Shown here piece by piece: positions 1 to 64,000 of a stretch of DNA of 64,000 nucleotides. Numbering within the stretch: position 1 is the first letter of the stretch; every line of letters begins with the position of its first letter. The position numbers and the translations under genes are program-made. The notes under the pieces were generated by a model. That model worked only from the letters and a program-made list of their open reading frames with translations. It was not told the origin of the DNA and did not search any database. This stretch comes from Psychrobium sp. MM17-31 (GTDB taxonomy: Bacteria > Pseudomonadota > Gammaproteobacteria > Enterobacterales > Psychrobiaceae): contig NZ_JAKRGA010000001.1 of assembly GCF_022347785.1 (NCBI RefSeq), positions 744,001 through 808,000 on the forward strand, given 5' to 3'.

Positions 1-289
1 GATTACTGGTTACCATGATAAAAGGCAGGGTTTTGGTATCGTGAGAAAAGCGGATCATTCGCAATAATGAAATGCCATTAACTTTGGGCATATGCCAGTC
101 GCACAGCACCAAACTAAAGGGATTATTTTGAATGAGCTGATGGGCTTTTTCACCATCATCAGCTTCGGTGACATTGGTAATGCCTAGGCGGGACAACATA
201 TCGATGATAATAGCGCGCATATACACCACATCATCAATGACCAAGACTTTCATTTCCTTTTTAAGATCTTCATCGTAATTATCTAGCAT
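1..289 (-). CDS. CheY-like response regulator receiver domain (partial, runs off window)
   Basis: I translated the minus strand directly; the 96 visible residues form a CheY-type receiver. The acidic pair is D19/D20 in KVLVIDD, the phospho-acceptor is D64 in LVLCDWHMP, and the conserved Thr is T94 in FIMVTS. The start at 287-289 is chosen because a very strong purine-rich ribosome site (GGGAGGGAG) lies just upstream, although an internal Met13 also begins a receiver. The C-terminus lies outside the window, so it may be a lone receiver or carry an output domain. Histidine kinase partner not visible. Confidence 0.85.
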   Translation of the reverse strand, partial: MLDNYDEDLKKEMKVLVIDDVVYMRAIIIDMLSRLGITNVTEADDGEKAHQLIQNNPFSLVLCDWHMPKVNGISLLRMIRFSHDTKTLPFIMVTSN

Positions 290-398
290 GACTCCCTCCC
301 TGACAGTTAATACCAAAGTACCACAAACTAGACAAAAGTAAAATTGACATTCATCAAGCTTAATTTGCCTAGCTTTCTTTGATGATTCTAAATTTACA

Positions 399-1169
399 TT
401 ATTTAATTAAGGCGCCTTTTATTATCTCGCCTTGGTTATCTTTAGCGGCTTGTGGCGAGGTGAAAATCGTTTGCGGTAGTTCATCAAACACGCTGATAGG
501 CGTCATACCGCTTTTGCCGCGATTATCAGCCAGTTTTATTGTGCCGTATTGCTGCCAATTAGCCCAAGGCAGTCGAAATCTAGGTTTGTTGGTATTAACC
601 GTCGGATAAAAGGCAAACTCTTTAATCAAATGGGTTTGTTTATCGAAAAACACTTCGTATTTATTATCAGGAGTGACCCCAACATCGTTAAATGTCATGG
701 TAAGAACATCGACATCTTGACCGTCTAAACTCTTGTCTTGACGGGTATAAGCGAGATTTACGCCATCATCGTGTAATTTAAACGGCATCACTACCCAATA
801 GGAATCGTTAATCCAAACCTCATAGCCCCAATTCATTTTCTCGGCGAGCATTTTCTCGTCTTTAAGCTCTTTACCTTGCTCCCACACACGGCCCTTCTTA
901 GTATGAATATTCATCAGCAATACATTGCCTTTGTCATACTCGATACGAATATCGCCGGTAAACTTGTCCCATACATGAAATCGCGAGCCAAAGAAAAGCC
1001 ACGAGATATAACGGGTATTATTGTAATTATCTCGCCCGCCCATCGCAGCCACACTGGCATTGGCAATTTCCTGCGCTTTTTTATCTACCGAAGACACAAC
1101 GGGTTGCGCTTTTACCGGAAAATGAACAGACGCAGTGATAAATAACAACAGTGCTATAAAATTTCTCAT
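399..1169 (-). CDS. Secreted protein of unknown function (DUF6503-like)
   Basis: A 256-residue protein with a clear N-terminal signal peptide (hydrophobic stretch about residues 4-16, cleavage near VKAQ). The mature part is a soluble, Trp/Tyr-rich beta-type protein with no catalytic motif I recognise. The pattern of an early AMGGRDNY segment and many alternating beta strands resembles the DUF6503/LolA-like periplasmic proteins, but this is by feel and not by search. It starts 9 bp after the stop of the upstream CadC-like regulator on the same strand, so the two probably form an operon and the protein may act in the same envelope response. Confidence 0.6.
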   Translation of the reverse strand: MRNFIALLLFITASVHFPVKAQPVVSSVDKKAQEIANASVAAMGGRDNYNNTRYISWLFFGSRFHVWDKFTGDIRIEYDKGNVLLMNIHTKKGRVWEQGKELKDEKMLAEKMNWGYEVWINDSYWVVMPFKLHDDGVNLAYTRQDKSLDGQDVDVLTMTFNDVGVTPDNKYEVFFDKQTHLIKEFAFYPTVNTNKPRFRLPWANWQQYGTIKLADNRGKSGMTPISVFDELPQTIFTSPQAAKDNQGEIIKGALIK

Positions 1170-1178
1170 AAATACCTT

Positions 1179-3218
1179 CTATTTAGTGCGGTGCAGTTCT
1201 GTTGATTCATTAGCTAAATGACTAAAAATTATCGCGTTATTGCTAACATCAAAACCATAACTATCACCAATTTCAATGTGCTCTACCAATTTATTCGGCT
1301 TAGTTATCGCACTTACCTGCAGGCGAGTATCATAGCTTGGAATGTGGTAAAGCTTACCATTACTAATAACCGTATCGCGATTAACGCCAATCGCCAGTTT
1401 AGCGATAGCATCAGCTGGTAACCTCTGGGCTAAAATATCCTCAATAGAACTGCGATACAATTTGTTCTCTCTATCTAACAAGTACACACCGGCCAATGAG
1501 TTTGAGTCAGGTTCAGCATCCACCAGCAAACGTTGCCAATTTGTCGTCAGAGGCAAAATTTTCTTCGTTTTAATGTCTAACAGCACAATGCGTTGATATT
1601 GGCCATCGGCCAAATGCACAGCAACCAACGCCTGATTTAACCAAGAAACGTGATTCACTCTATCATCGAATGTGCGGCTAAATACCAGCGCCCGCTTTTC
1701 AACATCAAACAAGTGTACGCGATTAGCTTCACCTGCAACCAAATGTACATCGTCAATACTCACCTCGACATTGCTAAATACCTTGTATTTAGCGAAGTTT
1801 GACAGCGCCATTGCGCCGCCGCTATCGCGCTGAACATAAACCTGCGCTGCGCCATCGCGTTTGGAAATAAACGCCACGCCGTTTGAACGATGAAACAAGC
1901 TTGGCAGCATATCGTAAATGGTAGAATTGCTCACCGCGAACTTAGCATCGTTTAACCACTTAAAATCGTAATTGCGAATGTTGGTGCGATATACGATGTC
2001 ATGCCCATTTTCGATCAATGCCATATCGCAACATAGATATTCACTGGAGCTGGCAACAACACGAGGCTGTTCACTATCTGGTGAATCTAACGCTAATACT
2101 TTTTGCGCTGGCGGCATCGCGGTAAATAAAATCCCTTGGCCATTGTGTTGCCAAATCGCATTGCGAACTATGCCATCGAAAGTGTGATACTGACGTAGCG
2201 CTCGATTAGCAATGTTCATTTGATAAACAGTGGTTGAATTGTCGAGATTGCGAGAAAGAATTAACAACCTATCGCCAGCCGAATTCACATCGATTCGCGT
2301 CATCCTACTCTTGTCAGGCATGTCTAACGTAATATGCTCAATATCTGGATTAAAAAAATCAAACTGATACAACGTAGCTTGATGGTGCTGTGGCGACTTA
2401 GCAATCATCGCAAACTGATTATCGGCGATATGGGCGATATCAATGACCCACCATTTAGCGATATTAATCGCCGATATTCCCAAGACTTGTAGTTTATTGT
2501 TAATCACTTGACCGCGAATCAGCTTCTTTATACCTTTGTCACGTACTAGCAATACAATCTCACCATTATCTCGCCACTGCACAATATTAAACATTCGATC
2601 GAATTCATGTGTTACAGCCGTTAATTTCGGCGTCGATAGCCTCTTTTGCCACAATGTATCTCGGCCATTTTCGTGGCCGATAAATACCAATGATTTACCA
2701 TTATCAGATACCTGTGGTGAATACTTATCACCAGCGATCCGCGTTAACGTTTCAATATCATTACTCTCGTTAACTAGCTGGTGTGAATTTGGCAATAACA
2801 AATAAGCAAGACAGCAAATACTCACCAATATCACCAAGTATAACGGCCAAAATGTTCGCTTAGTGTCGATATCTGTTTTAGGTAAAAAGTCAGTCAGTTC
2901 ATGGGAGGCTTCTGTTTTAACATCACATATAAACCGATAACCGAGCTTAGGCACTGTTTGAATATAAAGGGGGGACTTTGCATTATCACCTAATAACTTT
3001 CGCAATGAAGCAATTAGCCTATTAAGCGTATTATCGCTAACTACCGTCGTCGGCCAAATTTGTGATAGCAGCTCTTCGCGAGAAATAACCCGTTGGGTGT
3101 TTTGGCAAAAAAATAACAATAAGTCATAGATTTTGGGATCTATGCTAATTGATTCTTCGCCTTTGAATAACTCAGCGGTTTTTATCGATAAAACAAATTC
3201 ATCAAAATGATATTGCAT
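1179..3218 (-). CDS. ToxR/CadC-type membrane-bound winged-helix regulator with periplasmic beta-propeller
   Basis: 679 residues. Residues about 1-100 are an OmpR/PhoB-type winged helix (SIDPKIYDLLLFF, then VISREELLSQIWP and RLIASLRKLLGD, ending YIQTVPKLGYRF). A single membrane segment follows at about residues 122-142. The C-terminal 500 residues look like a periplasmic TolB/WD40-type propeller, with repeated SGDRLLILSR- and NGQGILFTAM-like blades. In this family the periplasmic part senses the envelope or a ligand and the cytoplasmic wing binds direct repeats. It is divergent from the hydrolase gene that follows, and a perfect 11-bp direct repeat lies between them. Confidence 0.85.
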   Translation of the reverse strand: MQYHFDEFVLSIKTAELFKGEESISIDPKIYDLLLFFCQNTQRVISREELLSQIWPTTVVSDNTLNRLIASLRKLLGDNAKSPLYIQTVPKLGYRFICDVKTEASHELTDFLPKTDIDTKRTFWPLYLVILVSICCLAYLLLPNSHQLVNESNDIETLTRIAGDKYSPQVSDNGKSLVFIGHENGRDTLWQKRLSTPKLTAVTHEFDRMFNIVQWRDNGEIVLLVRDKGIKKLIRGQVINNKLQVLGISAINIAKWWVIDIAHIADNQFAMIAKSPQHHQATLYQFDFFNPDIEHITLDMPDKSRMTRIDVNSAGDRLLILSRNLDNSTTVYQMNIANRALRQYHTFDGIVRNAIWQHNGQGILFTAMPPAQKVLALDSPDSEQPRVVASSSEYLCCDMALIENGHDIVYRTNIRNYDFKWLNDAKFAVSNSTIYDMLPSLFHRSNGVAFISKRDGAAQVYVQRDSGGAMALSNFAKYKVFSNVEVSIDDVHLVAGEANRVHLFDVEKRALVFSRTFDDRVNHVSWLNQALVAVHLADGQYQRIVLLDIKTKKILPLTTNWQRLLVDAEPDSNSLAGVYLLDRENKLYRSSIEDILAQRLPADAIAKLAIGVNRDTVISNGKLYHIPSYDTRLQVSAITKPNKLVEHIEIGDSYGFDVSNNAIIFSHLANESTELHRTK

Positions 3219-3336
3219 GACTCACGGTAGATTAATTTTGCCAAAGAACAGCTAAACAAGAATATTTAGCAAATAGTAATGAATGTCATCTTTGCTATTT
3301 TTTCTTTAAAAATCAAGCTAAATAGCTCATCCCACA

Positions 3337-3358
3337 TTTTTATCACCTTTTTATCACC
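3337..3358. promoter_or_regulatory. Perfect tandem 11-bp direct repeat, candidate regulator binding site
   Basis: TTTTTATCACC occurs twice back to back (3337-3347 and 3348-3358). The 11-bp spacing is about one helical turn, the arrangement typical of OmpR-type winged-helix sites. It lies between the divergent CadC-like regulator and the alpha/beta hydrolase gene, about 70 bp before the hydrolase start. Assignment to that regulator is inference. Confidence 0.45.
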
Positions 3359-3429
3359 CCCTCGTCATTCTTTTGTTGGTAGTCGAATCTAATCTAGGTT
3401 TTCCACCTAACTATAAATGGAACTACAAC

Positions 3430-4404
3430 GTGAAAAATATTCTAATTGTCTCGCTAGTAACCTTACTCCTTAGCATCCCTAACTACACATTTGCCAATGA
3501 GAAAAAGCCACCCTATGGTGATGGCGAAATCTTTAAAGGCCAATATGGCAACCTCTATTTTGAAAGCGAAGGTCGCGGCACACCTGTTGTTATTATTAAC
3601 GGTGGCCCAGGTGCTGGCCATAGTGTTTTCTTAGGATGGTTTGAATTTCTAACGAAACAACATTATCAAGTGGTGTATTTTGACGAAACAGGCCGTGGCC
3701 GCGCCACACGTAAAGTGGCAAACAAACCTTTGTCGCCACAAATGGGCGTTAACGATTTAGAAAGCCTAAGGAAGCATCTCAAGGCGGATAAAATCATTAT
3801 CATAGCCCACTCTTATGGCGGTATCCAAGGAATGCAATATGCGCTGCAACACCCTCAACATGTCGAAAAACTCATTATGGTCAATGCTTCTTACGACGCT
3901 CAGAGTCAACAAATGAATATCGACAACGTCAAACGCGTTACCCAGCATCAATATCCTCAGCGCTGGCAACAAGTACTAAAACTTCGCCAACAAGGGATAA
4001 AGTCTAGCGATGAGCGTTACTACGATCTCCTCTCAACAGGTCCAGATATGTACTGGTATAACACCGAAAATCGCAAAAATCTTCGCCTTGTGCGTACCAA
4101 TGACAAACGCGATCGTTTTAACATGCAAGCCTATTTTGACATCGTTGGTGATGACCCAGAATGGACGGTAAACGGTACTTTAAAAGGAATTACTGTTGAA
4201 GAAGAGCTTAAGGGATTTACTATCCCAACGTTATTAATCGCAGGGCGCTTCGATAAAATTACTTCACCGAAAATGGTTCACCGCCTCGCCCAAATGATGA
4301 ATAGTTCAACCACACAGCAAGTCATGTTCGAAAAGAGTGGTCATTGGCCATGGGTAGAAGAAAACGAAAAATTTGAAAAAGTCATTAGCGAGTTTCTTAA
4401 ATAA
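3430..4404 (+). CDS. Secreted alpha/beta hydrolase, proline iminopeptidase-like (S33)
   Basis: Expected to be a periplasmic serine hydrolase/peptidase. I chose GTG at 3430 (324 residues) because GGA lies 7 nt before it and it gives a clean signal peptide (VKNILIVSLVTLLLS, cleavage near TFA); a longer TTG frame from 3373 would bury the signal peptide. The oxyanion motif NGGPGAGH is typical of the prolyl aminopeptidase family. The nucleophile elbow is AHSYGG, the acid is probably in AGRFDK, and the His is in SGHWPW near the C-terminus. Substrate is unknown. It stands alone, divergent from the CadC-like regulator, which may control it. Confidence 0.85.
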   Translation: MKNILIVSLVTLLLSIPNYTFANEKKPPYGDGEIFKGQYGNLYFESEGRGTPVVIINGGPGAGHSVFLGWFEFLTKQHYQVVYFDETGRGRATRKVANKPLSPQMGVNDLESLRKHLKADKIIIIAHSYGGIQGMQYALQHPQHVEKLIMVNASYDAQSQQMNIDNVKRVTQHQYPQRWQQVLKLRQQGIKSSDERYYDLLSTGPDMYWYNTENRKNLRLVRTNDKRDRFNMQAYFDIVGDDPEWTVNGTLKGITVEEELKGFTIPTLLIAGRFDKITSPKMVHRLAQMMNSSTTQQVMFEKSGHWPWVEENEKFEKVISEFLK

Positions 4405-4518
4405 CTTCTCAAGCTTGGCAATACCACATGGTATTGCCACGATACAAACGCTAATTTTTTACAACCAGATAACCGAAGTTAAAGACATTTATTTCAATTA
4501 TCATAAAAAATTATTACA

Positions 4519-4549
4519 AATAACAACAATTCTCATTTTAATTTATAAT
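4519..4549 (+). promoter_or_regulatory. Promoter with perfect -10 box and weak Fur-box-like sequence
   Basis: A consensus TATAAT lies at 4544-4549, about 55 bp before the TonB-dependent receptor start. The overlapping stretch 4519-4540 (AATAACAACAATTCTCATTT) resembles the right half of a Fur box, which would fit iron control of a TonB receptor. The left half is poor, so the Fur assignment is weak. Confidence 0.35.
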
Positions 4550-4603
4550 TAGATCACGTATCATAGCGCGCAAAATAACCTATCGCCTATGGAAAGCGTT
4601 ACC

Positions 4604-6955
4604 ATGAGAAAAACTACCCTAGCAAAATCAATTAGTTTTGCACTATTAGCGTCAGCTGCTGCCGTATCAACCACAGCTATCGCCGATGATAATACTGAGA
4701 TTGAAAAGATCGTTGTTAAAGGTCAGAAAATCGATCGCAGCCTCCAAGAAACCCCAACTAGTGTTGCTGTACTTACGGCAGACGACATCGAAACTAACAG
4801 CATCGCTAATATCAGCGAAGTATTCGCTATGATGCCAAATGTTGCCGGCGACTTCCGCGAAGGCTTTAATATTCGTGGCGTTGACGCATTTTCGGTTTCA
4901 GGCGGCGGTAACAGCTTTTTAGCGACTATTTACGTTGATGGTGCTCCACTACCATTTCGTATGGCCAAAAGCGGTGGTTTATCAACATGGGATATTAATC
5001 AAGTAGAAGTATTCCGTGGCCCACAATCAACACTCCAAGGCCGTAATGCCCTTGCAGGTGCTATTGTCTTGCGTTCAGAAGATCCTACATACGAAACAAA
5101 CGGTAAATTCAAAATCACCGCTGGCACAGACGGTCAGCGCGAATACGCGTTTGCAGGTGGCACATCACTGATTGATGACGTGTTAGCTATCCGCATAAGC
5201 TACGAAGATACAGCGTTTGACGGTGATATCGAAAACATCACGCGTAAAGAAAGCTCTAACTTCGAAGATAATGAAACACTGCGCGCTAAAGTATTATTCG
5301 AACCGACAGATGATATTGACGCACTATTTACTTACACGCGCAACGAAAACATGTACGGTCCTCGCTGGTCTAAGTTCTACCACGGTGAGTCTGCATTCGA
5401 TCGCACTGTTGATACCAATACCTATATCTGGGAAAAAACTGAAACAGATATCTACAATTTAGAAGTCACTTGGGATATCAATGATCAATTGAGCTTCCAC
5501 TCGATTACTACCTACAACGATTCTGAATACGGCTACAACTGGGATGGCGATATGCAGCCAACGCAGATTGTTGTTGATACGCAAGATGTTCGCGTGGATA
5601 AAACATTCAGCCAAGAATTCCGCTTAGCCTATGACGGCGATAATGTTAAAGCCGTTGCTGGTTTCTACACCTCTAAAGTGGATGTTGAAGACCAAGCTGT
5701 TGGTGAACGTTTTTACCCACTGCAAAGCGCGGTAGGCACTAGCGATTTCGCCGCTGTTGTGACGGGTCTTCTAATGCAACAAGGCTTGGATGCGGCAACC
5801 GCATCTCAAACAGCTGCCATTGTTGCGCCAATGTACCCAAATATCGACCCTATCATCCTCGATATGCAGTACGGTCTTGATCAAGAAATTAAATCATCGG
5901 CAATCTATGGTGATATCACATGGTCTGTTAACGACAAGTTCGACATCTTAGCGGGCTTGCGCTATGACACCGAAGAGCAAAGTAACAGCTCGAATAACGC
6001 CTACAAAGTCAATAACACGTTACCAGATCCATCAGTTTTACCAGCACAAATTGCACCTGTAGTCACTGGTATTAATGGTTACTTACACGGCCTAGCAGCA
6101 AACGCTTCGGGCATCGGTGAGAAGTCGAAAGACGATTTTAACGCTTGGTTACCTAAACTTGGCGCGACATACCACATTAGCGATGACAGCTCAGCTAGCT
6201 TCATTTTCCAGCGCGGTTACCGCTCAGGTGGGGTTGGCTTTAACATCGCCCAAGGCGAAAGCTTTAAATACGATCCTGAATACACCAACAACTTCGAGCT
6301 ATCATACCGCTCAGTTAATCTAGACGGTGACCTAGTGTTCAACGCGAACTTGTTCCTATTAAAATGGACAGATCAGCAAATTGAAAAACGTGGCACTAGC
6401 CAATTTGATACAGAAACAGTTAACTCAGGTAAATCGGAAGTTAAAGGTTTTGAAACTGAAATCTTCTACACAGCATCAGATAACTTGACCATTAAAGCTG
6501 GTTTAGGTCTAGCCAAATCAGAGTTCACTCAGTTTGTGATTGAGCAAACAGGCCAAGACGACCTGAACTACACAGGCCAACGTTTCCCAGATGCGCCTAA
6601 ATGGACTGCTAATGTTGCTGCAAAATACGTGTTTGATAACGACGTTTACCTCAATGTGACAGCCAAACACCAAGATGCAAGCGATGCTTACTTAGATCCT
6701 CGTCGTTCACTGGGCGCTGCGCGTTATGCCGCTGAAAACAACCCACAAAACGATGGCCGCACTGTAGTCAATGCAACGCTAGGTTACGACTGGGACAAAT
6801 ACAGCGTTCGTCTAGATGTTGAAAACTTATTCGACGAAGACTACATCGCTTACTACACTCGCGATGCACTACCTGGCGAAGGTTTTGACAACTACGGCCA
6901 ACACAGTGTTGGTTTATCACGTCAAATTTCAGCTAGCTTCCAAATGAAGTTTTAA
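4604..6955 (+). CDS. TonB-dependent outer-membrane receptor
   Basis: A 783-residue energy-coupled outer-membrane transporter. The start at 4604 is preferred over an in-frame ATG at 4589 because GGAAAG precedes it at good spacing and it begins a standard signal peptide (MRKTTLAKSISFALL, cleavage after TAIA). A TonB box-like EKIVVKG follows directly. Then comes the plug domain (about residues 45-155, with IRGVDAF and VEVFRGPQSTLQGRNALAG) and a 22-strand-type barrel ending in aromatic F. The ligand cannot be read from the sequence; similar receptors in marine bacteria take siderophores, oligosaccharides or other large molecules. No transport partner is adjacent. Confidence 0.93.
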   Translation: MRKTTLAKSISFALLASAAAVSTTAIADDNTEIEKIVVKGQKIDRSLQETPTSVAVLTADDIETNSIANISEVFAMMPNVAGDFREGFNIRGVDAFSVSGGGNSFLATIYVDGAPLPFRMAKSGGLSTWDINQVEVFRGPQSTLQGRNALAGAIVLRSEDPTYETNGKFKITAGTDGQREYAFAGGTSLIDDVLAIRISYEDTAFDGDIENITRKESSNFEDNETLRAKVLFEPTDDIDALFTYTRNENMYGPRWSKFYHGESAFDRTVDTNTYIWEKTETDIYNLEVTWDINDQLSFHSITTYNDSEYGYNWDGDMQPTQIVVDTQDVRVDKTFSQEFRLAYDGDNVKAVAGFYTSKVDVEDQAVGERFYPLQSAVGTSDFAAVVTGLLMQQGLDAATASQTAAIVAPMYPNIDPIILDMQYGLDQEIKSSAIYGDITWSVNDKFDILAGLRYDTEEQSNSSNNAYKVNNTLPDPSVLPAQIAPVVTGINGYLHGLAANASGIGEKSKDDFNAWLPKLGATYHISDDSSASFIFQRGYRSGGVGFNIAQGESFKYDPEYTNNFELSYRSVNLDGDLVFNANLFLLKWTDQQIEKRGTSQFDTETVNSGKSEVKGFETEIFYTASDNLTIKAGLGLAKSEFTQFVIEQTGQDDLNYTGQRFPDAPKWTANVAAKYVFDNDVYLNVTAKHQDASDAYLDPRRSLGAARYAAENNPQNDGRTVVNATLGYDWDKYSVRLDVENLFDEDYIAYYTRDALPGEGFDNYGQHSVGLSRQISASFQMKF

Positions 6956-6972
6956 TTAAAGCGATTTAAAAC

Positions 6973-7009
6973 AAAAACGGGAGCTCACGATCATGAGCTC
7001 CCGTTTTTT
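6973..7009. terminator. Rho-independent terminator, bidirectional
   Basis: A perfect stem (ACGGGAGCTCA paired with TGAGCTCCCGT, plus A/T extensions; arms 6973-6987 and 6994-7008) with T-runs on both strands. It sits between the convergent receptor gene and the DUF1304 gene. Confidence 0.92.
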
Positions 7010-7028
7010 ATAGTGAATTTTTATCTAA

Positions 7029-7391
7029 CTAACTCGCCAAAACTGCTATCAACGCCAATAATGCCGGCGTGCCCTGTACAAATAAAATTGAACGCTTAGC
7101 CGTTAAACCACCAAATATTGCCGCAACGATAACGCAACCTAAAAAGAACAATTGAACTTGCTCGCCAATCGCTGCCGCAGGATGCAGTAAGCCCCAAATC
7201 AAACCTGCCGCTAGAAAGCCGTTATAGAGTCCCATATTGGCCGCCAATGTCTTAGATGTCTGTGCATCTTCAAGTGACATTCCAAACACCTTAAGTGCGC
7301 GAGGTTTAGTCCACAAAAACATTTCAAGCACTAAAATATAAATGTGCTCCACCGCAACCAAAGCCACGAGAATAAGCGCCAGCATTTCCAT
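7029..7391 (-). CDS. DUF1304 family small membrane protein
   Basis: 120 residues with four hydrophobic segments (about residues 3-25, 50-66, 74-95, 101-119). The N-terminal pattern EHIYILVLEMFLW with KVFGMS and the central NMGLYNGFLAAGLIWGL is characteristic of the DUF1304 inner-membrane family. The biochemical role of the family is not established. It lies convergent to the TonB receptor and downstream of the oxidoreductase pair on the same strand with an 87-bp gap, so it could belong to that unit. Confidence 0.8.
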   Translation of the reverse strand: MEMLALILVALVAVEHIYILVLEMFLWTKPRALKVFGMSLEDAQTSKTLAANMGLYNGFLAAGLIWGLLHPAAAIGEQVQLFFLGCVIVAAIFGGLTAKRSILFVQGTPALLALIAVLAS

Positions 7392-7478
7392 AAAATCTCC
7401 ATTAATTCATATAAATAGTCTATTTAACCAACACTGTACGCTTAAATGATTATTAACGCCATCAATGGTTTATGAAAA

Positions 7479-8273
7479 TCAGATTTTTGTTATCTCCTTG
7501 TCCATTACCGCAATTAATTCACTGCATAACTCGTCATCTAATACATCGCTGTGAGGCGAAGAGAAACGTCCAGCGTCATTATCAAAATAATCACCACTGT
7601 ACGCAGTCGCCGTATCACTAAGTGCCATCTCAACTAATATGTCTGCGCCAATTGCCAAATTCTTTCCCGCCACACCAAAGCCTTGCTTAACCATCTTACT
7701 TGCCAGTAAAGAGCCAGGATTAATAGCCAGTAAAACAAGGTCTTGTAATTGACGAGACAACGTTTTAGTCCACATGGTAATCGCTGTTTTACTCTGCGCA
7801 TAAGCCGCCATGTCATCTAGTTGTTTTTGCCCTTGCAAGGCGTCAAAATCGATGCTCGCTTGTGCAGCCGAAGATAAGTTAAGCACCCTAGCTTGAGCAT
7901 TGAAAACCGATAGCAACTTTCGAGTGAGTAAATAAGGAGCAATGGTATTTACGGTGAAGCGGACATCCATGCCTTGTGCAGTTAGTGGAGTAGCAGTTCT
8001 AAATACCCCAGCATTATTAATTAACACATCGATTTTATAGCCACGATTTATCACTTCATCCGCCATTGCTGATACTTGCGTGAGCGAAGAAAAGTCAGCC
8101 ATTAGTGAAATCACCTTGCCGCTACCCACTGCATCAATTTGCTTGTTGGCGTCAGCCAGCTTTTCACTGTTACGGCCGTGGATGATTAAATCATGGCCCA
8201 ATTTAGCCAACTTCATCGCTGTAACCAAACCAATACCGTCAGTAGCGCCTGTAATTAAAATAGTCTTAGCCAT
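7479..8273 (-). CDS. Short-chain dehydrogenase/reductase (SDR)
   Basis: 264 residues, a classic NAD(P)-dependent SDR Rossmann protein. The nucleotide-binding motif TGATDGIG is at residues 7-14, with NNAG near residue 87 and the catalytic Tyr-x-x-x-Lys in AAYAQSK around 157-161, preceded by the Ser of LNLSSAAQ. The order of motifs resembles retinol dehydrogenase/WWOX-like SDRs, but the substrate cannot be inferred. It follows the quinone-oxidoreductase gene on the same strand with a 31-bp gap, so the two are probably co-transcribed and divergent from a LysR regulator. Confidence 0.88.
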   Translation of the reverse strand: MAKTILITGATDGIGLVTAMKLAKLGHDLIIHGRNSEKLADANKQIDAVGSGKVISLMADFSSLTQVSAMADEVINRGYKIDVLINNAGVFRTATPLTAQGMDVRFTVNTIAPYLLTRKLLSVFNAQARVLNLSSAAQASIDFDALQGQKQLDDMAAYAQSKTAITMWTKTLSRQLQDLVLLAINPGSLLASKMVKQGFGVAGKNLAIGADILVEMALSDTATAYSGDYFDNDAGRFSSPHSDVLDDELCSELIAVMDKEITKI

Positions 8274-8304
8274 TACCTTACCTTTTCAGTTATTAAGCGT
8301 TAGT

Positions 8305-9312
8305 TTAAACGTGCTCAACGACAACCTTGCCCATCGCCAAGCCACTCGTTAACCTCTCGTGAGCCTGACCAATTTGTGACAATGAAAAATGCTCGCTATC
8401 TAATACTGGTGTTAGGCCTCCTGCTTCAACAATGTCAGCAAGTTTTGTCAATATTTCGCCGTGCTCTTGGCGCTTAGTATTGTGCAGCATCGGGATCAGC
8501 ATAAATACAACGTAGAGAGATAACCCTTTAAAGTGCGCCGTCGACAAATCCATTTCCACCATAGAAACCGTACTAATCACTTGCCCATTTAACGCAGCAG
8601 CGTCAAAAGAAGCCTGCATATTCATGCCGCCGACACTATCAAACACCACTTCAAAGCCAGCCCCAACAGTGTACTGCTCAACATAATCTTCAACGGTTGT
8701 AGTTTTATAGTTAATTGGCGTAGCTCCTAATTGTTCAATCAACGCCATTTGCGGCTCACCGCCACCAGTCGCATAAACATCTGCCCCAAAGTATTTCGCT
8801 AGCTGCAATGCGACATGACCAACGCCGCCTGAGCCGCCATGCACTAGCACCTTCGCCTCACTGTCTTGCGCTATTAACTGTTGTATATTGGCACGCATCA
8901 ATCCTTCGTATGCCGTAATACCAACTAAGGGCAACGCAGCAGCTTGCGCCATGGTTAAATTTTTTGGTTTCAGCGCCATCAAGTTTGCGTCAACCAACAT
9001 ATATTCAGCTAATGAGCCTTGTAAATCGGCAAGACCACCAGCACAACCATACACTTCATCACCCACTTTATAGTTGTTCACGTCCGGTCCTACTTCGGTA
9101 ATAACACCTGCGAAATCCATCCCTAGCACCGCAGGTAATGCTGGAGATAGTGGTAATTCGTCCCCCATTGCACGAATCATGGTATCAACAGTGTTAACGC
9201 TACTCGCCATCACGTTTACAACCACTTGCCCAGCTCCGGCTGTTGGTTTTGCCAGCTCAACCATGTCGAAACCATCAGTAGTACCAAAGGCTTTTAAAAT
9301 CATCGCTTTCAT
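8305..9312 (-). CDS. Zinc-independent medium-chain dehydrogenase, quinone-oxidoreductase type
   Basis: 335 residues of the MDR superfamily. The N-terminal GroES-like part includes GMDFAGVITEVGPDVNNYKVGDEVYG. The Rossmann motif is HGGSGGVGH around residues 158-166. The structural and catalytic zinc cysteines of alcohol dehydrogenases are absent, which points to an NADPH:quinone or enone reductase. It is the first gene of the unit with the SDR and is transcribed away from the LysR gene starting 105 bp away, the usual layout for LysR control. Substrate unknown; detoxification of electrophiles is a common role. Confidence 0.87.
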   Translation of the reverse strand: MKAMILKAFGTTDGFDMVELAKPTAGAGQVVVNVMASSVNTVDTMIRAMGDELPLSPALPAVLGMDFAGVITEVGPDVNNYKVGDEVYGCAGGLADLQGSLAEYMLVDANLMALKPKNLTMAQAAALPLVGITAYEGLMRANIQQLIAQDSEAKVLVHGGSGGVGHVALQLAKYFGADVYATGGGEPQMALIEQLGATPINYKTTTVEDYVEQYTVGAGFEVVFDSVGGMNMQASFDAAALNGQVISTVSMVEMDLSTAHFKGLSLYVVFMLIPMLHNTKRQEHGEILTKLADIVEAGGLTPVLDSEHFSLSQIGQAHERLTSGLAMGKVVVEHV

Positions 9313-9327
9313 TTAATTATTCTCATT

Positions 9328-9369
9328 CAATTTAGATTGCAGAAAGTGTAACCAGTAGCAATTAAATTG
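9328..9369. promoter_or_regulatory. Two CAATT-type palindromes in the LysR/oxidoreductase divergent promoter region
   Basis: CAATTAAATTG at 9359-9369 is a perfect 11-bp palindrome, and a related CAATTTAGATTG lies at 9328-9339, 31 bp (about three turns) away. Paired dyads with this phasing between a LysR gene and its divergent target are typical of LysR recognition and activation sites. The sequence is AT-rich, so chance is possible. Confidence 0.4.
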
Positions 9370-9417
9370 ATAATAGAGCAAAATAAAGAATCACTTTATA
9401 GATTTTATTGAAAATAA

Positions 9418-10326
9418 ATGAATACCGACTATCTGCAACTCTTTATCAAAATTGCCCAATACCAAAACATAAGCGCCGCCGGAGAATTACTGGGATTGTC
9501 GCCAGCGGTAGCAAGTGCGCACATTGGTAAATTAGAGCAGCAGTTAGGTGTACGGTTACTTCATCGCACCACACGGCAAGTATCACTCACAGAAGACGGC
9601 CACGCGTTTTTACCTCACGCAGAAAATGTTATCGCCAGTGTCGAAGCAGCCAAGGCATCTGTCGGCGCAACAGACGCTAAACCCAATGGCACACTGCGAG
9701 TTGCCGCGCCAGCTTCTTTTGGTCGTATGCACCTGCTCCCGGCACTAACTGATTTTTTCGAGCAATTTCCACAAATAAAAGTGGACTTAAAACTGTCTGA
9801 CACCATCATCGATTTAGTAGAAGGTGGTTTTGATATCGCTATTCGCAATGCGCCATTGAAGGATTCTAGCCTGGTAGCGCGAAAACTTGCCCCAGACAAT
9901 CGAGTGTTATGCGCCTCGCCTGATTACCTCAAACAGTTCGGCCATCCGCAGACACCGGATGATCTAAAGAACCATCAATGCATCACGTTAATGGGCATAG
10001 AAAACTGGCAGTTTCAGACAGTAACAGGCCAACAAACGATTAAAGCGACAGGAAATCTGCGCACCGATAATGGTGAAGCCATTAGAGACGCCTGCGTAAA
10101 CGGATTGGGGATTACAATTAATTCGAGTTGGAGCGCCTATCAACACATACAAAATGGCGAATTAGTGCCTATTCTCACCGATTATCCATTGTTATCAAAC
10201 ACGGCGATCTGGGCGGTTTATCCAAGTTCACGACTTTTAGCCCCTAAAGTGAGAGTGTTTATCGATTATCTCGTCAGTTACTTTGGTGATACGCCCTACT
10301 GGGATCTAAACACACTCAACAAGTGA
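9418..10326 (+). CDS. LysR-family transcriptional regulator
   Basis: 302 residues. The N-terminal helix-turn-helix covers about residues 5-60 (LFIKIAQYQNISAAGELLGLSP, then LEQQLGVRLLHRTTRQVSLTEDG), followed by the periplasmic-binding-like effector domain starting near NGTLRVAAPASFGR. It is most like the CrgA/DsdC-type subgroup that regulates neighbouring oxidoreductases. It is divergent from the quinone-oxidoreductase/SDR unit, which is its likely target, with paired palindromes in the intergenic region. The inducer is unknown. Confidence 0.9.
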   Translation: MNTDYLQLFIKIAQYQNISAAGELLGLSPAVASAHIGKLEQQLGVRLLHRTTRQVSLTEDGHAFLPHAENVIASVEAAKASVGATDAKPNGTLRVAAPASFGRMHLLPALTDFFEQFPQIKVDLKLSDTIIDLVEGGFDIAIRNAPLKDSSLVARKLAPDNRVLCASPDYLKQFGHPQTPDDLKNHQCITLMGIENWQFQTVTGQQTIKATGNLRTDNGEAIRDACVNGLGITINSSWSAYQHIQNGELVPILTDYPLLSNTAIWAVYPSSRLLAPKVRVFIDYLVSYFGDTPYWDLNTLNK

Positions 10327-10416
10327 GTATTTAACAAACAAAAACACGCCTTCATCGATCAAAAATAAAACAATTTTACCTTTACAGACTTTTTCCGTTC
10401 ATCATATTATAGATTG

Positions 10417-10433
10417 AGTGATATTTAATCACT
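10417..10433. promoter_or_regulatory. AGTGAT-N5-ATCACT dyad upstream of the AhpD-like gene
   Basis: A 6-bp perfect inverted repeat with a 5-bp AT centre lies 30 bp before the carboxymuconolactone-decarboxylase-like gene, just after a TATTAT that could be a -10 box. This is a plausible repressor site. No regulator is assigned, although the LysR gene upstream is a candidate. Confidence 0.35.
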
Positions 10434-10462
10434 TCATAATAAAGCATTAACAGGGAGAAGTT

Positions 10463-11038
10463 ATGAATACCTACGATATTATGCCTGAAGACGAGTTTCA
10501 GAGCCGCTTTCCAGAAATTCACGATCAGGTTTGTAACGAGTTAGGCATCGGGTTTGTACCAGAAATATTCCGCGCTGTCGTTAACGCCAATCCAGCACTA
10601 GCTCAATCTTCGTGGAGCATGGTACGCGTTAATTTGTGTGCTGGAGACATTCCACGTATCACTAAAGAAATCTTATTTTCCTATGTCGCCAATCAGCGTA
10701 AATGTGACTACTGTGACATTGCCCATCAGGCACTAGCAATACATCACGGCTGCGATATTCCAGATATTCCCGACATGTTTAAAGACATTAATGCCATTCG
10801 CAATCCACCGCTTCGCGCAGTCATCCAATACACAGATGCAGCCATCAATAACGACTACATTAAACAGTCTCTATTAGAAGACGATCTCATTGGTTTTGGC
10901 TTTTCTAAAGAAGAAATTCTAGAGCTCATTGGCATGATTTCGTGTGCAATGTACATGGTAAACATTGCAAGTAGTATTCGCGTGACACCAGATCGTCGTT
11001 TTAACGACGTGGTAAATCAACACGCACAAATGGCGTAG
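10463..11038 (+). CDS. Carboxymuconolactone decarboxylase/AhpD-like protein
   Basis: 191 residues, all-helical. The redox-type CxxC pair and downstream His are visible in KCDYCDIAHQAL near residue 75, the signature of AhpD-like alkylhydroperoxidases rather than true decarboxylases. The start follows a strong GGGAGAAG ribosome site. It probably acts in peroxide or electrophile detoxification, consistent with nearby oxidoreductases, but no AhpC partner is next to it. The GGDEF-EAL gene starts 11 bp downstream on the same strand, so both may be on one transcript. Confidence 0.8.
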   Translation: MNTYDIMPEDEFQSRFPEIHDQVCNELGIGFVPEIFRAVVNANPALAQSSWSMVRVNLCAGDIPRITKEILFSYVANQRKCDYCDIAHQALAIHHGCDIPDIPDMFKDINAIRNPPLRAVIQYTDAAINNDYIKQSLLEDDLIGFGFSKEEILELIGMISCAMYMVNIASSIRVTPDRRFNDVVNQHAQMA

Positions 11039-11049
11039 GTAGACATGGC

Positions 11050-12999
11050 ATGGACAATTCTAGCAGTAACGGAAATACAAAGCCGAGCCCATTAGATCTC
11101 TTTAGTCACTCGTCATCCACCAATCAGGCAATTGAAGCGGCATTACGCAGCTCCAGTTTACTTGGACTTAGCGAAACCATTAGAGAAAACTCTAATATCA
11201 TCGATGATCTAAAAAGCATTTATAAAATCACCCGTTTTTCCATCGATATCGATAGCTGTATTTTGTTTCGATTCGTTAATGGCTTGTGGTGGGAATCCTT
11301 GATAATCATTAAAGATTATCAATTTAAAGAGCAGCACAAGTGGGAAAAAGTCGATAAGCTTACCGCGAATCAAATCGACTCTCTTTTTGACATTAAACAC
11401 GATATTAGCGACAGCCAAATAATCACCGATACATCATCAGTTATTAACCCGAACGATAATTATATCGACAGCGTGTTGGCGGCAGACAATAACCATTTTG
11501 AGCGTTTTAAATTAGTACGTGGAGGCGTGTTATTCAAACCGTCTCAAGGGTGTGATTTCAATAACTACGATGAATCTTTTTTAGCTCAAATGACCGCTAT
11601 TATGTCGTTTAGTGTCGACAAAGAAATTTCGGCAGGATATCTCAACGAACTATCAGATAACTTGCGCGATTTAGCCCAGAAAATCGACCGCGGTACTAAT
11701 GAGCAGAGTACCATCCGCAGTATGTATTTCGACTATAATCTCGGTGTAAATCGCAAACTGGGGTTATTGCGAATGCTTAGCCAAGCGACTAATGCAGGAA
11801 TCGACAATGGCTTTCTCGTGGTCATGACCCTAGATCAAGCGAATGGCTCGCCGCATAATCTAAATGATGAAATCAAAGTTGAGTTTCTAAAAGCGTCGAT
11901 AAAGCGCATCGCCCGAGCCACTAAAGATGCACCAACACTAACGTTCTCTGAGCCTAATGAATTCTCGTTTCTTATTATTAATTCAAACGAAGAATCAGTA
12001 ATTCGCATCCTTAAAAAACTAGAAGCCGAGTTCCAGAGTGATTTGGTGCTCAATAACTATCATATTCAATGTAAATTTAGCGCCGGCTACAGTAGCTACC
12101 CCAGTTGTAGTAACGATCCTGATACCCTCTATCGCATGGCGCAAATCGCCAACTTTCAAGCACTCAATAACAAGCAAATTAATTTCAGTGGCTACCAAGA
12201 CAGCATAGTGCAAGAGCTACAACTCAAACTATCGCTGTACAAGCAGTTGCCCAAAGCCATCAGTAATAGCGAGTTTTCGGTATTTCTACAGCCCATAGTG
12301 GCAACTGAACAGCTAAAAACACCGGCAAAACATTTCGAATCACTCATTCGTTGGAATCATTGTGACAAAGGTTATTTAGAGCCCAATCAGTTTATCGAGC
12401 TCGCTGAAAAAAGCGGAAACATCATCGAGCTTGGTTATTGGTTTATCGACAATGTCAGCCAAATCATCAATCAATTTGATAAATTGCAAACAGGCACCAG
12501 CGTCAGCGTTAGCTTGTCGCCACTGCAACTGCGGGAACCAGACATTGTTGTCACGATCAAAAAAATCATCGACAACTACGGTATTTCACCAGAGCAAATC
12601 GTCTTTGAAATTTCAGAGCAAAATGCCATGCTCGATATTAACCTCACCAAAGAGCGCTTTACTCAGTTTTCAGAGGCTGGCTTTAAACTTTGCATTAGCA
12701 ACTTTGGCTCAGGCTATTCATCCTTGTTTTATTTAATGAACTTGCCATTTAACATGCTAAAAATTGATAAAGAATTTGTGCTAAAAGCAAACCGCAACAA
12801 TAAATTCGACATCATAGGCGCATCTATTGTAAAGATTGCCCAAGACTTATCGCTGACAGCAATTTGTGAAGGCATAGACCAACAAGACCATCTCGACATG
12901 GTAACGCAATGGAATGCTGATGCGATCCAAGGTCAAATAGTTAGCGAGGCAAAATCATGGGAAGTCTATTTTTATGATGATAAACAGTCGCGTCTTTAA
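11050..12999 (+). CDS. Degenerate GGDEF-EAL protein, likely c-di-GMP effector rather than enzyme
   Basis: 649 residues with no membrane segment. Residues about 1-220 are a GAF-like or unknown sensory part. A GGDEF-like domain follows, but its signature has decayed to SEPNEFSF, so cyclase activity is unlikely. The EAL domain keeps the ExLxR motif (ESLIRW, E430) and EISE, but the metal-binding DDFG is ISNFG (S550, N551 replace both Asp) and the C-terminal QGxxxSxP is degenerate, so phosphodiesterase activity is also doubtful. Loss of both active sites suggests a c-di-GMP binding or scaffold role. The last 26 bp overlap the next gene, a periplasmic binding protein, suggesting coupled translation. 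Confidence 0.88.
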   Translation: MDNSSSNGNTKPSPLDLFSHSSSTNQAIEAALRSSSLLGLSETIRENSNIIDDLKSIYKITRFSIDIDSCILFRFVNGLWWESLIIIKDYQFKEQHKWEKVDKLTANQIDSLFDIKHDISDSQIITDTSSVINPNDNYIDSVLAADNNHFERFKLVRGGVLFKPSQGCDFNNYDESFLAQMTAIMSFSVDKEISAGYLNELSDNLRDLAQKIDRGTNEQSTIRSMYFDYNLGVNRKLGLLRMLSQATNAGIDNGFLVVMTLDQANGSPHNLNDEIKVEFLKASIKRIARATKDAPTLTFSEPNEFSFLIINSNEESVIRILKKLEAEFQSDLVLNNYHIQCKFSAGYSSYPSCSNDPDTLYRMAQIANFQALNNKQINFSGYQDSIVQELQLKLSLYKQLPKAISNSEFSVFLQPIVATEQLKTPAKHFESLIRWNHCDKGYLEPNQFIELAEKSGNIIELGYWFIDNVSQIINQFDKLQTGTSVSVSLSPLQLREPDIVVTIKKIIDNYGISPEQIVFEISEQNAMLDINLTKERFTQFSEAGFKLCISNFGSGYSSLFYLMNLPFNMLKIDKEFVLKANRNNKFDIIGASIVKIAQDLSLTAICEGIDQQDHLDMVTQWNADAIQGQIVSEAKSWEVYFYDDKQSRL

Positions 13000-13723
13000 T
13001 TGGTTCTTGCTGGGTATTGCGCTGATGCTACCATTGTCAGTTTCAGCGCAAACACTCACCGTTTACACCGAAGACTTGCCGCCCTATCAGATTAAGAAGC
13101 GTAACGGCGAAATCACTGGCTTTAGTGCAGAATTAGTGCGAGCGCTCCTCCAGCGCGCAGAATTAAAAGCAAACATCCGCATGGTGCCGTGGGCTAGAGC
13201 TTACAACTCTGCTCTCAAGCAAAAGAATACGCTAATTATTTCCATGGTACGAACACCAGAGCGAGAAGGTTTGTTTCACTGGATAGGCCAGGTAGATAAA
13301 TTAGAATACTACTTCTATCGACTAAGTAACCGCCAAGATATTCAACTAAGCAGTTTTGAACAGGCTAAAAAGTATCGTATTGGTGTCGGCGCAAATTCTT
13401 TTGAATATGAAAAACTCACCTATTTGGGCTTTCCTTACGTGGTATCAGTTCCCACCTATAATCAACTCATGGCGATGCTTAAAGCCAATAGATACGACTT
13501 ATTTTTCTCTGCCGATCGCACCTTTAAAGGCATGTTAGAAAACAGTAATTCAAACCCCGACTCTTTCGATATAGCTTTTCATATTTCGTCTATAAATCAA
13601 CAGATGTACATTGCCATGAATAAATCGTCAGATCCGCAATTAGTTAAGCGCCTCACCAATGCCTACCAACAACTTAAAGAAGCCGGAGAGGTAGAACGAT
13701 TAGCGCAAATTTGGTTAAACTAA
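12974..13723 (+). CDS. Periplasmic amino-acid-type solute-binding protein (SBP_bac_3)
   Basis: 249 residues with a signal peptide (hydrophobic stretch about residues 8-22, cleavage near SVSAQ) and the two-lobe family-3 binding fold: TVYTEDLPPYQI, GFSAELVRALL, RMVPWARAY. No ABC permease or ATPase is near, as is common for the many orphan members of this family in Alteromonadales. The start codons (12974 or 12977) lie inside the 3' end of the GGDEF-EAL gene in another frame. This pairing suggests the binding protein could feed a signal to that pathway rather than transport a solute; that is inference. Confidence 0.85.
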   Translation: MMINSRVFNWFLLGIALMLPLSVSAQTLTVYTEDLPPYQIKKRNGEITGFSAELVRALLQRAELKANIRMVPWARAYNSALKQKNTLIISMVRTPEREGLFHWIGQVDKLEYYFYRLSNRQDIQLSSFEQAKKYRIGVGANSFEYEKLTYLGFPYVVSVPTYNQLMAMLKANRYDLFFSADRTFKGMLENSNSNPDSFDIAFHISSINQQMYIAMNKSSDPQLVKRLTNAYQQLKEAGEVERLAQIWLN

Positions 13724-13751
13724 GCGCCTAAAACTCTTATTAGGAAATGTT

Positions 13752-14777
13752 GTGGATTCTTTAACTCAAGCAGTGTTAGGCGCAACAGTCGCTGGCGCTG
13801 TTGCCGGAAAACGCTGTAATGCCAAAGTTTTGATCGCAGGCGCTGCGCTAGGCACCTTGCCAGACTTAGATGTGTTGATTGATTATGGCGACGATATTAA
13901 CAACGTCATCAAACACCGTGGATTTTCACATTCTATTTTTGTGCTAAGCGCCTTTTCATTCATTATGGCGCTGCTAATCGATAAGTTTAAACCTATTGCC
14001 AACTGGAGTTTTTATCGCTTATTTGGGTTAATTTCTGCCGCACTTATTACCCATCCTTTGCTGGATTTTTTTACCAGCTACGGCACTCAATTAATCTGGC
14101 CACTTGAAGGCTATTTTAGCGCCTCGAGTATTTTTATCATCGATCCAGCCTATACACTTCCGCTCATTATTGCGTTGTTTCTAATAAGGCTCGACTATCA
14201 AAAAGCCCGTAAACCTGCGGTTATTGCCCTCAGCTTCTCGACGCTGTATTTAGGTTGGGGTGTTATTGCCAAACAAGTTATCCATCAGCGAGCGCTATCC
14301 AGCCTCGCCGAGGCAGGCATTACTAGCGACAAAATATTCATTACTCCCACAGCTTTTAACACTATTTTATGGCGCATTGTCGTGATAGATGGAGAAACTT
14401 ACTGGGAAGGTGAAAGTTCATTTCTAGACCAATCGCCAAAGGTTGATTTTGAAGCTCGAGAGCGTCATAAATGGCCGATTCAACAGCACCCTCAGTTATT
14501 GGACAGTTACCTATTCTTCACTCATGATTTAGTGCGCTATCGCGAACAAGACAATCAATTAATCATTTCCGATTTACGCATGGGCACAGCACAACAGGCG
14601 GCTTTTGAATTTGTTTTTGCCACACGCGACCACAACAATACTTGGCAACTTGTTACGCCAACACGCTATGAATCAGATCGCTTTAACGTCGATTTAAAAG
14701 CCTTTGGCCAACGTATCTTAGGGAATAAAAAGCCCAATAGTTCAACGCTAATAACTCACGAAGAAAATCAGCAATGA
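13752..14777 (+). CDS. YdjM-like membrane-bound metal-dependent hydrolase (DUF457)
   Basis: 341 residues beginning MDSLTQAVLGA, the hallmark start of the DUF457/YdjM family. Putative metal ligands are visible in GTLPDLDVLIDY and KHRGFSHS (about residues 36-60) and in the His of THPLLDFFTSYG. About four membrane segments follow to residue ~165, then a soluble C-terminal domain. GTG at 13752 is used, with AGGAAA at correct spacing. Family members are predicted inner-membrane hydrolases of unknown substrate, sometimes LexA-regulated. It overlaps the next gene by 4 bp (ATGA), so the two are translationally coupled. Confidence 0.85.
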   Translation: MDSLTQAVLGATVAGAVAGKRCNAKVLIAGAALGTLPDLDVLIDYGDDINNVIKHRGFSHSIFVLSAFSFIMALLIDKFKPIANWSFYRLFGLISAALITHPLLDFFTSYGTQLIWPLEGYFSASSIFIIDPAYTLPLIIALFLIRLDYQKARKPAVIALSFSTLYLGWGVIAKQVIHQRALSSLAEAGITSDKIFITPTAFNTILWRIVVIDGETYWEGESSFLDQSPKVDFEARERHKWPIQQHPQLLDSYLFFTHDLVRYREQDNQLIISDLRMGTAQQAAFEFVFATRDHNNTWQLVTPTRYESDRFNVDLKAFGQRILGNKKPNSSTLITHEENQQ

Positions 14778-15394
14778 TGGTTAAAAATTCACTTATTTGT
14801 TGCGTTATTCTCGTTATCGTTAGTGGCTGTACCATCAAGCCAGCCACTAACAACGCAGCATTACAAAACAGTAAAATAGCGATTCAACTAACACCCCACC
14901 CAGAAAGTAAATTCAATCAGGTAACTGCCAGCTTCACGGTTAACACAAGTAAAGAAACGGCATTTAAAGTGATTTCAGATCTCGCTAAAACGCCTTTGTG
15001 GTTAAAAGAAGTGTCGTCGATACGCACACTTAAAATCTATGATTTTAACAACTTCCTATTACAAACAATTCTCGATAGTCCGTGGCCTTTTAAACCCCGT
15101 GAAACCATTACCTGTGTCACCACTAGTTTTGAAGATTTAACGATAGATATTGCGATAAAAAGCTGTAATAAACGTCACCCAGAGTCACACAACGCTGTAA
15201 GAATTTCTCAGTTAAACTCTCATTGGCAAATTACCCAGATTAACGATACCTCGGTAAACGTCCAATACAGTGCATGGTTAGATCCAGCTGGTAATGTTCC
15301 GGCGTATTTCTTCAACCGACAACTACCAACTCAAACCAAGCGCTCAATGAGACTCCTTAAACAGCTCATTGAAGATACTAACAACGTTAAATAA
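14774..15394 (+). CDS. Lipoprotein with START-like domain
   Basis: 206 residues. The N-terminus has a lipoprotein signal with lipobox VSGC (Cys near residue 19). The rest resembles a START/polyketide-cyclase-like lipid-binding fold: SFTVNTSKETAFKVISD at the start, PWPFKPRE in the middle, and a long C-terminal helix. It is expected to be membrane-anchored in the periplasm and to bind a lipid or hydrophobic ligand. It is coupled to the DUF457 gene by an ATGA overlap, and a terminator follows directly. Confidence 0.72.
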   Translation: MMVKNSLICCVILVIVSGCTIKPATNNAALQNSKIAIQLTPHPESKFNQVTASFTVNTSKETAFKVISDLAKTPLWLKEVSSIRTLKIYDFNNFLLQTILDSPWPFKPRETITCVTTSFEDLTIDIAIKSCNKRHPESHNAVRISQLNSHWQITQINDTSVNVQYSAWLDPAGNVPAYFFNRQLPTQTKRSMRLLKQLIEDTNNVK

Positions 15395-15404
15395 TCTCCA
15401 ATAA

Positions 15405-15438
15405 AAAACCGCAGTAGGCTAAGCCATACTGCGGTTTT
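15405..15438. terminator. Rho-independent terminator, bidirectional
   Basis: A perfect 12-bp stem (AAAACCGCAGTA with TACTGCGGTTTT, arms 15405-15416 and 15427-15438) with A/T runs on both sides. It separates the START lipoprotein from the convergent chemoreceptor gene. Confidence 0.92.
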
Positions 15439-15470
15439 GGTAAATAAAGCTAACTTAACCCGAATTAAGA

Positions 15471-16949
15471 CTAATGATGTTTCTGTGTCACTAAATCAGT
15501 CAAACAAGAAATCACATGCGAGCTGGCATTCTCCGCTTCTTGGAAGTGGTAAACAATGCCGTCAAAGACATCATCATTACGCAGCCAATCTTGCTTAACC
15601 AGATCCATGGCCTGATGAATATTGCCATGAACCTTAGCGTGGTGCCCATCGAGCTGGTTAAATGCCGGCAGGCCTTTAAATAGCGTTTGTCCCTCGCCTT
15701 CGAAATACCACTTACCGAGGCGACATGAATGATGATCAACTTCAACGGCTTTAGCTTCAACACCTTCGCCGTCCTGCTCAACGGCGATGTAAGCGTTTTG
15801 CATATATACGATATGGTCAAGTTTAACCAAAGAAGCAAAGGCGCGATCTTTCGTTTTAGTCACCAAGTTAATGGTTTGATCTGCTGACTGAGCAACCAGC
15901 TCGAAATTGGTATAGAAGTTACCAATTTCCTCACCGATAAGCTTAGCACTGCTGCTTACTTCAACCGTCTGCTCTACCATGCGATCAACTTTGCCAGTGA
16001 GATTATTAATAACATCGGCGATCTCGGCAGTCGATTTACGCGTTCTATCCGCTAGGTGTCTAACCTCATCAGCAACTACCGCAAAACCTCGACCAGACTC
16101 ACCAGCACGCGCCGCCTCAATGGCCGCGTTTAGTGCTAGCAGATTCGTTTGCTCTGCAATATCGCTAATCAGTTTAACCGTTTCAGCAATACGGCCGCTT
16201 TCATTAGCTAATACATCAACGGTTTCTTCAACAATCACCATCCGCTCATTCACTTGATCAACCGAGCTCTTGAGCTTAGCAACAGTTTGGCTGCTTTCAT
16301 CAGCGCCGCGCTTACTCTCAGAAGCGATAGCCGAAACATCATCCATATCAGTCGAAAGGTGACTCATCTCAGCTTGAGTATTCTTAAGGTTAGTCAGTAA
16401 ATTCGTGGTATTAAGATGATGCATTTCACTTAACAGTCTATTTTGCCTCGCAAAAGTATCAGCCTTTTCCATCGCCGCAATTGCGGTATTGGTTTTGGCC
16501 ATAATGCTAGCAAACTCACCTGGTAAGCCCTGAAGGTTACCACGGCGATAGAACTCGGCGCGACCCGCGCGCTCAAAGCTGTTCGACAACTCTTTAAAAT
16601 TAACCTCAACAATGTCGAGAAATTCATTGAGCTCCCACGCAACTTTACCAACTTCACCCAATCCTTTAGTGCCTGTAACACGAACGTGAGTCTTTCCGGC
16701 AATTGCATCGTTAAGAGTTAAATAGATCGCCTTTAGTGCATTAATTGGCTGTCGTTGATCGATGTATGCATATATTGCAAAGGCTACAGCGAGCAAAGGT
16801 GGAATGACACTCCACAAGCTAATTCCGTTGTACCAAATGCTGTTCGCAGCTACCAACAGGTTTAAAATGACAAAAACCACACAAACGATTAAAAGTTTCT
16901 GTGTTAAAAAAGGAATATTTTTACTGACTTCACTAGTATGTCTAGGCAT
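15471..16949 (-). CDS. Methyl-accepting chemotaxis protein with C-terminal CZB zinc-binding domain
   Basis: 492 residues. Two adjacent hydrophobic segments (about residues 16-36 and 42-65) with almost no periplasmic loop show that it does not sense ligands outside the cell. The MCP hairpin tip is intact ([40 protein letters not shown]). The C-terminal 90 residues are a chemoreceptor zinc-binding (CZB) domain, with [13 protein letters not shown] and later [11 protein letters not shown] supplying the His/Cys ligands. CZB receptors respond to zinc-linked oxidants such as hypochlorous acid. It starts 11 bp after a separate PAS protein, which probably supplies its sensory input. Confidence 0.92.
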
Positions 16950-16960
16950 GATTTTCTTCC

Positions 16961-17488
16961 CTACTCTTGTTCGTACAACTTAAGAACATATTGCTCATAA
17001 GACATATTGTGCTCTTGGCGTAAATGCTGTTCTAACCATTCCCAAGACGCTTTTGCTGCCTGCGAAGGACTGGTCTTGCGCTCGATTTCATGCATTTGCT
17101 GATACACAGCTTCCATCGTTTTTAAAGCATGGCGCGGTGGTAGACGGCGCACCGAGAAAAACCCCTGAATTTCATCTTGCACCATATCAGGGGTAATGTT
17201 GGCAAACACCCAATAATAATTACCTTCGGCGGTGAGGTTTTTTACAAAACCAAAAAATTCGCGTTTCGCTTTTAGCGTCTTCCAAAGTGCGTAATAAACA
17301 CCGCGCGGCATATCAGGATGACGAATTATATTATGCGGTTGACCGTGTAATACAGATTCAGGGAAGTTTGAAACTCGCATAAAAACGCGATTTGCATAGG
17401 TAATATTGCCTCGTAAATCCGTTTTACTAATAATGAGTTCATCTTTTTCGAATAAGACTTCGATAGGGTTTTCAGCCACTTTAATCAC
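16961..17488 (-). CDS. Aer-like stand-alone PAS sensor protein
   Basis: 175 residues with one PAS domain (about residues 18-125) closest to the FAD-binding PAS of the aerotaxis receptor Aer: [19 protein letters not shown], then [32 protein letters not shown] and [10 protein letters not shown]. No membrane segment or signalling domain is present. GTG at 17486-17488 is the start. Being first of a two-gene unit with a chemoreceptor that has no periplasmic sensor, it looks like a split aerotaxis/redox system in which the PAS protein docks on the receptor. FAD binding is known for Aer, inferred here. Confidence 0.87.
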
Positions 17489-17788
17489 ATTATTCTCTCT
17501 ATTCTACATAATGGATATTTTAATAAATATTTAGACGCCAAAGTTTGATTGTAAACAATAAAGTCATCACAATCAGACGCCTTCTGACACACAAATGCAA
17601 TCAGCGATTAGTATAAAATCAGTGATTTTCCCCGAACTTAGGAACTATATTCGCATACAGTTTGTGCTCCAATTTATAAACACGGTTTAATAAATAGTAG
17701 TAATTTACTTATAGTTGCACAAAGCCACTCCCTTATACTTAGATAATGCGATATATTTAGATACAGTGTTGATTAGTAAGAGTCTCTC
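17489..17788. other. Intergenic region between divergent PAS and GGDEF genes
   Basis: 300 bp, AT-rich, holding the two divergent promoters. I see no convincing RNA gene, repeat or reading frame. A TATACT-type -10 candidate lies near 17734 but its -35 box is poor. Confidence 0.5.
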
Positions 17789-18625
17789 GTGAAACATTCC
17801 AATATTGGACACCGCCCGTTTATTCTATCAGCCACGGCGCTGTTATCACCACTATTGTTATTTATAATCATTGCATTTGCTTCACTTACTATGCGCACTG
17901 GTCAGTTCGACATCAGTGAGTTATCTAACCAAAATGCCATTGCCATTCACAGTCTTGCTGTTTTAGTCATCTACGCAATTTATTACGGTATCGTAAAATC
18001 CGCCCGCCGCTGGATAACTCACCTCGATGACAAAATGACCGAAGCCAATCAAGCACTCGATGAGCAGAAAAAGCAATTAAAGTTAGAAACTTATCAACAC
18101 CAACAAACCAACGTTGAGCTGCATAAGCTGCGTACGCAAGATCCACTGACAGAGCTCTATAACCAGAGCCACTTCGTACAACTGCTACACAACGAAATTG
18201 CCCGTTTCCGTCGTTACGAAAGTGAGTTTTCACTGCTGGTTATTGCAATAGATAATTTCGATAAGATTCATCACGAATACGGTAGCGAGTTTGCAGACTA
18301 CCTCATTAAGAAATTCGCCGATTTACTGGAAAAACAGTTACGTGAGAGTGATATTCTCACCCGCTACGATCGCAATCACTTTGCCATTATCGCGCCAAGT
18401 ACAGTGATTGATGATGCCATCACTTTTGCAAACCGACTGTGCAATCACATCGAAGTGAAAAAGCTTGATTATAAAAGTGTCGAATTAGACGTTACACTCA
18501 GCATTGGCGTAGTCGCACCATCTGCGGTTAAAGAAGTGACAACAGATAATCTAACCTCAATCGCCGATAAAGCCCTTCGCGCAGCCATTGAACAAGGCGG
18601 TAATCAAGCTGCTATTCTAAAATAA
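17789..18625 (+). CDS. Membrane GGDEF-family protein with dead A-site and intact I-site
   Basis: 278 residues. Two membrane segments (about residues 10-32 and 46-64), a coiled coil (about 75-112), then a GGDEF-fold domain. The opening signature is altered (DPLTELYNQSHF) and the catalytic GGDEF loop is DRNHF (D194-F198), so it should not make c-di-GMP. The inhibitory-site motif RxxD is intact as RESD (R185-D188) at the right spacing before the loop. That combination is known for c-di-GMP receptors such as PelD, so a sensor role is likely. GTG start. It is monocistronic and divergent from the PAS/chemoreceptor pair. Confidence 0.87.
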   Translation: MKHSNIGHRPFILSATALLSPLLLFIIIAFASLTMRTGQFDISELSNQNAIAIHSLAVLVIYAIYYGIVKSARRWITHLDDKMTEANQALDEQKKQLKLETYQHQQTNVELHKLRTQDPLTELYNQSHFVQLLHNEIARFRRYESEFSLLVIAIDNFDKIHHEYGSEFADYLIKKFADLLEKQLRESDILTRYDRNHFAIIAPSTVIDDAITFANRLCNHIEVKKLDYKSVELDVTLSIGVVAPSAVKEVTTDNLTSIADKALRAAIEQGGNQAAILK

Positions 18626-18749
18626 TCCATCTGGCATATTTGTATACAAATAATGTAGAAATGTGCACTGCTTAAATTTCGTACCAATTTTATTATGTGT
18701 TTATCAATTTAATGAACCGCATCCGTTAGTGATGCCGAATGAGGTAAAC

Positions 18750-19700
18750 ATGTACAATTTTCCGAATATGCCCAATTTAAGCGGTAAAGTTGCAATAGTC
18801 ACAGGCGCTAATAGTGGTACAGGATATGGCATTAGCTATCACCTAGCTAAACAAGGCTGTAAAGTCATTATGGCTTCACGTTCTCTAAGCAAGGTAGAAG
18901 AAGCTATTAAAAAATTACAAAGCGAAGTTCCTAACACTCAGTTAGAAGCTGCACAGCTAGATATTACTGATTTAGGCAGTATCGATACCTTCGTTGCTAA
19001 AATGCAGCAACAATATTCAAAAATCGATTACCTAGCCAACAACGCTGGCGCAGGTCATCATTCTTACATTAAAACCAAAGACGGACTTGAAGAGAACCTA
19101 ACGGTGAACTACTTAGGCCACTTTGCGTTAACGACTAAATTACTGCCTTTATTACTCGACGGCAGTCGCATCGTTAACTTCTCAAGTATTGGTTACAAGC
19201 AGTTCCTTAAACACGATTTAGATATCGACAACCTAATGTGTACCGATGCAAGTACATACGATCAAATGCAAGAGTACTGTAAAGGTAAGTTGTGTTCTAT
19301 TTTACACGCCGTGAAATTGCAGCGTGAATTCGAGCGTTTAGGCATTAGCTCACAGATTTCATCATGTCATCCGGGTAATGCACGCACAGAGTTGATGAAT
19401 AAAGATCACAATAAATTACCGTTGCGTATTGCATTTAAGTACTTAATTGCTCCAATCATGAAAGTAACAGGTATGAGCCATAGCCTTTACGACGGTGCAT
19501 TACCAGCCATAGAAGCGTTAATTACTGACGATTTACAAGCAGAGCGTGTATATTCGCCAAGTGGTAAAAACGAGTTCACAGGTAACCCAGTTCCATTAGA
19601 GATCGATCGCACGCACTTTAAAGAGCAAGATATCGACGCGTTATGGGATAAAACCCAACAACTATTGAACTTATCGGTTGCTGACTATCTCAAAGTCTAG
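18750..19700 (+). CDS. Short-chain dehydrogenase/reductase
   Basis: 316 residues with ATG at 18750, chosen because GAGG lies 5 nt upstream and the protein then begins shortly before the SDR core; an open frame extends further upstream but without a ribosome site. The NAD(P)-binding motif is TGANSGTGYG, with NNAGAG, a catalytic Ser in NFSSIG, and Tyr-x-x-x-Lys in EYCKGK. The length and C-terminal region are like the retinol-dehydrogenase/light-dependent-reductase-like SDRs. Substrate unknown. It precedes a lipoprotein hydrolase by 32 bp, so the two may be co-transcribed. Confidence 0.87.
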   Translation: MYNFPNMPNLSGKVAIVTGANSGTGYGISYHLAKQGCKVIMASRSLSKVEEAIKKLQSEVPNTQLEAAQLDITDLGSIDTFVAKMQQQYSKIDYLANNAGAGHHSYIKTKDGLEENLTVNYLGHFALTTKLLPLLLDGSRIVNFSSIGYKQFLKHDLDIDNLMCTDASTYDQMQEYCKGKLCSILHAVKLQREFERLGISSQISSCHPGNARTELMNKDHNKLPLRIAFKYLIAPIMKVTGMSHSLYDGALPAIEALITDDLQAERVYSPSGKNEFTGNPVPLEIDRTHFKEQDIDALWDKTQQLLNLSVADYLKV

Positions 19701-19732
19701 CTCCAAAAATTCGGCGTAATACTAGGAAAATA

Positions 19733-20887
19733 ATGAAAAAAATCGCATTAACTCTTTCGTTAGCTGTAATGGCAATACTATTACTTAGCAGTTGTGCTCG
19801 TACACCAGTGCAGCCACTAAATAACTCGACTAATTACTACCAGTATATTCAACCGAGTTTCGCCGAATACACCCGAGTAACCAGTGATTGGTTAACGTCT
19901 CATCGCGCTTACATTAGTGATGAGACTGCAACAGAGCTAGCCATGAACGCCCCTTACGCCGTTGAACCAACGCAGACGACAGACAAAGCGATTTTACTCG
20001 TTCACGGTCTTGGGGATTCACCTTATAGTTTTTCAGATCTCGCCACCACACTTAGTCAACAAGGGTTTTATGTCGAGGTATTACTCTTACCTGGTCATGG
20101 CAGCAATCCCAAGCATCTCGAGCTAATCGAATACAAAGATTGGCAACATATCGTCGATCACTACGCAAATCTACTCAAACAAAAGTACAAAAATGTTTGG
20201 CTCGGCGGTTTCTCAACTGGCGGTAATTTAGTGACGATTCACGCGATGGAGCAGCAAGGTATTGCAGGCTTAATGCTATTTTCACCGGGCTTTCAATCTC
20301 GAACCCCATTCCTTGAAAAATTAGCGCCACTAGCGGCATTGTTTATCGACGGTTACCGAGGAGTCGAAACTAACTTTGCCCGCTATAGCTCAGCACCGCT
20401 TAACGGGGCAATCGCCTATACCGATAGTGCCGATCGCGTACGTGAATTATTTGAGCAACACTCATTATCTATCCCAACACTAATCGCGGTAAGTGAAGCA
20501 GATAGCATAATTGATGCAGGGGCAATCAAAGGTTTTTATCGCACTAATTTCAGCCATCCAAATAACCGCTTTATTTGGTATGGCGATACGACAGAGCCAG
20601 TACCTAATATCAGTGTTAAGACAATGCGCCTGCCGCAACAAAAAATCACTACAGGATCTCACATGAGCATGCTATTTGCGCCTGACAACAGCTATTACGG
20701 TCGCAATGGGCGCAAAAAAATGTGTAATAACGGATTTGATAAAGAAGCTGCAAAACGCTGTAAAGAAGGCGCTGAGACTTGGTACAGCGCATGGGGCGTC
20801 GAAGAAGAGGGAAAAATTCACGCGCGCCTAACGTTTAATCCATACTATCAAGACTTAGCACGGCAAATGCAGCATGTCGCCAACTAA
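19733..20887 (+). CDS. Lipoprotein alpha/beta hydrolase (carboxylesterase/lysophospholipase-like)
   Basis: 384 residues. A lipoprotein signal peptide with lipobox LSSC (Cys near residue 22) predicts membrane anchoring. The oxyanion-hole motif is LLVHGLGDSPYSF, the nucleophile elbow GGFSTGGN, the acid probably in SEADSIID, and the catalytic His in TGSHMSM. The architecture resembles monoglyceride lipase/esterase-type hydrolases of the envelope. It follows an SDR gene on the same strand and ends at a strong terminator. The real substrate is unknown; a lipid ester is likely from the family. Confidence 0.85.
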   Translation: MKKIALTLSLAVMAILLLSSCARTPVQPLNNSTNYYQYIQPSFAEYTRVTSDWLTSHRAYISDETATELAMNAPYAVEPTQTTDKAILLVHGLGDSPYSFSDLATTLSQQGFYVEVLLLPGHGSNPKHLELIEYKDWQHIVDHYANLLKQKYKNVWLGGFSTGGNLVTIHAMEQQGIAGLMLFSPGFQSRTPFLEKLAPLAALFIDGYRGVETNFARYSSAPLNGAIAYTDSADRVRELFEQHSLSIPTLIAVSEADSIIDAGAIKGFYRTNFSHPNNRFIWYGDTTEPVPNISVKTMRLPQQKITTGSHMSMLFAPDNSYYGRNGRKKMCNNGFDKEAAKRCKEGAETWYSAWGVEEEGKIHARLTFNPYYQDLARQMQHVAN

Positions 20888-20899
20888 AGACTGTTATCC

Positions 20900-20925
20900 A
20901 AAAGCGCCACAACAGTGGCGCTTTT
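20900..20925. terminator. Rho-independent terminator, bidirectional
   Basis: A perfect 11-bp stem (AAAAGCGCCAC with GTGGCGCTTTT, arms 20900-20910 and 20915-20925) with a 4-nt loop and flanking A/T. It lies between the lipoprotein hydrolase and the convergent rlhA. Confidence 0.92.
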
Positions 20926-20934
20926 ACTATCAAA

Positions 20935-22884
20935 CTATTTCTTCACCTGTTTATTATCACTGACCACCATCATTTCACATTTCACACAGTCAAAAACTAA
21001 TTTAAGTGTATCATTGCCGATTTCAATGGTCAGTGGTTCAGCCTTAATGTTTGGTACTTCTTTTGGACACAAGTTGAAGTTGTAACGCAAACAATGGCGA
21101 GTCACCATCAGCGGCGCATCATCCACTACTTTATTGAGCTCATAAGCATCTTCAATGTGAATCACGCCGTGTTCAGTGTAGAAATCACGGGCGCGTTGGT
21201 TAGCAACGTTATCTAAAAAGCTCAGGCTATTTGTTGGATACACGGCATCGTCATTGCGCTGCCACGCCTTAGGACGCACGTAATTTTCGATACGTTTAGC
21301 TTCAAGTGCGGCAATCGCATCGCGGCGCAAACCGTTTAACACCCCCGCAGGCATAAAGAATTGTTCAACGCCATTGGTAGTTAATTGCTTAAGGGTGAAG
21401 TCAGTACTACCTAACTTGCCAAGCTGCTTATTTAGAGTACTCAATGCGCGCTCGCTATCTTTGGCGGCTTGATGCTCAAATTCAGTTTCAACAGTTACCG
21501 CAGTACCAAAATAATCATCGACAGTTAATGCAAAACCGTTATCTGTGGTATTAAGCGCCATACCAACTTCGATAATACGCTTGCCAGATGGCTTCGCTAA
21601 TAACGCTTCAAATTCATGATCGTGGTTACGATAAAGCTTCATGCCCACTTTTAGCGATTTCGGCAAATCGTTAACAAAGAGCTTGTTACCGTCGGCGCGG
21701 TTAACACGTAGACCTTCTGTTTTTTGGTCGCTGATTTGCTTTTTCTTGTGATCTTCAATGAAGTAACCCAAGCCATCGGCGTTGTTAAAGGTCATCTCTG
21801 AATCAACGGTGAAAAAGCCTTTGCCGATACTCGCTACAGTGCCGACTTCTTCCCCCATGTATTTCGGGGTTTGGAAATCGCTTAAACCATAACTGCGGTC
21901 GTTAACGAAATAATCCGTTTTACCACGGTTAAAGCTCTTATCAGGGTTTGGCGTGAAAGTATGCTCGGTGCGGCCATGTGACATATTCGACAACTCAGGG
22001 CGACGGGCGATAATCTTGTCCAGCTCTTGACGATAATGAGCAGTAATGTTTTTCACATAACTTAAATCTTTTAAGCGGCCTTCAATCTTAAACGAACGCA
22101 CACCCGCATCGATTAGCGCTTCGAGATTATCGGTTTGATTGTTGTCTTTTGGCGATAGTAAATGCTCATTCTCAACAATGACTTCACCTTGACGGGTGGA
22201 CATATTACACGGCAGACGACACATTTGAGAGCACTCACCACGGTTAGCACTACGGCCAGTGTAAGAGTGAGAAATGTTACAAAGACCACTGTAACTCACA
22301 CAAATAGCGCCGTGAATAAAGAACTCCAACTGCATCTTGGTGTTTTTAGCTACCGCGCGAATTTGCGGTAAGGTCAACTCACGCGCTAGTACCACTTGGC
22401 TAAAACCCACTTGCTCTAAGAACGCCGCCTTTTCTGGCGTGCGGTTATCCATTTGCGTACTGGCATGCAGCGCAATTGGCGGGATATTGAGTTTTAAAAT
22501 CCCCATATCCTGAATAATTAATGCGTCAGCGCCCGCCTCATAAAGCTCCCAAATGAGCTTTTCGGCGATGTCTAACTCATCATCTGTCATGGTGGTGTTA
22601 ATCGCCACAAAAACTTGCGCGTTGTAACGATGGGCAAATTCACACAAACGCGCGATATCAGCTACTGTGTTGCCTGCACTATAACGCGCGCCAAACGCTG
22701 GGCCACCGATATACACCGCATCGGCACCATGTAAAATAGCTTCCATTCCGTATTCAGCATTTTTGGCAGGTGCTAATAATTCTAGCTTGTTGTTACCGAC
22801 ATCAATCGGCGTCAGAATGCGCGCTTCTTCAGACAGCGGCAGCGCTTGTGGCGCTTTTGGATCAAATATTTGTGGTTGGCTCAT
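20935..22884 (-). CDS. rlhA: U32-family rRNA hydroxylase RlhA (23S rRNA C2501)
   Basis: About 649 residues, matching E. coli RlhA (YdcP, about 650) rather than the shorter TrhP. It begins with the U32 core KLELLAPAKNAEYGMEAILHGADAVYIG. The conserved Cys set lies in FIHGAICVSYSGLCNISHS and RGECSQMCRLPC, expected to hold an iron-sulfur cluster; the protein makes 5-hydroxycytidine in 23S rRNA. I place the start at MSQPQ (22884): an ATG at 22935 is in frame, but a TATAAT box on the minus strand overlaps it (22934-22939), so transcription probably begins after it. It is monocistronic, convergent to the hydrolase. Confidence 0.8.
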   Translation of the reverse strand: MSQPQIFDPKAPQALPLSEEARILTPIDVGNNKLELLAPAKNAEYGMEAILHGADAVYIGGPAFGARYSAGNTVADIARLCEFAHRYNAQVFVAINTTMTDDELDIAEKLIWELYEAGADALIIQDMGILKLNIPPIALHASTQMDNRTPEKAAFLEQVGFSQVVLARELTLPQIRAVAKNTKMQLEFFIHGAICVSYSGLCNISHSYTGRSANRGECSQMCRLPCNMSTRQGEVIVENEHLLSPKDNNQTDNLEALIDAGVRSFKIEGRLKDLSYVKNITAHYRQELDKIIARRPELSNMSHGRTEHTFTPNPDKSFNRGKTDYFVNDRSYGLSDFQTPKYMGEEVGTVASIGKGFFTVDSEMTFNNADGLGYFIEDHKKKQISDQKTEGLRVNRADGNKLFVNDLPKSLKVGMKLYRNHDHEFEALLAKPSGKRIIEVGMALNTTDNGFALTVDDYFGTAVTVETEFEHQAAKDSERALSTLNKQLGKLGSTDFTLKQLTTNGVEQFFMPAGVLNGLRRDAIAALEAKRIENYVRPKAWQRNDDAVYPTNSLSFLDNVANQRARDFYTEHGVIHIEDAYELNKVVDDAPLMVTRHCLRYNFNLCPKEVPNIKAEPLTIEIGNDTLKLVFDCVKCEMMVVSDNKQVKK

Positions 22885-23008
22885 GACTATTTCATTGCTA
22901 TATGGCGCTAGCGCGCTTGTATTTATGGCGCGCATTATAGCGTGTTATTGTGCAAATGGGATCTATGTTGCCAGTTCTGCGAGCACTGTCGAATATTGCA
23001 GCAATGCC

Positions 23009-25393
23009 CTACTTATTTTCCAAACGATTGTAGTCTAATAGCCCATGTTCTAATGGTTCATAGTCCTTAAACAGCTGATTAATGCGATCACTGTGTTGCC
23101 AAAATTGCGGATGAGTGCGGCGAATAGCAAACCTATCTAACAACTGCTTGTAATCTTCTTTCGACGTTAAACTCGCAACTGCATTAACAAAAGGCGTGAT
23201 TTGCGCCTCGGTCAACTCAATAAATACGTTAGGGTAAGCGCCAATAAAGCCATTAACGACAGTCACAGTATCGCGTTTTGGCAAGCGTCGCTCCTGCTCA
23301 TGCCCCAGTTCGGCCACATTTTTATGCGCGTTGTTGTGCAGCATCGAAAACACATGGCGTTGATTGTTTTCATCTACTACAGTGATCAACGATGTTTGCG
23401 CCAAATATTGTAAATTCTGCCCCTGCAAGGAATTTAACACCGCTAACTTACTCAAGGAGTCCGCATTCAAACCACTTTTAGCCAGTTCGAATTTATGCTC
23501 TAGGCTTGGCGCTAGATAGGCTTTGAGCTTTTGTTGTAACTCGCGATAAGTATCTTTGGTTTGGTAATCAATCCCAGTATCGGTATTGAGAATAACCTGA
23601 CTATCGGTAAAGAACTTCTTCATCGTATCTGGATGATCTTGATACCACTTAGCCAGCAATTTAGCACGGTCACCTTTGGGTAATAGGCTCAGGAAATTAA
23701 ACTCCCCTTCCATGCGTAAAAAATCCATAAATAAACGCGTTTTTAATTGATGCCCGTAATTGCCATAAACATCGAATCCCGCCACCAGCAAATAGTGTAT
23801 TTGTTCTAGCAGTGGATAAGAAATCAACCACATGGTTTGTGGTGTTTCACCAATTAAACCATGCTCGACCGATGCCGTGTCATAATGTCTGAAGATGGTT
23901 AACGCGGCATTCTTATTGCCATTGTCACCATGCCATACGGTGTCTATTTTAGGTTTAAGGCCATCTGAATAAATTGAATTGATGTATTGTGTTTTAGCCT
24001 TGAGAAAGTCCATTTGTCTATCAGCGTATAGCAGCCATGACAACGCTCCGGTCGTACTACCCGATTCGGCGGGTAAATGAAGCTTTTTAGTAGCTTCGAT
24101 AATAGACCCTTGATCTAAGGTTGCAATACGCTGTTTAACGTCACTTGCCAGCGCATCATCAGGCGCGACAAAGACCACCCAGAAGTGATCGTTAATCACA
24201 TTGAGGGCGATTTGGCCGCGACAAACAGGCCCTTTAATAAAGCCCATGATGGTGAAACGCGCTTCTTCAAGCATAAAACGATAGCGCGTATTAGACGGAA
24301 TTTGCGCGAAAGTCACAAAAGGATTAGACGCATTTTCTGGTTTGTAATCAGGCAGTTTGGTCACTGCGTAATTTTCGTCGATAAAACGTGCTTTTAACGT
24401 CGCTAAACGCTGGTTTGTCAGCACATAAGGCATATGAGTTTTCGACAAAATACTCTGGGTATTTTCGACTAAACGATAGTAGACGCGATCAACTTTAGGA
24501 TCGTCAAACGGGCGAGTGGTGGCGATCACGTCAACTGGCTCACCGCTTGGTGTGCGCGAACGCACCAGCTTAAAGAAAGTACGCTGTGCCTTTACATCGT
24601 CAAAATATAAGTTCGCTAAAAACCAATGTTCATAAATATAACGCGCCATCAACTGCGCCTTAAGACTATCTTGATTTAAGAAAGTCTCCCATTGATTCAC
24701 CCGCGCCACAATATCGTCAGCCAGTGTTTTTCTCGCCTTCACAGGAGCTCCAGCCGCAATCCACTGTGTTAAATTGTCGTATTCACTATCCGATAACCCC
24801 GGTAAACCAAAAGGCATGCCCCAGTGGGAAAAACCAGCCTCAAAAGCAGGTAATTCAGTGACTGTTGGGCAAAATTGATCACGATCTAGCGAAAAATCAA
24901 ATTTATCACTATCAAGCGGCTGATTATCAAGAGGAAAACTATCTCGTTGTTGCTGTTTTAAGCTAAGGAGACGATGCATCACACCAGCTTCACGGTCGCC
25001 ACTTGGCGAGCGCTCATTTAGCACCGGAAAAAAATCCTTTTCGCGCCATTGTGTAGGTGTTTGTGCGTCAATGAACAGGCGACTCGGCGCGGCAGCTAAA
25101 ATGCGTGTACCGTTATAAACCAAAGCTTTACTCGCACCGCGACTTAACCCGTCATAAGAAGCGAGATTGAGCTGACACGGCGAATCATAACAGCCATGAC
25201 ACACCACACAGCGATTATCGAGAATTGGTTTGATATCTTGTTGGAAATCGAGCTTGGTTGGTGCAGTGGCCAAAACAGGCTGCTCGTAACGACGACTATC
25301 CTGCGGTCCCCAAAGTTTATCCAATTCTAAGCTTGGAATGACGGCACAGGCCCCTAAAAAAAGAGCGAGAAAAAAGGCAACAGACTTATTCAT
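23009..25393 (-). CDS. cti: Fatty acid cis/trans isomerase
   Basis: 794 residues, the usual length for Cti. The N-terminus is a signal sequence with a possible lipobox (FLGAC). The cytochrome c-type heme motif CVVCH is near residue 65 in ILDNRCVVCHGC, the family hallmark. Later segments (RYIYEHWFLANLYF, RSRTPSGEP, VRCRGQIALNVI-like) fit the Cti family. The periplasmic enzyme converts cis to trans unsaturated phospholipid acyl chains without shifting the bond, a rapid membrane-stiffening response to solvents, heat or osmotic stress. It is a single gene upstream of rlhA on the same strand. Confidence 0.92.
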   Translation of the reverse strand: MNKSVAFFLALFLGACAVIPSLELDKLWGPQDSRRYEQPVLATAPTKLDFQQDIKPILDNRCVVCHGCYDSPCQLNLASYDGLSRGASKALVYNGTRILAAAPSRLFIDAQTPTQWREKDFFPVLNERSPSGDREAGVMHRLLSLKQQQRDSFPLDNQPLDSDKFDFSLDRDQFCPTVTELPAFEAGFSHWGMPFGLPGLSDSEYDNLTQWIAAGAPVKARKTLADDIVARVNQWETFLNQDSLKAQLMARYIYEHWFLANLYFDDVKAQRTFFKLVRSRTPSGEPVDVIATTRPFDDPKVDRVYYRLVENTQSILSKTHMPYVLTNQRLATLKARFIDENYAVTKLPDYKPENASNPFVTFAQIPSNTRYRFMLEEARFTIMGFIKGPVCRGQIALNVINDHFWVVFVAPDDALASDVKQRIATLDQGSIIEATKKLHLPAESGSTTGALSWLLYADRQMDFLKAKTQYINSIYSDGLKPKIDTVWHGDNGNKNAALTIFRHYDTASVEHGLIGETPQTMWLISYPLLEQIHYLLVAGFDVYGNYGHQLKTRLFMDFLRMEGEFNFLSLLPKGDRAKLLAKWYQDHPDTMKKFFTDSQVILNTDTGIDYQTKDTYRELQQKLKAYLAPSLEHKFELAKSGLNADSLSKLAVLNSLQGQNLQYLAQTSLITVVDENNQRHVFSMLHNNAHKNVAELGHEQERRLPKRDTVTVVNGFIGAYPNVFIELTEAQITPFVNAVASLTSKEDYKQLLDRFAIRRTHPQFWQHSDRINQLFKDYEPLEHGLLDYNRLENK

Positions 25394-25543
25394 ATTCTAC
25401 ATTGGCGACAAACTGATAATAGAAATATGGTATATCAAGCGCGCAATTCAAGAAACTGTGTTTAACCGATAATTACATGGATGGGACTTATCCCGCATAT
25501 CCCGAGCAAAGTAATTACACTCTCCCACATCTCACAAGCGAGG

Positions 25544-27796
25544 CTAATTCAGCTCAGCCAACACCTTAGCGCGATTGTTATCGAGTAATTTTTGATAATC
25601 ATCGCGCTTGAGTCCAGCATCGATAAAGAGTTGCAACATGATAGTTTCAGGATACAACTGCGCATTGTAATCTGGCAGCCAACCATCGTGCATTAGCCTG
25701 AGAATTAACGTTTGTGCTCGCTCTTTGTGGCCTCGAAATAACAACCAACGAGCATAATAAATATCTTGTAGTAAATATCCTTGCGTAAAGGTTCTATCTA
25801 GCAACTGCGCTAGTGCACTAACAGACTCAAACTTGCCACGCTTTGCCTGAAGTTGCACAAAATAGGCAATCAAATAAGCGTTATCATCTCCAATATCAAC
25901 ATCGCCGAATTTCTCTTGATGCAATAACTTATCAGCCAACTCAGGCCGCAAACGCAAAAACGCCTGATACACTTTTTCAGCATCTCCAAACTGCTCAAGC
26001 GCCATCAAATAGGCCCCAACATATCGCTGGGCATCTTGATGGAGTGCCATCCGCTTTTCGATTAACTCAATCACATCTTGATAGCGCCCTTGAGCGGACG
26101 CCAACGACATTTCAATAAATAGTTTGAATGAAAGATTAACTTGCTGACCTGCTAACTTTTCCAAGGTATTTGCCACTGCCGCATGATCACCCACTGCTAA
26201 GTGAATCAAAGCCTGTGTTAATTGATAAGAGTGTCGTTTTTCCATCAACGATGAATTCTGCTCTACCCATTTCAAAAACGCACGCGCTCGCTCAATCGTG
26301 ATTGGCAAGAAATCCAACTCTTCAATAGCACGATCCGTATAATCAAACTGCAGACTCAATGCTCGGCGATAATAAAATCGCGCTTGTTTTTTGTTACCAG
26401 CATTTAAATAGGCATATGCCAAGCTTCGATTAACCGTTGGCGACATTGGCGCCAACTCATAAGCCGTTTGTGTCATACTCAAGCCTTGCTCATATTTCCC
26501 CATTCTGCGATTTTGCTCCGCATGCCAAACGTAACTAAAGGGATAATTAGGCGCGTTTTTAATTGCTTGTTTAAACAGTTCACTGGCCTGTTGTTTCTTT
26601 CCTTGCCTGCTCAACAAAAAGGCCTGCGCCGCCAACGCCTGTCCGAGTTCTGGCTCCTTAGACAAGGCCTGTTCTAACAGAGGGCGACATTTATCCAACG
26701 CCTGTTGCAATGACCAGTCGCTATAAATATTAAGCGAATGATAGGTATCGCATAGGCCGACAGCGGCTAGTGGAAATAACTGCCCCTGTCGCTGCATCTC
26801 TTCAAACACATCCTTGGCACGATTTAAAGCCTCGCTATTTCGTTGTTGCCATAAATGACGCCCCAACAAATATTGGTCAAAGGTTTTTCTATCAATCGCA
26901 TCCTGCTTAAAAATAGAAGAAGTCGACGACTGTTCAAACACCGCTAGCAACCATTCGGCAATAGCGTTTTGCAGAAAAAACAAATCATTGGTATTACCGT
27001 CAAACACCTTAGCCAGAATCACGTCCTGACTTTCCACATCAAGCAACTGCAGAAAAACGCGAATATTGTCCGCCTTCTTATCAATGCGGCCAGTTATTAT
27101 GGCTTGTGTCGTTGCATTTGATGGCGCTTGCCCTAGCGACACCACACGCAGCTTCTTGATTTGCATTAACTGAGTCAGCAACACATCATTTAACGCTACT
27201 AGTGAGTTAGCTTCATCAAGTCCCGTCGTGTCTAAATGTTGCAATGAAATTGATTTTATTTGAGCGATTTCAAGTGTCTTCGATGGTTGTTGAGAATCTA
27301 ATAACCATTGTCCCGAAAGCAACACAATGAAAATGACCATGCAAGAAGCGGCAATCTGCCAATACCAAGGTCTCTGCATTTTTGGATTTAGCTCAGCATC
27401 GGCAGACGACAAAGAGGCGGAATCGTCACTATCTTTCTTATCGCAATCTAACTTAACGTCAATGAAATTGACCTCGGCAATTAAGCGATATCCTTTACCG
27501 GAGACTCGCTGAATGTAGGCAGGCTTAGCTGCCGTATCTCCTAATGCCTTACGCAGTTGAGCAATGGCTTGATACACAGAACTGTCACTAACAACCTGCT
27601 CTTTCCATACTTTTTTCATCAATGTTTTTAAATTAAGGGGCTCACCGCCACTTTCAACCAACACCAATAAAACAGCCATCACCTTAGGTACAAGAATCAC
27701 TTCATGCTCGCCACAAGATAATTTATTGAGCTCGGGTTCAACTTTCCATTGCCCAAGCATAAAGGCCTTAGATGTATCCAAAAACTGCAAATCCAC
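25544..27796 (-). CDS. ToxR/CadC-type winged-helix regulator with periplasmic TPR repeats
   Basis: 750 residues. An OmpR-type winged helix covers about residues 12-110 (LNLKTLMKKVWKEQVVSD, YQAIAQLRKALGD, YIQRVSGKGYRLIAEV). One membrane segment lies near residues 145-167. The remaining ~570 residues hold TPR/Sel1-like helical repeats, e.g. LGQALAAQAFLLSRQGKKQQ and SPTVNRSLAYAYLNAGNKKQA. The region between membrane and TPR (about 180-290) resembles the FlgO-like domain often found in such regulators. It is divergent from a secreted protein gene that it may control. Confidence 0.88.
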   Translation of the reverse strand: MDLQFLDTSKAFMLGQWKVEPELNKLSCGEHEVILVPKVMAVLLVLVESGGEPLNLKTLMKKVWKEQVVSDSSVYQAIAQLRKALGDTAAKPAYIQRVSGKGYRLIAEVNFIDVKLDCDKKDSDDSASLSSADAELNPKMQRPWYWQIAASCMVIFIVLLSGQWLLDSQQPSKTLEIAQIKSISLQHLDTTGLDEANSLVALNDVLLTQLMQIKKLRVVSLGQAPSNATTQAIITGRIDKKADNIRVFLQLLDVESQDVILAKVFDGNTNDLFFLQNAIAEWLLAVFEQSSTSSIFKQDAIDRKTFDQYLLGRHLWQQRNSEALNRAKDVFEEMQRQGQLFPLAAVGLCDTYHSLNIYSDWSLQQALDKCRPLLEQALSKEPELGQALAAQAFLLSRQGKKQQASELFKQAIKNAPNYPFSYVWHAEQNRRMGKYEQGLSMTQTAYELAPMSPTVNRSLAYAYLNAGNKKQARFYYRRALSLQFDYTDRAIEELDFLPITIERARAFLKWVEQNSSLMEKRHSYQLTQALIHLAVGDHAAVANTLEKLAGQQVNLSFKLFIEMSLASAQGRYQDVIELIEKRMALHQDAQRYVGAYLMALEQFGDAEKVYQAFLRLRPELADKLLHQEKFGDVDIGDDNAYLIAYFVQLQAKRGKFESVSALAQLLDRTFTQGYLLQDIYYARWLLFRGHKERAQTLILRLMHDGWLPDYNAQLYPETIMLQLFIDAGLKRDDYQKLLDNNRAKVLAELN

Positions 27797-27874
27797 GATA
27801 AAAATTTCAAATATTCTATCAGATAAACTTTCTTTTACAGACTTTGTAACTCATTGTTTTAATTGCATTCAAAA

Positions 27875-27904
27875 AACTTTTAGAAATATTTCAACTAACT
27901 TTTA
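27875..27904. promoter_or_regulatory. AACTTTTA direct repeat with 22-bp spacing, candidate regulator site
   Basis: Two copies (27875-27882 and 27897-27904) spaced 22 bp apart, two helical turns, lie between the divergent CadC/TPR regulator and the secreted protein gene. Winged-helix regulators of this type bind same-face direct repeats. The sequence is AT-rich, so this is only suggestive. Confidence 0.3.
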
Positions 27905-27965
27905 AGCATCTTTTTTCGATTAACGGCAATATCTTCCTCAATCGACAACCAACAAGAGAAAATTA

Positions 27966-28700
27966 ATGATAATCACCAACCCACAACTCAACTTGCTAAA
28001 AATTCTGATACTGGCGAGTACCTTAACGGTAGGCAACTTTGCATTTGCAGCGCTACCAACACAGCCGACAGAAAGCGTACTCAATGAAAAAAATGTTTGG
28101 GATAACTCCTATAACAAGAAAACCAAACAGCGCTTTATTCCCGTCGAGCTATTCACAGGAGCTTATTGGGATGGCAAACACCAACTTGTTATGAAACCAG
28201 TAACCACAGTTGCTTGTTCTTCAGCTGGCGGCAGACCATGTGATAAATACTTCATAACAGGCCCATTTAAAACCACCGACAACACCACCAGCATTAGTTG
28301 GGTGGGTGATCAAATTCCTTATTACAAAAGAACCTTTTCAACGCGGCGCATGGGAGACGTTGTATCGCATTTCACCATTAACAATTCGAAAGATGGATTA
28401 GTCAGAATATTTGATAAGCGCAAAAGCTGGGGAAACAGAACCTACAGCGGATTAGGCAGCAAATTTCCATTGGGCTATTGGCGACAAGGAGAAATTCGCC
28501 ATTATGATTCCAGAGCCCCCATTAGTATTGAAATATTAGAATTAAATGGGCCAGATAACTGCCTAACATTTCGCTGGATAATTGGCACAGGAAAACGACG
28601 TAATAGCGACAACAATTACACGTTTTGCCCTAACCGAGGTTTTACTAAAGTGAGTCATAATTACGGTGATTCGAAAAATAAGAGCAAACGTTTACCGTAA
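27966..28700 (+). CDS. Secreted protein of unknown function
   Basis: 244 residues with an N-terminal export signal (hydrophobic about residues 9-28, cleavage near FAFA). I do not recognise a family. The mature part is basic and beta-rich, with four Cys (VACSSAGGRPC, DNCLTF, FCPNRG) that could form disulfides in the periplasm or outside. The C-terminal tail is Lys/Ser-rich. It lies alone and divergent from the CadC/TPR regulator gene, with a candidate direct-repeat site between them, so regulation by that protein is the most likely context. Confidence 0.65.
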   Translation: MIITNPQLNLLKILILASTLTVGNFAFAALPTQPTESVLNEKNVWDNSYNKKTKQRFIPVELFTGAYWDGKHQLVMKPVTTVACSSAGGRPCDKYFITGPFKTTDNTTSISWVGDQIPYYKRTFSTRRMGDVVSHFTINNSKDGLVRIFDKRKSWGNRTYSGLGSKFPLGYWRQGEIRHYDSRAPISIEILELNGPDNCLTFRWIIGTGKRRNSDNNYTFCPNRGFTKVSHNYGDSKNKSKRLP

Positions 28701-28907
28701 AGCAACTCAGCTTGCCGCATTAAAATAATGCTTAACCAGCTGATAAAAGCTACGGCTAACAACCAGTAACTGACAATGTAGTTACTTTGTAAAAACCCAT
28801 TTAAAGATTGAAAATAGGCATTGACGAGAATATATGATAATAGAGAGCTCACAAAGCTAAAAAAATAAACTGTTGATATATATAACTTTAAGGTGTAGAT
28901 TACATTT

Positions 28908-28922
28908 GCTACGAATCGTAGC
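28908..28922. promoter_or_regulatory. Perfect 15-bp palindrome GCTACGAATCGTAGC
   Basis: Two 7-bp arms around a single A, in otherwise AT-rich sequence, 26 bp before the small secreted Cys protein and after a TATAAC-like -10 (28881-28886). It would fall in the 5' leader, acting either as an operator or as a small RNA hairpin. Confidence 0.5.
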
Positions 28923-28947
28923 TAAACACTTAAATAAAGGATTTATT

Positions 28948-29223
28948 ATGTTATCAAAGTTTAAAAAAAGCCATTTTGTTCTTGCAGTTCTATTTACAGG
29001 CCTAACTGGTGCAGCAGTTAATGCAGCCCAACCTCGCCCAATTGCAGATTGTTTAAGAAACGGTGGTGAACTGGTAAAAGTGTATTTTTGTGACACAGTA
29101 GTTGGGGATGATGGGCAACCAGCTCAATATTGCTCATATGGCTATAAATGTGTTTACGAGTTAGGAAATGAAGGCCCAGCTAATAAAGTGACGCCACTTA
29201 ATTTACAGCGCCGAGAAGATTAA
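28948..29223 (+). CDS. Small secreted cysteine-containing protein, unknown
   Basis: 91 residues from ATG 28948, chosen because AAAGGA lies just upstream and the product then begins with a signal peptide (MLSKFKKSHFVLAVLFTGL, cleavage near VNAA). The mature peptide of about 63 residues has four Cys (DCLRNGG, YFCDTV, YCSYGYKC) and could be disulfide-bonded. No family recognised. It is followed by a good terminator, so it is a monocistronic gene. A perfect palindrome in its leader suggests specific control. A secreted effector, inhibitor or adhesin component are all possible. Confidence 0.65.
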   Translation: MLSKFKKSHFVLAVLFTGLTGAAVNAAQPRPIADCLRNGGELVKVYFCDTVVGDDGQPAQYCSYGYKCVYELGNEGPANKVTPLNLQRRED

Positions 29224-29262
29224 GATCATACTAATTCACTTGAGTTAGTCTTCTCATCATTT

Positions 29263-29299
29263 AAAGCGAGAAAATTCGTTCTTAGTTTCTCGCTTTTTT
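29263..29299 (+). terminator. Rho-independent terminator
   Basis: Stem AAAGCGAGAAA with TTTCTCGCTTT (29263-29273 and 29286-29296), 12-nt loop, followed by a T-run. It ends the small secreted protein gene. Confidence 0.88.
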
Positions 29300-29380
29300 G
29301 TGAAGAATAGAGAGCATATCAAATTAATTAATTTAATTACTGCCGATATCACTATTTAATTCCCATTTCAAACCATACCA

Positions 29381-29587
29381 ACCGTTTTAAAATATCACGG
29401 AAAGTTTATCGCTAAAGGGAACGCAGACTCACTGCGCGGCAAACAACCATTTGCCAACAAAGCCGTGATTGAATTTCCGACAGAGCAGCACGCAAGAGAC
29501 TGGTACAACAGCGAAGAATATCAAGCCCTAATTCCACTGCGTAGCCAAGCGTTAGACTGTCAGTTTCACTTAACGCGTGGGGTGTAA
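29381..29587 (+). pseudogene. DUF1330 family gene remnant (5'-truncated)
   Basis: An open stretch of about 68 codons ending in TAA at 29585. It reads VLKYHGKFIAKGN, then KAVIEFPTEQHARDWYNSEEYQALIPLR, the C-terminal two thirds of a DUF1330 protein (usual length about 95 residues). There is no start codon, and a stop lies at 29357-29359 in the same frame, so the N-terminal third is missing. It is a truncated, presumably dead gene. Confidence 0.65.
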
Positions 29588-29600
29588 AACCCTAAATTAA

Positions 29601-29630
29601 GCGCTATTTAGTCAATAAATAGCGCCTTTA
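29601..29630 (+). terminator. Hairpin following the DUF1330 remnant
   Basis: A perfect 10-bp stem (GCGCTATTTA with TAAATAGCGC, 29601-29610 and 29616-29625), then CTTTAT. It probably was the terminator of the DUF1330 gene. A similar arm recurs at 32716. Confidence 0.6.
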
Positions 29631-29758
29631 TCTAGGCTGTATCATTATGCTATTTCTCAAAACCAAGTTAGTTTAGCAACACCTTGTCGCTTTTATCCAA
29701 GACCAACGGATGAAAACAACATATCATCTTGTATTCAAATTAATTAAGGGATTTATGC

Positions 29759-30151
29759 ATGAGCGAATTAACATTCAAATACACCATTCTTTATGTGGCA
29801 AACGTAGCTGACACACTGGCATTCTTTGAGAATGCGTTTGGCTTTAAACGCACCATGCTCCATGAAAGTGGCGACTATGGCGAACTAGATACAGGCAACA
29901 CAACCCTGTCTTTTTCATCACTCGAACTCATGACGGATATCGGCAAAAATCCCGCTAAGGTTGACGCATCAAAACCAACCTTCGAGTTAGCCTTTCAAAC
30001 AGAGGATGTTGCAGGTGCATTAGCAAAAGCCATTGCAGCTGGCGCAACGCTGGTTCAAGACGTTGAAGAAATGCCGTGGGGACAAACCACTGCTTATGTG
30101 TCAGACAAAAATGGTTTTCTCATTGAGCTGTGTTCACCAATTGCTAGCTAA
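29759..30151 (+). CDS. VOC-superfamily (glyoxalase/bleomycin-resistance fold) protein
   Basis: 130 residues with the paired beta-alpha-beta-beta-beta modules of VOC proteins: FKYTILYVANVADTLAFFENAFGF at the N-terminus, and FELAFQTEDVAGALAKAIAAG then WGQTTAYVSDKNGFLIELCSP at the C-terminus. The E of FLIEL is at a usual metal-ligand position, while the first ligand is unclear. AAGGG lies 8 nt before the ATG. It is convergent with an AraC-type regulator and the two ends overlap by 4 bp. Substrate unknown. Confidence 0.85.
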   Translation: MSELTFKYTILYVANVADTLAFFENAFGFKRTMLHESGDYGELDTGNTTLSFSSLELMTDIGKNPAKVDASKPTFELAFQTEDVAGALAKAIAAGATLVQDVEEMPWGQTTAYVSDKNGFLIELCSPIAS

Positions 30152-30801
30152 TCATAACCCGCGCTAAACAGTTGGCTTATTGAGCTGGGCGCAGTTCGAA
30201 TTGAAGATGGCGTTGTGTTAAACCAACGCTTTAACTCTCGGTTCATGTGCGACTGATCGGAATAACCGTAAATATCAGCGATTTCTGCAAACGACTTCTC
30301 TCCCGTAATCGCCCGTGCAGTCCTCCGTGCCCGCGCCAGTAAAATCCAATACTGAGGCGAACGATTTGTATGGCTTATAATGAGCCGTTGTAGCGTTCTA
30401 GCACTAACACCTAGCTCTTTTGCCACCATAGCGACAGAGGCAACATCAGTCGCCAAACAATCAAGCGCCTCAGACACTGCACCATTGATGTTCGTCGTGT
30501 CAGACAACAGCGATGGAATATCATCAATATTCCCGTCATTGCCACTTAGCGCACTCAGCAACTTATCTTCGGCAATATCAACTCCCGCTCTTAACCGAAA
30601 GCCCACCAGCGTAGAGCCAGATTCAATTGAAACGGTTTCAGCAGAGTCATACAGCGGTGATACAAGCCAGGTGGGTTTATCGTTTCCGACAACTTTCATA
30701 ATGAGATCACGACAACCATCTGGCAACACAACCGCTGTGCTACTTTCCTTAGCATTCACCTGCCAAGATGCTAATAGATTGCTGTCGTTAAATTTATTCA
30801 T
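30148..30801 (-). CDS. AraC-family transcriptional regulator
   Basis: 217 residues. The C-terminal 85 residues are an AraC double helix-turn-helix (VAMVAKELGVSARTLQRLI, then KSFAEIADIYGYSDQSHMNRELKRWF). The N-terminal part (AVVLPDGCRDLIMKV..SPLYDS) matches the DUF6597-type sensor often joined to AraC domains. Its target is not clear: the VOC gene is convergent and overlaps at the 3' ends by 4 bp, so it is not in a promoter position relative to this gene. It stands alone. Confidence 0.87.
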   Translation of the reverse strand: MNKFNDSNLLASWQVNAKESSTAVVLPDGCRDLIMKVVGNDKPTWLVSPLYDSAETVSIESGSTLVGFRLRAGVDIAEDKLLSALSGNDGNIDDIPSLLSDTTNINGAVSEALDCLATDVASVAMVAKELGVSARTLQRLIISHTNRSPQYWILLARARRTARAITGEKSFAEIADIYGYSDQSHMNRELKRWFNTTPSSIRTAPSSISQLFSAGYD

Positions 30802-30859
30802 TTAGTTGATGCCGAATAGAGATAATTCGCTAATTAAAAGAATGATAAGAGGCGACGAC

Positions 30860-31420
30860 TTAAAACAATTTATCGACATTCATCGATGCTACACGCTCAA
30901 ACTCATCAATAATGTGTTTTACAGTGCTTTCTTCCGCAAATAGAGTACAGCCAGTATCGTAAGTAAAAGATAACATTGAGCCCTGTAACTGAGTCGCAAC
31001 AGTTATTACTGGCCCATCAGTACTATATAAACCACATTTAAAAACGTCTCCTTTACGATCGTTAGTAAGCCTTCCAATTCGAGCTAGCTTAAGAAAATCA
31101 TTGTTATCTAATAAGTTTATTAAACTGACAAATGCGCCATCAAATAATTTACCGCGATATGCACCTTTCTTTTTCACATATCTATGGCCAATGAATACGA
31201 AGCTATCATCAGGAAACACATAGAAATCAAATACTGGACAAGGCCCGAAACAAGCATGGCGCGAGAATGAAACTACCTGTGTTTCTTTTGGGTGATAATC
31301 GACAATACGCTCTATCTTTGGCTTCCATTCACCTCTTTCAGGAAATACAAAAATCAAAACTGTGCTGGTGATTGTTAGCACAATTAGCAGCGCAATGATA
31401 ATTACTGATCTTAGAAACAT
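30860..31420 (-). CDS. Membrane-anchored DUF6438-like protein
   Basis: 186 residues: an N-terminal membrane anchor (about residues 5-27), then a domain with RHACFGPCPVFDFYVFPDD. The Cys-Phe-Gly-x-Cys-Pro-x-(aromatic) motif is typical of DUF6438 proteins of unknown function. Two further Cys (KCGLYST, TGCTLF) suggest disulfides in the periplasm. It is monocistronic, on the edge of the accessory segment. Function unknown; I name the family with moderate confidence. Confidence 0.62.
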   Translation of the reverse strand: MFLRSVIIIALLIVLTITSTVLIFVFPERGEWKPKIERIVDYHPKETQVVSFSRHACFGPCPVFDFYVFPDDSFVFIGHRYVKKKGAYRGKLFDGAFVSLINLLDNNDFLKLARIGRLTNDRKGDVFKCGLYSTDGPVITVATQLQGSMLSFTYDTGCTLFAEESTVKHIIDEFERVASMNVDKLF

Positions 31421-31616
31421 TAAGGCTCTCTGATTATTTGGCGTTTAAGGAGTTCACTAATAATTGGCGCAACACCTCTAAGAATAAAGATAACTACATA
31501 ATTATCAATGATAAAATCATGTCTCTCCGAATTTCTAATACTCACAACGATTCTGTAATAAATAATCGTATGATATTATCGCGCTATTAAAACGACGATT
31601 ATTAATGGATTAAAAA

Positions 31617-32642
31617 TTGATTTTAAAAGACAAGGTTATTTCTCCTACCACTTCTCCAACCTTAAAAGCAGGTCAAAAACAAGAACAAGATGTAGCTTTC
31701 TTTTTGCGTCGACATTTCAAAGACGACAAAAATATTTTAGTTTTTAATGATATAAAAATAACTCATAACGAAGAAACTGCTCAAATTGACCACCTAGTTC
31801 TTTACCCATACGGCTTTGTTCTGATCGAGTCGAAAAGTATTACCGGCGAGGTTTCCGTGAACAAGCAAGAAGAATGGTCTCGTAGTTATAACAATCAATG
31901 GCGCGGCATGCTCTCGCCAATAAAGCAGGTTGAACTTCAGCAAAAGCTTCTCAGAGAACTGCTCTATGAACGACGAGCTGAGATCTTAGACACCTTCTTA
32001 TTAATGCAACAAGGATTTGGTGGTCGTTGTTGGGACAACATTTGCGCTGTGTCTTCTAACGCGATAATCAATCGCGAACAGATGCCTGAAAGCATCTCAT
32101 CGAAGCTCGTAAAATCAGAGTTTTTGGCGGATAAATTAAAAGCCATCATGAAAATCCGTAATCCGGTGCTAAACATGGTCAATATCTTAGATTCAAGACC
32201 AGCCTTTAACGCGCAAGAAATGAAATCTATCGCCGACTTTCTGCTAGCCAACGATCAATCAGAATTAAAAGCCAAAGTAGATAAGCCTTTAGAAAACGAA
32301 GAAATGATCACTGAGCCCTTACCGGATTATCAAAGCAACAAGCCCCAAGCTGACACTAAAGCGCAAGTTGAAACCAGCGAAAATACAGCGCCTTCTGTAG
32401 CGCAGACAGCTAGCCCTCAGGTTATCCAAATTCATTGCTCTAAATGTAACGAAGAAAATCAGCTGACCGCTAAAGCTGGAAAGTTTGGATACTATTTCAA
32501 ATGTGGCGCATGTGCAGCTAACACATCAATGAAGGTCCCTTGTCCAAGTTGCCAGAACAAAAAGACAAAGGTAAGTAAGAAAAAAGAGAGCTACAAACTG
32601 ATATGCGAAGCTTGTGATACTACGACGGAAATTGCTACGTAG
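31617..32642 (+). CDS. NERD-domain protein with C-terminal zinc ribbons
   Basis: 341 residues. Residues about 15-120 are a NERD (nuclease-related) domain: AQIDHLVLYPYGFVLIESKS supplies the D...ExK of a restriction-like fold. The C-terminal 75 residues carry two zinc ribbons (HCSKC..FKCGAC and PCPSC..LICEAC). The middle is low-complexity and acidic. TTG at 31617 is the only start in frame after a stop at 31611, with GGA at 31607. Such proteins are often in defence or DNA-processing regions; nuclease activity is inferred from the motif only. Confidence 0.82.
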   Translation: MILKDKVISPTTSPTLKAGQKQEQDVAFFLRRHFKDDKNILVFNDIKITHNEETAQIDHLVLYPYGFVLIESKSITGEVSVNKQEEWSRSYNNQWRGMLSPIKQVELQQKLLRELLYERRAEILDTFLLMQQGFGGRCWDNICAVSSNAIINREQMPESISSKLVKSEFLADKLKAIMKIRNPVLNMVNILDSRPAFNAQEMKSIADFLLANDQSELKAKVDKPLENEEMITEPLPDYQSNKPQADTKAQVETSENTAPSVAQTASPQVIQIHCSKCNEENQLTAKAGKFGYYFKCGACAANTSMKVPCPSCQNKKTKVSKKKESYKLICEACDTTTEIAT

Positions 32643-32989
32643 ATGTATCAAAGTGATTATCGAATTGCTTTGTTAGCAGCGCGCTTTAGGTTGGTGTAAT
32701 AGTTAAGAGTATTGGGCGCTATTTAGATGGATAATTAGCGCTTCTACGAAGATTAGTTATTAATATAATGATAGTTTTTGTGGCTAAACTAATTTCACGA
32801 GTAACAATATAATTATCAAAAATAAATTTAAGGCTGTCCCCCATTTTTATTATAGACAAATACTGAATGAAAAAATTGTTTTTAATCAATATATTGGATT
32901 GTAATTTATACTTATTTTTATTGAACTTCCCATTGTTTTGATAGATTATAAATTCCCATTAAATATTATTTTATTAGAAAGGAATAACA
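32643..32989. other. Intergenic region with imperfect hairpin, AT-rich
   Basis: 347 bp between the NERD and ATPase genes. A 10-bp stem with one mismatch lies at 32716-32741 (GCGCTATTTA/TAATTAGCGC) and may end the NERD transcript; its first arm equals the arm of the hairpin at 29601. From about 32760 the sequence becomes very AT-rich, which may mark the start of an acquired segment. A promoter for the ATPase gene must lie here but I cannot single one out. Confidence 0.45.
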
Positions 32990-35053
32990 TTGATTTCTGG
33001 AAATGTATTAGGCGATATAAGAGCAGAGCACGACTCAAAAATGTTAGAGGCCACATTTTGGGAATCTTCAGATTATAAGTCGTTGTTAGAATCTTACGAT
33101 CGACCAATTATTGTCGGGAGACGCGGAACAGGAAAAAGTGCTTTAGCGCATATGCTTTCAAAGCACTGGTCCATGAAAAGTAATACTACTGTCATAAAAA
33201 TAGCTCCAGAAGAAGAACAAATGATTGGTCTAAGAGATATCTTTGAACAATTTGGAGAAAAATATCTACATATAAAAGCTGGCACTAAAATGGCTTGGCG
33301 GTATGCAATTTATATGGAAGTTATTACAGATTTAGCTAATCACTATAAGTATAAAAATAACCTTGATACTAATGCCATAAAAGAACATATTATTTCCTGG
33401 GGCCCTAAAAGACAAAGTATAGCGACTAAAATAAGAAAAAAACTTAAAGGAATTTATGATAAAAATCAGACTCCCCAGTCACGTATTGCAGATTTATCAG
33501 ACACTCTAGAATTAGAATTAATCGAAGAAGTTTTGATTGAAGCTATTGAAAAGTCTAAGACTCAATATATTATTTTTGCTGATAAATTAGACGAGGGTTA
33601 CAGCCCGGATAATCTTGGAGTTGCAATAGTAGATGGTTTTGTTCAAGCAGTAATAGATGTTAAGTCTAGATTAAATGAAAACGTTATCGCTTTTTCTTTC
33701 ATCCGAGATAATATTTACAGAGCTATAGCGAAATTAGATCCCGATTTTACGAGAAATATAGAAGGACAAACATTAAGATTACATTGGGATGAATATAATT
33801 TATTTAACCTTGTCTGTAATCGTATGAGAGTAGCATTCGATACAAATGTTGAAAACAATATAAGGGTATGGAATAGCTTTACCGCGCGAGAACTAAAAGG
33901 GAAAGAGGGGTTTCGAGTTGCCTTAAAGCTCACACTTTATAGACCTAGAGATATTCTCGTCTTATTAAATGAAGCTTTCCTACATGCCAACTCTCAAGAA
34001 CGTAAAGAAATAGTTCTAGAAGACATTGATATAACAGCAAAAACAATTTCCAGTAATAGACTTTCTGATTTACATAAAGAATATGAAATTATATTTCCTG
34101 CGCTGGAAGAATTCACAAGCGCATTCCATGGTTTATCGCCGGAAATTCTAGTTGAAAAAGCATTATCTATTGTAAATAAAACACTATCACAAGAAAATTT
34201 AGATAAAGAGAAACAGCAGGATTTGTTTATATTTGAGAATGGGAATCAAGTACTTTATAGATTATATAGCGTCGGATTTATTGGAATATACAACGAAAAG
34301 TCATCATCTTATGTTTTTTGTCACGATGGAAAAGATCCTGATAGAGATTTTAAGTTAGAAACAAGGCTATTGTTTCATCCGTGTTATTGGTTAGCATTAG
34401 GAACATCTCAGTCAGAATTAAAATTAGACGAAGCAGAAGAGATACATGATGAATATGATATAGAGGTAAGTTCAGTTTCTGTTGAGCAAAGAAATCAAAG
34501 GATTGGAAGCCTATTGCAAGAGTTATCTGCTATACCAGAAGGAGCAGACGGAGCAAATGATTTTGAAGGATGGTGTTTAAAAGCATTAAAAATAATATTT
34601 GCAGGTACTTTAAATAATATAGAAATGCACCCTAATAAGAATGGATTACAACAAAGAGATATCGTTGCAACCAACATGGGTAAGTCTAACCTCTGGAAGA
34701 GAATATTTGAAGACTATGGTTCTCGTCAAATAATATTCGAAATTAAAAATTTTAAAGAGCTAAAAGCTGATGCGTATCGCCAAATAAATTCTTATTTATA
34801 TAATGAATATGGGAAACTTGCGTTTGTGGTTACAAGAGATACAACTAATAATTTGAAAAAACATCGTGAATTAGAATGGGCTAAAGAACTTTACAATGGA
34901 CATAAGAAAATAGTAATAAAAATATCATCTAACTTTATTGAAAAACATTTAAGTAAAGTTAGAAGCCCCAAAAAACATGATGCAGTAGAAAAAGAATTAA
35001 ACCACTTGTTAGATACCTATATCAGAAATTACTTCAATGGTAAATGTCGTTAA
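32990..35053 (+). CDS. Sll1717-type P-loop ATPase fused to PD-(D/E)XK-like nuclease
   Basis: 687 residues, cytoplasmic. The N-terminus matches the Sll1717 family of P-loop ATPases: Walker A GRRGTGKSA (G43-A51) and a Walker B-like YIIFADKLDE (D198-E202), followed by a helical region. The C-terminal ~150 residues contain a restriction-endonuclease pattern: D557 in QQRDIVATN, and E584-x-K586 in IIFEIKNF. So it joins an ATPase motor or sensor to a likely DNA nuclease, as in many anti-phage effectors. TTG start with AAAGGAA 6 nt before. Codons are markedly AT-rich (many ATA/AGA) unlike flanking core genes, suggesting transfer. Confidence 0.78.
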   Translation: MISGNVLGDIRAEHDSKMLEATFWESSDYKSLLESYDRPIIVGRRGTGKSALAHMLSKHWSMKSNTTVIKIAPEEEQMIGLRDIFEQFGEKYLHIKAGTKMAWRYAIYMEVITDLANHYKYKNNLDTNAIKEHIISWGPKRQSIATKIRKKLKGIYDKNQTPQSRIADLSDTLELELIEEVLIEAIEKSKTQYIIFADKLDEGYSPDNLGVAIVDGFVQAVIDVKSRLNENVIAFSFIRDNIYRAIAKLDPDFTRNIEGQTLRLHWDEYNLFNLVCNRMRVAFDTNVENNIRVWNSFTARELKGKEGFRVALKLTLYRPRDILVLLNEAFLHANSQERKEIVLEDIDITAKTISSNRLSDLHKEYEIIFPALEEFTSAFHGLSPEILVEKALSIVNKTLSQENLDKEKQQDLFIFENGNQVLYRLYSVGFIGIYNEKSSSYVFCHDGKDPDRDFKLETRLLFHPCYWLALGTSQSELKLDEAEEIHDEYDIEVSSVSVEQRNQRIGSLLQELSAIPEGADGANDFEGWCLKALKIIFAGTLNNIEMHPNKNGLQQRDIVATNMGKSNLWKRIFEDYGSRQIIFEIKNFKELKADAYRQINSYLYNEYGKLAFVVTRDTTNNLKKHRELEWAKELYNGHKKIVIKISSNFIEKHLSKVRSPKKHDAVEKELNHLLDTYIRNYFNGKCR

Positions 35054-35222
35054 TAATTATGCAATTAATCAAATCATAACTTATAAATTATGATTTTTCA
35101 TACTTGTTACTCTTAAAAACTTATTAACTAAAAAATGAGCGAAGATGAAGATTATCTCTTCGCTTATAACTTACTATCGGGCCATGTAATACTATTACAC
35201 CATCGATTCGAGTTAACCTCCT

Positions 35223-36368
35223 TTAGCTTGTTTCGTTCAACAATCTAGCCCTTTCTATATCAACTGAAATGGAAAGCGTACTACTATCAACTGATGTCAA
35301 GTTATCAAAAAGTGATTCAATCTGTTCTAGTTCATATTTTTCATCAAAGTGAAACGATATTGTTCCTTGAAACTCAGCAATATAGAATTCATAAAGATCG
35401 CAAATACCTTCACCATTCATACTATCCATATCAACATTTCTATCTTTATCGCGCTCTAACTCTAAGTAATTACCGTAATCACTAATGAAATGTAATGGGG
35501 CGCGAGAAGTGAAAGAAACAGCTGCTGTAAACTCGGTCTCAGATATTAGGTAAAAGTTACTTATTGACAAGTTATCTATTGATGCTGCGTCTGGATAATT
35601 TATTTCAGCATTGAATATACGAATACCAACTTGGTCTATATTTTCAACAGCCCCATCGGGGATGTATATTTGGCTAATTAATTCATCTTGAGTTCGCAAA
35701 TAGTTCATAAGCAGTGTAGTTAGTTTGTTACTGCTAAAATACTGTTCGAACTGTGCGTTAGCAAGAAAGTTTTCAATCGTATCAATAGTAAAAAACTCAT
35801 TGAGTGAATCATAAACCTTCACATTTGGGGCTTTTTTCATGTGCTTTTTGAATGCACCGTCAATCAGAGTAAGATGAACTTCTCCCACATCACTAACTAT
35901 TTGTTTAATTGTTTGATGAATCATCGAGTCTGGTAGATCTTCACGTTGCTTTAGAGATCTAAAAACACCGTTACCACTGAAATAATCATTAAGAACAGAA
36001 TAAATATGTTCAGGGTTAAATATGGATATAGTTACTTTTAGTTCATTTACCCAAGTTTGGAATTCAGCCTCAACACGTTCCTCAACTATTTCTTTTAATC
36101 TATTCAGCTCTTTTTCTATTTCTTGACTACTACTTTTTAGGTCATTATCAAAATCAATTCTACCTTGTAATTTATTGATATCTCCTTTCATATTATTTAG
36201 AGCCTTGGTTATTTCACTAGCTCGTTTAGTAGTAAATTCTCGTTTTACAATTTCAGGAATAAAAAGCCTGACCATGTCATTTTCTATTAGCTTTTTAAGC
36301 ACTTGCATACGACCAGAGTTTAATCCTTCCTGATGGAGTATATTTGTATCCAGAATTAGGTTTATCAT
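35223..36368 (-). CDS. PIN-domain protein (DUF4935/PIN_12-like), putative RNase
   Basis: 381 residues. The N-terminus NLILDTNIL has the invariant first Asp of PIN nucleases, followed by FIPEIVKREF with the expected acidic position. A coiled-coil insertion (about residues 55-100) and QREDLPDSMI near residue 150, with further Asp, fit the PIN_12 layout. The C-terminal half is a beta-rich domain of unknown role. It is convergent with the ATPase-nuclease gene, and both are AT-rich, so they may be parts of the same acquired segment. No antitoxin gene is next to it. Confidence 0.68.
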   Translation of the reverse strand: MINLILDTNILHQEGLNSGRMQVLKKLIENDMVRLFIPEIVKREFTTKRASEITKALNNMKGDINKLQGRIDFDNDLKSSSQEIEKELNRLKEIVEERVEAEFQTWVNELKVTISIFNPEHIYSVLNDYFSGNGVFRSLKQREDLPDSMIHQTIKQIVSDVGEVHLTLIDGAFKKHMKKAPNVKVYDSLNEFFTIDTIENFLANAQFEQYFSSNKLTTLLMNYLRTQDELISQIYIPDGAVENIDQVGIRIFNAEINYPDAASIDNLSISNFYLISETEFTAAVSFTSRAPLHFISDYGNYLELERDKDRNVDMDSMNGEGICDLYEFYIAEFQGTISFHFDEKYELEQIESLFDNLTSVDSSTLSISVDIERARLLNETS

Positions 36369-36644
36369 TTATATCCTTTGTCTACACTGATTTTTATGTT
36401 AATTGATACTGTATATTTACAACGAAAGAGACTCCTCAAAATCAATAATGAGCTCCTTTCTTTTTGAAGTAGATTAATTTTTCATATGTAACTGGCGTTC
36501 AGGTAAACTTAAATAGTCTTGATTTGTGAATTTATTTATATAATCAAGCTAATACTGAGACGTATATGAGAAAACTTCTTCAATCAATGAGGTCAAAGAT
36601 AGCTGATATGATTACCCCGCCCTACATATTTAAATTTATAAGTC

Positions 36645-38105
36645 CTAATCACTAATCATCAAAGCCCGATATTCATCATAAGCAAACTGATCAGTCATGC
36701 CGCTGATGTAATCTTGAAGTAAGCGACAGCGATAATAATATTCATCTTCGTCGGTACTATTTTCATTGATGACATCGTCATAGGCGCGTAAGTGTTTGTT
36801 TGGCAGTTTTTTGAATAATCGTTTATGGAGTAATCCAGCTGATTTCTTTTGCTGTCTTACGTCTTCAAAGTCAGCTCTATTTAACGACAACAATGGTTTA
36901 TAGGTATCTAATAAGCCAGAAATTATCTTATAGCCTTGTAACTCTCTCGCTTCGACTTCTTTGTCGCAAAATACATGTTTTTTAGCAACGCGCTGTTAGG
37001 TTTCACTGATAGCGTTTTCAATGCTTTTATCTTCTAGCAACGCCTCATTAAATGAGCCGTCATATATCTCATTAATATTCGATACAAAACGCTCAGTAGC
37101 ATGTTTAGCTAGCGGGTGAAGTACGCCAACTCTTAGGGATATAAAAAACTCGCTGATCTGACACATCCCGTTTTCGTTGTATTTTTCTAGTGCTTTTTCG
37201 ATGATTTTTGAAAACTTCTGATCATATATATTCAAACCAAACTCGCGCAGTATCGATTCAGATTCTTCCTTCAACAAAGCGCACAGTTTCTCTACGTCTA
37301 AAATGTCTTTTTCAACGGCGTCTTCAATATCAGCAATGCAATATGAAATATCATCAGCGGCTTCCATGATGTAAGAAACGGGATGCCTGCAACCTACTTG
37401 CATATCGAGGGATTGGCATAGTTCTTCGACATAGGCTTTTTCGCTGTGGTAATAACCGACCTTCTTTTTCAAATAATCGAATTTGTCGCCTTTCTTAGGT
37501 TTTAACTCTGTGCCACAGCGTGTGTATTTTAGAATTCCCGCAACCTGAGAATAGGTTAGGTTCAATTGGAGTAACGAATGAATTAGCCGAATAGCTTGGG
37601 CATTACCTTCAAAATGGCAGATATCTCGTGTCAGTTCGTCACTTATTGATAGTTTTATCTCTCGATCGCCTTCCTTAATTGTTGGCAACATCGAATCAAA
37701 ATTTTGTTCAAACCAATCGTTAATCGCCTGCTCACCAAAGTGGCCAAATGGTGGGTTGCCAACGTCATGTAACAAGCATGACATTTCAACGATACTTTCA
37801 AGGCAACGTTCTAAGCCGTAGAGTCTATATTTATCTAATTGCTCATCACTCAATGTCTTAAACATCTTTTGAACAATGAAGCGGCCAACTTGTTGTACTT
37901 CTAATGAGTGGGTCAAACGACTGCGTACAGCGGAATTTCGTTCAAGGGGGAATACTTGTGTTTTTTGCTGTAGCCGACGCACAGCGGCAGAATTAATAAT
38001 TCGTCCTCTGTCACTTTCAAAAGCTAATAACAAATTATCTAGCGACGTATAGTTCTTTGAACTTCTTACACGCTTACTTGTAATTTTCCTTGAAAAATCA
38101 ATCAT
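36645..38105 (-). pseudogene. dgt: dGTP triphosphohydrolase dgt interrupted by one in-frame TAA
   Basis: The frame from 38105 down to 36645 reads as one E. coli-type dGTPase of about 487 codons, but codon 370 is TAA (36996-36998). The upstream part has the HD-domain core (RRLQQKTQVFPLERNSAVRSR, LTHSLEV, LLHDVGNPPFGHFGE). After the stop the same frame continues with ELQGYKIISGLLDTYKPLL and YYYRCRLLQDYISGMTD, matching the Dgt C-terminus. No frameshift is present, only the stop. ATG at 38105 (MIDFSRKI) is preferred over 38114 because of ribosome-site spacing. The enzyme degrades dGTP to deoxyguanosine and tripolyphosphate, limiting dNTP pools and some phages. Confidence 0.87.
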
Positions 38106-38282
38106 CAAACTCATCCCTGTTCATTAATTACTATGCAAGACTATCAGCCTTCAAATAAAACACAATAGATATTATTGCGATTCAATCATATCAAAGGGAT
38201 AAAAGACTAAGGTGATACAAATCAAGTATTTCCTTACTTTGTCTCCTGCTTTGCCTCTTGTTTGATGAATAAAGAAAAGTAA

Positions 38283-39152
38283 TCAAACCACACCATCAAC
38301 AATCGCCTCTAAGCACAGCTTTACTCGCGATGGTCTAGTGGGGATTTGTGGATACACAAGGTACAAGTCTCGATGCTCTGACTCTTGGTTAGGGAGCAAT
38401 GCCACTAACTCGCCTGATGTTAGCTCATCTTTGATCATGTACTCCGGTAATCGGGCGATGCCGTGGTGATTTAGCGCGGCCTTTTTTAATAAGTCATTAT
38501 CAGACGCAGTGAATTTGCCTGACAAGTCAATACGTTCGGTTTTACCTGCATTACTAAACGTCCAAAACTGCCAATGGGCGAGTACTAAACACTTATGTTG
38601 TTGTAGTTCTTGCGGCGTTGCAGGTTCGCCGTGTTGTGCGAGGAATGTGGGTGTCGCGCAGCAAACGTATTTAAAGCGCATCAACTTTTTGGCAATCATA
38701 TCTTGTGGCGGTGTGTTGGTGATGCGCACGGCAAAATCAAAATCATCGGCTACTAAATTGTGAGTGGTGTTTGAGGAATCGACCCAAATATTGATATCGC
38801 TGTGTTTGCTCATGATGTCATTAAAAATCGGCCACAACACGTGCGCACTCAAGCCAACTGGCGCAGTGCATTTTACAGTGCCTACTAGACCATCCTCACC
38901 GTGTTGCAGTAGTGATTGAGTTTCTTGCAAAAAGGTCGGCAGTTTACTCGCTTGCTTAAACAGGATTTCACCCGCCGAAGTCAGCCGCATTGTTCGTGTA
39001 TTTCGCACTAACAACTGCTTGTTGGTTTCCGCTTCGAGCTTTTTGATTTGTGTCGATAAATACCCTTTAGAAACACCCAATAAATCAGCGGCTTTGGTGT
39101 AACTGCCCTGCTTTACCACTTCGCAAAACAAGCACATGCGCTCTAAATTCAT
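38283..39152 (-). CDS. LysR-family transcriptional regulator
   Basis: 289 residues from ATG 39152, chosen because AGGTGG lies 5 nt upstream; an in-frame start at 39179 would add nine residues without a ribosome site. The helix-turn-helix spans about residues 1-60 (FCEVVKQGSYTKAADLLGVSKG, LEAETNKQLLVRNTRTMRLTSAG), followed by the effector domain starting at GTVKCTAPVGLSA. It is of the CrgA-like group. It is divergent from the amylase gene, and a perfect dyad lies between them, suggesting autoregulation and possibly control of that enzyme. Confidence 0.9.
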   Translation of the reverse strand: MNLERMCLFCEVVKQGSYTKAADLLGVSKGYLSTQIKKLEAETNKQLLVRNTRTMRLTSAGEILFKQASKLPTFLQETQSLLQHGEDGLVGTVKCTAPVGLSAHVLWPIFNDIMSKHSDINIWVDSSNTTHNLVADDFDFAVRITNTPPQDMIAKKLMRFKYVCCATPTFLAQHGEPATPQELQQHKCLVLAHWQFWTFSNAGKTERIDLSGKFTASDNDLLKKAALNHHGIARLPEYMIKDELTSGELVALLPNQESEHRDLYLVYPQIPTRPSRVKLCLEAIVDGVV

Positions 39153-39189
39153 AATCCACCTATGTTCATTCAACCGCACTACTCTACCT

Positions 39190-39213
39190 CATTGTTCTTA
39201 TATGTGAACAATG
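39190..39213. promoter_or_regulatory. CATTGTTC-N8-GAACAATG dyad, candidate LysR operator
   Basis: Perfect 8-bp arms (39190-39197 and 39206-39213) around 8 bp, 38 bp upstream of the LysR gene and 85 bp before the amylase start. Size and position suit a LysR autoregulatory site. Confidence 0.6.
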
Positions 39214-39247
39214 TTTTTTTGGCTGTTGGTTGTTCAGCAGCAGGAAG

Positions 39248-39274
39248 TTGCAACAATGAAGGGATTACTATAAT
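39248..39274 (+). promoter_or_regulatory. Candidate promoter of the amylase gene
   Basis: TTGCAA at 39248-39253 and a perfect TATAAT at 39269-39274, spaced 15 bp (shorter than ideal), give a start near 39281 and a leader of about 17 nt before the ATG. Confidence 0.4.
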
Positions 39275-39297
39275 TACAACACCATTGGAAATTAGTT

Positions 39298-40698
39298 ATG
39301 TTTCTTAACCACTTATCTAAAAAATGTGTCTCGGTAGCACTGACGTTGAGCTTGTTCAGCGCCACAGCTGTTGCCAAAAACACCACGACAACAGATCCTT
39401 ATCAACCAGCGCCATACGTCGAATTGCAGCATCCCGAATGGTCTAAAAATGCCACCATTTACGAAGTGAACATTCGTCAATACACCAAAGAAGGCACCTT
39501 CAATGCGTTTGCTAAACACCTACCGCGTTTAAAAGATTTAGGTGTCGATATTCTGTGGTTAATGCCTATTCATCCTATCGGTGAGAAAAACAGAAAAGGC
39601 GGCAAAGGCAGCTATTACGCAGTTAAGGATTATCGTGCAGTAAATCCTGAATTCGGTACGCTGGATGATTTAAAAGCCTTAGTAAAACAAGCGCACGACA
39701 TGGGCATGTATGTGATTTTAGATTGGGTGGCGAATCACTCGGCGTGGGATAACCCGCTGACAGTATCGAACCCTGAGTGGTACACCAAGGATCACAACGG
39801 CAATTTCCAACCAACGCCGTGGTGGGATTGGTCGGATATTATCGACTTTGATTACGAGCAACCGGGCATTCGCAAATACATGACCGAATCGCTAAAATAC
39901 TGGGTGAAAGAAGCCGATATCGACGGTTACCGCGCTGATGTTGCTGGCTTTATTCCAACAAACTTTTGGGATAACGCCCGTCGTGAACTAGATGAAATCA
40001 AACCTGTATTTATGTTGGCGGAATGGGACGCTCGCGATCTGCATAAGAAAGCGTTCGATATGACCTACGCATGGAAACTGCACGACACCTTGCACGATGT
40101 CGCCAAAGGCCATAAAGACGCCTCAGGTGTTTACCTCCACTTTGCCCACGCGTTAAGTGCATGGCCTGACAACGCCATCAAAATGAACTTTGTTGATAAC
40201 CACGACAAAAACTCGTGGGAAAAAACCATGTTCGATCGCTTTGGCGACCACCTAGAAATGAGCATTGTACTAACGGTCACTGCCGAAGGGATGCCATTGC
40301 TCTACAGCGGTCAAGAAGCGGGGTTAGACAAGGTACTAGCCTTCTTTGAAAAAGACGAAATCAAATGGCGTAAGCACCCAATTGGCGATTTGTACAAATC
40401 GTTATTCAAGCTTAAGCACGAGAACCAAGCGCTGTGGAATGGCAACTGGGGCGGCAAGATGATCCCTGTGCCAAACAGCAATCCGAAAAACGTGTTCTCA
40501 TTCGCTCGTAAAAAAGCCGATGACAAGGTCTTCGCAGTGTTTAACTTCTCAGATAAGGCACAAACTGCGACTTTCAACGAAAACATCCAACATGGTGATT
40601 ACGTTGAGTGGTTTAGCAAAGAGAAGAAATCGTTCGGCCCCAAAACCAGCGATACCATAGCACCATTTGGCTATAAGGTTTATGTGAAAGTGAAGTAG
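39298..40698 (+). CDS. Secreted GH13 alpha-amylase-family glycoside hydrolase
   Basis: 466 residues with a signal peptide (about residues 1-26, cleavage near AVAK). GH13 catalytic residues are visible: nucleophile D214 in YRADVAGF, acid/base E242 in MLAEWD, and D303 in VDNHDKNS. Conserved region I is WVANHSAWD. The compact length and C-terminal beta-domain (FARKKADDKVFAVFNFS) are normal. It hydrolyses alpha-1,4-glucans or maltodextrins outside the cytoplasm. It is divergent from a LysR gene and is followed by a terminator whose sequence resembles that downstream of gcvP. Confidence 0.92.
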   Translation: MFLNHLSKKCVSVALTLSLFSATAVAKNTTTTDPYQPAPYVELQHPEWSKNATIYEVNIRQYTKEGTFNAFAKHLPRLKDLGVDILWLMPIHPIGEKNRKGGKGSYYAVKDYRAVNPEFGTLDDLKALVKQAHDMGMYVILDWVANHSAWDNPLTVSNPEWYTKDHNGNFQPTPWWDWSDIIDFDYEQPGIRKYMTESLKYWVKEADIDGYRADVAGFIPTNFWDNARRELDEIKPVFMLAEWDARDLHKKAFDMTYAWKLHDTLHDVAKGHKDASGVYLHFAHALSAWPDNAIKMNFVDNHDKNSWEKTMFDRFGDHLEMSIVLTVTAEGMPLLYSGQEAGLDKVLAFFEKDEIKWRKHPIGDLYKSLFKLKHENQALWNGNWGGKMIPVPNSNPKNVFSFARKKADDKVFAVFNFSDKAQTATFNENIQHGDYVEWFSKEKKSFGPKTSDTIAPFGYKVYVKVK

Positions 40699-40722
40699 TT
40701 TTACAGCCTTAAAAGGAACATT

Positions 40723-40792
40723 AAAAAAGCGAGTGTCGGTTTGGCACTCGCCTTTATTTTGTATATTTCACGCCCTAACTCTCGTTAAAACC
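40723..40792. repeat. Left copy of terminator-containing repeat flanking the 40.8-45.2 kb insert; amylase terminator
   Basis: Contains the hairpin GCGAGTG/CACTCGC (40729-40735, 40745-40751) with flanking A/T, ending the amylase gene. From the hairpin on, the sequence continues as CTTTATTTTGT...CTAAC...GTTAAAACC, in the same order as the copy at 45182-45255. Both the hairpin and the 35-40 bp after it are similar, in the same orientation, at roughly three-quarters identity by eye. Confidence 0.6.
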
Positions 40793-40859
40793 AACAACAC
40801 TATAGTTCTCAATTTAAATTTTATGGCTGTCCAAAAATAAATCATTAATTAATTTCACG

Positions 40860-43800
40860 TTAAAAACGTAAATTAATCATCAAATGATATATAACAATTG
40901 GCTTATGAGCTCTGTACCTTACTTCCTTATAAAAGTTTAAAGTCTGTGAACTTTGTACAGTTTGAATGTTATCGCCTTTCGTGGTCGATTTTTCAAACCC
41001 CTTATAATCTCGGACTTTTGTATCATCATAGTATTTATCACAAAGACCTATAAAATCTGATACATCGCAATAAGCAATAATGAACACTGGGCTAAGACAC
41101 TCTTGATCATATCCAGCGATTTTATTTAAATGACTCTCTATAACTGTTGTATCATTTGAGAAAAGACGAAATGCCTCCATTATTGCAATACGCTCGTTGT
41201 TATTACCACAGAGGAAAAAATCTATTTCACCGGGGTTCTGACTATTAGGCGAACGTCCACCTCGTTTTTGGTCTCTACAACTTAAGCCTATATAAGATAG
41301 TCTATGGTCAAATAATGAAGTCACCCAGTCATTAATAGGGTCCTCATTTATTATTCGATGAGAATCTTGGCTACCACTTTTATCAGTTGTCTTATTTAGG
41401 TTACTTTTCCTAAGCTGTATTTCTCCAATTATCGAACTTAATTGTTCATATAGAAAACTATCTATTGTCGAGTTAGCCCCTTCAATTATAGTTACTATAT
41501 CAGCCAATTTCTGTGACTTTATTTCACTATACCTCTGCCTTAACTCATCGACAGATCTCGGTTGATTCGCTAACATATTGGTCAAAGCAGATGCATGTTT
41601 CGGCTCTATATCTTTAACAATTAGAGCCTCTAATTCAAGTAGTTGCTGATCAGCTTCTTCGCCTAAGGAAGTTACGTTGTGGTAATTTTTTAGCTTTTCG
41701 TAGATTGACTGAGCCACATAGTGCTGTCCTCTTTGCTTAAGTGAAGAGCAATAAGAAGTGACGATAGAAACATTGTGGTGTTGGCTTTTAGACAATCTAT
41801 TCCAAAGTACATCAACCCCTCTAAAGTCATTGATTTTATTTAAACAATAAAGCCAATTTGAAATTATATTGAAATCGATCTCATGTGCATTTACACCACT
41901 TGCAGACTCTAGCCATTCACTTAATGCTTTTTTATAGTCAGCTTTGGTGGTTTCAAGATTACTATCTAAATACTTCAACTTTGATGCAAAGCGATTACCA
42001 GCAATATCATGAGTTCTCAATTCTCTATATAGTCCATCGAAATACTTATAAGCAGCTTCAGGGTTTGTGCTATAGAGAATTAAGGCAGTAATTTGCTTTT
42101 GAAAACGCTCACAATTTGTGGTCAACTCTTGCCTTACATGATGCGTGTCCTCCCCCTCAAATGGAAGGACAGCCTTTCTAAGGCTGTCTAATTTATTTTC
42201 ATCGCTCAAGCTTTCATCTTTACTAATGAGCAATAATCCAACTTTAAACTCATATGCACTCCAATCATCTTTAAGCTTAGAAATATTAGCTGTAGATAAC
42301 CTCTTATTTATGTAGCTATTGCTATCCGATAGTAAAGAAAGTCCCTTGTCCAGCATAATCTTTGCTGTATCAACTTGACCTACACGACATGCAAAATCCA
42401 ATGACTTTTCAAGTGCTATAATATTTAAGTTTTCTAGAGCGTTATCTGAAGAAGCATCCTTTACATACTGTAGCAATTGAAATTTCCGAGATTCTCTTTT
42501 TAAATTAATATATAACTCTAGTATCTTATTTAGTGGGGCTTCATCTCTAAGAACCGAAATAACTCTATCGAACTCTTCATCATTTAAGTATTCTACAAAT
42601 AGAGTAAACTGTTGCCATAACAGGTAGTCATATTGAGATTCAAAATCAAAAATCCCATGAAAATCCACCTCTCCATCGAGAAAACCACAACACTCCAATA
42701 GACTAAGGATCTTCAAGATAATTTTTGAATTGCACGAATCATTTCGACTATCACTATGTAGACCTATTAGCAGTTGAAAATAACTTCGTACAATATTTTT
42801 ATTTTGATACCCCAACTCATCAGAACTGGAAAGCTTAAGACTCCACTGAGCAGGCTTTCTAATAAGTTGTAAATAATCAGAAATATACTTACTATCAATC
42901 CGCCACCAAGGCAGAAATTCAAACAATTTGTAAGCGTTAATTCTGTGATCTTTATTATCAACATTACGTTCAAAACATTCGCAATATAATTTTGTGATCA
43001 AAACTTGCGTCTTGTTCGATATTTCTTCACCTTCTGATAGATTTAAATCTTGAGCTACCTCTAGCAACCAAAAAAGTAGATAAAATTTCCAAACTGACAG
43101 ACATCGTTCAGCTCCCGATTTGTCATTTTCAATACTTGACAATAAGCAATCCGAAATTGCTGATATTTGCTCTAAATTAAATTTACTCTTTAATATATCT
43201 AAGCAATCTTTTCTCGAATTAGATTCTCCTGCATAGCTGTCACGAATTGCCCCCTTTGCCATTAATATAAGTAACTCAACAATATCATCAGCAGACTCAA
43301 CATCCTTATCGACTCCCCCATTTTTAAAATAATTCTTGAAATACACTTCCAAAAACTCATCGCAAACAACTGGAAAGTACTCTAGATGATAAGATTCCAA
43401 CTCTTTATGAGTTAAATTGAGTCGGTAGTTTAAAGAGCTATTGCCGAAGAGGTATAACGCAATTGTCGCAGTCTCTTTTTTTGTTAGGAGATACAATAAA
43501 TACTTAACTTCGCTATAGTGAAGTCCCTCACTTAGCATCATGAATCTTAGCTCATGACTTCTCTGTGACTTTTCAAAGAGCCTATCTAGTCTCCCATAGC
43601 TATTTATACTAGAGCTACTGACATAAATGTCTGAATTAATAATCTCTCCCAAAGGACTTGAATAAAAGTTACCCGAATCACCTTCATTAAAGCGACACCG
43701 ATATAATTCATCACAAAAAGCTAAATTAGAACTGGGGGCAGGATTACCATTTGAGAAAAAGCTGCGCTCTACATCAACTAACTTTTTGGGATTTATTGTT

Positions 43801-44729
43801 TCTTTATAAGAATTTTTGGTAGCTGAATCAGGGGAAGTAAAATTAATTTGCACGCGATGTTCTGAGCGAATATCTAAAAACATTCCTCTGATATCAGAAG
43901 AGCATAACCATTTATTTTCTAAAACCAATTTAGGTTGCTTTAATTGTTCATCAGAATCGATCAAATATTCAAAGAATTCTAAATAAACCTTTTTATGGAA
44001 GCGATTTACAAAAGAAAAGTTAATTTGACTCAAGTAGTTATCAGAATAAACACGACATATTAACAGCCATTTTTTCATTAGAATTAGTTGCTGTTCATTT
44101 AAATTCACACTACAGCTGCCTTCCTCTTCCTCCTCTAAAGCAAGCTGCTTAATCAGTCCTTCCCATAAATACTCTGCTATTAAATTATCAAAGTTACACT
44201 CCAAAGCATCTAAATGGTAAAAATCGTTTTCTTCTTTAAACTCTGTTGTGATTAAAGGCAATGATCTATCCGATAAAATCGATTCTGCTTTTTTCTTGTC
44301 TATTTTAAAGTAGGGTTTAACAAAGCTTTCCCAGCCAAATATAATATTACGGAGTAACGCTACAGCCTCAAACAACGGTTTACATGATTCGTCAACCTCA
44401 CCTATATCGGGTAGATTCCTGACATGTACTTGGCAGTAATTAGCATAAAAAGTTACTGCACCTAATTTTTCCAATGTCGACAATTCTACATTTAAATCTC
44501 TTTTGTATTCTTCACCATTGTCCTTAGGCCAAGCTAGTTTCCCAGATAATAGCTGAGCTACATTTTCCCTATTTAATTCTGGAGTTGCTATATTTGAGTT
44601 TAAGAGAAGTTCAGCGATGACTTTACTTTTCAAAGCCGAATCAAAATTTGACAGATATTCTTTATTTCGCTCAGTATGTTCTTCCCTAAATAATCTTAAA
44701 ATTATTCCTATATTTTCTGAGTAATACAT
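40860..44729 (-). CDS. Large unrecognised protein (1289 residues), putative defence or accessory protein
   Basis: I do not recognise this family. It is soluble, acidic, without signal peptide, membrane segment or Walker motif. Residues about 100-1080 look alpha-helical and repeat-like. The C-terminal ~170 residues contain RGGRSPNSQNPGEIDFFL, then AIMEAFRLF and IIAYCDVSD: D1170 and E1185 could be the acidic pair of a PD-(D/E)XK-like domain, though the usual Lys is missing. Codon use is AT-rich (many TTA, AAA, ATA), unlike gcvP beside it. Together with an ankyrin remnant upstream it sits between two terminator-like repeats. It could be a single-gene anti-phage effector; that is inference. Confidence 0.75.
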   Translation of the reverse strand: MYYSENIGIILRLFREEHTERNKEYLSNFDSALKSKVIAELLLNSNIATPELNRENVAQLLSGKLAWPKDNGEEYKRDLNVELSTLEKLGAVTFYANYCQVHVRNLPDIGEVDESCKPLFEAVALLRNIIFGWESFVKPYFKIDKKKAESILSDRSLPLITTEFKEENDFYHLDALECNFDNLIAEYLWEGLIKQLALEEEEEGSCSVNLNEQQLILMKKWLLICRVYSDNYLSQINFSFVNRFHKKVYLEFFEYLIDSDEQLKQPKLVLENKWLCSSDIRGMFLDIRSEHRVQINFTSPDSATKNSYKETINPKKLVDVERSFFSNGNPAPSSNLAFCDELYRCRFNEGDSGNFYSSPLGEIINSDIYVSSSSINSYGRLDRLFEKSQRSHELRFMMLSEGLHYSEVKYLLYLLTKKETATIALYLFGNSSLNYRLNLTHKELESYHLEYFPVVCDEFLEVYFKNYFKNGGVDKDVESADDIVELLILMAKGAIRDSYAGESNSRKDCLDILKSKFNLEQISAISDCLLSSIENDKSGAERCLSVWKFYLLFWLLEVAQDLNLSEGEEISNKTQVLITKLYCECFERNVDNKDHRINAYKLFEFLPWWRIDSKYISDYLQLIRKPAQWSLKLSSSDELGYQNKNIVRSYFQLLIGLHSDSRNDSCNSKIILKILSLLECCGFLDGEVDFHGIFDFESQYDYLLWQQFTLFVEYLNDEEFDRVISVLRDEAPLNKILELYINLKRESRKFQLLQYVKDASSDNALENLNIIALEKSLDFACRVGQVDTAKIMLDKGLSLLSDSNSYINKRLSTANISKLKDDWSAYEFKVGLLLISKDESLSDENKLDSLRKAVLPFEGEDTHHVRQELTTNCERFQKQITALILYSTNPEAAYKYFDGLYRELRTHDIAGNRFASKLKYLDSNLETTKADYKKALSEWLESASGVNAHEIDFNIISNWLYCLNKINDFRGVDVLWNRLSKSQHHNVSIVTSYCSSLKQRGQHYVAQSIYEKLKNYHNVTSLGEEADQQLLELEALIVKDIEPKHASALTNMLANQPRSVDELRQRYSEIKSQKLADIVTIIEGANSTIDSFLYEQLSSIIGEIQLRKSNLNKTTDKSGSQDSHRIINEDPINDWVTSLFDHRLSYIGLSCRDQKRGGRSPNSQNPGEIDFFLCGNNNERIAIMEAFRLFSNDTTVIESHLNKIAGYDQECLSPVFIIAYCDVSDFIGLCDKYYDDTKVRDYKGFEKSTTKGDNIQTVQSSQTLNFYKEVRYRAHKPIVIYHLMINLRF

Positions 44730-44769
44730 TGCCTTCCTTCTTATTAATTATATAGCTGCAGTGATCAAG

Positions 44770-45000
44770 TTAAACTGGCCACTTTTTAGAGTTTTTTAAA
44801 TTTTCGTGCCCCTTAAGCTTTCTTTGAAGGAAATTCACTTTGGCTTTTGGGAAAGGTGTATCCAATATTTCTAACACGTTTTTTACCTCCCCAAATTCCA
44901 CTACCGCCAACATCAACGAGGTATCCCCTTTAATTGGAGATATCTCTTCGTCATTCACGTCAGCACCACTTTCAATAAAAAGCAGCGCTATAGAGCTTAA
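44770..45000 (-). pseudogene. Ankyrin-repeat gene remnant
   Basis: The open frame reads ALLFIESGADVNDEEIS then GDTSLMLAVVEFGEV, one and a half ankyrin repeats; a stop (45001-45003, TAG on the minus strand) lies just before it in frame and there is no proper start, only an internal GTG within the repeat. The C-terminal part (KAKVNFLQRKLKGHENL) is not ankyrin-like. It is the cut-off end of a longer ankyrin protein, 40 bp before the 1289-residue gene on the same strand. Confidence 0.55.
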
Positions 45001-45181
45001 CTAAGTAATTTGAAAAATTCTTCGATTTATTCAAGTTGAAGCTTTAATCTCATTTCTGTTGAAATTAGATGATAGTCTTAAATTTCCCTTTGAAAATTAT
45101 AGTGTTGTTGGTTTATGTATACCAGAAGCACCGAAAAATAGATGAAATAAATCAATAACTAGCCAACACATTCAATCAAAC

Positions 45182-45255
45182 AAAAAAGCGAGTCCCACTT
45201 TCATGGCACTCGCTTTTATTTTGTCTGTTTGGCGGCTCTAACATCAGTTAAAACC
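45182..45255. repeat. Right copy of terminator-containing repeat; gcvTHP terminator
   Basis: Contains AAAAGCGAGT/ACTCGCTTTT (45184-45193, 45208-45217), with T-run on both strands, which ends the gcvP transcript. The following CTTTTATTTTGT...CTAAC...GTTAAAACC matches the copy at 40723-40792 in order and orientation. Together they bound a segment with the 1289-residue gene and the ankyrin remnant. Confidence 0.65.
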
Positions 45256-45268
45256 GCAGAGTAACTAA

Positions 45269-48157
45269 TTACTCTTCAATGTACTCATCAATTGGTACAC
45301 AAGAACAATGTAGGTTACGGTCACCGAATACGTCATCGATACGGTTAACTGTTGGCCAGAACTTGTTAGCGCGTACTTCGGCTGTTGGGAATACAGCAAG
45401 TTCGCGGTCGTAAGCGCGGTTCCAGTTAGCGTCCATTACGTCGTCCATCGTGTGTGGTGCGTTGTGTAATGGGTTGTCAGTGTCAGTCCATTCACCTGAT
45501 TCTACTTTAGCGATTTCGGCGCGGATAGCGATTAGGGCATCGGCTAAACGGTCGATTTCTACTTTAGACTCAGATTCAGTTGGCTCAATCATTAATGTGC
45601 CAGCTACTGGGAATGACATGGTTGGTGCGTGGAAACCGTAGTCGTTAAGACGCTTAGCAATGTCCATTTCTGTTACGCCACAAGCTTCTTTGATTGGACG
45701 TAGGTCAACGATACATTCGTGTGCTACGTAGCCATCGCGGCCGGTGAATAGAATTGGGTAGTGCTCGCTTAAACGGTTCTTCAAGTAGTTGGCGTTTAAG
45801 ATGGCCATTTGCGTTGAACGACGTAAACCTTCGTTACCTAGCATTGCAATGTACATGTATGTGATTGGTAGGATGCTTGCGCTACCGTATTGCGCCGCAG
45901 AAACTGCGCCGTTACCTGATTCAGGACCTTCTAAATCAACAACACTGTGGTTTGCAACAAATGGTGCTAGGTGAGATTTAACACCAATTGGCCCCATACC
46001 TGGGCCACCGCCACCGTGTGGGATAGCGAATGTTTTGTGCAAGTTAAGGTGCGATACGTCTGCGCCAATGCTGCCTGGTGAAGTTAAACCAACTTGTGCG
46101 TTCATGTTCGCACCGTCTAGGTATACTTGACCGCCGTTGGCGTGGATGATGTCACAAATCTCGCCGATGGTTTCTTCGTATACACCGTGCGTCGATGGGT
46201 AAGTGATCATGATGCACGATAGGTTGTCTTTTAGCTCTTCTGCTTTAGCGCGTAAATCGTCGATGTCTACGTTACCATCGCTGTCACAAGCTGTAACAAC
46301 AACTTTTTGACCAGCCATTTGTGCAGAAGCTGGGTTAGTACCGTGTGCTGATGCAGGGATCAGACAGATGTTACGGTGCGCGTCACCACGGCTCTCGTGG
46401 TATTTTTGAATCGCAAGCAGACCAGCGTATTCACCTTGAGCACCTGAGTTTGGTTGCATACATACCGCGTCGTAACCTGTGATGTTTACTAACCATGCTG
46501 ATAACTCTTCAATCATCGCCACGTAACCTTTTGCTTGGTCTTGCGGGCAGAATGGGTGCATATTGGCGAATTCGTTCCAGCTAACAGGCAGCATTTCGCT
46601 GGCCGCGTTTAGCTTCATGGTACAAGAACCAAGGCTGATCATTGAGTGGTTTAGGGCTAAATCTTTGCCTTCTAGGCGACGGATGTAGCGCATCATTTCA
46701 GTTTCACTGTGGTACTTGTTGAATACTGGGTGAGTTAAGTATTCAGACGTACGAACAAGGCTGTCGCTGTATGAGTTGCCAGCAACTTCGCTGTCTAATG
46801 CAGCAACGTTTAGGCCGTGACCTTCACCTAAGATGATGTCGAATAACTGTGCAACGTCTTCACGAGTTGTTGTTTCGTCAAGGGCGATACCGATTTGACC
46901 AGCTAGGTCGCGACGGAAGTTAACGCCAGCTTTTACGCCGTTTTCGATGATGCTGTCTTTGTCTTCACCAACGTTTAACGTGATGGTATCGAACCAAGTG
47001 TCGTTCGCTAGTTCAGCGCCTTTGGCTGTTAAACCGTTTGCAAGGATAGTAGTTAGGCGGTTGATGCGAGTTGCAATGTTTTTCAGGCCTTTAGGACCGT
47101 GGTAAACCGCGTAGAACGATGCCATGTTGGCTAGTAGCACCTGTGCAGTACAGATGTTTGAGTTAGCTTTTTCGCGGCGGATGTGTTGCTCGCGCGTTTG
47201 CATTGCCATACGTAGTGCTGGACGACCGCGAGTATCTTTAGATACACCGATGATACGACCCGGCATAGAGCGCTTATGCTTGTCGCGTGTTGCGAAGAAT
47301 GCAGCGTGTGGACCACCAAAGCCCATTGGCACACCAAAGCGTTGGCTGTTACCAAATACTACGTCTGCGCCCATTTCGCCCGGCGCTTTAAGTACTGTTA
47401 GTGCCATTAGATCAGAAGCAACAGTTACAACCGCTTTCTTAGCTTGTAGATCGGCAATTAACTGCTCGATGTCGTCAACGTGACCAGTTGAACCTGGGTA
47501 GCTTAACATTGCACCGAAGATATCGTGGTTTACTGCGTCTTGTGCAGGGCCAACAACGATGTCGAAACCGAATTTTTCAGCACGTGTTTTAACAACATCT
47601 AACGTTTGTGGGTGAATTGAATCACTAACGAAGAAGGTGTCTGATTTTTTGTTTTTTGAAACGCGCTTAGCAAGACCCATCGCCTCGGCACCAGCAGTTG
47701 CTTCGTCAAGTAGTGACGCGCTCGCTAGGTCTAAACCTGTTAGGTCGATAGTTAGCTGTTGGAAGTTAAGAATAGCTTCTAAACGACCTTGAGCGATTTC
47801 TGGTTGGTATGGCGTGTAAGCCGTGTACCAGCCTGGATTTTCTAATACATTGCGCAAGATAACACTTGGTACGTGTGTGTTGCTGTAACCCATACCAATG
47901 TAGCTTTTTAGTACTTGGTTTTGCTCAGCCATGCCGCGAAGGTGTGCTAGTGCTTCAACTTCAGTTTTTGACTCACCGATAGTTAGGTTGTCAGTTAGTA
48001 AAATCGATTCTGGAACGATTTTTTGCGTCATGTCTGTTAGTGATTCTGCGCCAATGGCTGCAAGCATTTCACTTTGTTGTGCTTCATCTGGGCCAATGTG
48101 GCGTGCGATGAACTCTTGCTTGTTTTCTAATTCGGTTAACGTTGGTAAACGAGTCAT
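45269..48157 (-). CDS. gcvP: Glycine dehydrogenase (decarboxylating), P-protein of the glycine cleavage system
   Basis: 962 residues, the single-chain bacterial P-protein (E. coli 957). It decarboxylates glycine with pyridoxal phosphate and passes the aminomethyl group to GcvH lipoate. The PLP-binding Lys is K708 in [20 protein letters not shown]. The N-terminal half ([34 protein letters not shown]) and C-terminal half ([17 protein letters not shown]) are both intact. It is the last gene of gcvT-gcvH-gcvP, 108 bp after gcvH, with a hairpin in that gap that may reduce its expression. Confidence 0.98.
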
Positions 48158-48220
48158 GAGGATTCTCTACAAAATATTACTAATTCAACCACTTAACATT
48201 TTAAGCGGCTAGAAAGAACA

Positions 48221-48249
48221 AAGCCCCTTAACGCAATGTTAAGAGGCTT
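48221..48249 (-). other. Hairpin between gcvH and gcvP
   Basis: AAGCCCCTTAAC/GTTAAGAGGCTT (48221-48232, 48238-48249), a 12-bp stem with one mismatch and no strong T-run. It may stabilise upstream mRNA or attenuate readthrough into gcvP. Confidence 0.5.
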
Positions 48250-48265
48250 ACTCGATAATCAGTGA

Positions 48266-48655
48266 TTATTCTTCTTCGATTGAAGCAGCGTAACCTTCTG
48301 CATCTAGTAGGTTATCTAATTCAGAAGCATCGTCTGCTTTGATTTTGAATAACCAGCCGTCGTTGAATGCGTCAGAGTTAACTAGCTCAGGGCTGTCTTC
48401 TAACTCTTCGTTTACTTCAACAATTTCGCCACCGATTGGTGCGTAGATGTCAGAAGCAGCTTTTACAGATTCTGCTACAGCAGCGTCTTCGCCCGCGTCG
48501 AACGTGTCGCCAACGTCTGGTAAGTCAACAAATACCATGTCGCCTAATAGACCTTGTGCGTGCTCGGTGATACCTACAGTGAAAACACCGTCGCCTTCGT
48601 CACGAACCCACTCGTGTGAAGAAGCGTATTTTAGTTCTGCTGGGATATTGCTCAT
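48266..48655 (-). CDS. gcvH: Glycine cleavage system H-protein
   Basis: 129 residues, full length. The lipoyl-attachment Lys is K65 in [13 protein letters not shown], the same number as in E. coli. It begins [16 protein letters not shown] and shuttles the aminomethyl group between GcvP and GcvT and electrons to lipoamide dehydrogenase. It is acidic, as usual. It is second in the gcvT-gcvH-gcvP operon, with a 137-bp gap after gcvT. Confidence 0.98.
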
Positions 48656-48792
48656 GAGTTTATCCTTTAATAATTTAGTTAAGCAGCGATTTAGAAATCG
48701 CCACTATTGTAATTTAAGTCGTTCCTAAATGTCATCGAAAATGTTCACTTTGGAAACATATCGGATGTTAGGAAATTAGTTCTTGATCTGAA

Positions 48793-49890
48793 TTAAAAAG
48801 TTTTCTTGCCGTTGCGAACGAAACCAGGCTTAACCACTTTTACATCAACGAATTTTTTACGCATTTCAACTTGTGCTACTTCACCAATTGAGCGTGGTAC
48901 ACGCGCGATTGCGATTGAGTGACCCAAGGTTGGTGAGAATGTACCAGAAGTGATTACACCTTCTTGGTCATTGCCTTCGCTGTCTTTAAATACCACTTTT
49001 AAACCAGTGCGTAACACGCCCTTCTCTTCTAGTAGTAAACCAACTTGCTTGTGAAGTTTGCCAGACGCTTTTTGCTCTACTAATGCGCTGCGACCGATGA
49101 AATCACGCTCTTCTGGATCCCATGCGATAGTCCATGCCATGTTTGCGGCTAGTGGCGACACTTCTTCGTCCATGTCTAGGCCGTATAAGTTCATTCCAGC
49201 TTCTAAACGCAGCGTATCACGCGCGCCTAAACCACAAGGGCGAACATCAACGTCTAATAGTTTTTGCCATAAGTCAGCAGCTTTTTCTTGAGGAACGATA
49301 ATTTCGTAACCATTCTCACCTGTGTAACCAGTAGTCGCGATGAAGTAGTCACCTGACTCAACAGACATAAATGGCTTCATGCCTTCAACTAGTGAGTTTT
49401 GCTCGTCGTTAAATACCTTACCCGCTTTTTCTTTAGCGTTAGGACCTTGAACAGCGATCATCGCTAGCTCTGGTAATTCAGTTACTGTTACTTCATAACC
49501 AGCAGATTGCTTGTTGATCCAAGCCATGTCTTTTACGCGCGTTGCTGAGTTAACAACTAGACGGTAGTAGTCTTCTGTAATGTAGTAAGTGATCAAATCA
49601 TCAATTACGCCACCAGCTTCGTTTAACATGCCGCCGTACATCGCTTTACCTTCAACGGTTAGCTTGGCAACGTCATTTGCTAGTAGTTTTTGTAAAAATG
49701 TTTTCGCACCTGCGCCTTTGATATCAACAACGGTCATGTGTGACACGTCGAACATACCAGCATCTTGACGAACCGCGTGGTGCTCTTCAATTTGAGAACC
49801 ATAGTTGATTGGCATATCCCAACCGTGAAAATCAACCATCTTAGCGCCAGCTTCGATGTGCTTATCAAATAAAACTGTTTGTTCTGCCAT
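48793..49890 (-). CDS. gcvT: Aminomethyltransferase, T-protein of the glycine cleavage system
   Basis: 365 residues, usual length. It transfers the one-carbon unit from H-protein to tetrahydrofolate, releasing ammonia. The N-terminal [17 protein letters not shown] and FDVSHM motifs and the central [10 protein letters not shown] are family hallmarks; the catalytic Asp lies in the N-terminal block. GAGGATC precedes the ATG. First gene of the operon. In E. coli gcvT is next to ubiI; here two other genes lie between. Confidence 0.98.
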
Positions 49891-50248
49891 TAGAGATCCT
49901 CAAGCATATCTAGGTGTTACGCCCCTTTTTTGGGGGTATCAAAAATTTTGTTGCGCGATTATAGCTTTTTTGTGAGGAAGGTTACAAAAAAAATTTCCAA
50001 TTTTTCACATTTAGAAACACAAGGAAACTTTTCTCTAAATTAGGGAATTTAAAAATCAGCTCAAAAGTCACTGATATATAGTGCTATTAGGGATTTTTTT
50101 GCTTTTTTGTGTCATCGAAAATAAATAAAAGTTTCTCAGTTATTAGAAACACCAATCCACAAGATCACAGGTTGTTACATTTATATTTTGTACATTTTGC
50201 ATTCCACCAAATATAGTAGCAGTACAAACTACTAATAAAATAAATTCC
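49891..50248. other. Divergent promoter region of gcvTHP and the TrmB-like gene
   Basis: 358 bp. For gcvT (minus strand) a TATAAT (49958-49963) with TTGTAA (49982-49987, 18-bp spacer) gives a leader of about 60 nt that holds a CCCC-A6-GGGG hairpin (49922-49935). I see no glycine riboswitch: the conserved aptamer segments are absent. For the regulator gene, TTGTAC (50188-50193) and TATAGT (50212-50217) are spaced 18 bp. The stretch between is AT-rich with no RNA gene or reading frame that I can support. Confidence 0.5.
50214..50234. promoter_or_regulatory. TAGTAG-N9-CTACTA dyad over the -10 box, candidate autoregulatory operator
   Basis: A perfect 6-bp inverted repeat (50214-50219, 50229-50234) overlaps the -10 and start site of the TrmB-like gene. 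Position fits repression of its own operon with the beta-lactamase-like gene. Confidence 0.4.
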
Positions 50249-51118
50249 ATGTCATCACATACTCAAATTTGCGATCAATTAGCTCAAATGGGGTTTACCT
50301 CATTAGAAGCTGAGATTTATCTAGCGCTACTTACTAAAGGTAAACAAACGGGTTACGCCATCGCCAAACACCTGAAAAAGCCAACGGCCAATGTCTATAA
50401 GGCCATCGATAGCCTAACCAGCAAGGGCGCGGTGGAGTTTACGACCGATAATAAAAAGAGTTTCTTCGCCTGCGATTGGAAGCTACTGCTAGAGCGTAAA
50501 CAGCAGCAGTTTAATGAAACACTATCCAGCCTTGAGCAAAATCTAAGTCAGCTCGACAATACCATTGAGGACGATGAGCAGGTTTATCAGATTGCTCAGG
50601 TGGATTTGGTGATCGAACACAGCAATGCCTTAATAAATAATGCTCAGCATTTACTGATGGTTGAAGCTGAGCCAGATGCCGTTGCTCTATTGCAACCTGC
50701 GCTTGAGCAGGCGGCGCAGCGTGGTGTTGAAGTTTGGATAAAGGTTTATGAACCAACAACTATCGCTGGGGTGAATGTAATAGTGCGTGATAACGGCGAT
50801 CAAATCTATCGCAGCACCAATGACGTTTCTTTTAAATTGGCCGCAGATGGAAAATCGATGTTGATGGCGGATCTCACCGCCGATTGCCAAGGCGTGATTC
50901 AAGCATTTCGCTCCAGCAGCGCATTGATGGCAATGAGTATATACAGCGCGTTACTTTATGAAATCACCCTTACCGAGCTGAAAAAATCTATTCCTGCAGG
51001 TGATATTAAAGCGGCACAGCAACTGCTTGATCGCAGCGCTCACCTGCATCCATTTTCAAGTCGCAATAGCGCATTCGAACACTATCAAGACAAATACCAA
51101 GACAAGAGGACTGACTAA
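50249..51118 (+). CDS. TrmB-family transcriptional regulator
   Basis: 289 residues. The N-terminus is a TrmB-type winged helix (LAQMGFTSLEAEIYLALLTKGKQTGYAIAKHLKKP, NVYKAIDSLTSKG), followed by a coiled coil (about 85-112) and a phospholipase D-like C-terminal fold seen in TrmB regulators. In TrmB members the C-terminal part binds small sugars or other ligands; here the ligand is unknown. The stop overlaps the start of the serine-hydrolase gene by 1 nt (TAATG), so both are made together and the hydrolase is the obvious target. Confidence 0.83.
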   Translation: MSSHTQICDQLAQMGFTSLEAEIYLALLTKGKQTGYAIAKHLKKPTANVYKAIDSLTSKGAVEFTTDNKKSFFACDWKLLLERKQQQFNETLSSLEQNLSQLDNTIEDDEQVYQIAQVDLVIEHSNALINNAQHLLMVEAEPDAVALLQPALEQAAQRGVEVWIKVYEPTTIAGVNVIVRDNGDQIYRSTNDVSFKLAADGKSMLMADLTADCQGVIQAFRSSSALMAMSIYSALLYEITLTELKKSIPAGDIKAAQQLLDRSAHLHPFSSRNSAFEHYQDKYQDKRTD

Positions 51119-52614
51119 TGAATTTAGTTAACAAGCTCACCACCTTGTGCGGCGCCGTATGCCTATCAATGTCGGCAATGGCAACGGACTTTTCAAACAT
51201 TGAGAAAATCATTAACGACACCAAAACTGCGGCTAATTTTCCATCAGGCACAGCTATTGCTGTGGTTAAAGATGACAAAATTATCTACGAGGGTTATTTC
51301 GGCTATGCAGATATCGCCAACAAAACGCCGATAACCAAAGACACCAGCTTTTATATTGCCTCGACCACTAAGCCTTACTTTGCATTGGCGATGTTACTAA
51401 AAGAGCACCGTGGTGAATTATCACAGGACACTAGCCTTGATAAGTTATTTCCTAAGATGAAGTTTAGCGACTTCGACGCATCTAAAGTGACGGTGAAGCA
51501 TTTGCTTGGTCACACTATGGGAATCGATAATGTGCCATTAGTCATGGCGACTGCCTATACCGGCAATCACGATGCTGCTAAGCGTAATCAATTGGTGGCT
51601 AACAGCTACCCTAACAAAGAAGCACCATTAGATACCTTTGATTACTCGAATGTTGGCTACAACATTTTGAGTGTGTGGTTTGACAATACCCACCAGCAAC
51701 CTTGGCAACAAATGGTTAATCAAAGTGTGCTATCACCATTGCAAGCACGCCATAGTTCGACTGTTATTAGCGATGCTAACAAAACAGGCTGGTCGCTTGC
51801 GCTACCCTATTCAATCTATAGCAAAACCGATAACCCCTTATATCTGCAAAAGCGCGACAACACCATGCATTCTGCTGGCGGCATGATTAGCTCGGCACGA
51901 GATATGGCTAACTTTGTTAAGGTGCAACTCAATAACGGTAAGCTAAATGGCCAACAGGTCTTCCCAGCATCTGTAATTGAAAAATCACAACAGAACATTG
52001 CCAAAGCGAATATGAGCCGCGGAGATTACAACAGAACTGGCTATGCTTGGGGCTGGTTTACGGGGCCCTATTTAGATGAGTCTCTCTATCATCATTTTGG
52101 CGGCTATGCTGGCACGCACTCTCACCTATCTTTTATGCCTGAGCACAACATTGGTGTGGTCATCCTAAACAACGATGACATGCTTGGTTCTAGACTTACC
52201 GCTGTGGTTGCCAAAACAATCTACGCCACACTGTTAAACAAGCCTGATGCATTAGCGCAAGCCAATAGCGAAGCGGAAAAACTGCAACAAAAGATAACTC
52301 AGCTGCCAAAAATGATCGCCCAAATGGAGCAAAAACTCGCAGCACGAAAATGGCAATTATCCTTACCTAGAGCGTCTTATACCGGCACTTTTAATCATCC
52401 TGATTACGGCGATTTAGTGGTAACGACTAAAGCTGATGATAAATTTGAAGTGACATTAGGACAAATACACGCTATTGCAACGCCTTATAAAAACAAGGAT
52501 TCACTGCGGGTAGAGCTGATCCCTAATCGCGGCGAGCCAATAACCTTTACCGTAGAAAATAACAAAGCCGATAGTTTGAAATATAACGGCACGGTGTTTA
52601 AGCGAGTTCGTTAG
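51118..52614 (+). CDS. Secreted serine hydrolase, beta-lactamase class C-like
   Basis: 498 residues with signal peptide (residues 1-22, cleavage near AMAT). Penicillin-binding-fold motifs: SxxK as S82-T-T-K85 in YIASTTKPYF, YxN as YSN in DTFDYSNVGYN, and the third motif HFGGYAG (HxG) near residue 329. The C-terminal 130 residues form an extra beta-domain seen in esterase/peptidase-like members (family S12). Could be an esterase, D-aminopeptidase or peptidoglycan enzyme rather than a true beta-lactamase. Translationally coupled with the TrmB-like regulator. A terminator follows. Confidence 0.88.
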   Translation: MNLVNKLTTLCGAVCLSMSAMATDFSNIEKIINDTKTAANFPSGTAIAVVKDDKIIYEGYFGYADIANKTPITKDTSFYIASTTKPYFALAMLLKEHRGELSQDTSLDKLFPKMKFSDFDASKVTVKHLLGHTMGIDNVPLVMATAYTGNHDAAKRNQLVANSYPNKEAPLDTFDYSNVGYNILSVWFDNTHQQPWQQMVNQSVLSPLQARHSSTVISDANKTGWSLALPYSIYSKTDNPLYLQKRDNTMHSAGGMISSARDMANFVKVQLNNGKLNGQQVFPASVIEKSQQNIAKANMSRGDYNRTGYAWGWFTGPYLDESLYHHFGGYAGTHSHLSFMPEHNIGVVILNNDDMLGSRLTAVVAKTIYATLLNKPDALAQANSEAEKLQQKITQLPKMIAQMEQKLAARKWQLSLPRASYTGTFNHPDYGDLVVTTKADDKFEVTLGQIHAIATPYKNKDSLRVELIPNRGEPITFTVENNKADSLKYNGTVFKRVR

Positions 52615-52624
52615 ATAGTTAAAA

Positions 52625-52655
52625 AATAAAATGGCCGCTAAGCGGCCATTTTATT
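52625..52655. terminator. Rho-independent terminator, bidirectional
   Basis: Stem AATAAAATGGCCGCT with AGCGGCCATTTTATT (52625-52639, 52641-52655), shared by the convergent serine-hydrolase and ubiI genes. Confidence 0.92.
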
Positions 52656-52681
52656 GTTCACATTCCGTCAAACTATTTAGA

Positions 52682-53947
52682 TTAACTATCTGCCTTAGAA
52701 AGAACAGATTTAGACAACTGCGGTAAATTCCCCGTCAGTCCCATCGCGTGTTTGATAAAGACTTCTTTGGCTGGAGTAATTTTATCAACCGCCACCAAAC
52801 CGATATCTCGCACCAACTTCTTGAGTGGATTATCACCAGCAAATAACTGCTTAAAGCCTTCCATACCAGCAATCATCTGCATGGCATCACTTTTACGCCA
52901 GCGTTCAAAGTGGCGCAGGTTTTTATAGGCGCCAATATCTTTGCCTGCTGCGTGATTCGCCAGTAACTCTTGAGCTAGTGCTGCTGCATCTAAAAAGCCT
53001 AGGTTTACGCCAAGACCAGCTAACGGATGAATGGTATGGGCAGCGTCGCCAATTAATGCGATACGCTCTTTGGCAAAGCTTTGCGCATAACGCATGGTTA
53101 GCGGGAATACACCGCGCGCCGATTTAACCTGACAATAACCGAGACGATTATCAAAGGCGGCAGTGAGGCGGCGGTTAAACTCAATCTCATCACAAGCTTG
53201 CAATTCTTGTGCGTCATCTGGCAGCTGTGACCATACAATCGAGCATAAATTTGGTTCATTAAGGGGTAAAAATGCCAAGATGCTATCAGGCGAAAATATC
53301 TGGCGCGCCGTATTGTCGTGTGGCATATCGGTTTCAATAGTTGCGACTAGTGCGTGATGGCTATAATCCCAACTAGTTAAGCCGATTTCTGCTTGTTTAC
53401 GTAGCCAAGAGTTTGCACCATCTGCGCCCACTATCAGCTTGCTGGTTAGCTGCTGCGTTAGGTGTTTTGTATCGTCGTTTGCGCCAACCAAAGTTAGCCA
53501 TGTTTCACGCTCGCCCATGGCAATGCTTTGACAATGATAAGGATGAAACAGCGTAATATTGTCGGCTTTTTCTGCCGCTAACCACAGCGCTTGTTGAATA
53601 ATTGAGTTTTCAACAATGGCCCCTAAGGATGCTTGCTCATTCGATTTTAAACTGGCTGCGTCAAAGGCGATTTTACCAAAACTGTCTTTTTCCCATACGC
53701 TCATTTTGCTGTATGGTTGATGACGATTTTGCGCGATGTAATCCCAGGCACCGATATTAGTGAGTAAGTTCTTACTTGCGGCAGACAATGCACTAACACG
53801 TATTTCATGTTCTTGCGCTATGGTCATCGACGGCGTTTTACCTTCAATCACAGCTACCTTGAGTTCACTATCAGCTAGTGCATTAGCCAAGGCTAAGCCC
53901 ACCATGCCACCGCCAATTATAGTTACATCAAACGATTGAATATTCAT
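52682..53947 (-). CDS. ubiI: FAD-dependent ubiquinone biosynthesis C5-hydroxylase UbiI (VisC)
   Basis: 421 residues. FAD motifs: DVTIIGGGMVGLALA at the N-terminus, IGADGANSW, and LIGDAAHTIHPLAGLGVNLG. The middle matches E. coli UbiI closely (VWEKDSFGKIAFDAAS, CSIVWSQLPDDAQ, FPLTMRYAQ). It hydroxylates C5 of the ubiquinone ring precursor; loss is complemented in some bacteria by related enzymes. It is the last gene of ygfB-pepP-ubiH-ubiI, 19 bp after ubiH, and ends at a shared terminator. Confidence 0.95.
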   Translation of the reverse strand: MNIQSFDVTIIGGGMVGLALANALADSELKVAVIEGKTPSMTIAQEHEIRVSALSAASKNLLTNIGAWDYIAQNRHQPYSKMSVWEKDSFGKIAFDAASLKSNEQASLGAIVENSIIQQALWLAAEKADNITLFHPYHCQSIAMGERETWLTLVGANDDTKHLTQQLTSKLIVGADGANSWLRKQAEIGLTSWDYSHHALVATIETDMPHDNTARQIFSPDSILAFLPLNEPNLCSIVWSQLPDDAQELQACDEIEFNRRLTAAFDNRLGYCQVKSARGVFPLTMRYAQSFAKERIALIGDAAHTIHPLAGLGVNLGFLDAAALAQELLANHAAGKDIGAYKNLRHFERWRKSDAMQMIAGMEGFKQLFAGDNPLKKLVRDIGLVAVDKITPAKEVFIKHAMGLTGNLPQLSKSVLSKADS

Positions 53948-53966
53948 GACTAAAACGACCTTATTG

Positions 53967-55193
53967 TTAACTGTTCGCCGAACTTGGCACTAGTGGATTA
54001 AGTTGATGACGCCAACCAAGCATTTGCTCAGCCACGGGCTTTTTAAGTGGCGATAATGAATCTGTTAGATGCAGCGCGACATTTCGCCCAATCACCAACG
54101 GCCAATGATTGTTGGAAAATAGTGAGACTAAACTACTGGTGGCATTGATGGTTTGCGCTTGATCATCAACTCGCGCTTTTTGATAGCTATTAAGCACATT
54201 AAAAGCACCAATATCTTGGCCGTTATTAACCGCAAGAGTTAGTTTGTCAATGAGCGCTGCGACATCGCGTAATCCGAGATTAAAGCCTTGACCGGCAATT
54301 GGATGTAGCGCCTGCGCCGCATTGCCCACCAGCGCCGTACGATGGTGAATATGGGCATTGGCAACATTTTGTATGAGCGGATAACTAAAACGTTTCCCCG
54401 TTTTTACTAAGGTGCCTAATCTAAAGCCAAAGGCTTGTTGCAATTGGAATAGGAAGTCTTGTTCATCAAGCGCCATCACATCGGCGACATCTTCGCTTGC
54501 CATTGACCATACTACAGAGCTACGCCCTTGTGACATCGGTAAAAATGCCAAAGGCCCATTTTCGGTAAAACGCTCAAAAGCTTCACCGTGATGCTTGGCG
54601 CTGGTTTCTACATTGGCAATAATCGCCGATTGACCAAAATCGGTAAGGGTTTTATCGATATTTAACAGTTGGCGCACTTTGGAGAATGCACCATCGGCGG
54701 CAACCATTAATTTAGCGCTCAGCGCTTGGCCATCAGCAAGGGTGACTTCGACGCTATCTTGATGCTGTTTAAGCGTTTCAATCGAGTTTGGGCGAAACCA
54801 AGTGACTTTGTCATCGTTGCCCAATTTATTCATTAATAAACGACCGCTATCTGCCAATTCAACCACATAACCAAGATGCGGCAAGTTATATTCTTGCGGT
54901 AATAAGGTTGTAAAACCACAGTGTTTGCGATCGGTAACCGATATTTTTTCAATTGGCGTCACTAAGTTGCGGTAGTCTTGCCACAGGTTGAGCTGCTCTA
55001 AGATTTGCTTTGAACCATAGGAGAGTGCAATCACACGCGCATCAAAACCAGCGTGATTATGGTCATCTTGCGAGGCCTCAATAATAGCAATATTAAGCGC
55101 GCGCTCAGGGCCTAAAATGGTGTTTAGTCCCCACGCCAAGGTCGCGCCAGCCATGCCGCCGCCATTGATAATGAGATCGAATGTTTTACTCAC
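53967..55193 (-). CDS. ubiH: FAD-dependent ubiquinone biosynthesis C6-hydroxylase UbiH
   Basis: 408 residues of the UbiH/COQ6 family: LIINGGGMAGATLAWGL, VAADGAFS and GNAAQALHPIAGQGFNLGLRD. Position between pepP and ubiI, as in E. coli, separates it from the UbiI paralog. It hydroxylates the C6 position (historic naming) of the ubiquinone precursor using oxygen. The downstream ubiI gene is a clear paralog; both were probably produced by an ancient duplication. Gap to pepP is 18 bp. Confidence 0.94.
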   Translation of the reverse strand: MSKTFDLIINGGGMAGATLAWGLNTILGPERALNIAIIEASQDDHNHAGFDARVIALSYGSKQILEQLNLWQDYRNLVTPIEKISVTDRKHCGFTTLLPQEYNLPHLGYVVELADSGRLLMNKLGNDDKVTWFRPNSIETLKQHQDSVEVTLADGQALSAKLMVAADGAFSKVRQLLNIDKTLTDFGQSAIIANVETSAKHHGEAFERFTENGPLAFLPMSQGRSSVVWSMASEDVADVMALDEQDFLFQLQQAFGFRLGTLVKTGKRFSYPLIQNVANAHIHHRTALVGNAAQALHPIAGQGFNLGLRDVAALIDKLTLAVNNGQDIGAFNVLNSYQKARVDDQAQTINATSSLVSLFSNNHWPLVIGRNVALHLTDSLSPLKKPVAEQMLGWRHQLNPLVPSSANS

Positions 55194-55211
55194 GCCCTTT
55201 CCTTATGCCAA

Positions 55212-56510
55212 CTAGCTAGAAGCCATTAACGCTTCAATTTCATCGACAGTTTTCACTACGTCTTTGGTTAATACTTCGTTGCCGTCTTTAGTGATCAAAA
55301 TATCATCTTCGATACGTACACCGATATTGTGCCATTTAGCATTAATTTCTGGCTTCGCCGCAAAATACAAACCCGGTTCAACCGTTAATGTCATGCCCGG
55401 CTCTAACACACGCGTTCTACCTTTGCCGCCGTAATCACCAACATCGTGCACATCAAGGCCGAGCCAATGACTCAAACCGTGCATGTAAAAGGCGCGATGT
55501 GCGTCTTCTTCGATAAGCTTTTTAACATCGCCGTTTAAAATACCAAGCTCCATCAAGCCTTTGATCATGATTTCAATCGCCACATCATTGGCCATCTTAA
55601 TGGTGTTGCCCGGCACCAGTAATTTAATCGCTTCAATTTGTGCCTTAAGCACTAGCTCATAAATCGCTTTTTGCTCAAGCGTAAACTTGCCGTTGACTGG
55701 AAAAGTACGGGTGATATCTGCTGCATAGCCGTGCAATTCACAGCCCGCATCAATCAGCACTAATTCGTTGTCATTAAGCACTGATTCGTTTTCGGTGTAA
55801 TGCAAAATACAGGCGTTTTCACCGCCGCCAACAATGGTGTTATAGGCGGCAAAGCGCGCGCCGTTCATGGCAAAGTGATGGAGAATTTCAGCTTCTAATT
55901 GATACTCAAACATGCCCGCTTTACATTGCTGCATTGCACGGGTGTGGGCTGCACTTGAAATTTTGGCGGCTTCACGCATCACCTCAAGCTCTTGCGGCTG
56001 TTTAACCAGACGCATTTCATCGCTAATTACTCGTAAATCAGATAAGTTTTGCGGTGCCTGATACTCTGGATTCGCTTTTAACGAGTCCAGTAAATCGTCA
56101 ATAAAGCTATCATTATCATCAAAGAAGTCGTGATAAATGGTGTCACAACCTGCTACAAGTTCAGGCAGCTTTTCAGACAACTCTTCAACAGATAGCGCCT
56201 GGTCGATATCAAATTGCTCTAATGCAGCTGCTTGGCCTAAGCGTCTGCCGTGCCAGATTTCTTGTAGCTCGTCTTTCTCGCGATTAAACAACACGGATTG
56301 CAATTGTTCATCGCGCTTAACCATCACTAACACGGCTTCAGGCTCGGTAAAACCAGTAAAGTAATAAAAGGTGCTATCTTGGCGAAAGTGGTATTCAGTG
56401 TCGTTGCTGCGCGTTTTTTCTTGCGCCGAAAACACAATAGCCGCGCTATTATTGGCAAGTTGTTGCGCCAGCGCTTGGCGGCGCTGGGTAAAAAACGATT
56501 GCTTAAGCAT
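55212..56510 (-). CDS. pepP: Xaa-Pro aminopeptidase P
   Basis: 432 residues (E. coli 441). The C-terminal pita-bread metallopeptidase domain holds its metal ligands: D in VLIDAGCELHGYAADITRTF, H in HGLSHWLGLDVHD, and E in LTVEPGLYF and VRIEDDI. The N-terminal creatinase-like part begins FFTQRRQALAQQL. It removes N-terminal residues before proline in the cytoplasm. The start ATG overlaps the ygfB stop by 1 nt, suggesting coupling. Confidence 0.96.
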   Translation of the reverse strand: MLKQSFFTQRRQALAQQLANNSAAIVFSAQEKTRSNDTEYHFRQDSTFYYFTGFTEPEAVLVMVKRDEQLQSVLFNREKDELQEIWHGRRLGQAAALEQFDIDQALSVEELSEKLPELVAGCDTIYHDFFDDNDSFIDDLLDSLKANPEYQAPQNLSDLRVISDEMRLVKQPQELEVMREAAKISSAAHTRAMQQCKAGMFEYQLEAEILHHFAMNGARFAAYNTIVGGGENACILHYTENESVLNDNELVLIDAGCELHGYAADITRTFPVNGKFTLEQKAIYELVLKAQIEAIKLLVPGNTIKMANDVAIEIMIKGLMELGILNGDVKKLIEEDAHRAFYMHGLSHWLGLDVHDVGDYGGKGRTRVLEPGMTLTVEPGLYFAAKPEINAKWHNIGVRIEDDILITKDGNEVLTKDVVKTVDEIEALMASS

Positions 56511-57085
56511 TAGTGTAAATTCTTCTTATCGTCTGCTGGGGCAGGCTTTTGGCCAAGCTCAGAGAAACACAACATCGCACTAACACGCACGTATTCAGCA
56601 ATTTCTTCAAAGGCGCGTTGCGACTCTTCATCATCTTCAACATCGGTATCTAGCTGGCTAATTTGTCCTAAGTCACCCAATGCTTCGGTTACATCTTTAC
56701 TAAGCTTTTTCTTGCTTTCATTGCCGATAGCAAAACCAGCCATAAAACTTTCCGCCCATTGTGTAAGTGACACAGCTACCGCACTTAACGGCTGATTATC
56801 ATCATTGAGCAGTAGCTTTAATTGATAGTCGCCACCAATAAATTGGTTAACAGCATCATCAAACAGCTCTTTGAGTAATTTTTTAAGCTCCGGTGGCAAT
56901 GCCAAGCCGTCGTTCATTAAGTCGTTAAAGGCACCAGACCACGAATTATCTTCAACGTTAATACCGCCACAAATCAAGCCACAAATAATGCCGTGACATT
57001 CACTTGGTGTAGCGCCAAGTTCACTAGCCGTTAAAACACTTGAAAGTTGCTGCCACGATACGTTTTGATTTGAATTTTGGCTCAT
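56510..57085 (-). CDS. ygfB: UPF0149 family protein YgfB
   Basis: 191 residues, UPF0149 family: ELGATPSECHGIICGLICGG near the N-terminus, central SFMAGFA and C-terminal EIAEYVRVSAMLCFSELG. The function in most bacteria is poorly known; in Pseudomonas YgfB affects beta-lactam resistance through ampDh3. It heads the pepP-ubiH-ubiI operon, as in E. coli. The 6S RNA gene lies divergent from it; zapA, normally between the two in E. coli, is not present here. Confidence 0.94.
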   Translation of the reverse strand: MSQNSNQNVSWQQLSSVLTASELGATPSECHGIICGLICGGINVEDNSWSGAFNDLMNDGLALPPELKKLLKELFDDAVNQFIGGDYQLKLLLNDDNQPLSAVAVSLTQWAESFMAGFAIGNESKKKLSKDVTEALGDLGQISQLDTDVEDDEESQRAFEEIAEYVRVSAMLCFSELGQKPAPADDKKNLH

Positions 57086-57227
57086 GTTGCCACCTACTTT
57101 AAGAACGAATTGGCCTCATTCTATCAGCACTGTAAAAGACATAAAAAGGAAAATAATAAATTCGCCCACAAAACCGACAGTTAGATCAATTTAGGGCGTA
57201 GTTGAGCAAGAAAAGGACAAATAGCCA

Positions 57228-57256
57228 TTAACAACAACGCATTGCTGGCATATACT
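57228..57256 (+). promoter_or_regulatory. Sigma-70 promoter of the 6S RNA gene
   Basis: TTAACA at 57228-57233 and TATACT at 57251-57256, with an ideal 17-bp spacer, point to a start at about 57263, where the 6S sequence begins. Confidence 0.82.
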
Positions 57257-57262
57257 GATTTC

Positions 57263-57440
57263 AATTCCTGGGGTGTTCGTCAGTGTTCAGAGTTCCCGAG
57301 CCAATATACACACCAAGGGAGTTAATTCCTTCGCTATTGCGTAAGCCCGGCATGTACCGGGAAACCTACGGTGATAATTACCTCCCGCCTTGAACCGTCT
57401 GGTTCGAGGGCCAACGTTCACAACGGCACTTTGGGAAGTT
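57263..57440 (+). ncRNA. ssrS: 6S RNA
   Basis: About 178 nt (E. coli 184). It binds sigma-70 RNA polymerase by imitating an open promoter and dampens transcription in stationary phase. The closing stem pairs 57263-57275 (AATTCCTGGGGTG) with 57427-57440 (CACTTTGGGAAGTT) almost perfectly with one bulged G. The 3' part contains the typical CCTTGAACC-GTCT-GGTTCGAGG hairpin (57388-57409) and the segment GAGTTCCCGAGCCAATAT matches the family. Location beside ygfB supports it. The 3' half is repeated downstream, so the true 3' end may differ. Confidence 0.9.
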
Positions 57441-57890
57441 TAATCTTTTCTAAATTATCCAGATAATTACCTCCCGACTTTCGCCTCAAAGAATACCGTC
57501 TAATTCAACAACCAAAATTCACGACAGCATCTTGGGAAGTTTAATCTTTTCTAAATTATCCAGATAATTACCTCCCGACTTACACCTTAAGAATACCGTC
57601 TGGTTCGAGGGCCATCGAATGCAGCGACACTTTGGGAAGTTTAATCTTTTCTAAATTATCCAGATAATTACCTCCCGATTTTCGTGCAGATAAAAACGCT
57701 AGATACAAGGCAAACGCCGAGTGAAGAAAGGCGTGTAGCAGCGCTACATAACTGACTGAGCGAGAAGTTTAACGCCGTAACTAGTGAATTTTAGCAAACG
57801 AAGCCTTAAAGAATACCGTCTGGTTCGACGGCCAATGTCCACAACGGACTTTCTCAGAAACAAAAAGTGGGAAGTTTAATCTTTTCTAAA
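57373..57890 (+). repeat. Tandem array of the 6S RNA 3' half plus 3' flank, four copies
   Basis: Copy 1 (57373-57461) is the 3' part of the functional 6S gene and its flank. Copies 2 (57462-57562), 3 (57563-57662) and 4 (57663-57890, with an insertion) repeat GATAATTACCTCCCG at the start and GGGAAGTTTAATCTTTTC at the end (GGG at 57433, 57534, 57634, 57869). Copies 2-4 share AAGAATACCGTC where copy 1 has TTGAACCGTC, so they derive from one altered copy. The array ends 1 bp before the stop of the next gene. Confidence 0.9.
57681..57803. mobile_element. Short inverted-repeat element (MITE/REP-like) inside the fourth 6S half-copy
   Basis: About 123 bp inserted between CTCCCGA and CCTTAAAGAATACC of copy 4. 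Ends are imperfect inverted repeats: TTCGT..TAAAA..CTAG at the left and CTAG..TTTTA..ACGAA at the right. It contains a small GTAGC-AGC-GCTAC hairpin and no coding capacity. Size and structure suit a non-autonomous palindromic element, probably present elsewhere in the genome. Confidence 0.55.
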
Positions 57891-57891
57891 G

Positions 57892-58683
57892 CTACTTTAT
57901 CAATGCGTGACTCGGTGCGAATTTTTTAACTAATTTTTCCTGACTGCCATTTTCTTTTAAAACTTTAATCGCGCTATTTACTTTATTGACGATTTCTAAA
58001 CCGCGATCGGCAGTCGTTGCACTCACCATAGCGACAGATTTGTGAAATGAAAGATGAGGAACTAGCACGATGTCTTTCACTAAAGGGTCGTTAATCGATT
58101 TTAAATAATCCACTTCTGCAGAGTGTAAAATCACGCCATCAATGTGCTTCTGATTCAAATTTCGCAACAATCCTTTGGCATTTTTTTGCGTCATTACTTT
58201 GCCATCGGCTCCCGGAGATACGCGAAGTTTTTCCATCTCAGGTGTTCTGATATCGTGAAAATTAAACCCAAATCGGAATCCTGCTCTAACAACCTCTGTC
58301 AGCGATTTTAGTTCTCCAACACTTGGATTTGATTTTAAGCGGTAAAAGCCCATGGGATCTTTTCGATAAACATCGGTTAAAACGTAAACTCCTAAATCAG
58401 CACCGCTTGGAACAGTACCAAGTAGCAAATCGAGCTTACCGTCAGCGAGTTCCTTAATCTGACGCATCCATGGTATATATCTGAAATTAACTTCACAGCC
58501 GAGTTCTTTACCAATTAGCTTAACGTATTCAATATCGAATCCTGTAGGTTGGCCAGAACGCTTCTTGTATTGATAGCTTGGCCTTTCCATCCAACCAACT
58601 TTAAGCTCACACTTTTCAGTTGATTCAGCGTTGGCACTTGATGCGATTGAAAAAAATAAAGCAATACCTAATAAAAATTTCAT
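57892..58683 (-). CDS. Periplasmic amino-acid-type solute-binding protein (SBP_bac_3), tandem paralog B
   Basis: 263 residues: signal peptide (MKFLLGIALFFSIAS, cleavage near ANAE), then KCELKVGWMERPSYQYKKRSGQPTGFDIEYVKLIGKE, the family-3 binding fold. It is a clear paralog of the gene just upstream, overlapping it by 1 nt (TAATG). No permease or ATPase genes are near. Its ligand is unknown; aromatic MERPSYQYKKRSG-type motifs recur in this orphan group. Its 3' end abuts the 6S half-copy array. Confidence 0.87.
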   Translation of the reverse strand: MKFLLGIALFFSIASSANAESTEKCELKVGWMERPSYQYKKRSGQPTGFDIEYVKLIGKELGCEVNFRYIPWMRQIKELADGKLDLLLGTVPSGADLGVYVLTDVYRKDPMGFYRLKSNPSVGELKSLTEVVRAGFRFGFNFHDIRTPEMEKLRVSPGADGKVMTQKNAKGLLRNLNQKHIDGVILHSAEVDYLKSINDPLVKDIVLVPHLSFHKSVAMVSATTADRGLEIVNKVNSAIKVLKENGSQEKLVKKFAPSHALIK

Positions 58684-59498
58684 TATTCCCCGCCTTTGAT
58701 ATTGATTACCTGATGACTGGGTACATATTTTTGAATTAACTTTTGTGGTATCTGTTTTTCATTTAACGCAGCGATACCTTGATTAACAGTGTGTATGTAA
58801 TCAGCGCCTAACGAAGAGTCTCGTCCAAGAATGAGATGCGCTGGTCGAGTAAAAGACAACTGTGGAATAAGCACAAGATCTTTGACGAAGGGATCCTTTT
58901 TTTGCCTCATGTAGTCAACTTCCGCGGCGTGAAGCATAATCGCGCCAAGCATTTTTCGCTTAAAATTTCTAAGTAATGCTTTGGTGGATTCAACAGGAAA
59001 AATTCTTGCTTTATATCTCGGTTTTTTTATAAGATTTAAGACCTCTGGACTATGAGTATCATGTGCGATTGTGCCCAGCATAAAACCGTCGTCTAACAGC
59101 TGAGTAATAGATTTATTCTCGATCTTATGCACATCACTTTTATGGACATAGAATCCAATTGGGTCTTGCCGATATTCCGAGCTTACTCTGATTAATTCAG
59201 GCGTTTCACCACTAGGTAATGCTCCCAACAAAAAATCAAGTCGACCAGCTACCATCTCTTTGTCTTGTCTAAACCATGGCATTTTCTTGAAAACGATTGA
59301 GCAATTCAGTTCTTTGGCTAAGGCCTTCATGTAGGCGATATCAAAGCCATCAGGTTTCCCGTTTCTTTTAGCGTATTGATAGCTAGGACGTTCCATCCAC
59401 CCTGCTGATATTGCACATTTTTCTTGCGCCTGAGCCTCAGCCATAAAAGCAGACCAACTTAAGACAATTGCACCAACACTGATTTGTAATAACTTGAT
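58683..59498 (-). CDS. Periplasmic solute-binding protein (SBP_bac_3), tandem paralog A, apparent non-AUG start
   Basis: A paralog of the next gene (KCAISAGWMERPSYQYAKRNGKPDGFDI). The only standard in-frame start, ATG 59444, would give MAEAQAQEKC with no signal peptide. Upstream in frame lie codons for KLLQISVGAIVLSWSAF, a good signal peptide like that of the paralog, preceded by ATT (59499-59501), ATC (59496-59498) and AGGAG (59505-59509). ATC with a 6-nt spacing is my choice; ATT is the alternative. A TAG stop lies just before. So translation probably begins at a rare AUC/AUU, giving 271 residues. Otherwise it is an unexported relic. Confidence 0.8.
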   Translation of the reverse strand: MKLLQISVGAIVLSWSAFMAEAQAQEKCAISAGWMERPSYQYAKRNGKPDGFDIAYMKALAKELNCSIVFKKMPWFRQDKEMVAGRLDFLLGALPSGETPELIRVSSEYRQDPIGFYVHKSDVHKIENKSITQLLDDGFMLGTIAHDTHSPEVLNLIKKPRYKARIFPVESTKALLRNFKRKMLGAIMLHAAEVDYMRQKKDPFVKDLVLIPQLSFTRPAHLILGRDSSLGADYIHTVNQGIAALNEKQIPQKLIQKYVPSHQVINIKGGE

Positions 59499-59806
59499 AA
59501 TCGTCTCCTAGCATCCTTTGCGAAAATTCACTTTAGTATTAAAGCGAATATAAAATCAACACTTTTGACGCAAGTTAGACCAAGGGAGAATACGGCATTA
59601 TTTCCATACTTAATTGGCAAGCATCACAAGTTGTTTTTTGCCAATTTGAAGGACAACTCACAGTATGTGAAAAGTAGCTAAACTGAGTGTTTAACATCGA
59701 AATTACGGAATTTAAAAAAACGAAAATCATGCTAAAGAAAACACATTGCCAACGAGTTAATATCCTCTAAAATAGCCAATCGCATTTATCCAACATAACT
59801 GGCTCA
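59499..59806. other. Divergent intergenic region with a 9-bp inverted repeat
   Basis: 308 bp between the binding-protein pair and the CadC/TPR regulator. AATTGGCAA (59612-59620) and TTGCCAATT (59638-59646) form a perfect inverted repeat with a 17-bp spacer, a possible operator or cruciform. No reading frame or RNA gene seen. Confidence 0.5.
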
Positions 59807-61267
59807 ATGAAATATCAATTAGGACAATTTGAATTAGACACAACTGCACGCACGATAAATAATGGTGAGCAAGCGCAAACGATTCGTCCTAAGACACTAG
59901 AATGCCTGCTTTATTTAGCACAGCGCCCCGATGAAATTATTAGTAAACAACAATTACTCGACGATTTATGGTCAGATGTTACTGTCGATGAGGGCGTAAT
60001 TTTTCAATCGATTACAGAAATCAGAAAACTGTTTGGTGATTCTAAAATCATTTTGAATTATCCCAAACGAGGTTATCAATTTACCCAACCGCTAACTCAA
60101 GTAAGCAGTAATAAGCCTGTCATCAATGCTAAAACTAAGCTAATAACCATTAGCTGTGTATTGGTATTGATTGCGCTATTGCTAACATGGCCACTCATAC
60201 AGCCACAACAAATCTCAACTCCAGTGGCAAAACAACAGGTTGTAATATTGCCAGTTACCAGTCACGTCAACTATACCGACAATTCTTGGGCTGGGACTAA
60301 CGGCAGGCAGACAATTATCAACAACCTTGCTCCTAATGTCGTTAATAGCGTTAACCTATTTGATACAAAAAAGCTCGCTAATCAATTGCGCCCCTCCAAC
60401 ACTAGCGCCCAACAAAACGCTCAAGTAAATATTGATGCTATTCGCCAGCACTCACAAGCCACGCTAGTGGTTGAAACTCAGGTCTATGGCGGCGTTAATA
60501 ATTACAGCCTGATTTACAAATTGCACGGTGAAAACAGCACTCAACACGGTGCTATTTTCGACATTACAACTGATGGTGTCTTCGCGCAGTTAGCCGATAA
60601 AATTCATCAATGGACCGAGCAATATCCACATCAAAACACAACTACGGCGCAAGATGATTTCAATAATCAATTGCTATCGAAGGCGATAGTCAATTATGAA
60701 TCTGATTGGCAAAGCTCCATTAGCTTTTTCGAAACCTATCTAACGTTAAATCCCGACTCTGTTAACGCCCGTATTCAACTGAGTCGTCTTTATCTATGGC
60801 AACAGCGAGTAGAAGATGCAATCGCAACCATTAACTTGGCAAAAACCAAAGATATTAGACAGCTAGCTCTTATTGCTCTTGTTCAAGGCCAAATAAGTAA
60901 CCAACAGCAAAACTGGATCGCAGCGGTAGAGCATTTCAACAATGCGCTAGCTCAACTGGATAATTTTCCCGATTGGTCGCTAAAGGCGGATATCTTGCAA
61001 CACCAAGCCACTAGCTATAGCAAACTCAACCAATATGAAAATGCCTTAAAAGTGCTCGAACAAGCACTCACCCTCCATCAAGTCGCCAATGCTGCTATTG
61101 GTATTAATTCAGTTCGATTACAACAAGCGCGTACCCATTATCAACTAGGGAATTATAAGCAAGCAAAGGCGACGCTAAATATTGCTCAACAAGCGATTAA
61201 CGAGCAAAAACTCGACTTTTTACGCACTTCTCTACAGCAGACACAAGACTTTATTCGAGAAAAATAA
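59807..61267 (+). CDS. ToxR/CadC-type winged-helix regulator with periplasmic TPR repeats
   Basis: 486 residues. Winged helix at about 1-95 (LGQFELDTTARTINNG, RPKTLECLLYLAQRPDEIISKQQLLDDLWSDV, KLFGDSKIILNYPKRGYQF), one membrane segment near residues 110-130, then a short domain and TPR-like repeats (about 280-470; e.g. QLSRLYLWQQRVEDAIATINLAK). It precedes the GH43-GH13 genes on the same strand, 93 bp apart, so it likely senses substrate in the envelope and controls them. It is divergent from the binding-protein pair. Confidence 0.87.
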   Translation: MKYQLGQFELDTTARTINNGEQAQTIRPKTLECLLYLAQRPDEIISKQQLLDDLWSDVTVDEGVIFQSITEIRKLFGDSKIILNYPKRGYQFTQPLTQVSSNKPVINAKTKLITISCVLVLIALLLTWPLIQPQQISTPVAKQQVVILPVTSHVNYTDNSWAGTNGRQTIINNLAPNVVNSVNLFDTKKLANQLRPSNTSAQQNAQVNIDAIRQHSQATLVVETQVYGGVNNYSLIYKLHGENSTQHGAIFDITTDGVFAQLADKIHQWTEQYPHQNTTTAQDDFNNQLLSKAIVNYESDWQSSISFFETYLTLNPDSVNARIQLSRLYLWQQRVEDAIATINLAKTKDIRQLALIALVQGQISNQQQNWIAAVEHFNNALAQLDNFPDWSLKADILQHQATSYSKLNQYENALKVLEQALTLHQVANAAIGINSVRLQQARTHYQLGNYKQAKATLNIAQQAINEQKLDFLRTSLQQTQDFIREK

Positions 61268-61285
61268 ATCCATTAATATCAATAG

Positions 61286-61339
61286 ATTGAGAAAATTTAA
61301 GAACAATTAAACAACTTTAAATACCCTTTAGTTCTCAAT
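61286..61339. promoter_or_regulatory. ATTGAGAA/TTCTCAAT inverted repeat upstream of the GH43 gene
   Basis: Perfect 8-bp arms (61286-61293, 61332-61339), 38 bp apart, in the short gap between the CadC/TPR regulator and the GH43 gene. Possible operator for the glycosidase operon. Confidence 0.35.
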
Positions 61340-61360
61340 AGCGGCATCTTTGTATTCACC

Positions 61361-63202
61361 ATGGAAATATTATTGGATTGTTACATTATGCAGCATCAAA
61401 TTATTCACGCTTTATACAGCAGCTTTCTTTACAGAAGCTCTCTTTTCAAAAGGAGTCAGCAGCTTAATAAAGTAGTTAAAGCCCTGTTATTAATGGCAGT
61501 AACTTTGACTGCGACAACGCAAGTCAGTGCCTTTGATTCACAACAGGCAAAGACGACCGACGCGGTCAGTCATTTTACCAATCCCATTTTACCCGGTGGC
61601 TATCCTGATCCATCTATTTGCCGTGACGGTGAAGATTTTTATATCGTAAATTCTACCTTTGAATATTTTCCAGCGCTGCCGATTCATCACAGTAAAGATC
61701 TCGTTAATTGGCAACTTATCGGTCATGGCTTACATCGACCAGAGCAAGCATCAGGTGCGGTTAATTTAGTTGATGTGCAATCAGATGGTGGTATTCACGC
61801 GCCGACTATTCGCTGTCATCAAGGCAAGTTTTACATCATTACTACCAATGTTTATCAAGCTCCAAACAGCCAGCAAACTGATTTTGTTAATTTCATCATT
61901 ACTGCCGACAATCCTGCAGGTCCTTGGTCACAGCCTGTTGTCATTAAAGACGCTCCGGGTATCGATCCTGATATCTTTTTCGATGAGGATGGTCGTGTAT
62001 GGTACTTAGGTACACACAGTCCTGAAAAGCCTAATTTTCCCGGCGAAGGAGAGATATACTTACAAGAGCTAGACCCTAACACTTGGCAATTTAAAGGGCC
62101 GCGTCACTTATTATGGCGTGGCGCCTGTGGTGGCGTATGGGCAGAAGGCCCGCATCTTTATAAAAAAGATGGTAAATATTATTTATTAGTTGCAGAAGGC
62201 GGCACCAGCTTTAATCACGCCGTTGTAGTTGCCGCGAGCGATAAAATAACTGGTCCTTATCAATCTAATGCCCGCAATCCAATATTTACAACGCGTCATT
62301 TGTCATACAACAACTGGGTTCACAGCACTGGCCATGCCGATATGGTTGAGCTTGCCGATGGACGCTGGTACATGGTGATGTTGGGGAAACGCGGTGATAT
62401 CGGTCGCGAATCTAATATGGGCCGAGAAACTCACTTAGTCCATATGACTTGGGAACGCGAGCCTTTTTGGTGGCAACAAGAAAAAACACTATGGCCAGTA
62501 GTCGCGCCAGAAACAGGTCGAGTCTTGCGTCAAACACCAGTGCCCTTTGCAGGTACTAAACAGTACCGAAAGCTATCATTTATCGATAATTTTGATCGTG
62601 AACAATTAAATTTAGCGTGGAATTTCCGCCGCGTGCCACACGCCAATACCTATTCGCTAACAGCGAAACCGGGACACTTACGATTATTTACTCACAAAAA
62701 TACTATCGGTAAACGCGCTCGTGCCAGCTTGATGGGTGTGCGACAAACCGCAAGCGATTTTAACTACCGTGCGAAAATGCAATTTAACCCCAAGAGCAAA
62801 CGTAGCGAAGCTGGAGTAATGCTATTTCAAAAGGACAACAACTACATCAGTTTCACGTTACAGGCGACTAAAAATGGCGTTGAGGTCAAAGCCGTTCATT
62901 CAGCAGTCGGTGATAATGAATCTATAGTATTAGCGGTAAATACACTAGGTAAACAAGAGATTAAGCGAGAAGTTAATAGCATCATGTTTAACATTGAATC
63001 GCGAGATGACAAATACTTTCTATCTTATTCAATTAACGATGATGGTGTATTTACAACGCATGCTACTACGCCTGCCAATGGCGTGATTAGCCGTAAATAT
63101 ACAGGAGCCTACCTCGGCTTATACGCCACAAGTAATGGTCAGGTGAATAACGATTTTGCCGATTTTGACTGGGTGAATTATCAAGGATTTGAGAGACATT
63201 AA
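61361..63202 (+). CDS. GH43 glycoside hydrolase (beta-xylosidase/arabinofuranosidase-like), secreted
   Basis: 613 residues. A long N-terminal leader with a hydrophobic signal (KVVKALLLMAVTLTATT, cleavage near VSAF) suggests a later real start. The five-blade propeller shows the GH43 acids: D in GGYPDPSICRDG, D in GIDPDIFFDEDG, and E in VWAEGPHLYKKDGKYY. The C-terminal ~190 residues are a concanavalin-like beta-sandwich (FIDNFDREQLNLAWNF), as in GH43 subfamilies that cut xylo- or arabino-oligosaccharides. Ends 1 bp before the GH13 gene, so co-transcribed. Confidence 0.9.
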   Translation: MEILLDCYIMQHQIIHALYSSFLYRSSLFKRSQQLNKVVKALLLMAVTLTATTQVSAFDSQQAKTTDAVSHFTNPILPGGYPDPSICRDGEDFYIVNSTFEYFPALPIHHSKDLVNWQLIGHGLHRPEQASGAVNLVDVQSDGGIHAPTIRCHQGKFYIITTNVYQAPNSQQTDFVNFIITADNPAGPWSQPVVIKDAPGIDPDIFFDEDGRVWYLGTHSPEKPNFPGEGEIYLQELDPNTWQFKGPRHLLWRGACGGVWAEGPHLYKKDGKYYLLVAEGGTSFNHAVVVAASDKITGPYQSNARNPIFTTRHLSYNNWVHSTGHADMVELADGRWYMVMLGKRGDIGRESNMGRETHLVHMTWEREPFWWQQEKTLWPVVAPETGRVLRQTPVPFAGTKQYRKLSFIDNFDREQLNLAWNFRRVPHANTYSLTAKPGHLRLFTHKNTIGKRARASLMGVRQTASDFNYRAKMQFNPKSKRSEAGVMLFQKDNNYISFTLQATKNGVEVKAVHSAVGDNESIVLAVNTLGKQEIKREVNSIMFNIESRDDKYFLSYSINDDGVFTTHATTPANGVISRKYTGAYLGLYATSNGQVNNDFADFDWVNYQGFERH

Positions 63203-63203
63203 C

Positions 63204-64000
63204 ATGATGAAAAAAACACTGTTAACCCTCAGTATTAGCGCATTACTGTTTGGCTGTGACTCTGAAAATACTGAGGCTGCTTTAGTATCAAAAACCAATA
63301 CAGCAACAGAGCAAACAAGGTTACTGCATGTACCATCGCCGCAATGGCAAGATCAAATCATCTATTTCACGATGACAGATCGTTTTGCCGATGGCGATAC
63401 AAGCAATAACGATCAAGGACTTGGTGAATATGATCCGACTCGTGAAAGTCACTACAGTGGCGGCGATATTAAAGGATTAATCAATAACCTAGATTACATC
63501 AAAAACTTAGGGGCAACCGCATTGTGGACCACCCCACTCGTCGCCAATCAATGGTGGTCTGCGGCAGGAAATTACGGTGGTTATCACGGTTACTGGGCAA
63601 CTGATTTTAGCGCGGTAGACGCTCATGTCGGTACACTTGACGATTATCAAGAATTATCACATCAATTACACACTAATGGCATGTATTTGATTCAAGATAT
63701 AGTGGTTAATCACACGGGTAATTTCTTTAATTATAAGGGTGGGCAAGCGGGTTACGACTCAGCAGATACCGCTAAGAATTTTACCTTGTTAGTGCCGCAA
63801 GACGCGCCGCAACCAGCGCCAGTTCAAGCTCCTTTTGATCTCATTGACCGAAACAACCCCGAACACGTTGCAGCGGATATTTATAACTGGACGCCATCCA
63901 TCACCGATTTTAACAATCAATCGCAGCAATATACCTATCAATTGGCTTCTTTAGCAGACATCAATACACGTAATCCCGTTGTGATTAATAACTTTAAAAA
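63204..64000 (+). CDS. GH13 alpha-amylase-family lipoprotein (partial, runs off window)
   Basis: At least 265 residues are visible. The N-terminus is a lipoprotein signal with lipobox LFGC (Cys near residue 18), so the enzyme is likely anchored to a membrane. The GH13 barrel start is clear: QIIYFTMTDRFADGD, the LDYIKNLGATALWTTPL block and DIVVNHTG (conserved region I). Catalytic residues lie beyond the window. It starts 1 bp after the GH43 stop. Specificity cannot be told, but pairing with GH43 suggests mixed glycan use. Confidence 0.88.
   Translation, partial: MMKKTLLTLSISALLFGCDSENTEAALVSKTNTATEQTRLLHVPSPQWQDQIIYFTMTDRFADGDTSNNDQGLGEYDPTRESHYSGGDIKGLINNLDYIKNLGATALWTTPLVANQWWSAAGNYGGYHGYWATDFSAVDAHVGTLDDYQELSHQLHTNGMYLIQDIVVNHTGNFFNYKGGQAGYDSADTAKNFTLLVPQDAPQPAPVQAPFDLIDRNNPEHVAADIYNWTPSITDFNNQSQQYTYQLASLADINTRNPVVINNFK

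Follow-up and report, generated by a model that had tools for sequence, protein, structure and literature searches.

Tandem copies of the 6S RNA 3' end directly downstream of ssrS in Psychrobium sp. MM17-31 and in genomes of two other families of the order

In the marine bacterium Psychrobium sp. MM17-31, the 6S RNA gene ssrS is followed, head to tail and in the same orientation, by three further copies of the 3' third of 6S RNA together with 20 nt of its flank. This array lies within a 64,000-nt stretch of contig NZ_JAKRGA010000001.1 (hereafter the window, meaning the whole stretch that was analysed), and arrays of this type also adjoin ssrS in two other families of the order. 6S RNA is a regulator of RNA polymerase and is among the best-studied bacterial regulatory RNAs. 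Judged from the sequences, the chances are about even that the array represents an inherited tandem stack of 6S 3'-end modules, whose likeliest role would be serial termination or 3'-end formation for ssrS read-through.

The complete ssrS gene was located at 57262..57441 (+) by a covariance-model search with RF00013, a check that an earlier note on this DNA had proposed. It scored 114.5 bits over model positions 1-187 (gathering score, 46.4 bits) and was the single match in the window as well as the sole match in the genome. A consensus scan placed the ssrS promoter (TTAACA, 17 nt, TATACT) at 57228..57256 (+). This is the sole promoter-like site across 57200-57960; since shuffled sequences average 1.2 such sites, it is the position and context of the promoter that count, not the match alone. 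The upstream neighbour of ssrS is a ygfB-type gene (UPF0149) on the minus strand (56510..57085; PF03695, 1.1e-36), while a minus-strand gene for a family 3 solute-binding protein (57892..58683; PF00497, 1.7e-17) is convergent with the array.

The repeated part of 6S RNA comprises the last 69 of its 180 nt, and the repeated segment begins with the 3' strand of the internal stem and continues for 20 nt beyond the 6S 3' end. A unit would in this way combine two parts of 6S, namely the central bubble's 3' side and the 3' strand of the closing stem, with a flank bearing a putative 3'-end signal. Unit 1 (57373..57461, +) consists of the final 69 nt of 6S and the 20-nt U-rich 3' flank. Unit 2 (57462..57562, +) has an array-type head, a strongly altered core and a retained 3' arm, and unit 3 (57563..57662, +) likewise has an array-type head and retains the 3' arm. 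Unit 4 (57663..57891, +) has a head split by an insert, carries a hairpin-forming addition of about 15 nt in front of GGGAAGTTT, and has lost its pairing with the 5' arm. The unit heads (GATAATTACCTCCC) start at 57373, 57462, 57563 and 57663, and the tail block GGGAAGTTTAATCTTTTCTAAA ends at 57454, 57555, 57655 and 57890. Unit 4 is 229 bp long because of the 119-bp insert in its head (57684..57802 as aligned, +), the other repeat units being about 100 bp, and the stretch covering the insert region (57678-57815) matches one place in its own genome. The palindrome AATTATC-CA-GATAATT occurs at all three unit junctions, namely at 57453..57468 (+) between units 1 and 2, at 57554-57569 and at 57654-57669. 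TRF reported a 100-bp period over 57394-57678 (score 381), and comparison of the last 85 nt of 6S with its own downstream kilobase gave a score of 72, whereas 200 shuffles reached 23 at most (z 30.8).

The heads of units 2-4 share a change that breaks the apical hairpin (for example, CTCCCGACTTACACCTTAAGAATACC in place of CTCCCGCCTTGAACC), and these copies keep the GGGAAGTTT arm of the closing stem. Both features had been described in the earlier note, as had the common orientation and end-to-end fusion of the copies, and the unit alignment bore them out. Other parts of that description needed adjustment. The 3' end of 6S is indeed amplified, but the repeated part is nearer a third of the RNA than the half that had been claimed; a unit length of about 100 bp is right for units 2 and 3 and wrong for unit 4; and the proposed count of four copies agrees with the four units, but one of these is the 3' end of the 6S gene itself. 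Considered as independent 6S genes, units 2-4 gave no RF00013 match and have no 5' arm, and the array holds no promoter-like site. A mobile element or dispersed REP-like repeat was also rejected as an explanation, the array query matching one place in its own genome (E <= 0.001).

Nine genomes of the window's family, with one 6S gene each, were examined for such arrays, and a tenth (L031, record CAKZQF010000214) was assigned to the Psychrobium clade by its YgfB protein alone, which is 63% identical. An array adjoins ssrS in four of these ten genomes (G000, which contains the window, G006, G007 and L031), and none was present behind ssrS in the six others. The contig of G006 stops within the array. 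The L031 array (6S core at about 3637-3690, minus strand) has a shorter unit of about 77 bp and a different start point in 6S, and is probably independent or strongly remodelled.

A sequence model (R1) that covers 55 positions of the 6S tail was then scanned over 394 genomes of the order. It matched in 312 of them, with more than one match in 20, and the extra matches adjoined ssrS only in the window's family and two other families. Extra matches in G001, G055, G157, G089, G239, G334, G215 and G245 were not adjacent, being far away, on a different contig or on the opposite strand, and were discarded. As R1 was trained on arrays and missed G126, G399, G486 and G490, the array counts are lower bounds. 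In a second genus (g10, another family), six of seven species carry an array, five of them detected by R1 and G126 by reading the sequence. In a third genus (g6, a third family), which we take to be Shewanella-like, arrays were found in at least 13 of 129 genomes: nine and G409 (on two contigs) by R1, G490 by its head pattern, and G399 and G486 by self-comparison. The array was not detected in the remaining 116 and is therefore dispensable.

Self-comparison of ssrS loci was positive in three of nine loci of the Psychrobium clade, in three of 27 from other families or genera of the order, all three belonging to g10, and in ten of 60 further loci, some of which had been picked for their extra R1 matches (two more loci had no clear 6S core). 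One of these ten, in G390, is a complete second 6S gene. This gene follows the first in tandem at a distance of 318 bp, before a gene that resembles ygfA by eye (L182, G390:C8:75940-77500). When the same self-comparison was applied to tmRNA as a control, none of 25 loci, of which 19 came from genomes with an array, had a downstream 3' copy; the set excludes three truncated loci as well as G007, which gave no tmRNA match above the cut-off. The amplification is therefore not shared by all stable-RNA 3' ends in these genomes, with tmRNA as the one class that the control covered. General instability of such 3' ends was rejected on the same count, yet E. coli tyrTV shows that such arrays do occur elsewhere.

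The array copies proved to be two-faced. In each of the 43 copies compared, drawn from 20 genomes, the head block was nearer to a copy from a different genome of the same group than to the 6S of its host (7/7, 23/23 and 13/13 copies from 3, 12 and 5 genomes by group, in a set without L031, whose unit starts elsewhere, G139 and G409). For the tail plus 15 nt of flank, the own 6S was the unique best match in 6/9, 15/23 and 9/13 copies, where naive chance would give about 1/4, 1/12 and 1/5 (one G006 copy cut by the contig end was dropped). These counts overstate tail conservation, since the copies used for them, as for the arm-duplex energies and the terminator, G/C and head counts, were chosen by their tail motif, with decayed-tail copies (G126, G139, G401, G479) left out. 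Within the window, units 2 and 3 show 0/49 differences in the tail-to-head block and 18/55 in the core (p 2e-6). In G006, the functional 6S gene bears a bubble variant, CCATAGATTCACA, which is common to its own array copies and absent from nine other 6S genes compared.

The shared array-specific heads point to a segmental duplication of the ssrS 3' end that would have preceded the split of the array-bearing species in each genus; transfer of the array between species may be an alternative source of these heads. Unequal crossing-over or gene conversion in the tails would allow the array to grow, to shrink and to swap tails with the functional gene. Head crossovers would harm 6S and be lost, so that the heads would stay array-specific. 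An old and inherited array, the tails of which exchange with 6S, appears moderately well supported by these patterns. A recent duplication would likewise leave tails that resemble the own 6S, but the shared heads speak against it. The earlier note had regarded absence of the array from relatives as one mark of a recent neutral duplication; some relatives do carry the array, with shared array-specific heads. The history outlined here requires no array function. In the third genus, the arrays of G402 (L175) and G486 (L144) are related and share their terminator-linker types, but these follow one another in a different order, which gives the impression of shuffled units.

As to the 3'-end signals, an intrinsic terminator was found in the third genus behind 28 of 35 arms from 12 genomes (9/12 gene arms and 19/23 array arms; G409 not included), versus 4 of 700 shuffles. 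The stems vary between units of one array (G402, G486) and the terminator persists. None of the four arms of G290 has a terminator, and the three other misses (one in G479 and two in G490) resemble weaker terminators by eye. An intrinsic terminator, defined as a hairpin with a T-run, was found behind 0 of 13 arms in the Psychrobium clade, the window included, and 0 of 18 in the second genus. The linkers of these two groups are C-rich and G-poor, 21 of 23 falling among the highest 5% of 60-nt windows when these are ranked for C over G by a crude measure (the best of six windows). Those of the window rank in the top 1.3-10.6%. Here the array may add nothing, because C-rich 6S flanks were also observed in the six array-free Psychrobium relatives (0.13-0.30 over a longer stretch). 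Compared with their own 6S, the copies lost 35 and gained 5 G in the Psychrobium clade (C, 19 and 19) and lost 50 and gained 11 G in the second genus (C, 30 and 24), and no G-over-C loss bias was seen in the third genus (G 30/22, C 50/28); neither copies nor substitutions are independent in these counts. The G loss is also explicable as simple hairpin breakage. In the third genus it is the intrinsic terminators that would end read-through; in Psychrobium and the second genus this would fall to the C-rich, G-poor linkers, the composition of which probably suits Rho-type termination.

E. coli tyrTV/rttR (RtT) has the layout of the window array: directly behind a stable RNA gene come same-orientation copies, in tandem, of the gene's 3' end and flank. 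In NC_000913.3, exact repeats of the final 19 nt of tRNA-Tyr are found behind tyrV at +160, +338 and +516. This array has a 178-bp period, 3.1 copies and a maximum C-over-G of 0.33 per 60 nt, and the ncRNA rttR is annotated in its first unit, right behind the tRNA. It differs from the window array in that it belongs to a tRNA and not to 6S, in that its 178-bp units contain 19 nt of the RNA versus 69 nt in about 100 bp, in the near identity of the tyrT units (95%), and in the annotation of a small gene, tpr, in the first unit. Rho-dependent termination takes place within the tyrT repeats. Tandem intrinsic terminators, for their part, occur behind highly transcribed genes, and most third-genus units are alike in ending in a terminator. 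Unlike plain tandem terminators, each third-genus terminator travels with a 6S tail, and the Psychrobium units have no terminator.

RtT RNAs are described as being set free from the transcripts of tRNA operons (PMC4986893), and rtT-like members are reported in a cluster of candidate attenuators (PMC2965389). A tandem arrangement of two 6S genes is described for the Bacillus cereus group (PMC7726162), and G390 likewise has a complete second 6S gene; those of the B. cereus group are whole genes, each with a 5' arm, whereas the window units have neither a 5' arm nor a promoter-like site. The Bordetella BRE repeats (PMC3110155) came from a small-RNA screen and also vary in tandem copy number between genomes, but they occupy several loci, and a relation to 6S was not found in the available text of that paper. 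No partial-copy array behind ssrS was found in a literature search made mainly at the level of titles and abstract beginnings, with most subscription papers outside it. As far as searched, the architecture is new for 6S and already known on a tRNA, so the statement in the earlier note that no case had been described holds for 6S alone.

A neutral array, in which the ssrS 3' end is prone to tandem duplication and the copies, kept by chance and by concerted evolution with the 6S gene, are merely trimmed off precursors, is a serious contender, although a less probable one than the termination stack. It accounts for the patchy occurrence (at least 13/129 in the third genus) and for the decaying arms of several copies; unequal tail exchange with selection on the 6S head alone would yield the two-faced pattern, and, even without selection, a tail that has been functional would keep that appearance for some time. 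It has more difficulty with the terminators of differing stems behind most third-genus arms, with a G-loss bias confined to the groups without terminators, with heads that are recognisable across species and with the presence of the array in 6/7 species of the second genus. An assembly artefact or collapsed repeat has practically no likelihood left. The array ends are contig ends in G006, G409 and G399, and arrays do disturb assemblies, but the window array lies within a 1-Mb contig, with distinguishable units, and arrays are also found in the single-contig genomes G232, G346, G422, G479, G017 and G061; their occurrence in independent genomes ruled this explanation out.

It had also been suggested in the earlier note that the copies offer alternative 6S folds. 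In the window, the predicted duplex energy of the 5' arm is -18.8 kcal/mol with its own arm, -21.8 with copy 2, -21.6 with copy 3 and -7.0 with copy 4, using a 26-nt arm that the inserted hairpin cuts in the window, G006 and G007. This energy is kept or improved in most third-genus copies as well, and in the equilibrium pairing of 18 array transcripts the 5' arm pairs mainly with a later arm in 15, with the first arm in two and hardly at all in one. Such values would favour a model in which read-through 6S refolds on arm 2, 3 or later and gives longer isoforms with altered polymerase binding or release. Nevertheless, we consider this model unlikely. Arms are weak or lost in window copy 4 and in copies of G006, G007, L031, G112, G126 and G017, most later arms of the third genus lie behind terminators, and co-transcriptional folding and 3' trimming would favour the first arm and normal 6S. 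Neither kind of arm is used in the minimum-energy fold predicted for the whole window transcript, which lies 5.6 kcal/mol lower than the fold in which the own closing stem is enforced. The 31 distinct copies gave an apparent sign that arm pairing is under selection (mean mid-P 0.33; KS p 4e-4), which was rejected, as the copies are non-independent, indels inflate the substitution count and retained ancestral alleles mimic compensation. Later-arm pairing is thermodynamically possible, as had been proposed, except in copy 4; retained ancestral sequence and exchange account for what remains of it, and an array-based regulatory switch of 6S is not supported.

In the minimum-energy fold, the 5' end of 6S (57264-57281) is predicted to pair with the head of copy 3 (57577-57594), which makes this head a possible antisense or decoy element. 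Together with the tyrTV/rttR layout and its annotated ncRNA directly behind the tRNA, this pairing would be in keeping with units processed into separate small RNAs, decoys or sponges, by analogy with rttR in E. coli; no promoter-like site was found within the array, and such a role seems improbable, even more so than refolding on later arms. Similar CCTTAAGAAT-type heads were noted in other copies of G000 and G006.

A further and more tentative proposal can be made, which we rate below the neutral alternative: in several marine gammaproteobacterial lineages, a hereditary stack of 3'-end cassettes might both terminate ssrS read-through and recombine with the functional gene, repeatedly replacing the arm of the 6S closing stem from the copies that lie downstream of it. 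The recombination mechanism, the use of Rho and any effect on 6S are elements that we infer. Were the proposal true, the two strands of the 6S closing stem would evolve under different regimes. The recurrence in three families, the tRNA parallel in E. coli and the 0/25 tmRNA loci suggest a little-noticed form of stable-RNA gene organisation. The arrays would provide a natural test of 6S 3'-end formation and of whether read-through is regulated, and also of the evolution of a structured RNA in which a tandem array exchanges sequence with one strand of the closing stem.

The surroundings of ssrS vary among the relatives. The ygfA gene adjoins ssrS in four of them (G003, G004, G005 and G008) and is about 8 kb away in the window genome, where the gap, which runs from 57892 to beyond 64000, holds genes for two solute-binding proteins, one winged-helix/TPR regulator and one GH43 enzyme, as well as what is by eye an amylase-like ORF. 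This displacement had raised the idea of an att-site scar left by an integrative element, which was rejected when a distal copy of the 6S end was not found. In G002, the ssrS-ygfA gap holds an ORF that resembles a TonB receptor by eye. The G007 array (L073 1-3574 = G007:C106:12000-15573), located between ssrS and ygfA, runs into what appears by eye to be the remnant of a solute-binding-protein gene, whereas the window array precedes intact genes of this type. Finally, two terminator-like sites were observed on the minus strand of the window at 57734-57748 and 57815-57832, versus 0.7 expected in shuffles; they face the convergent solute-binding-protein transcript, and one of them sits within the unit 4 insert.
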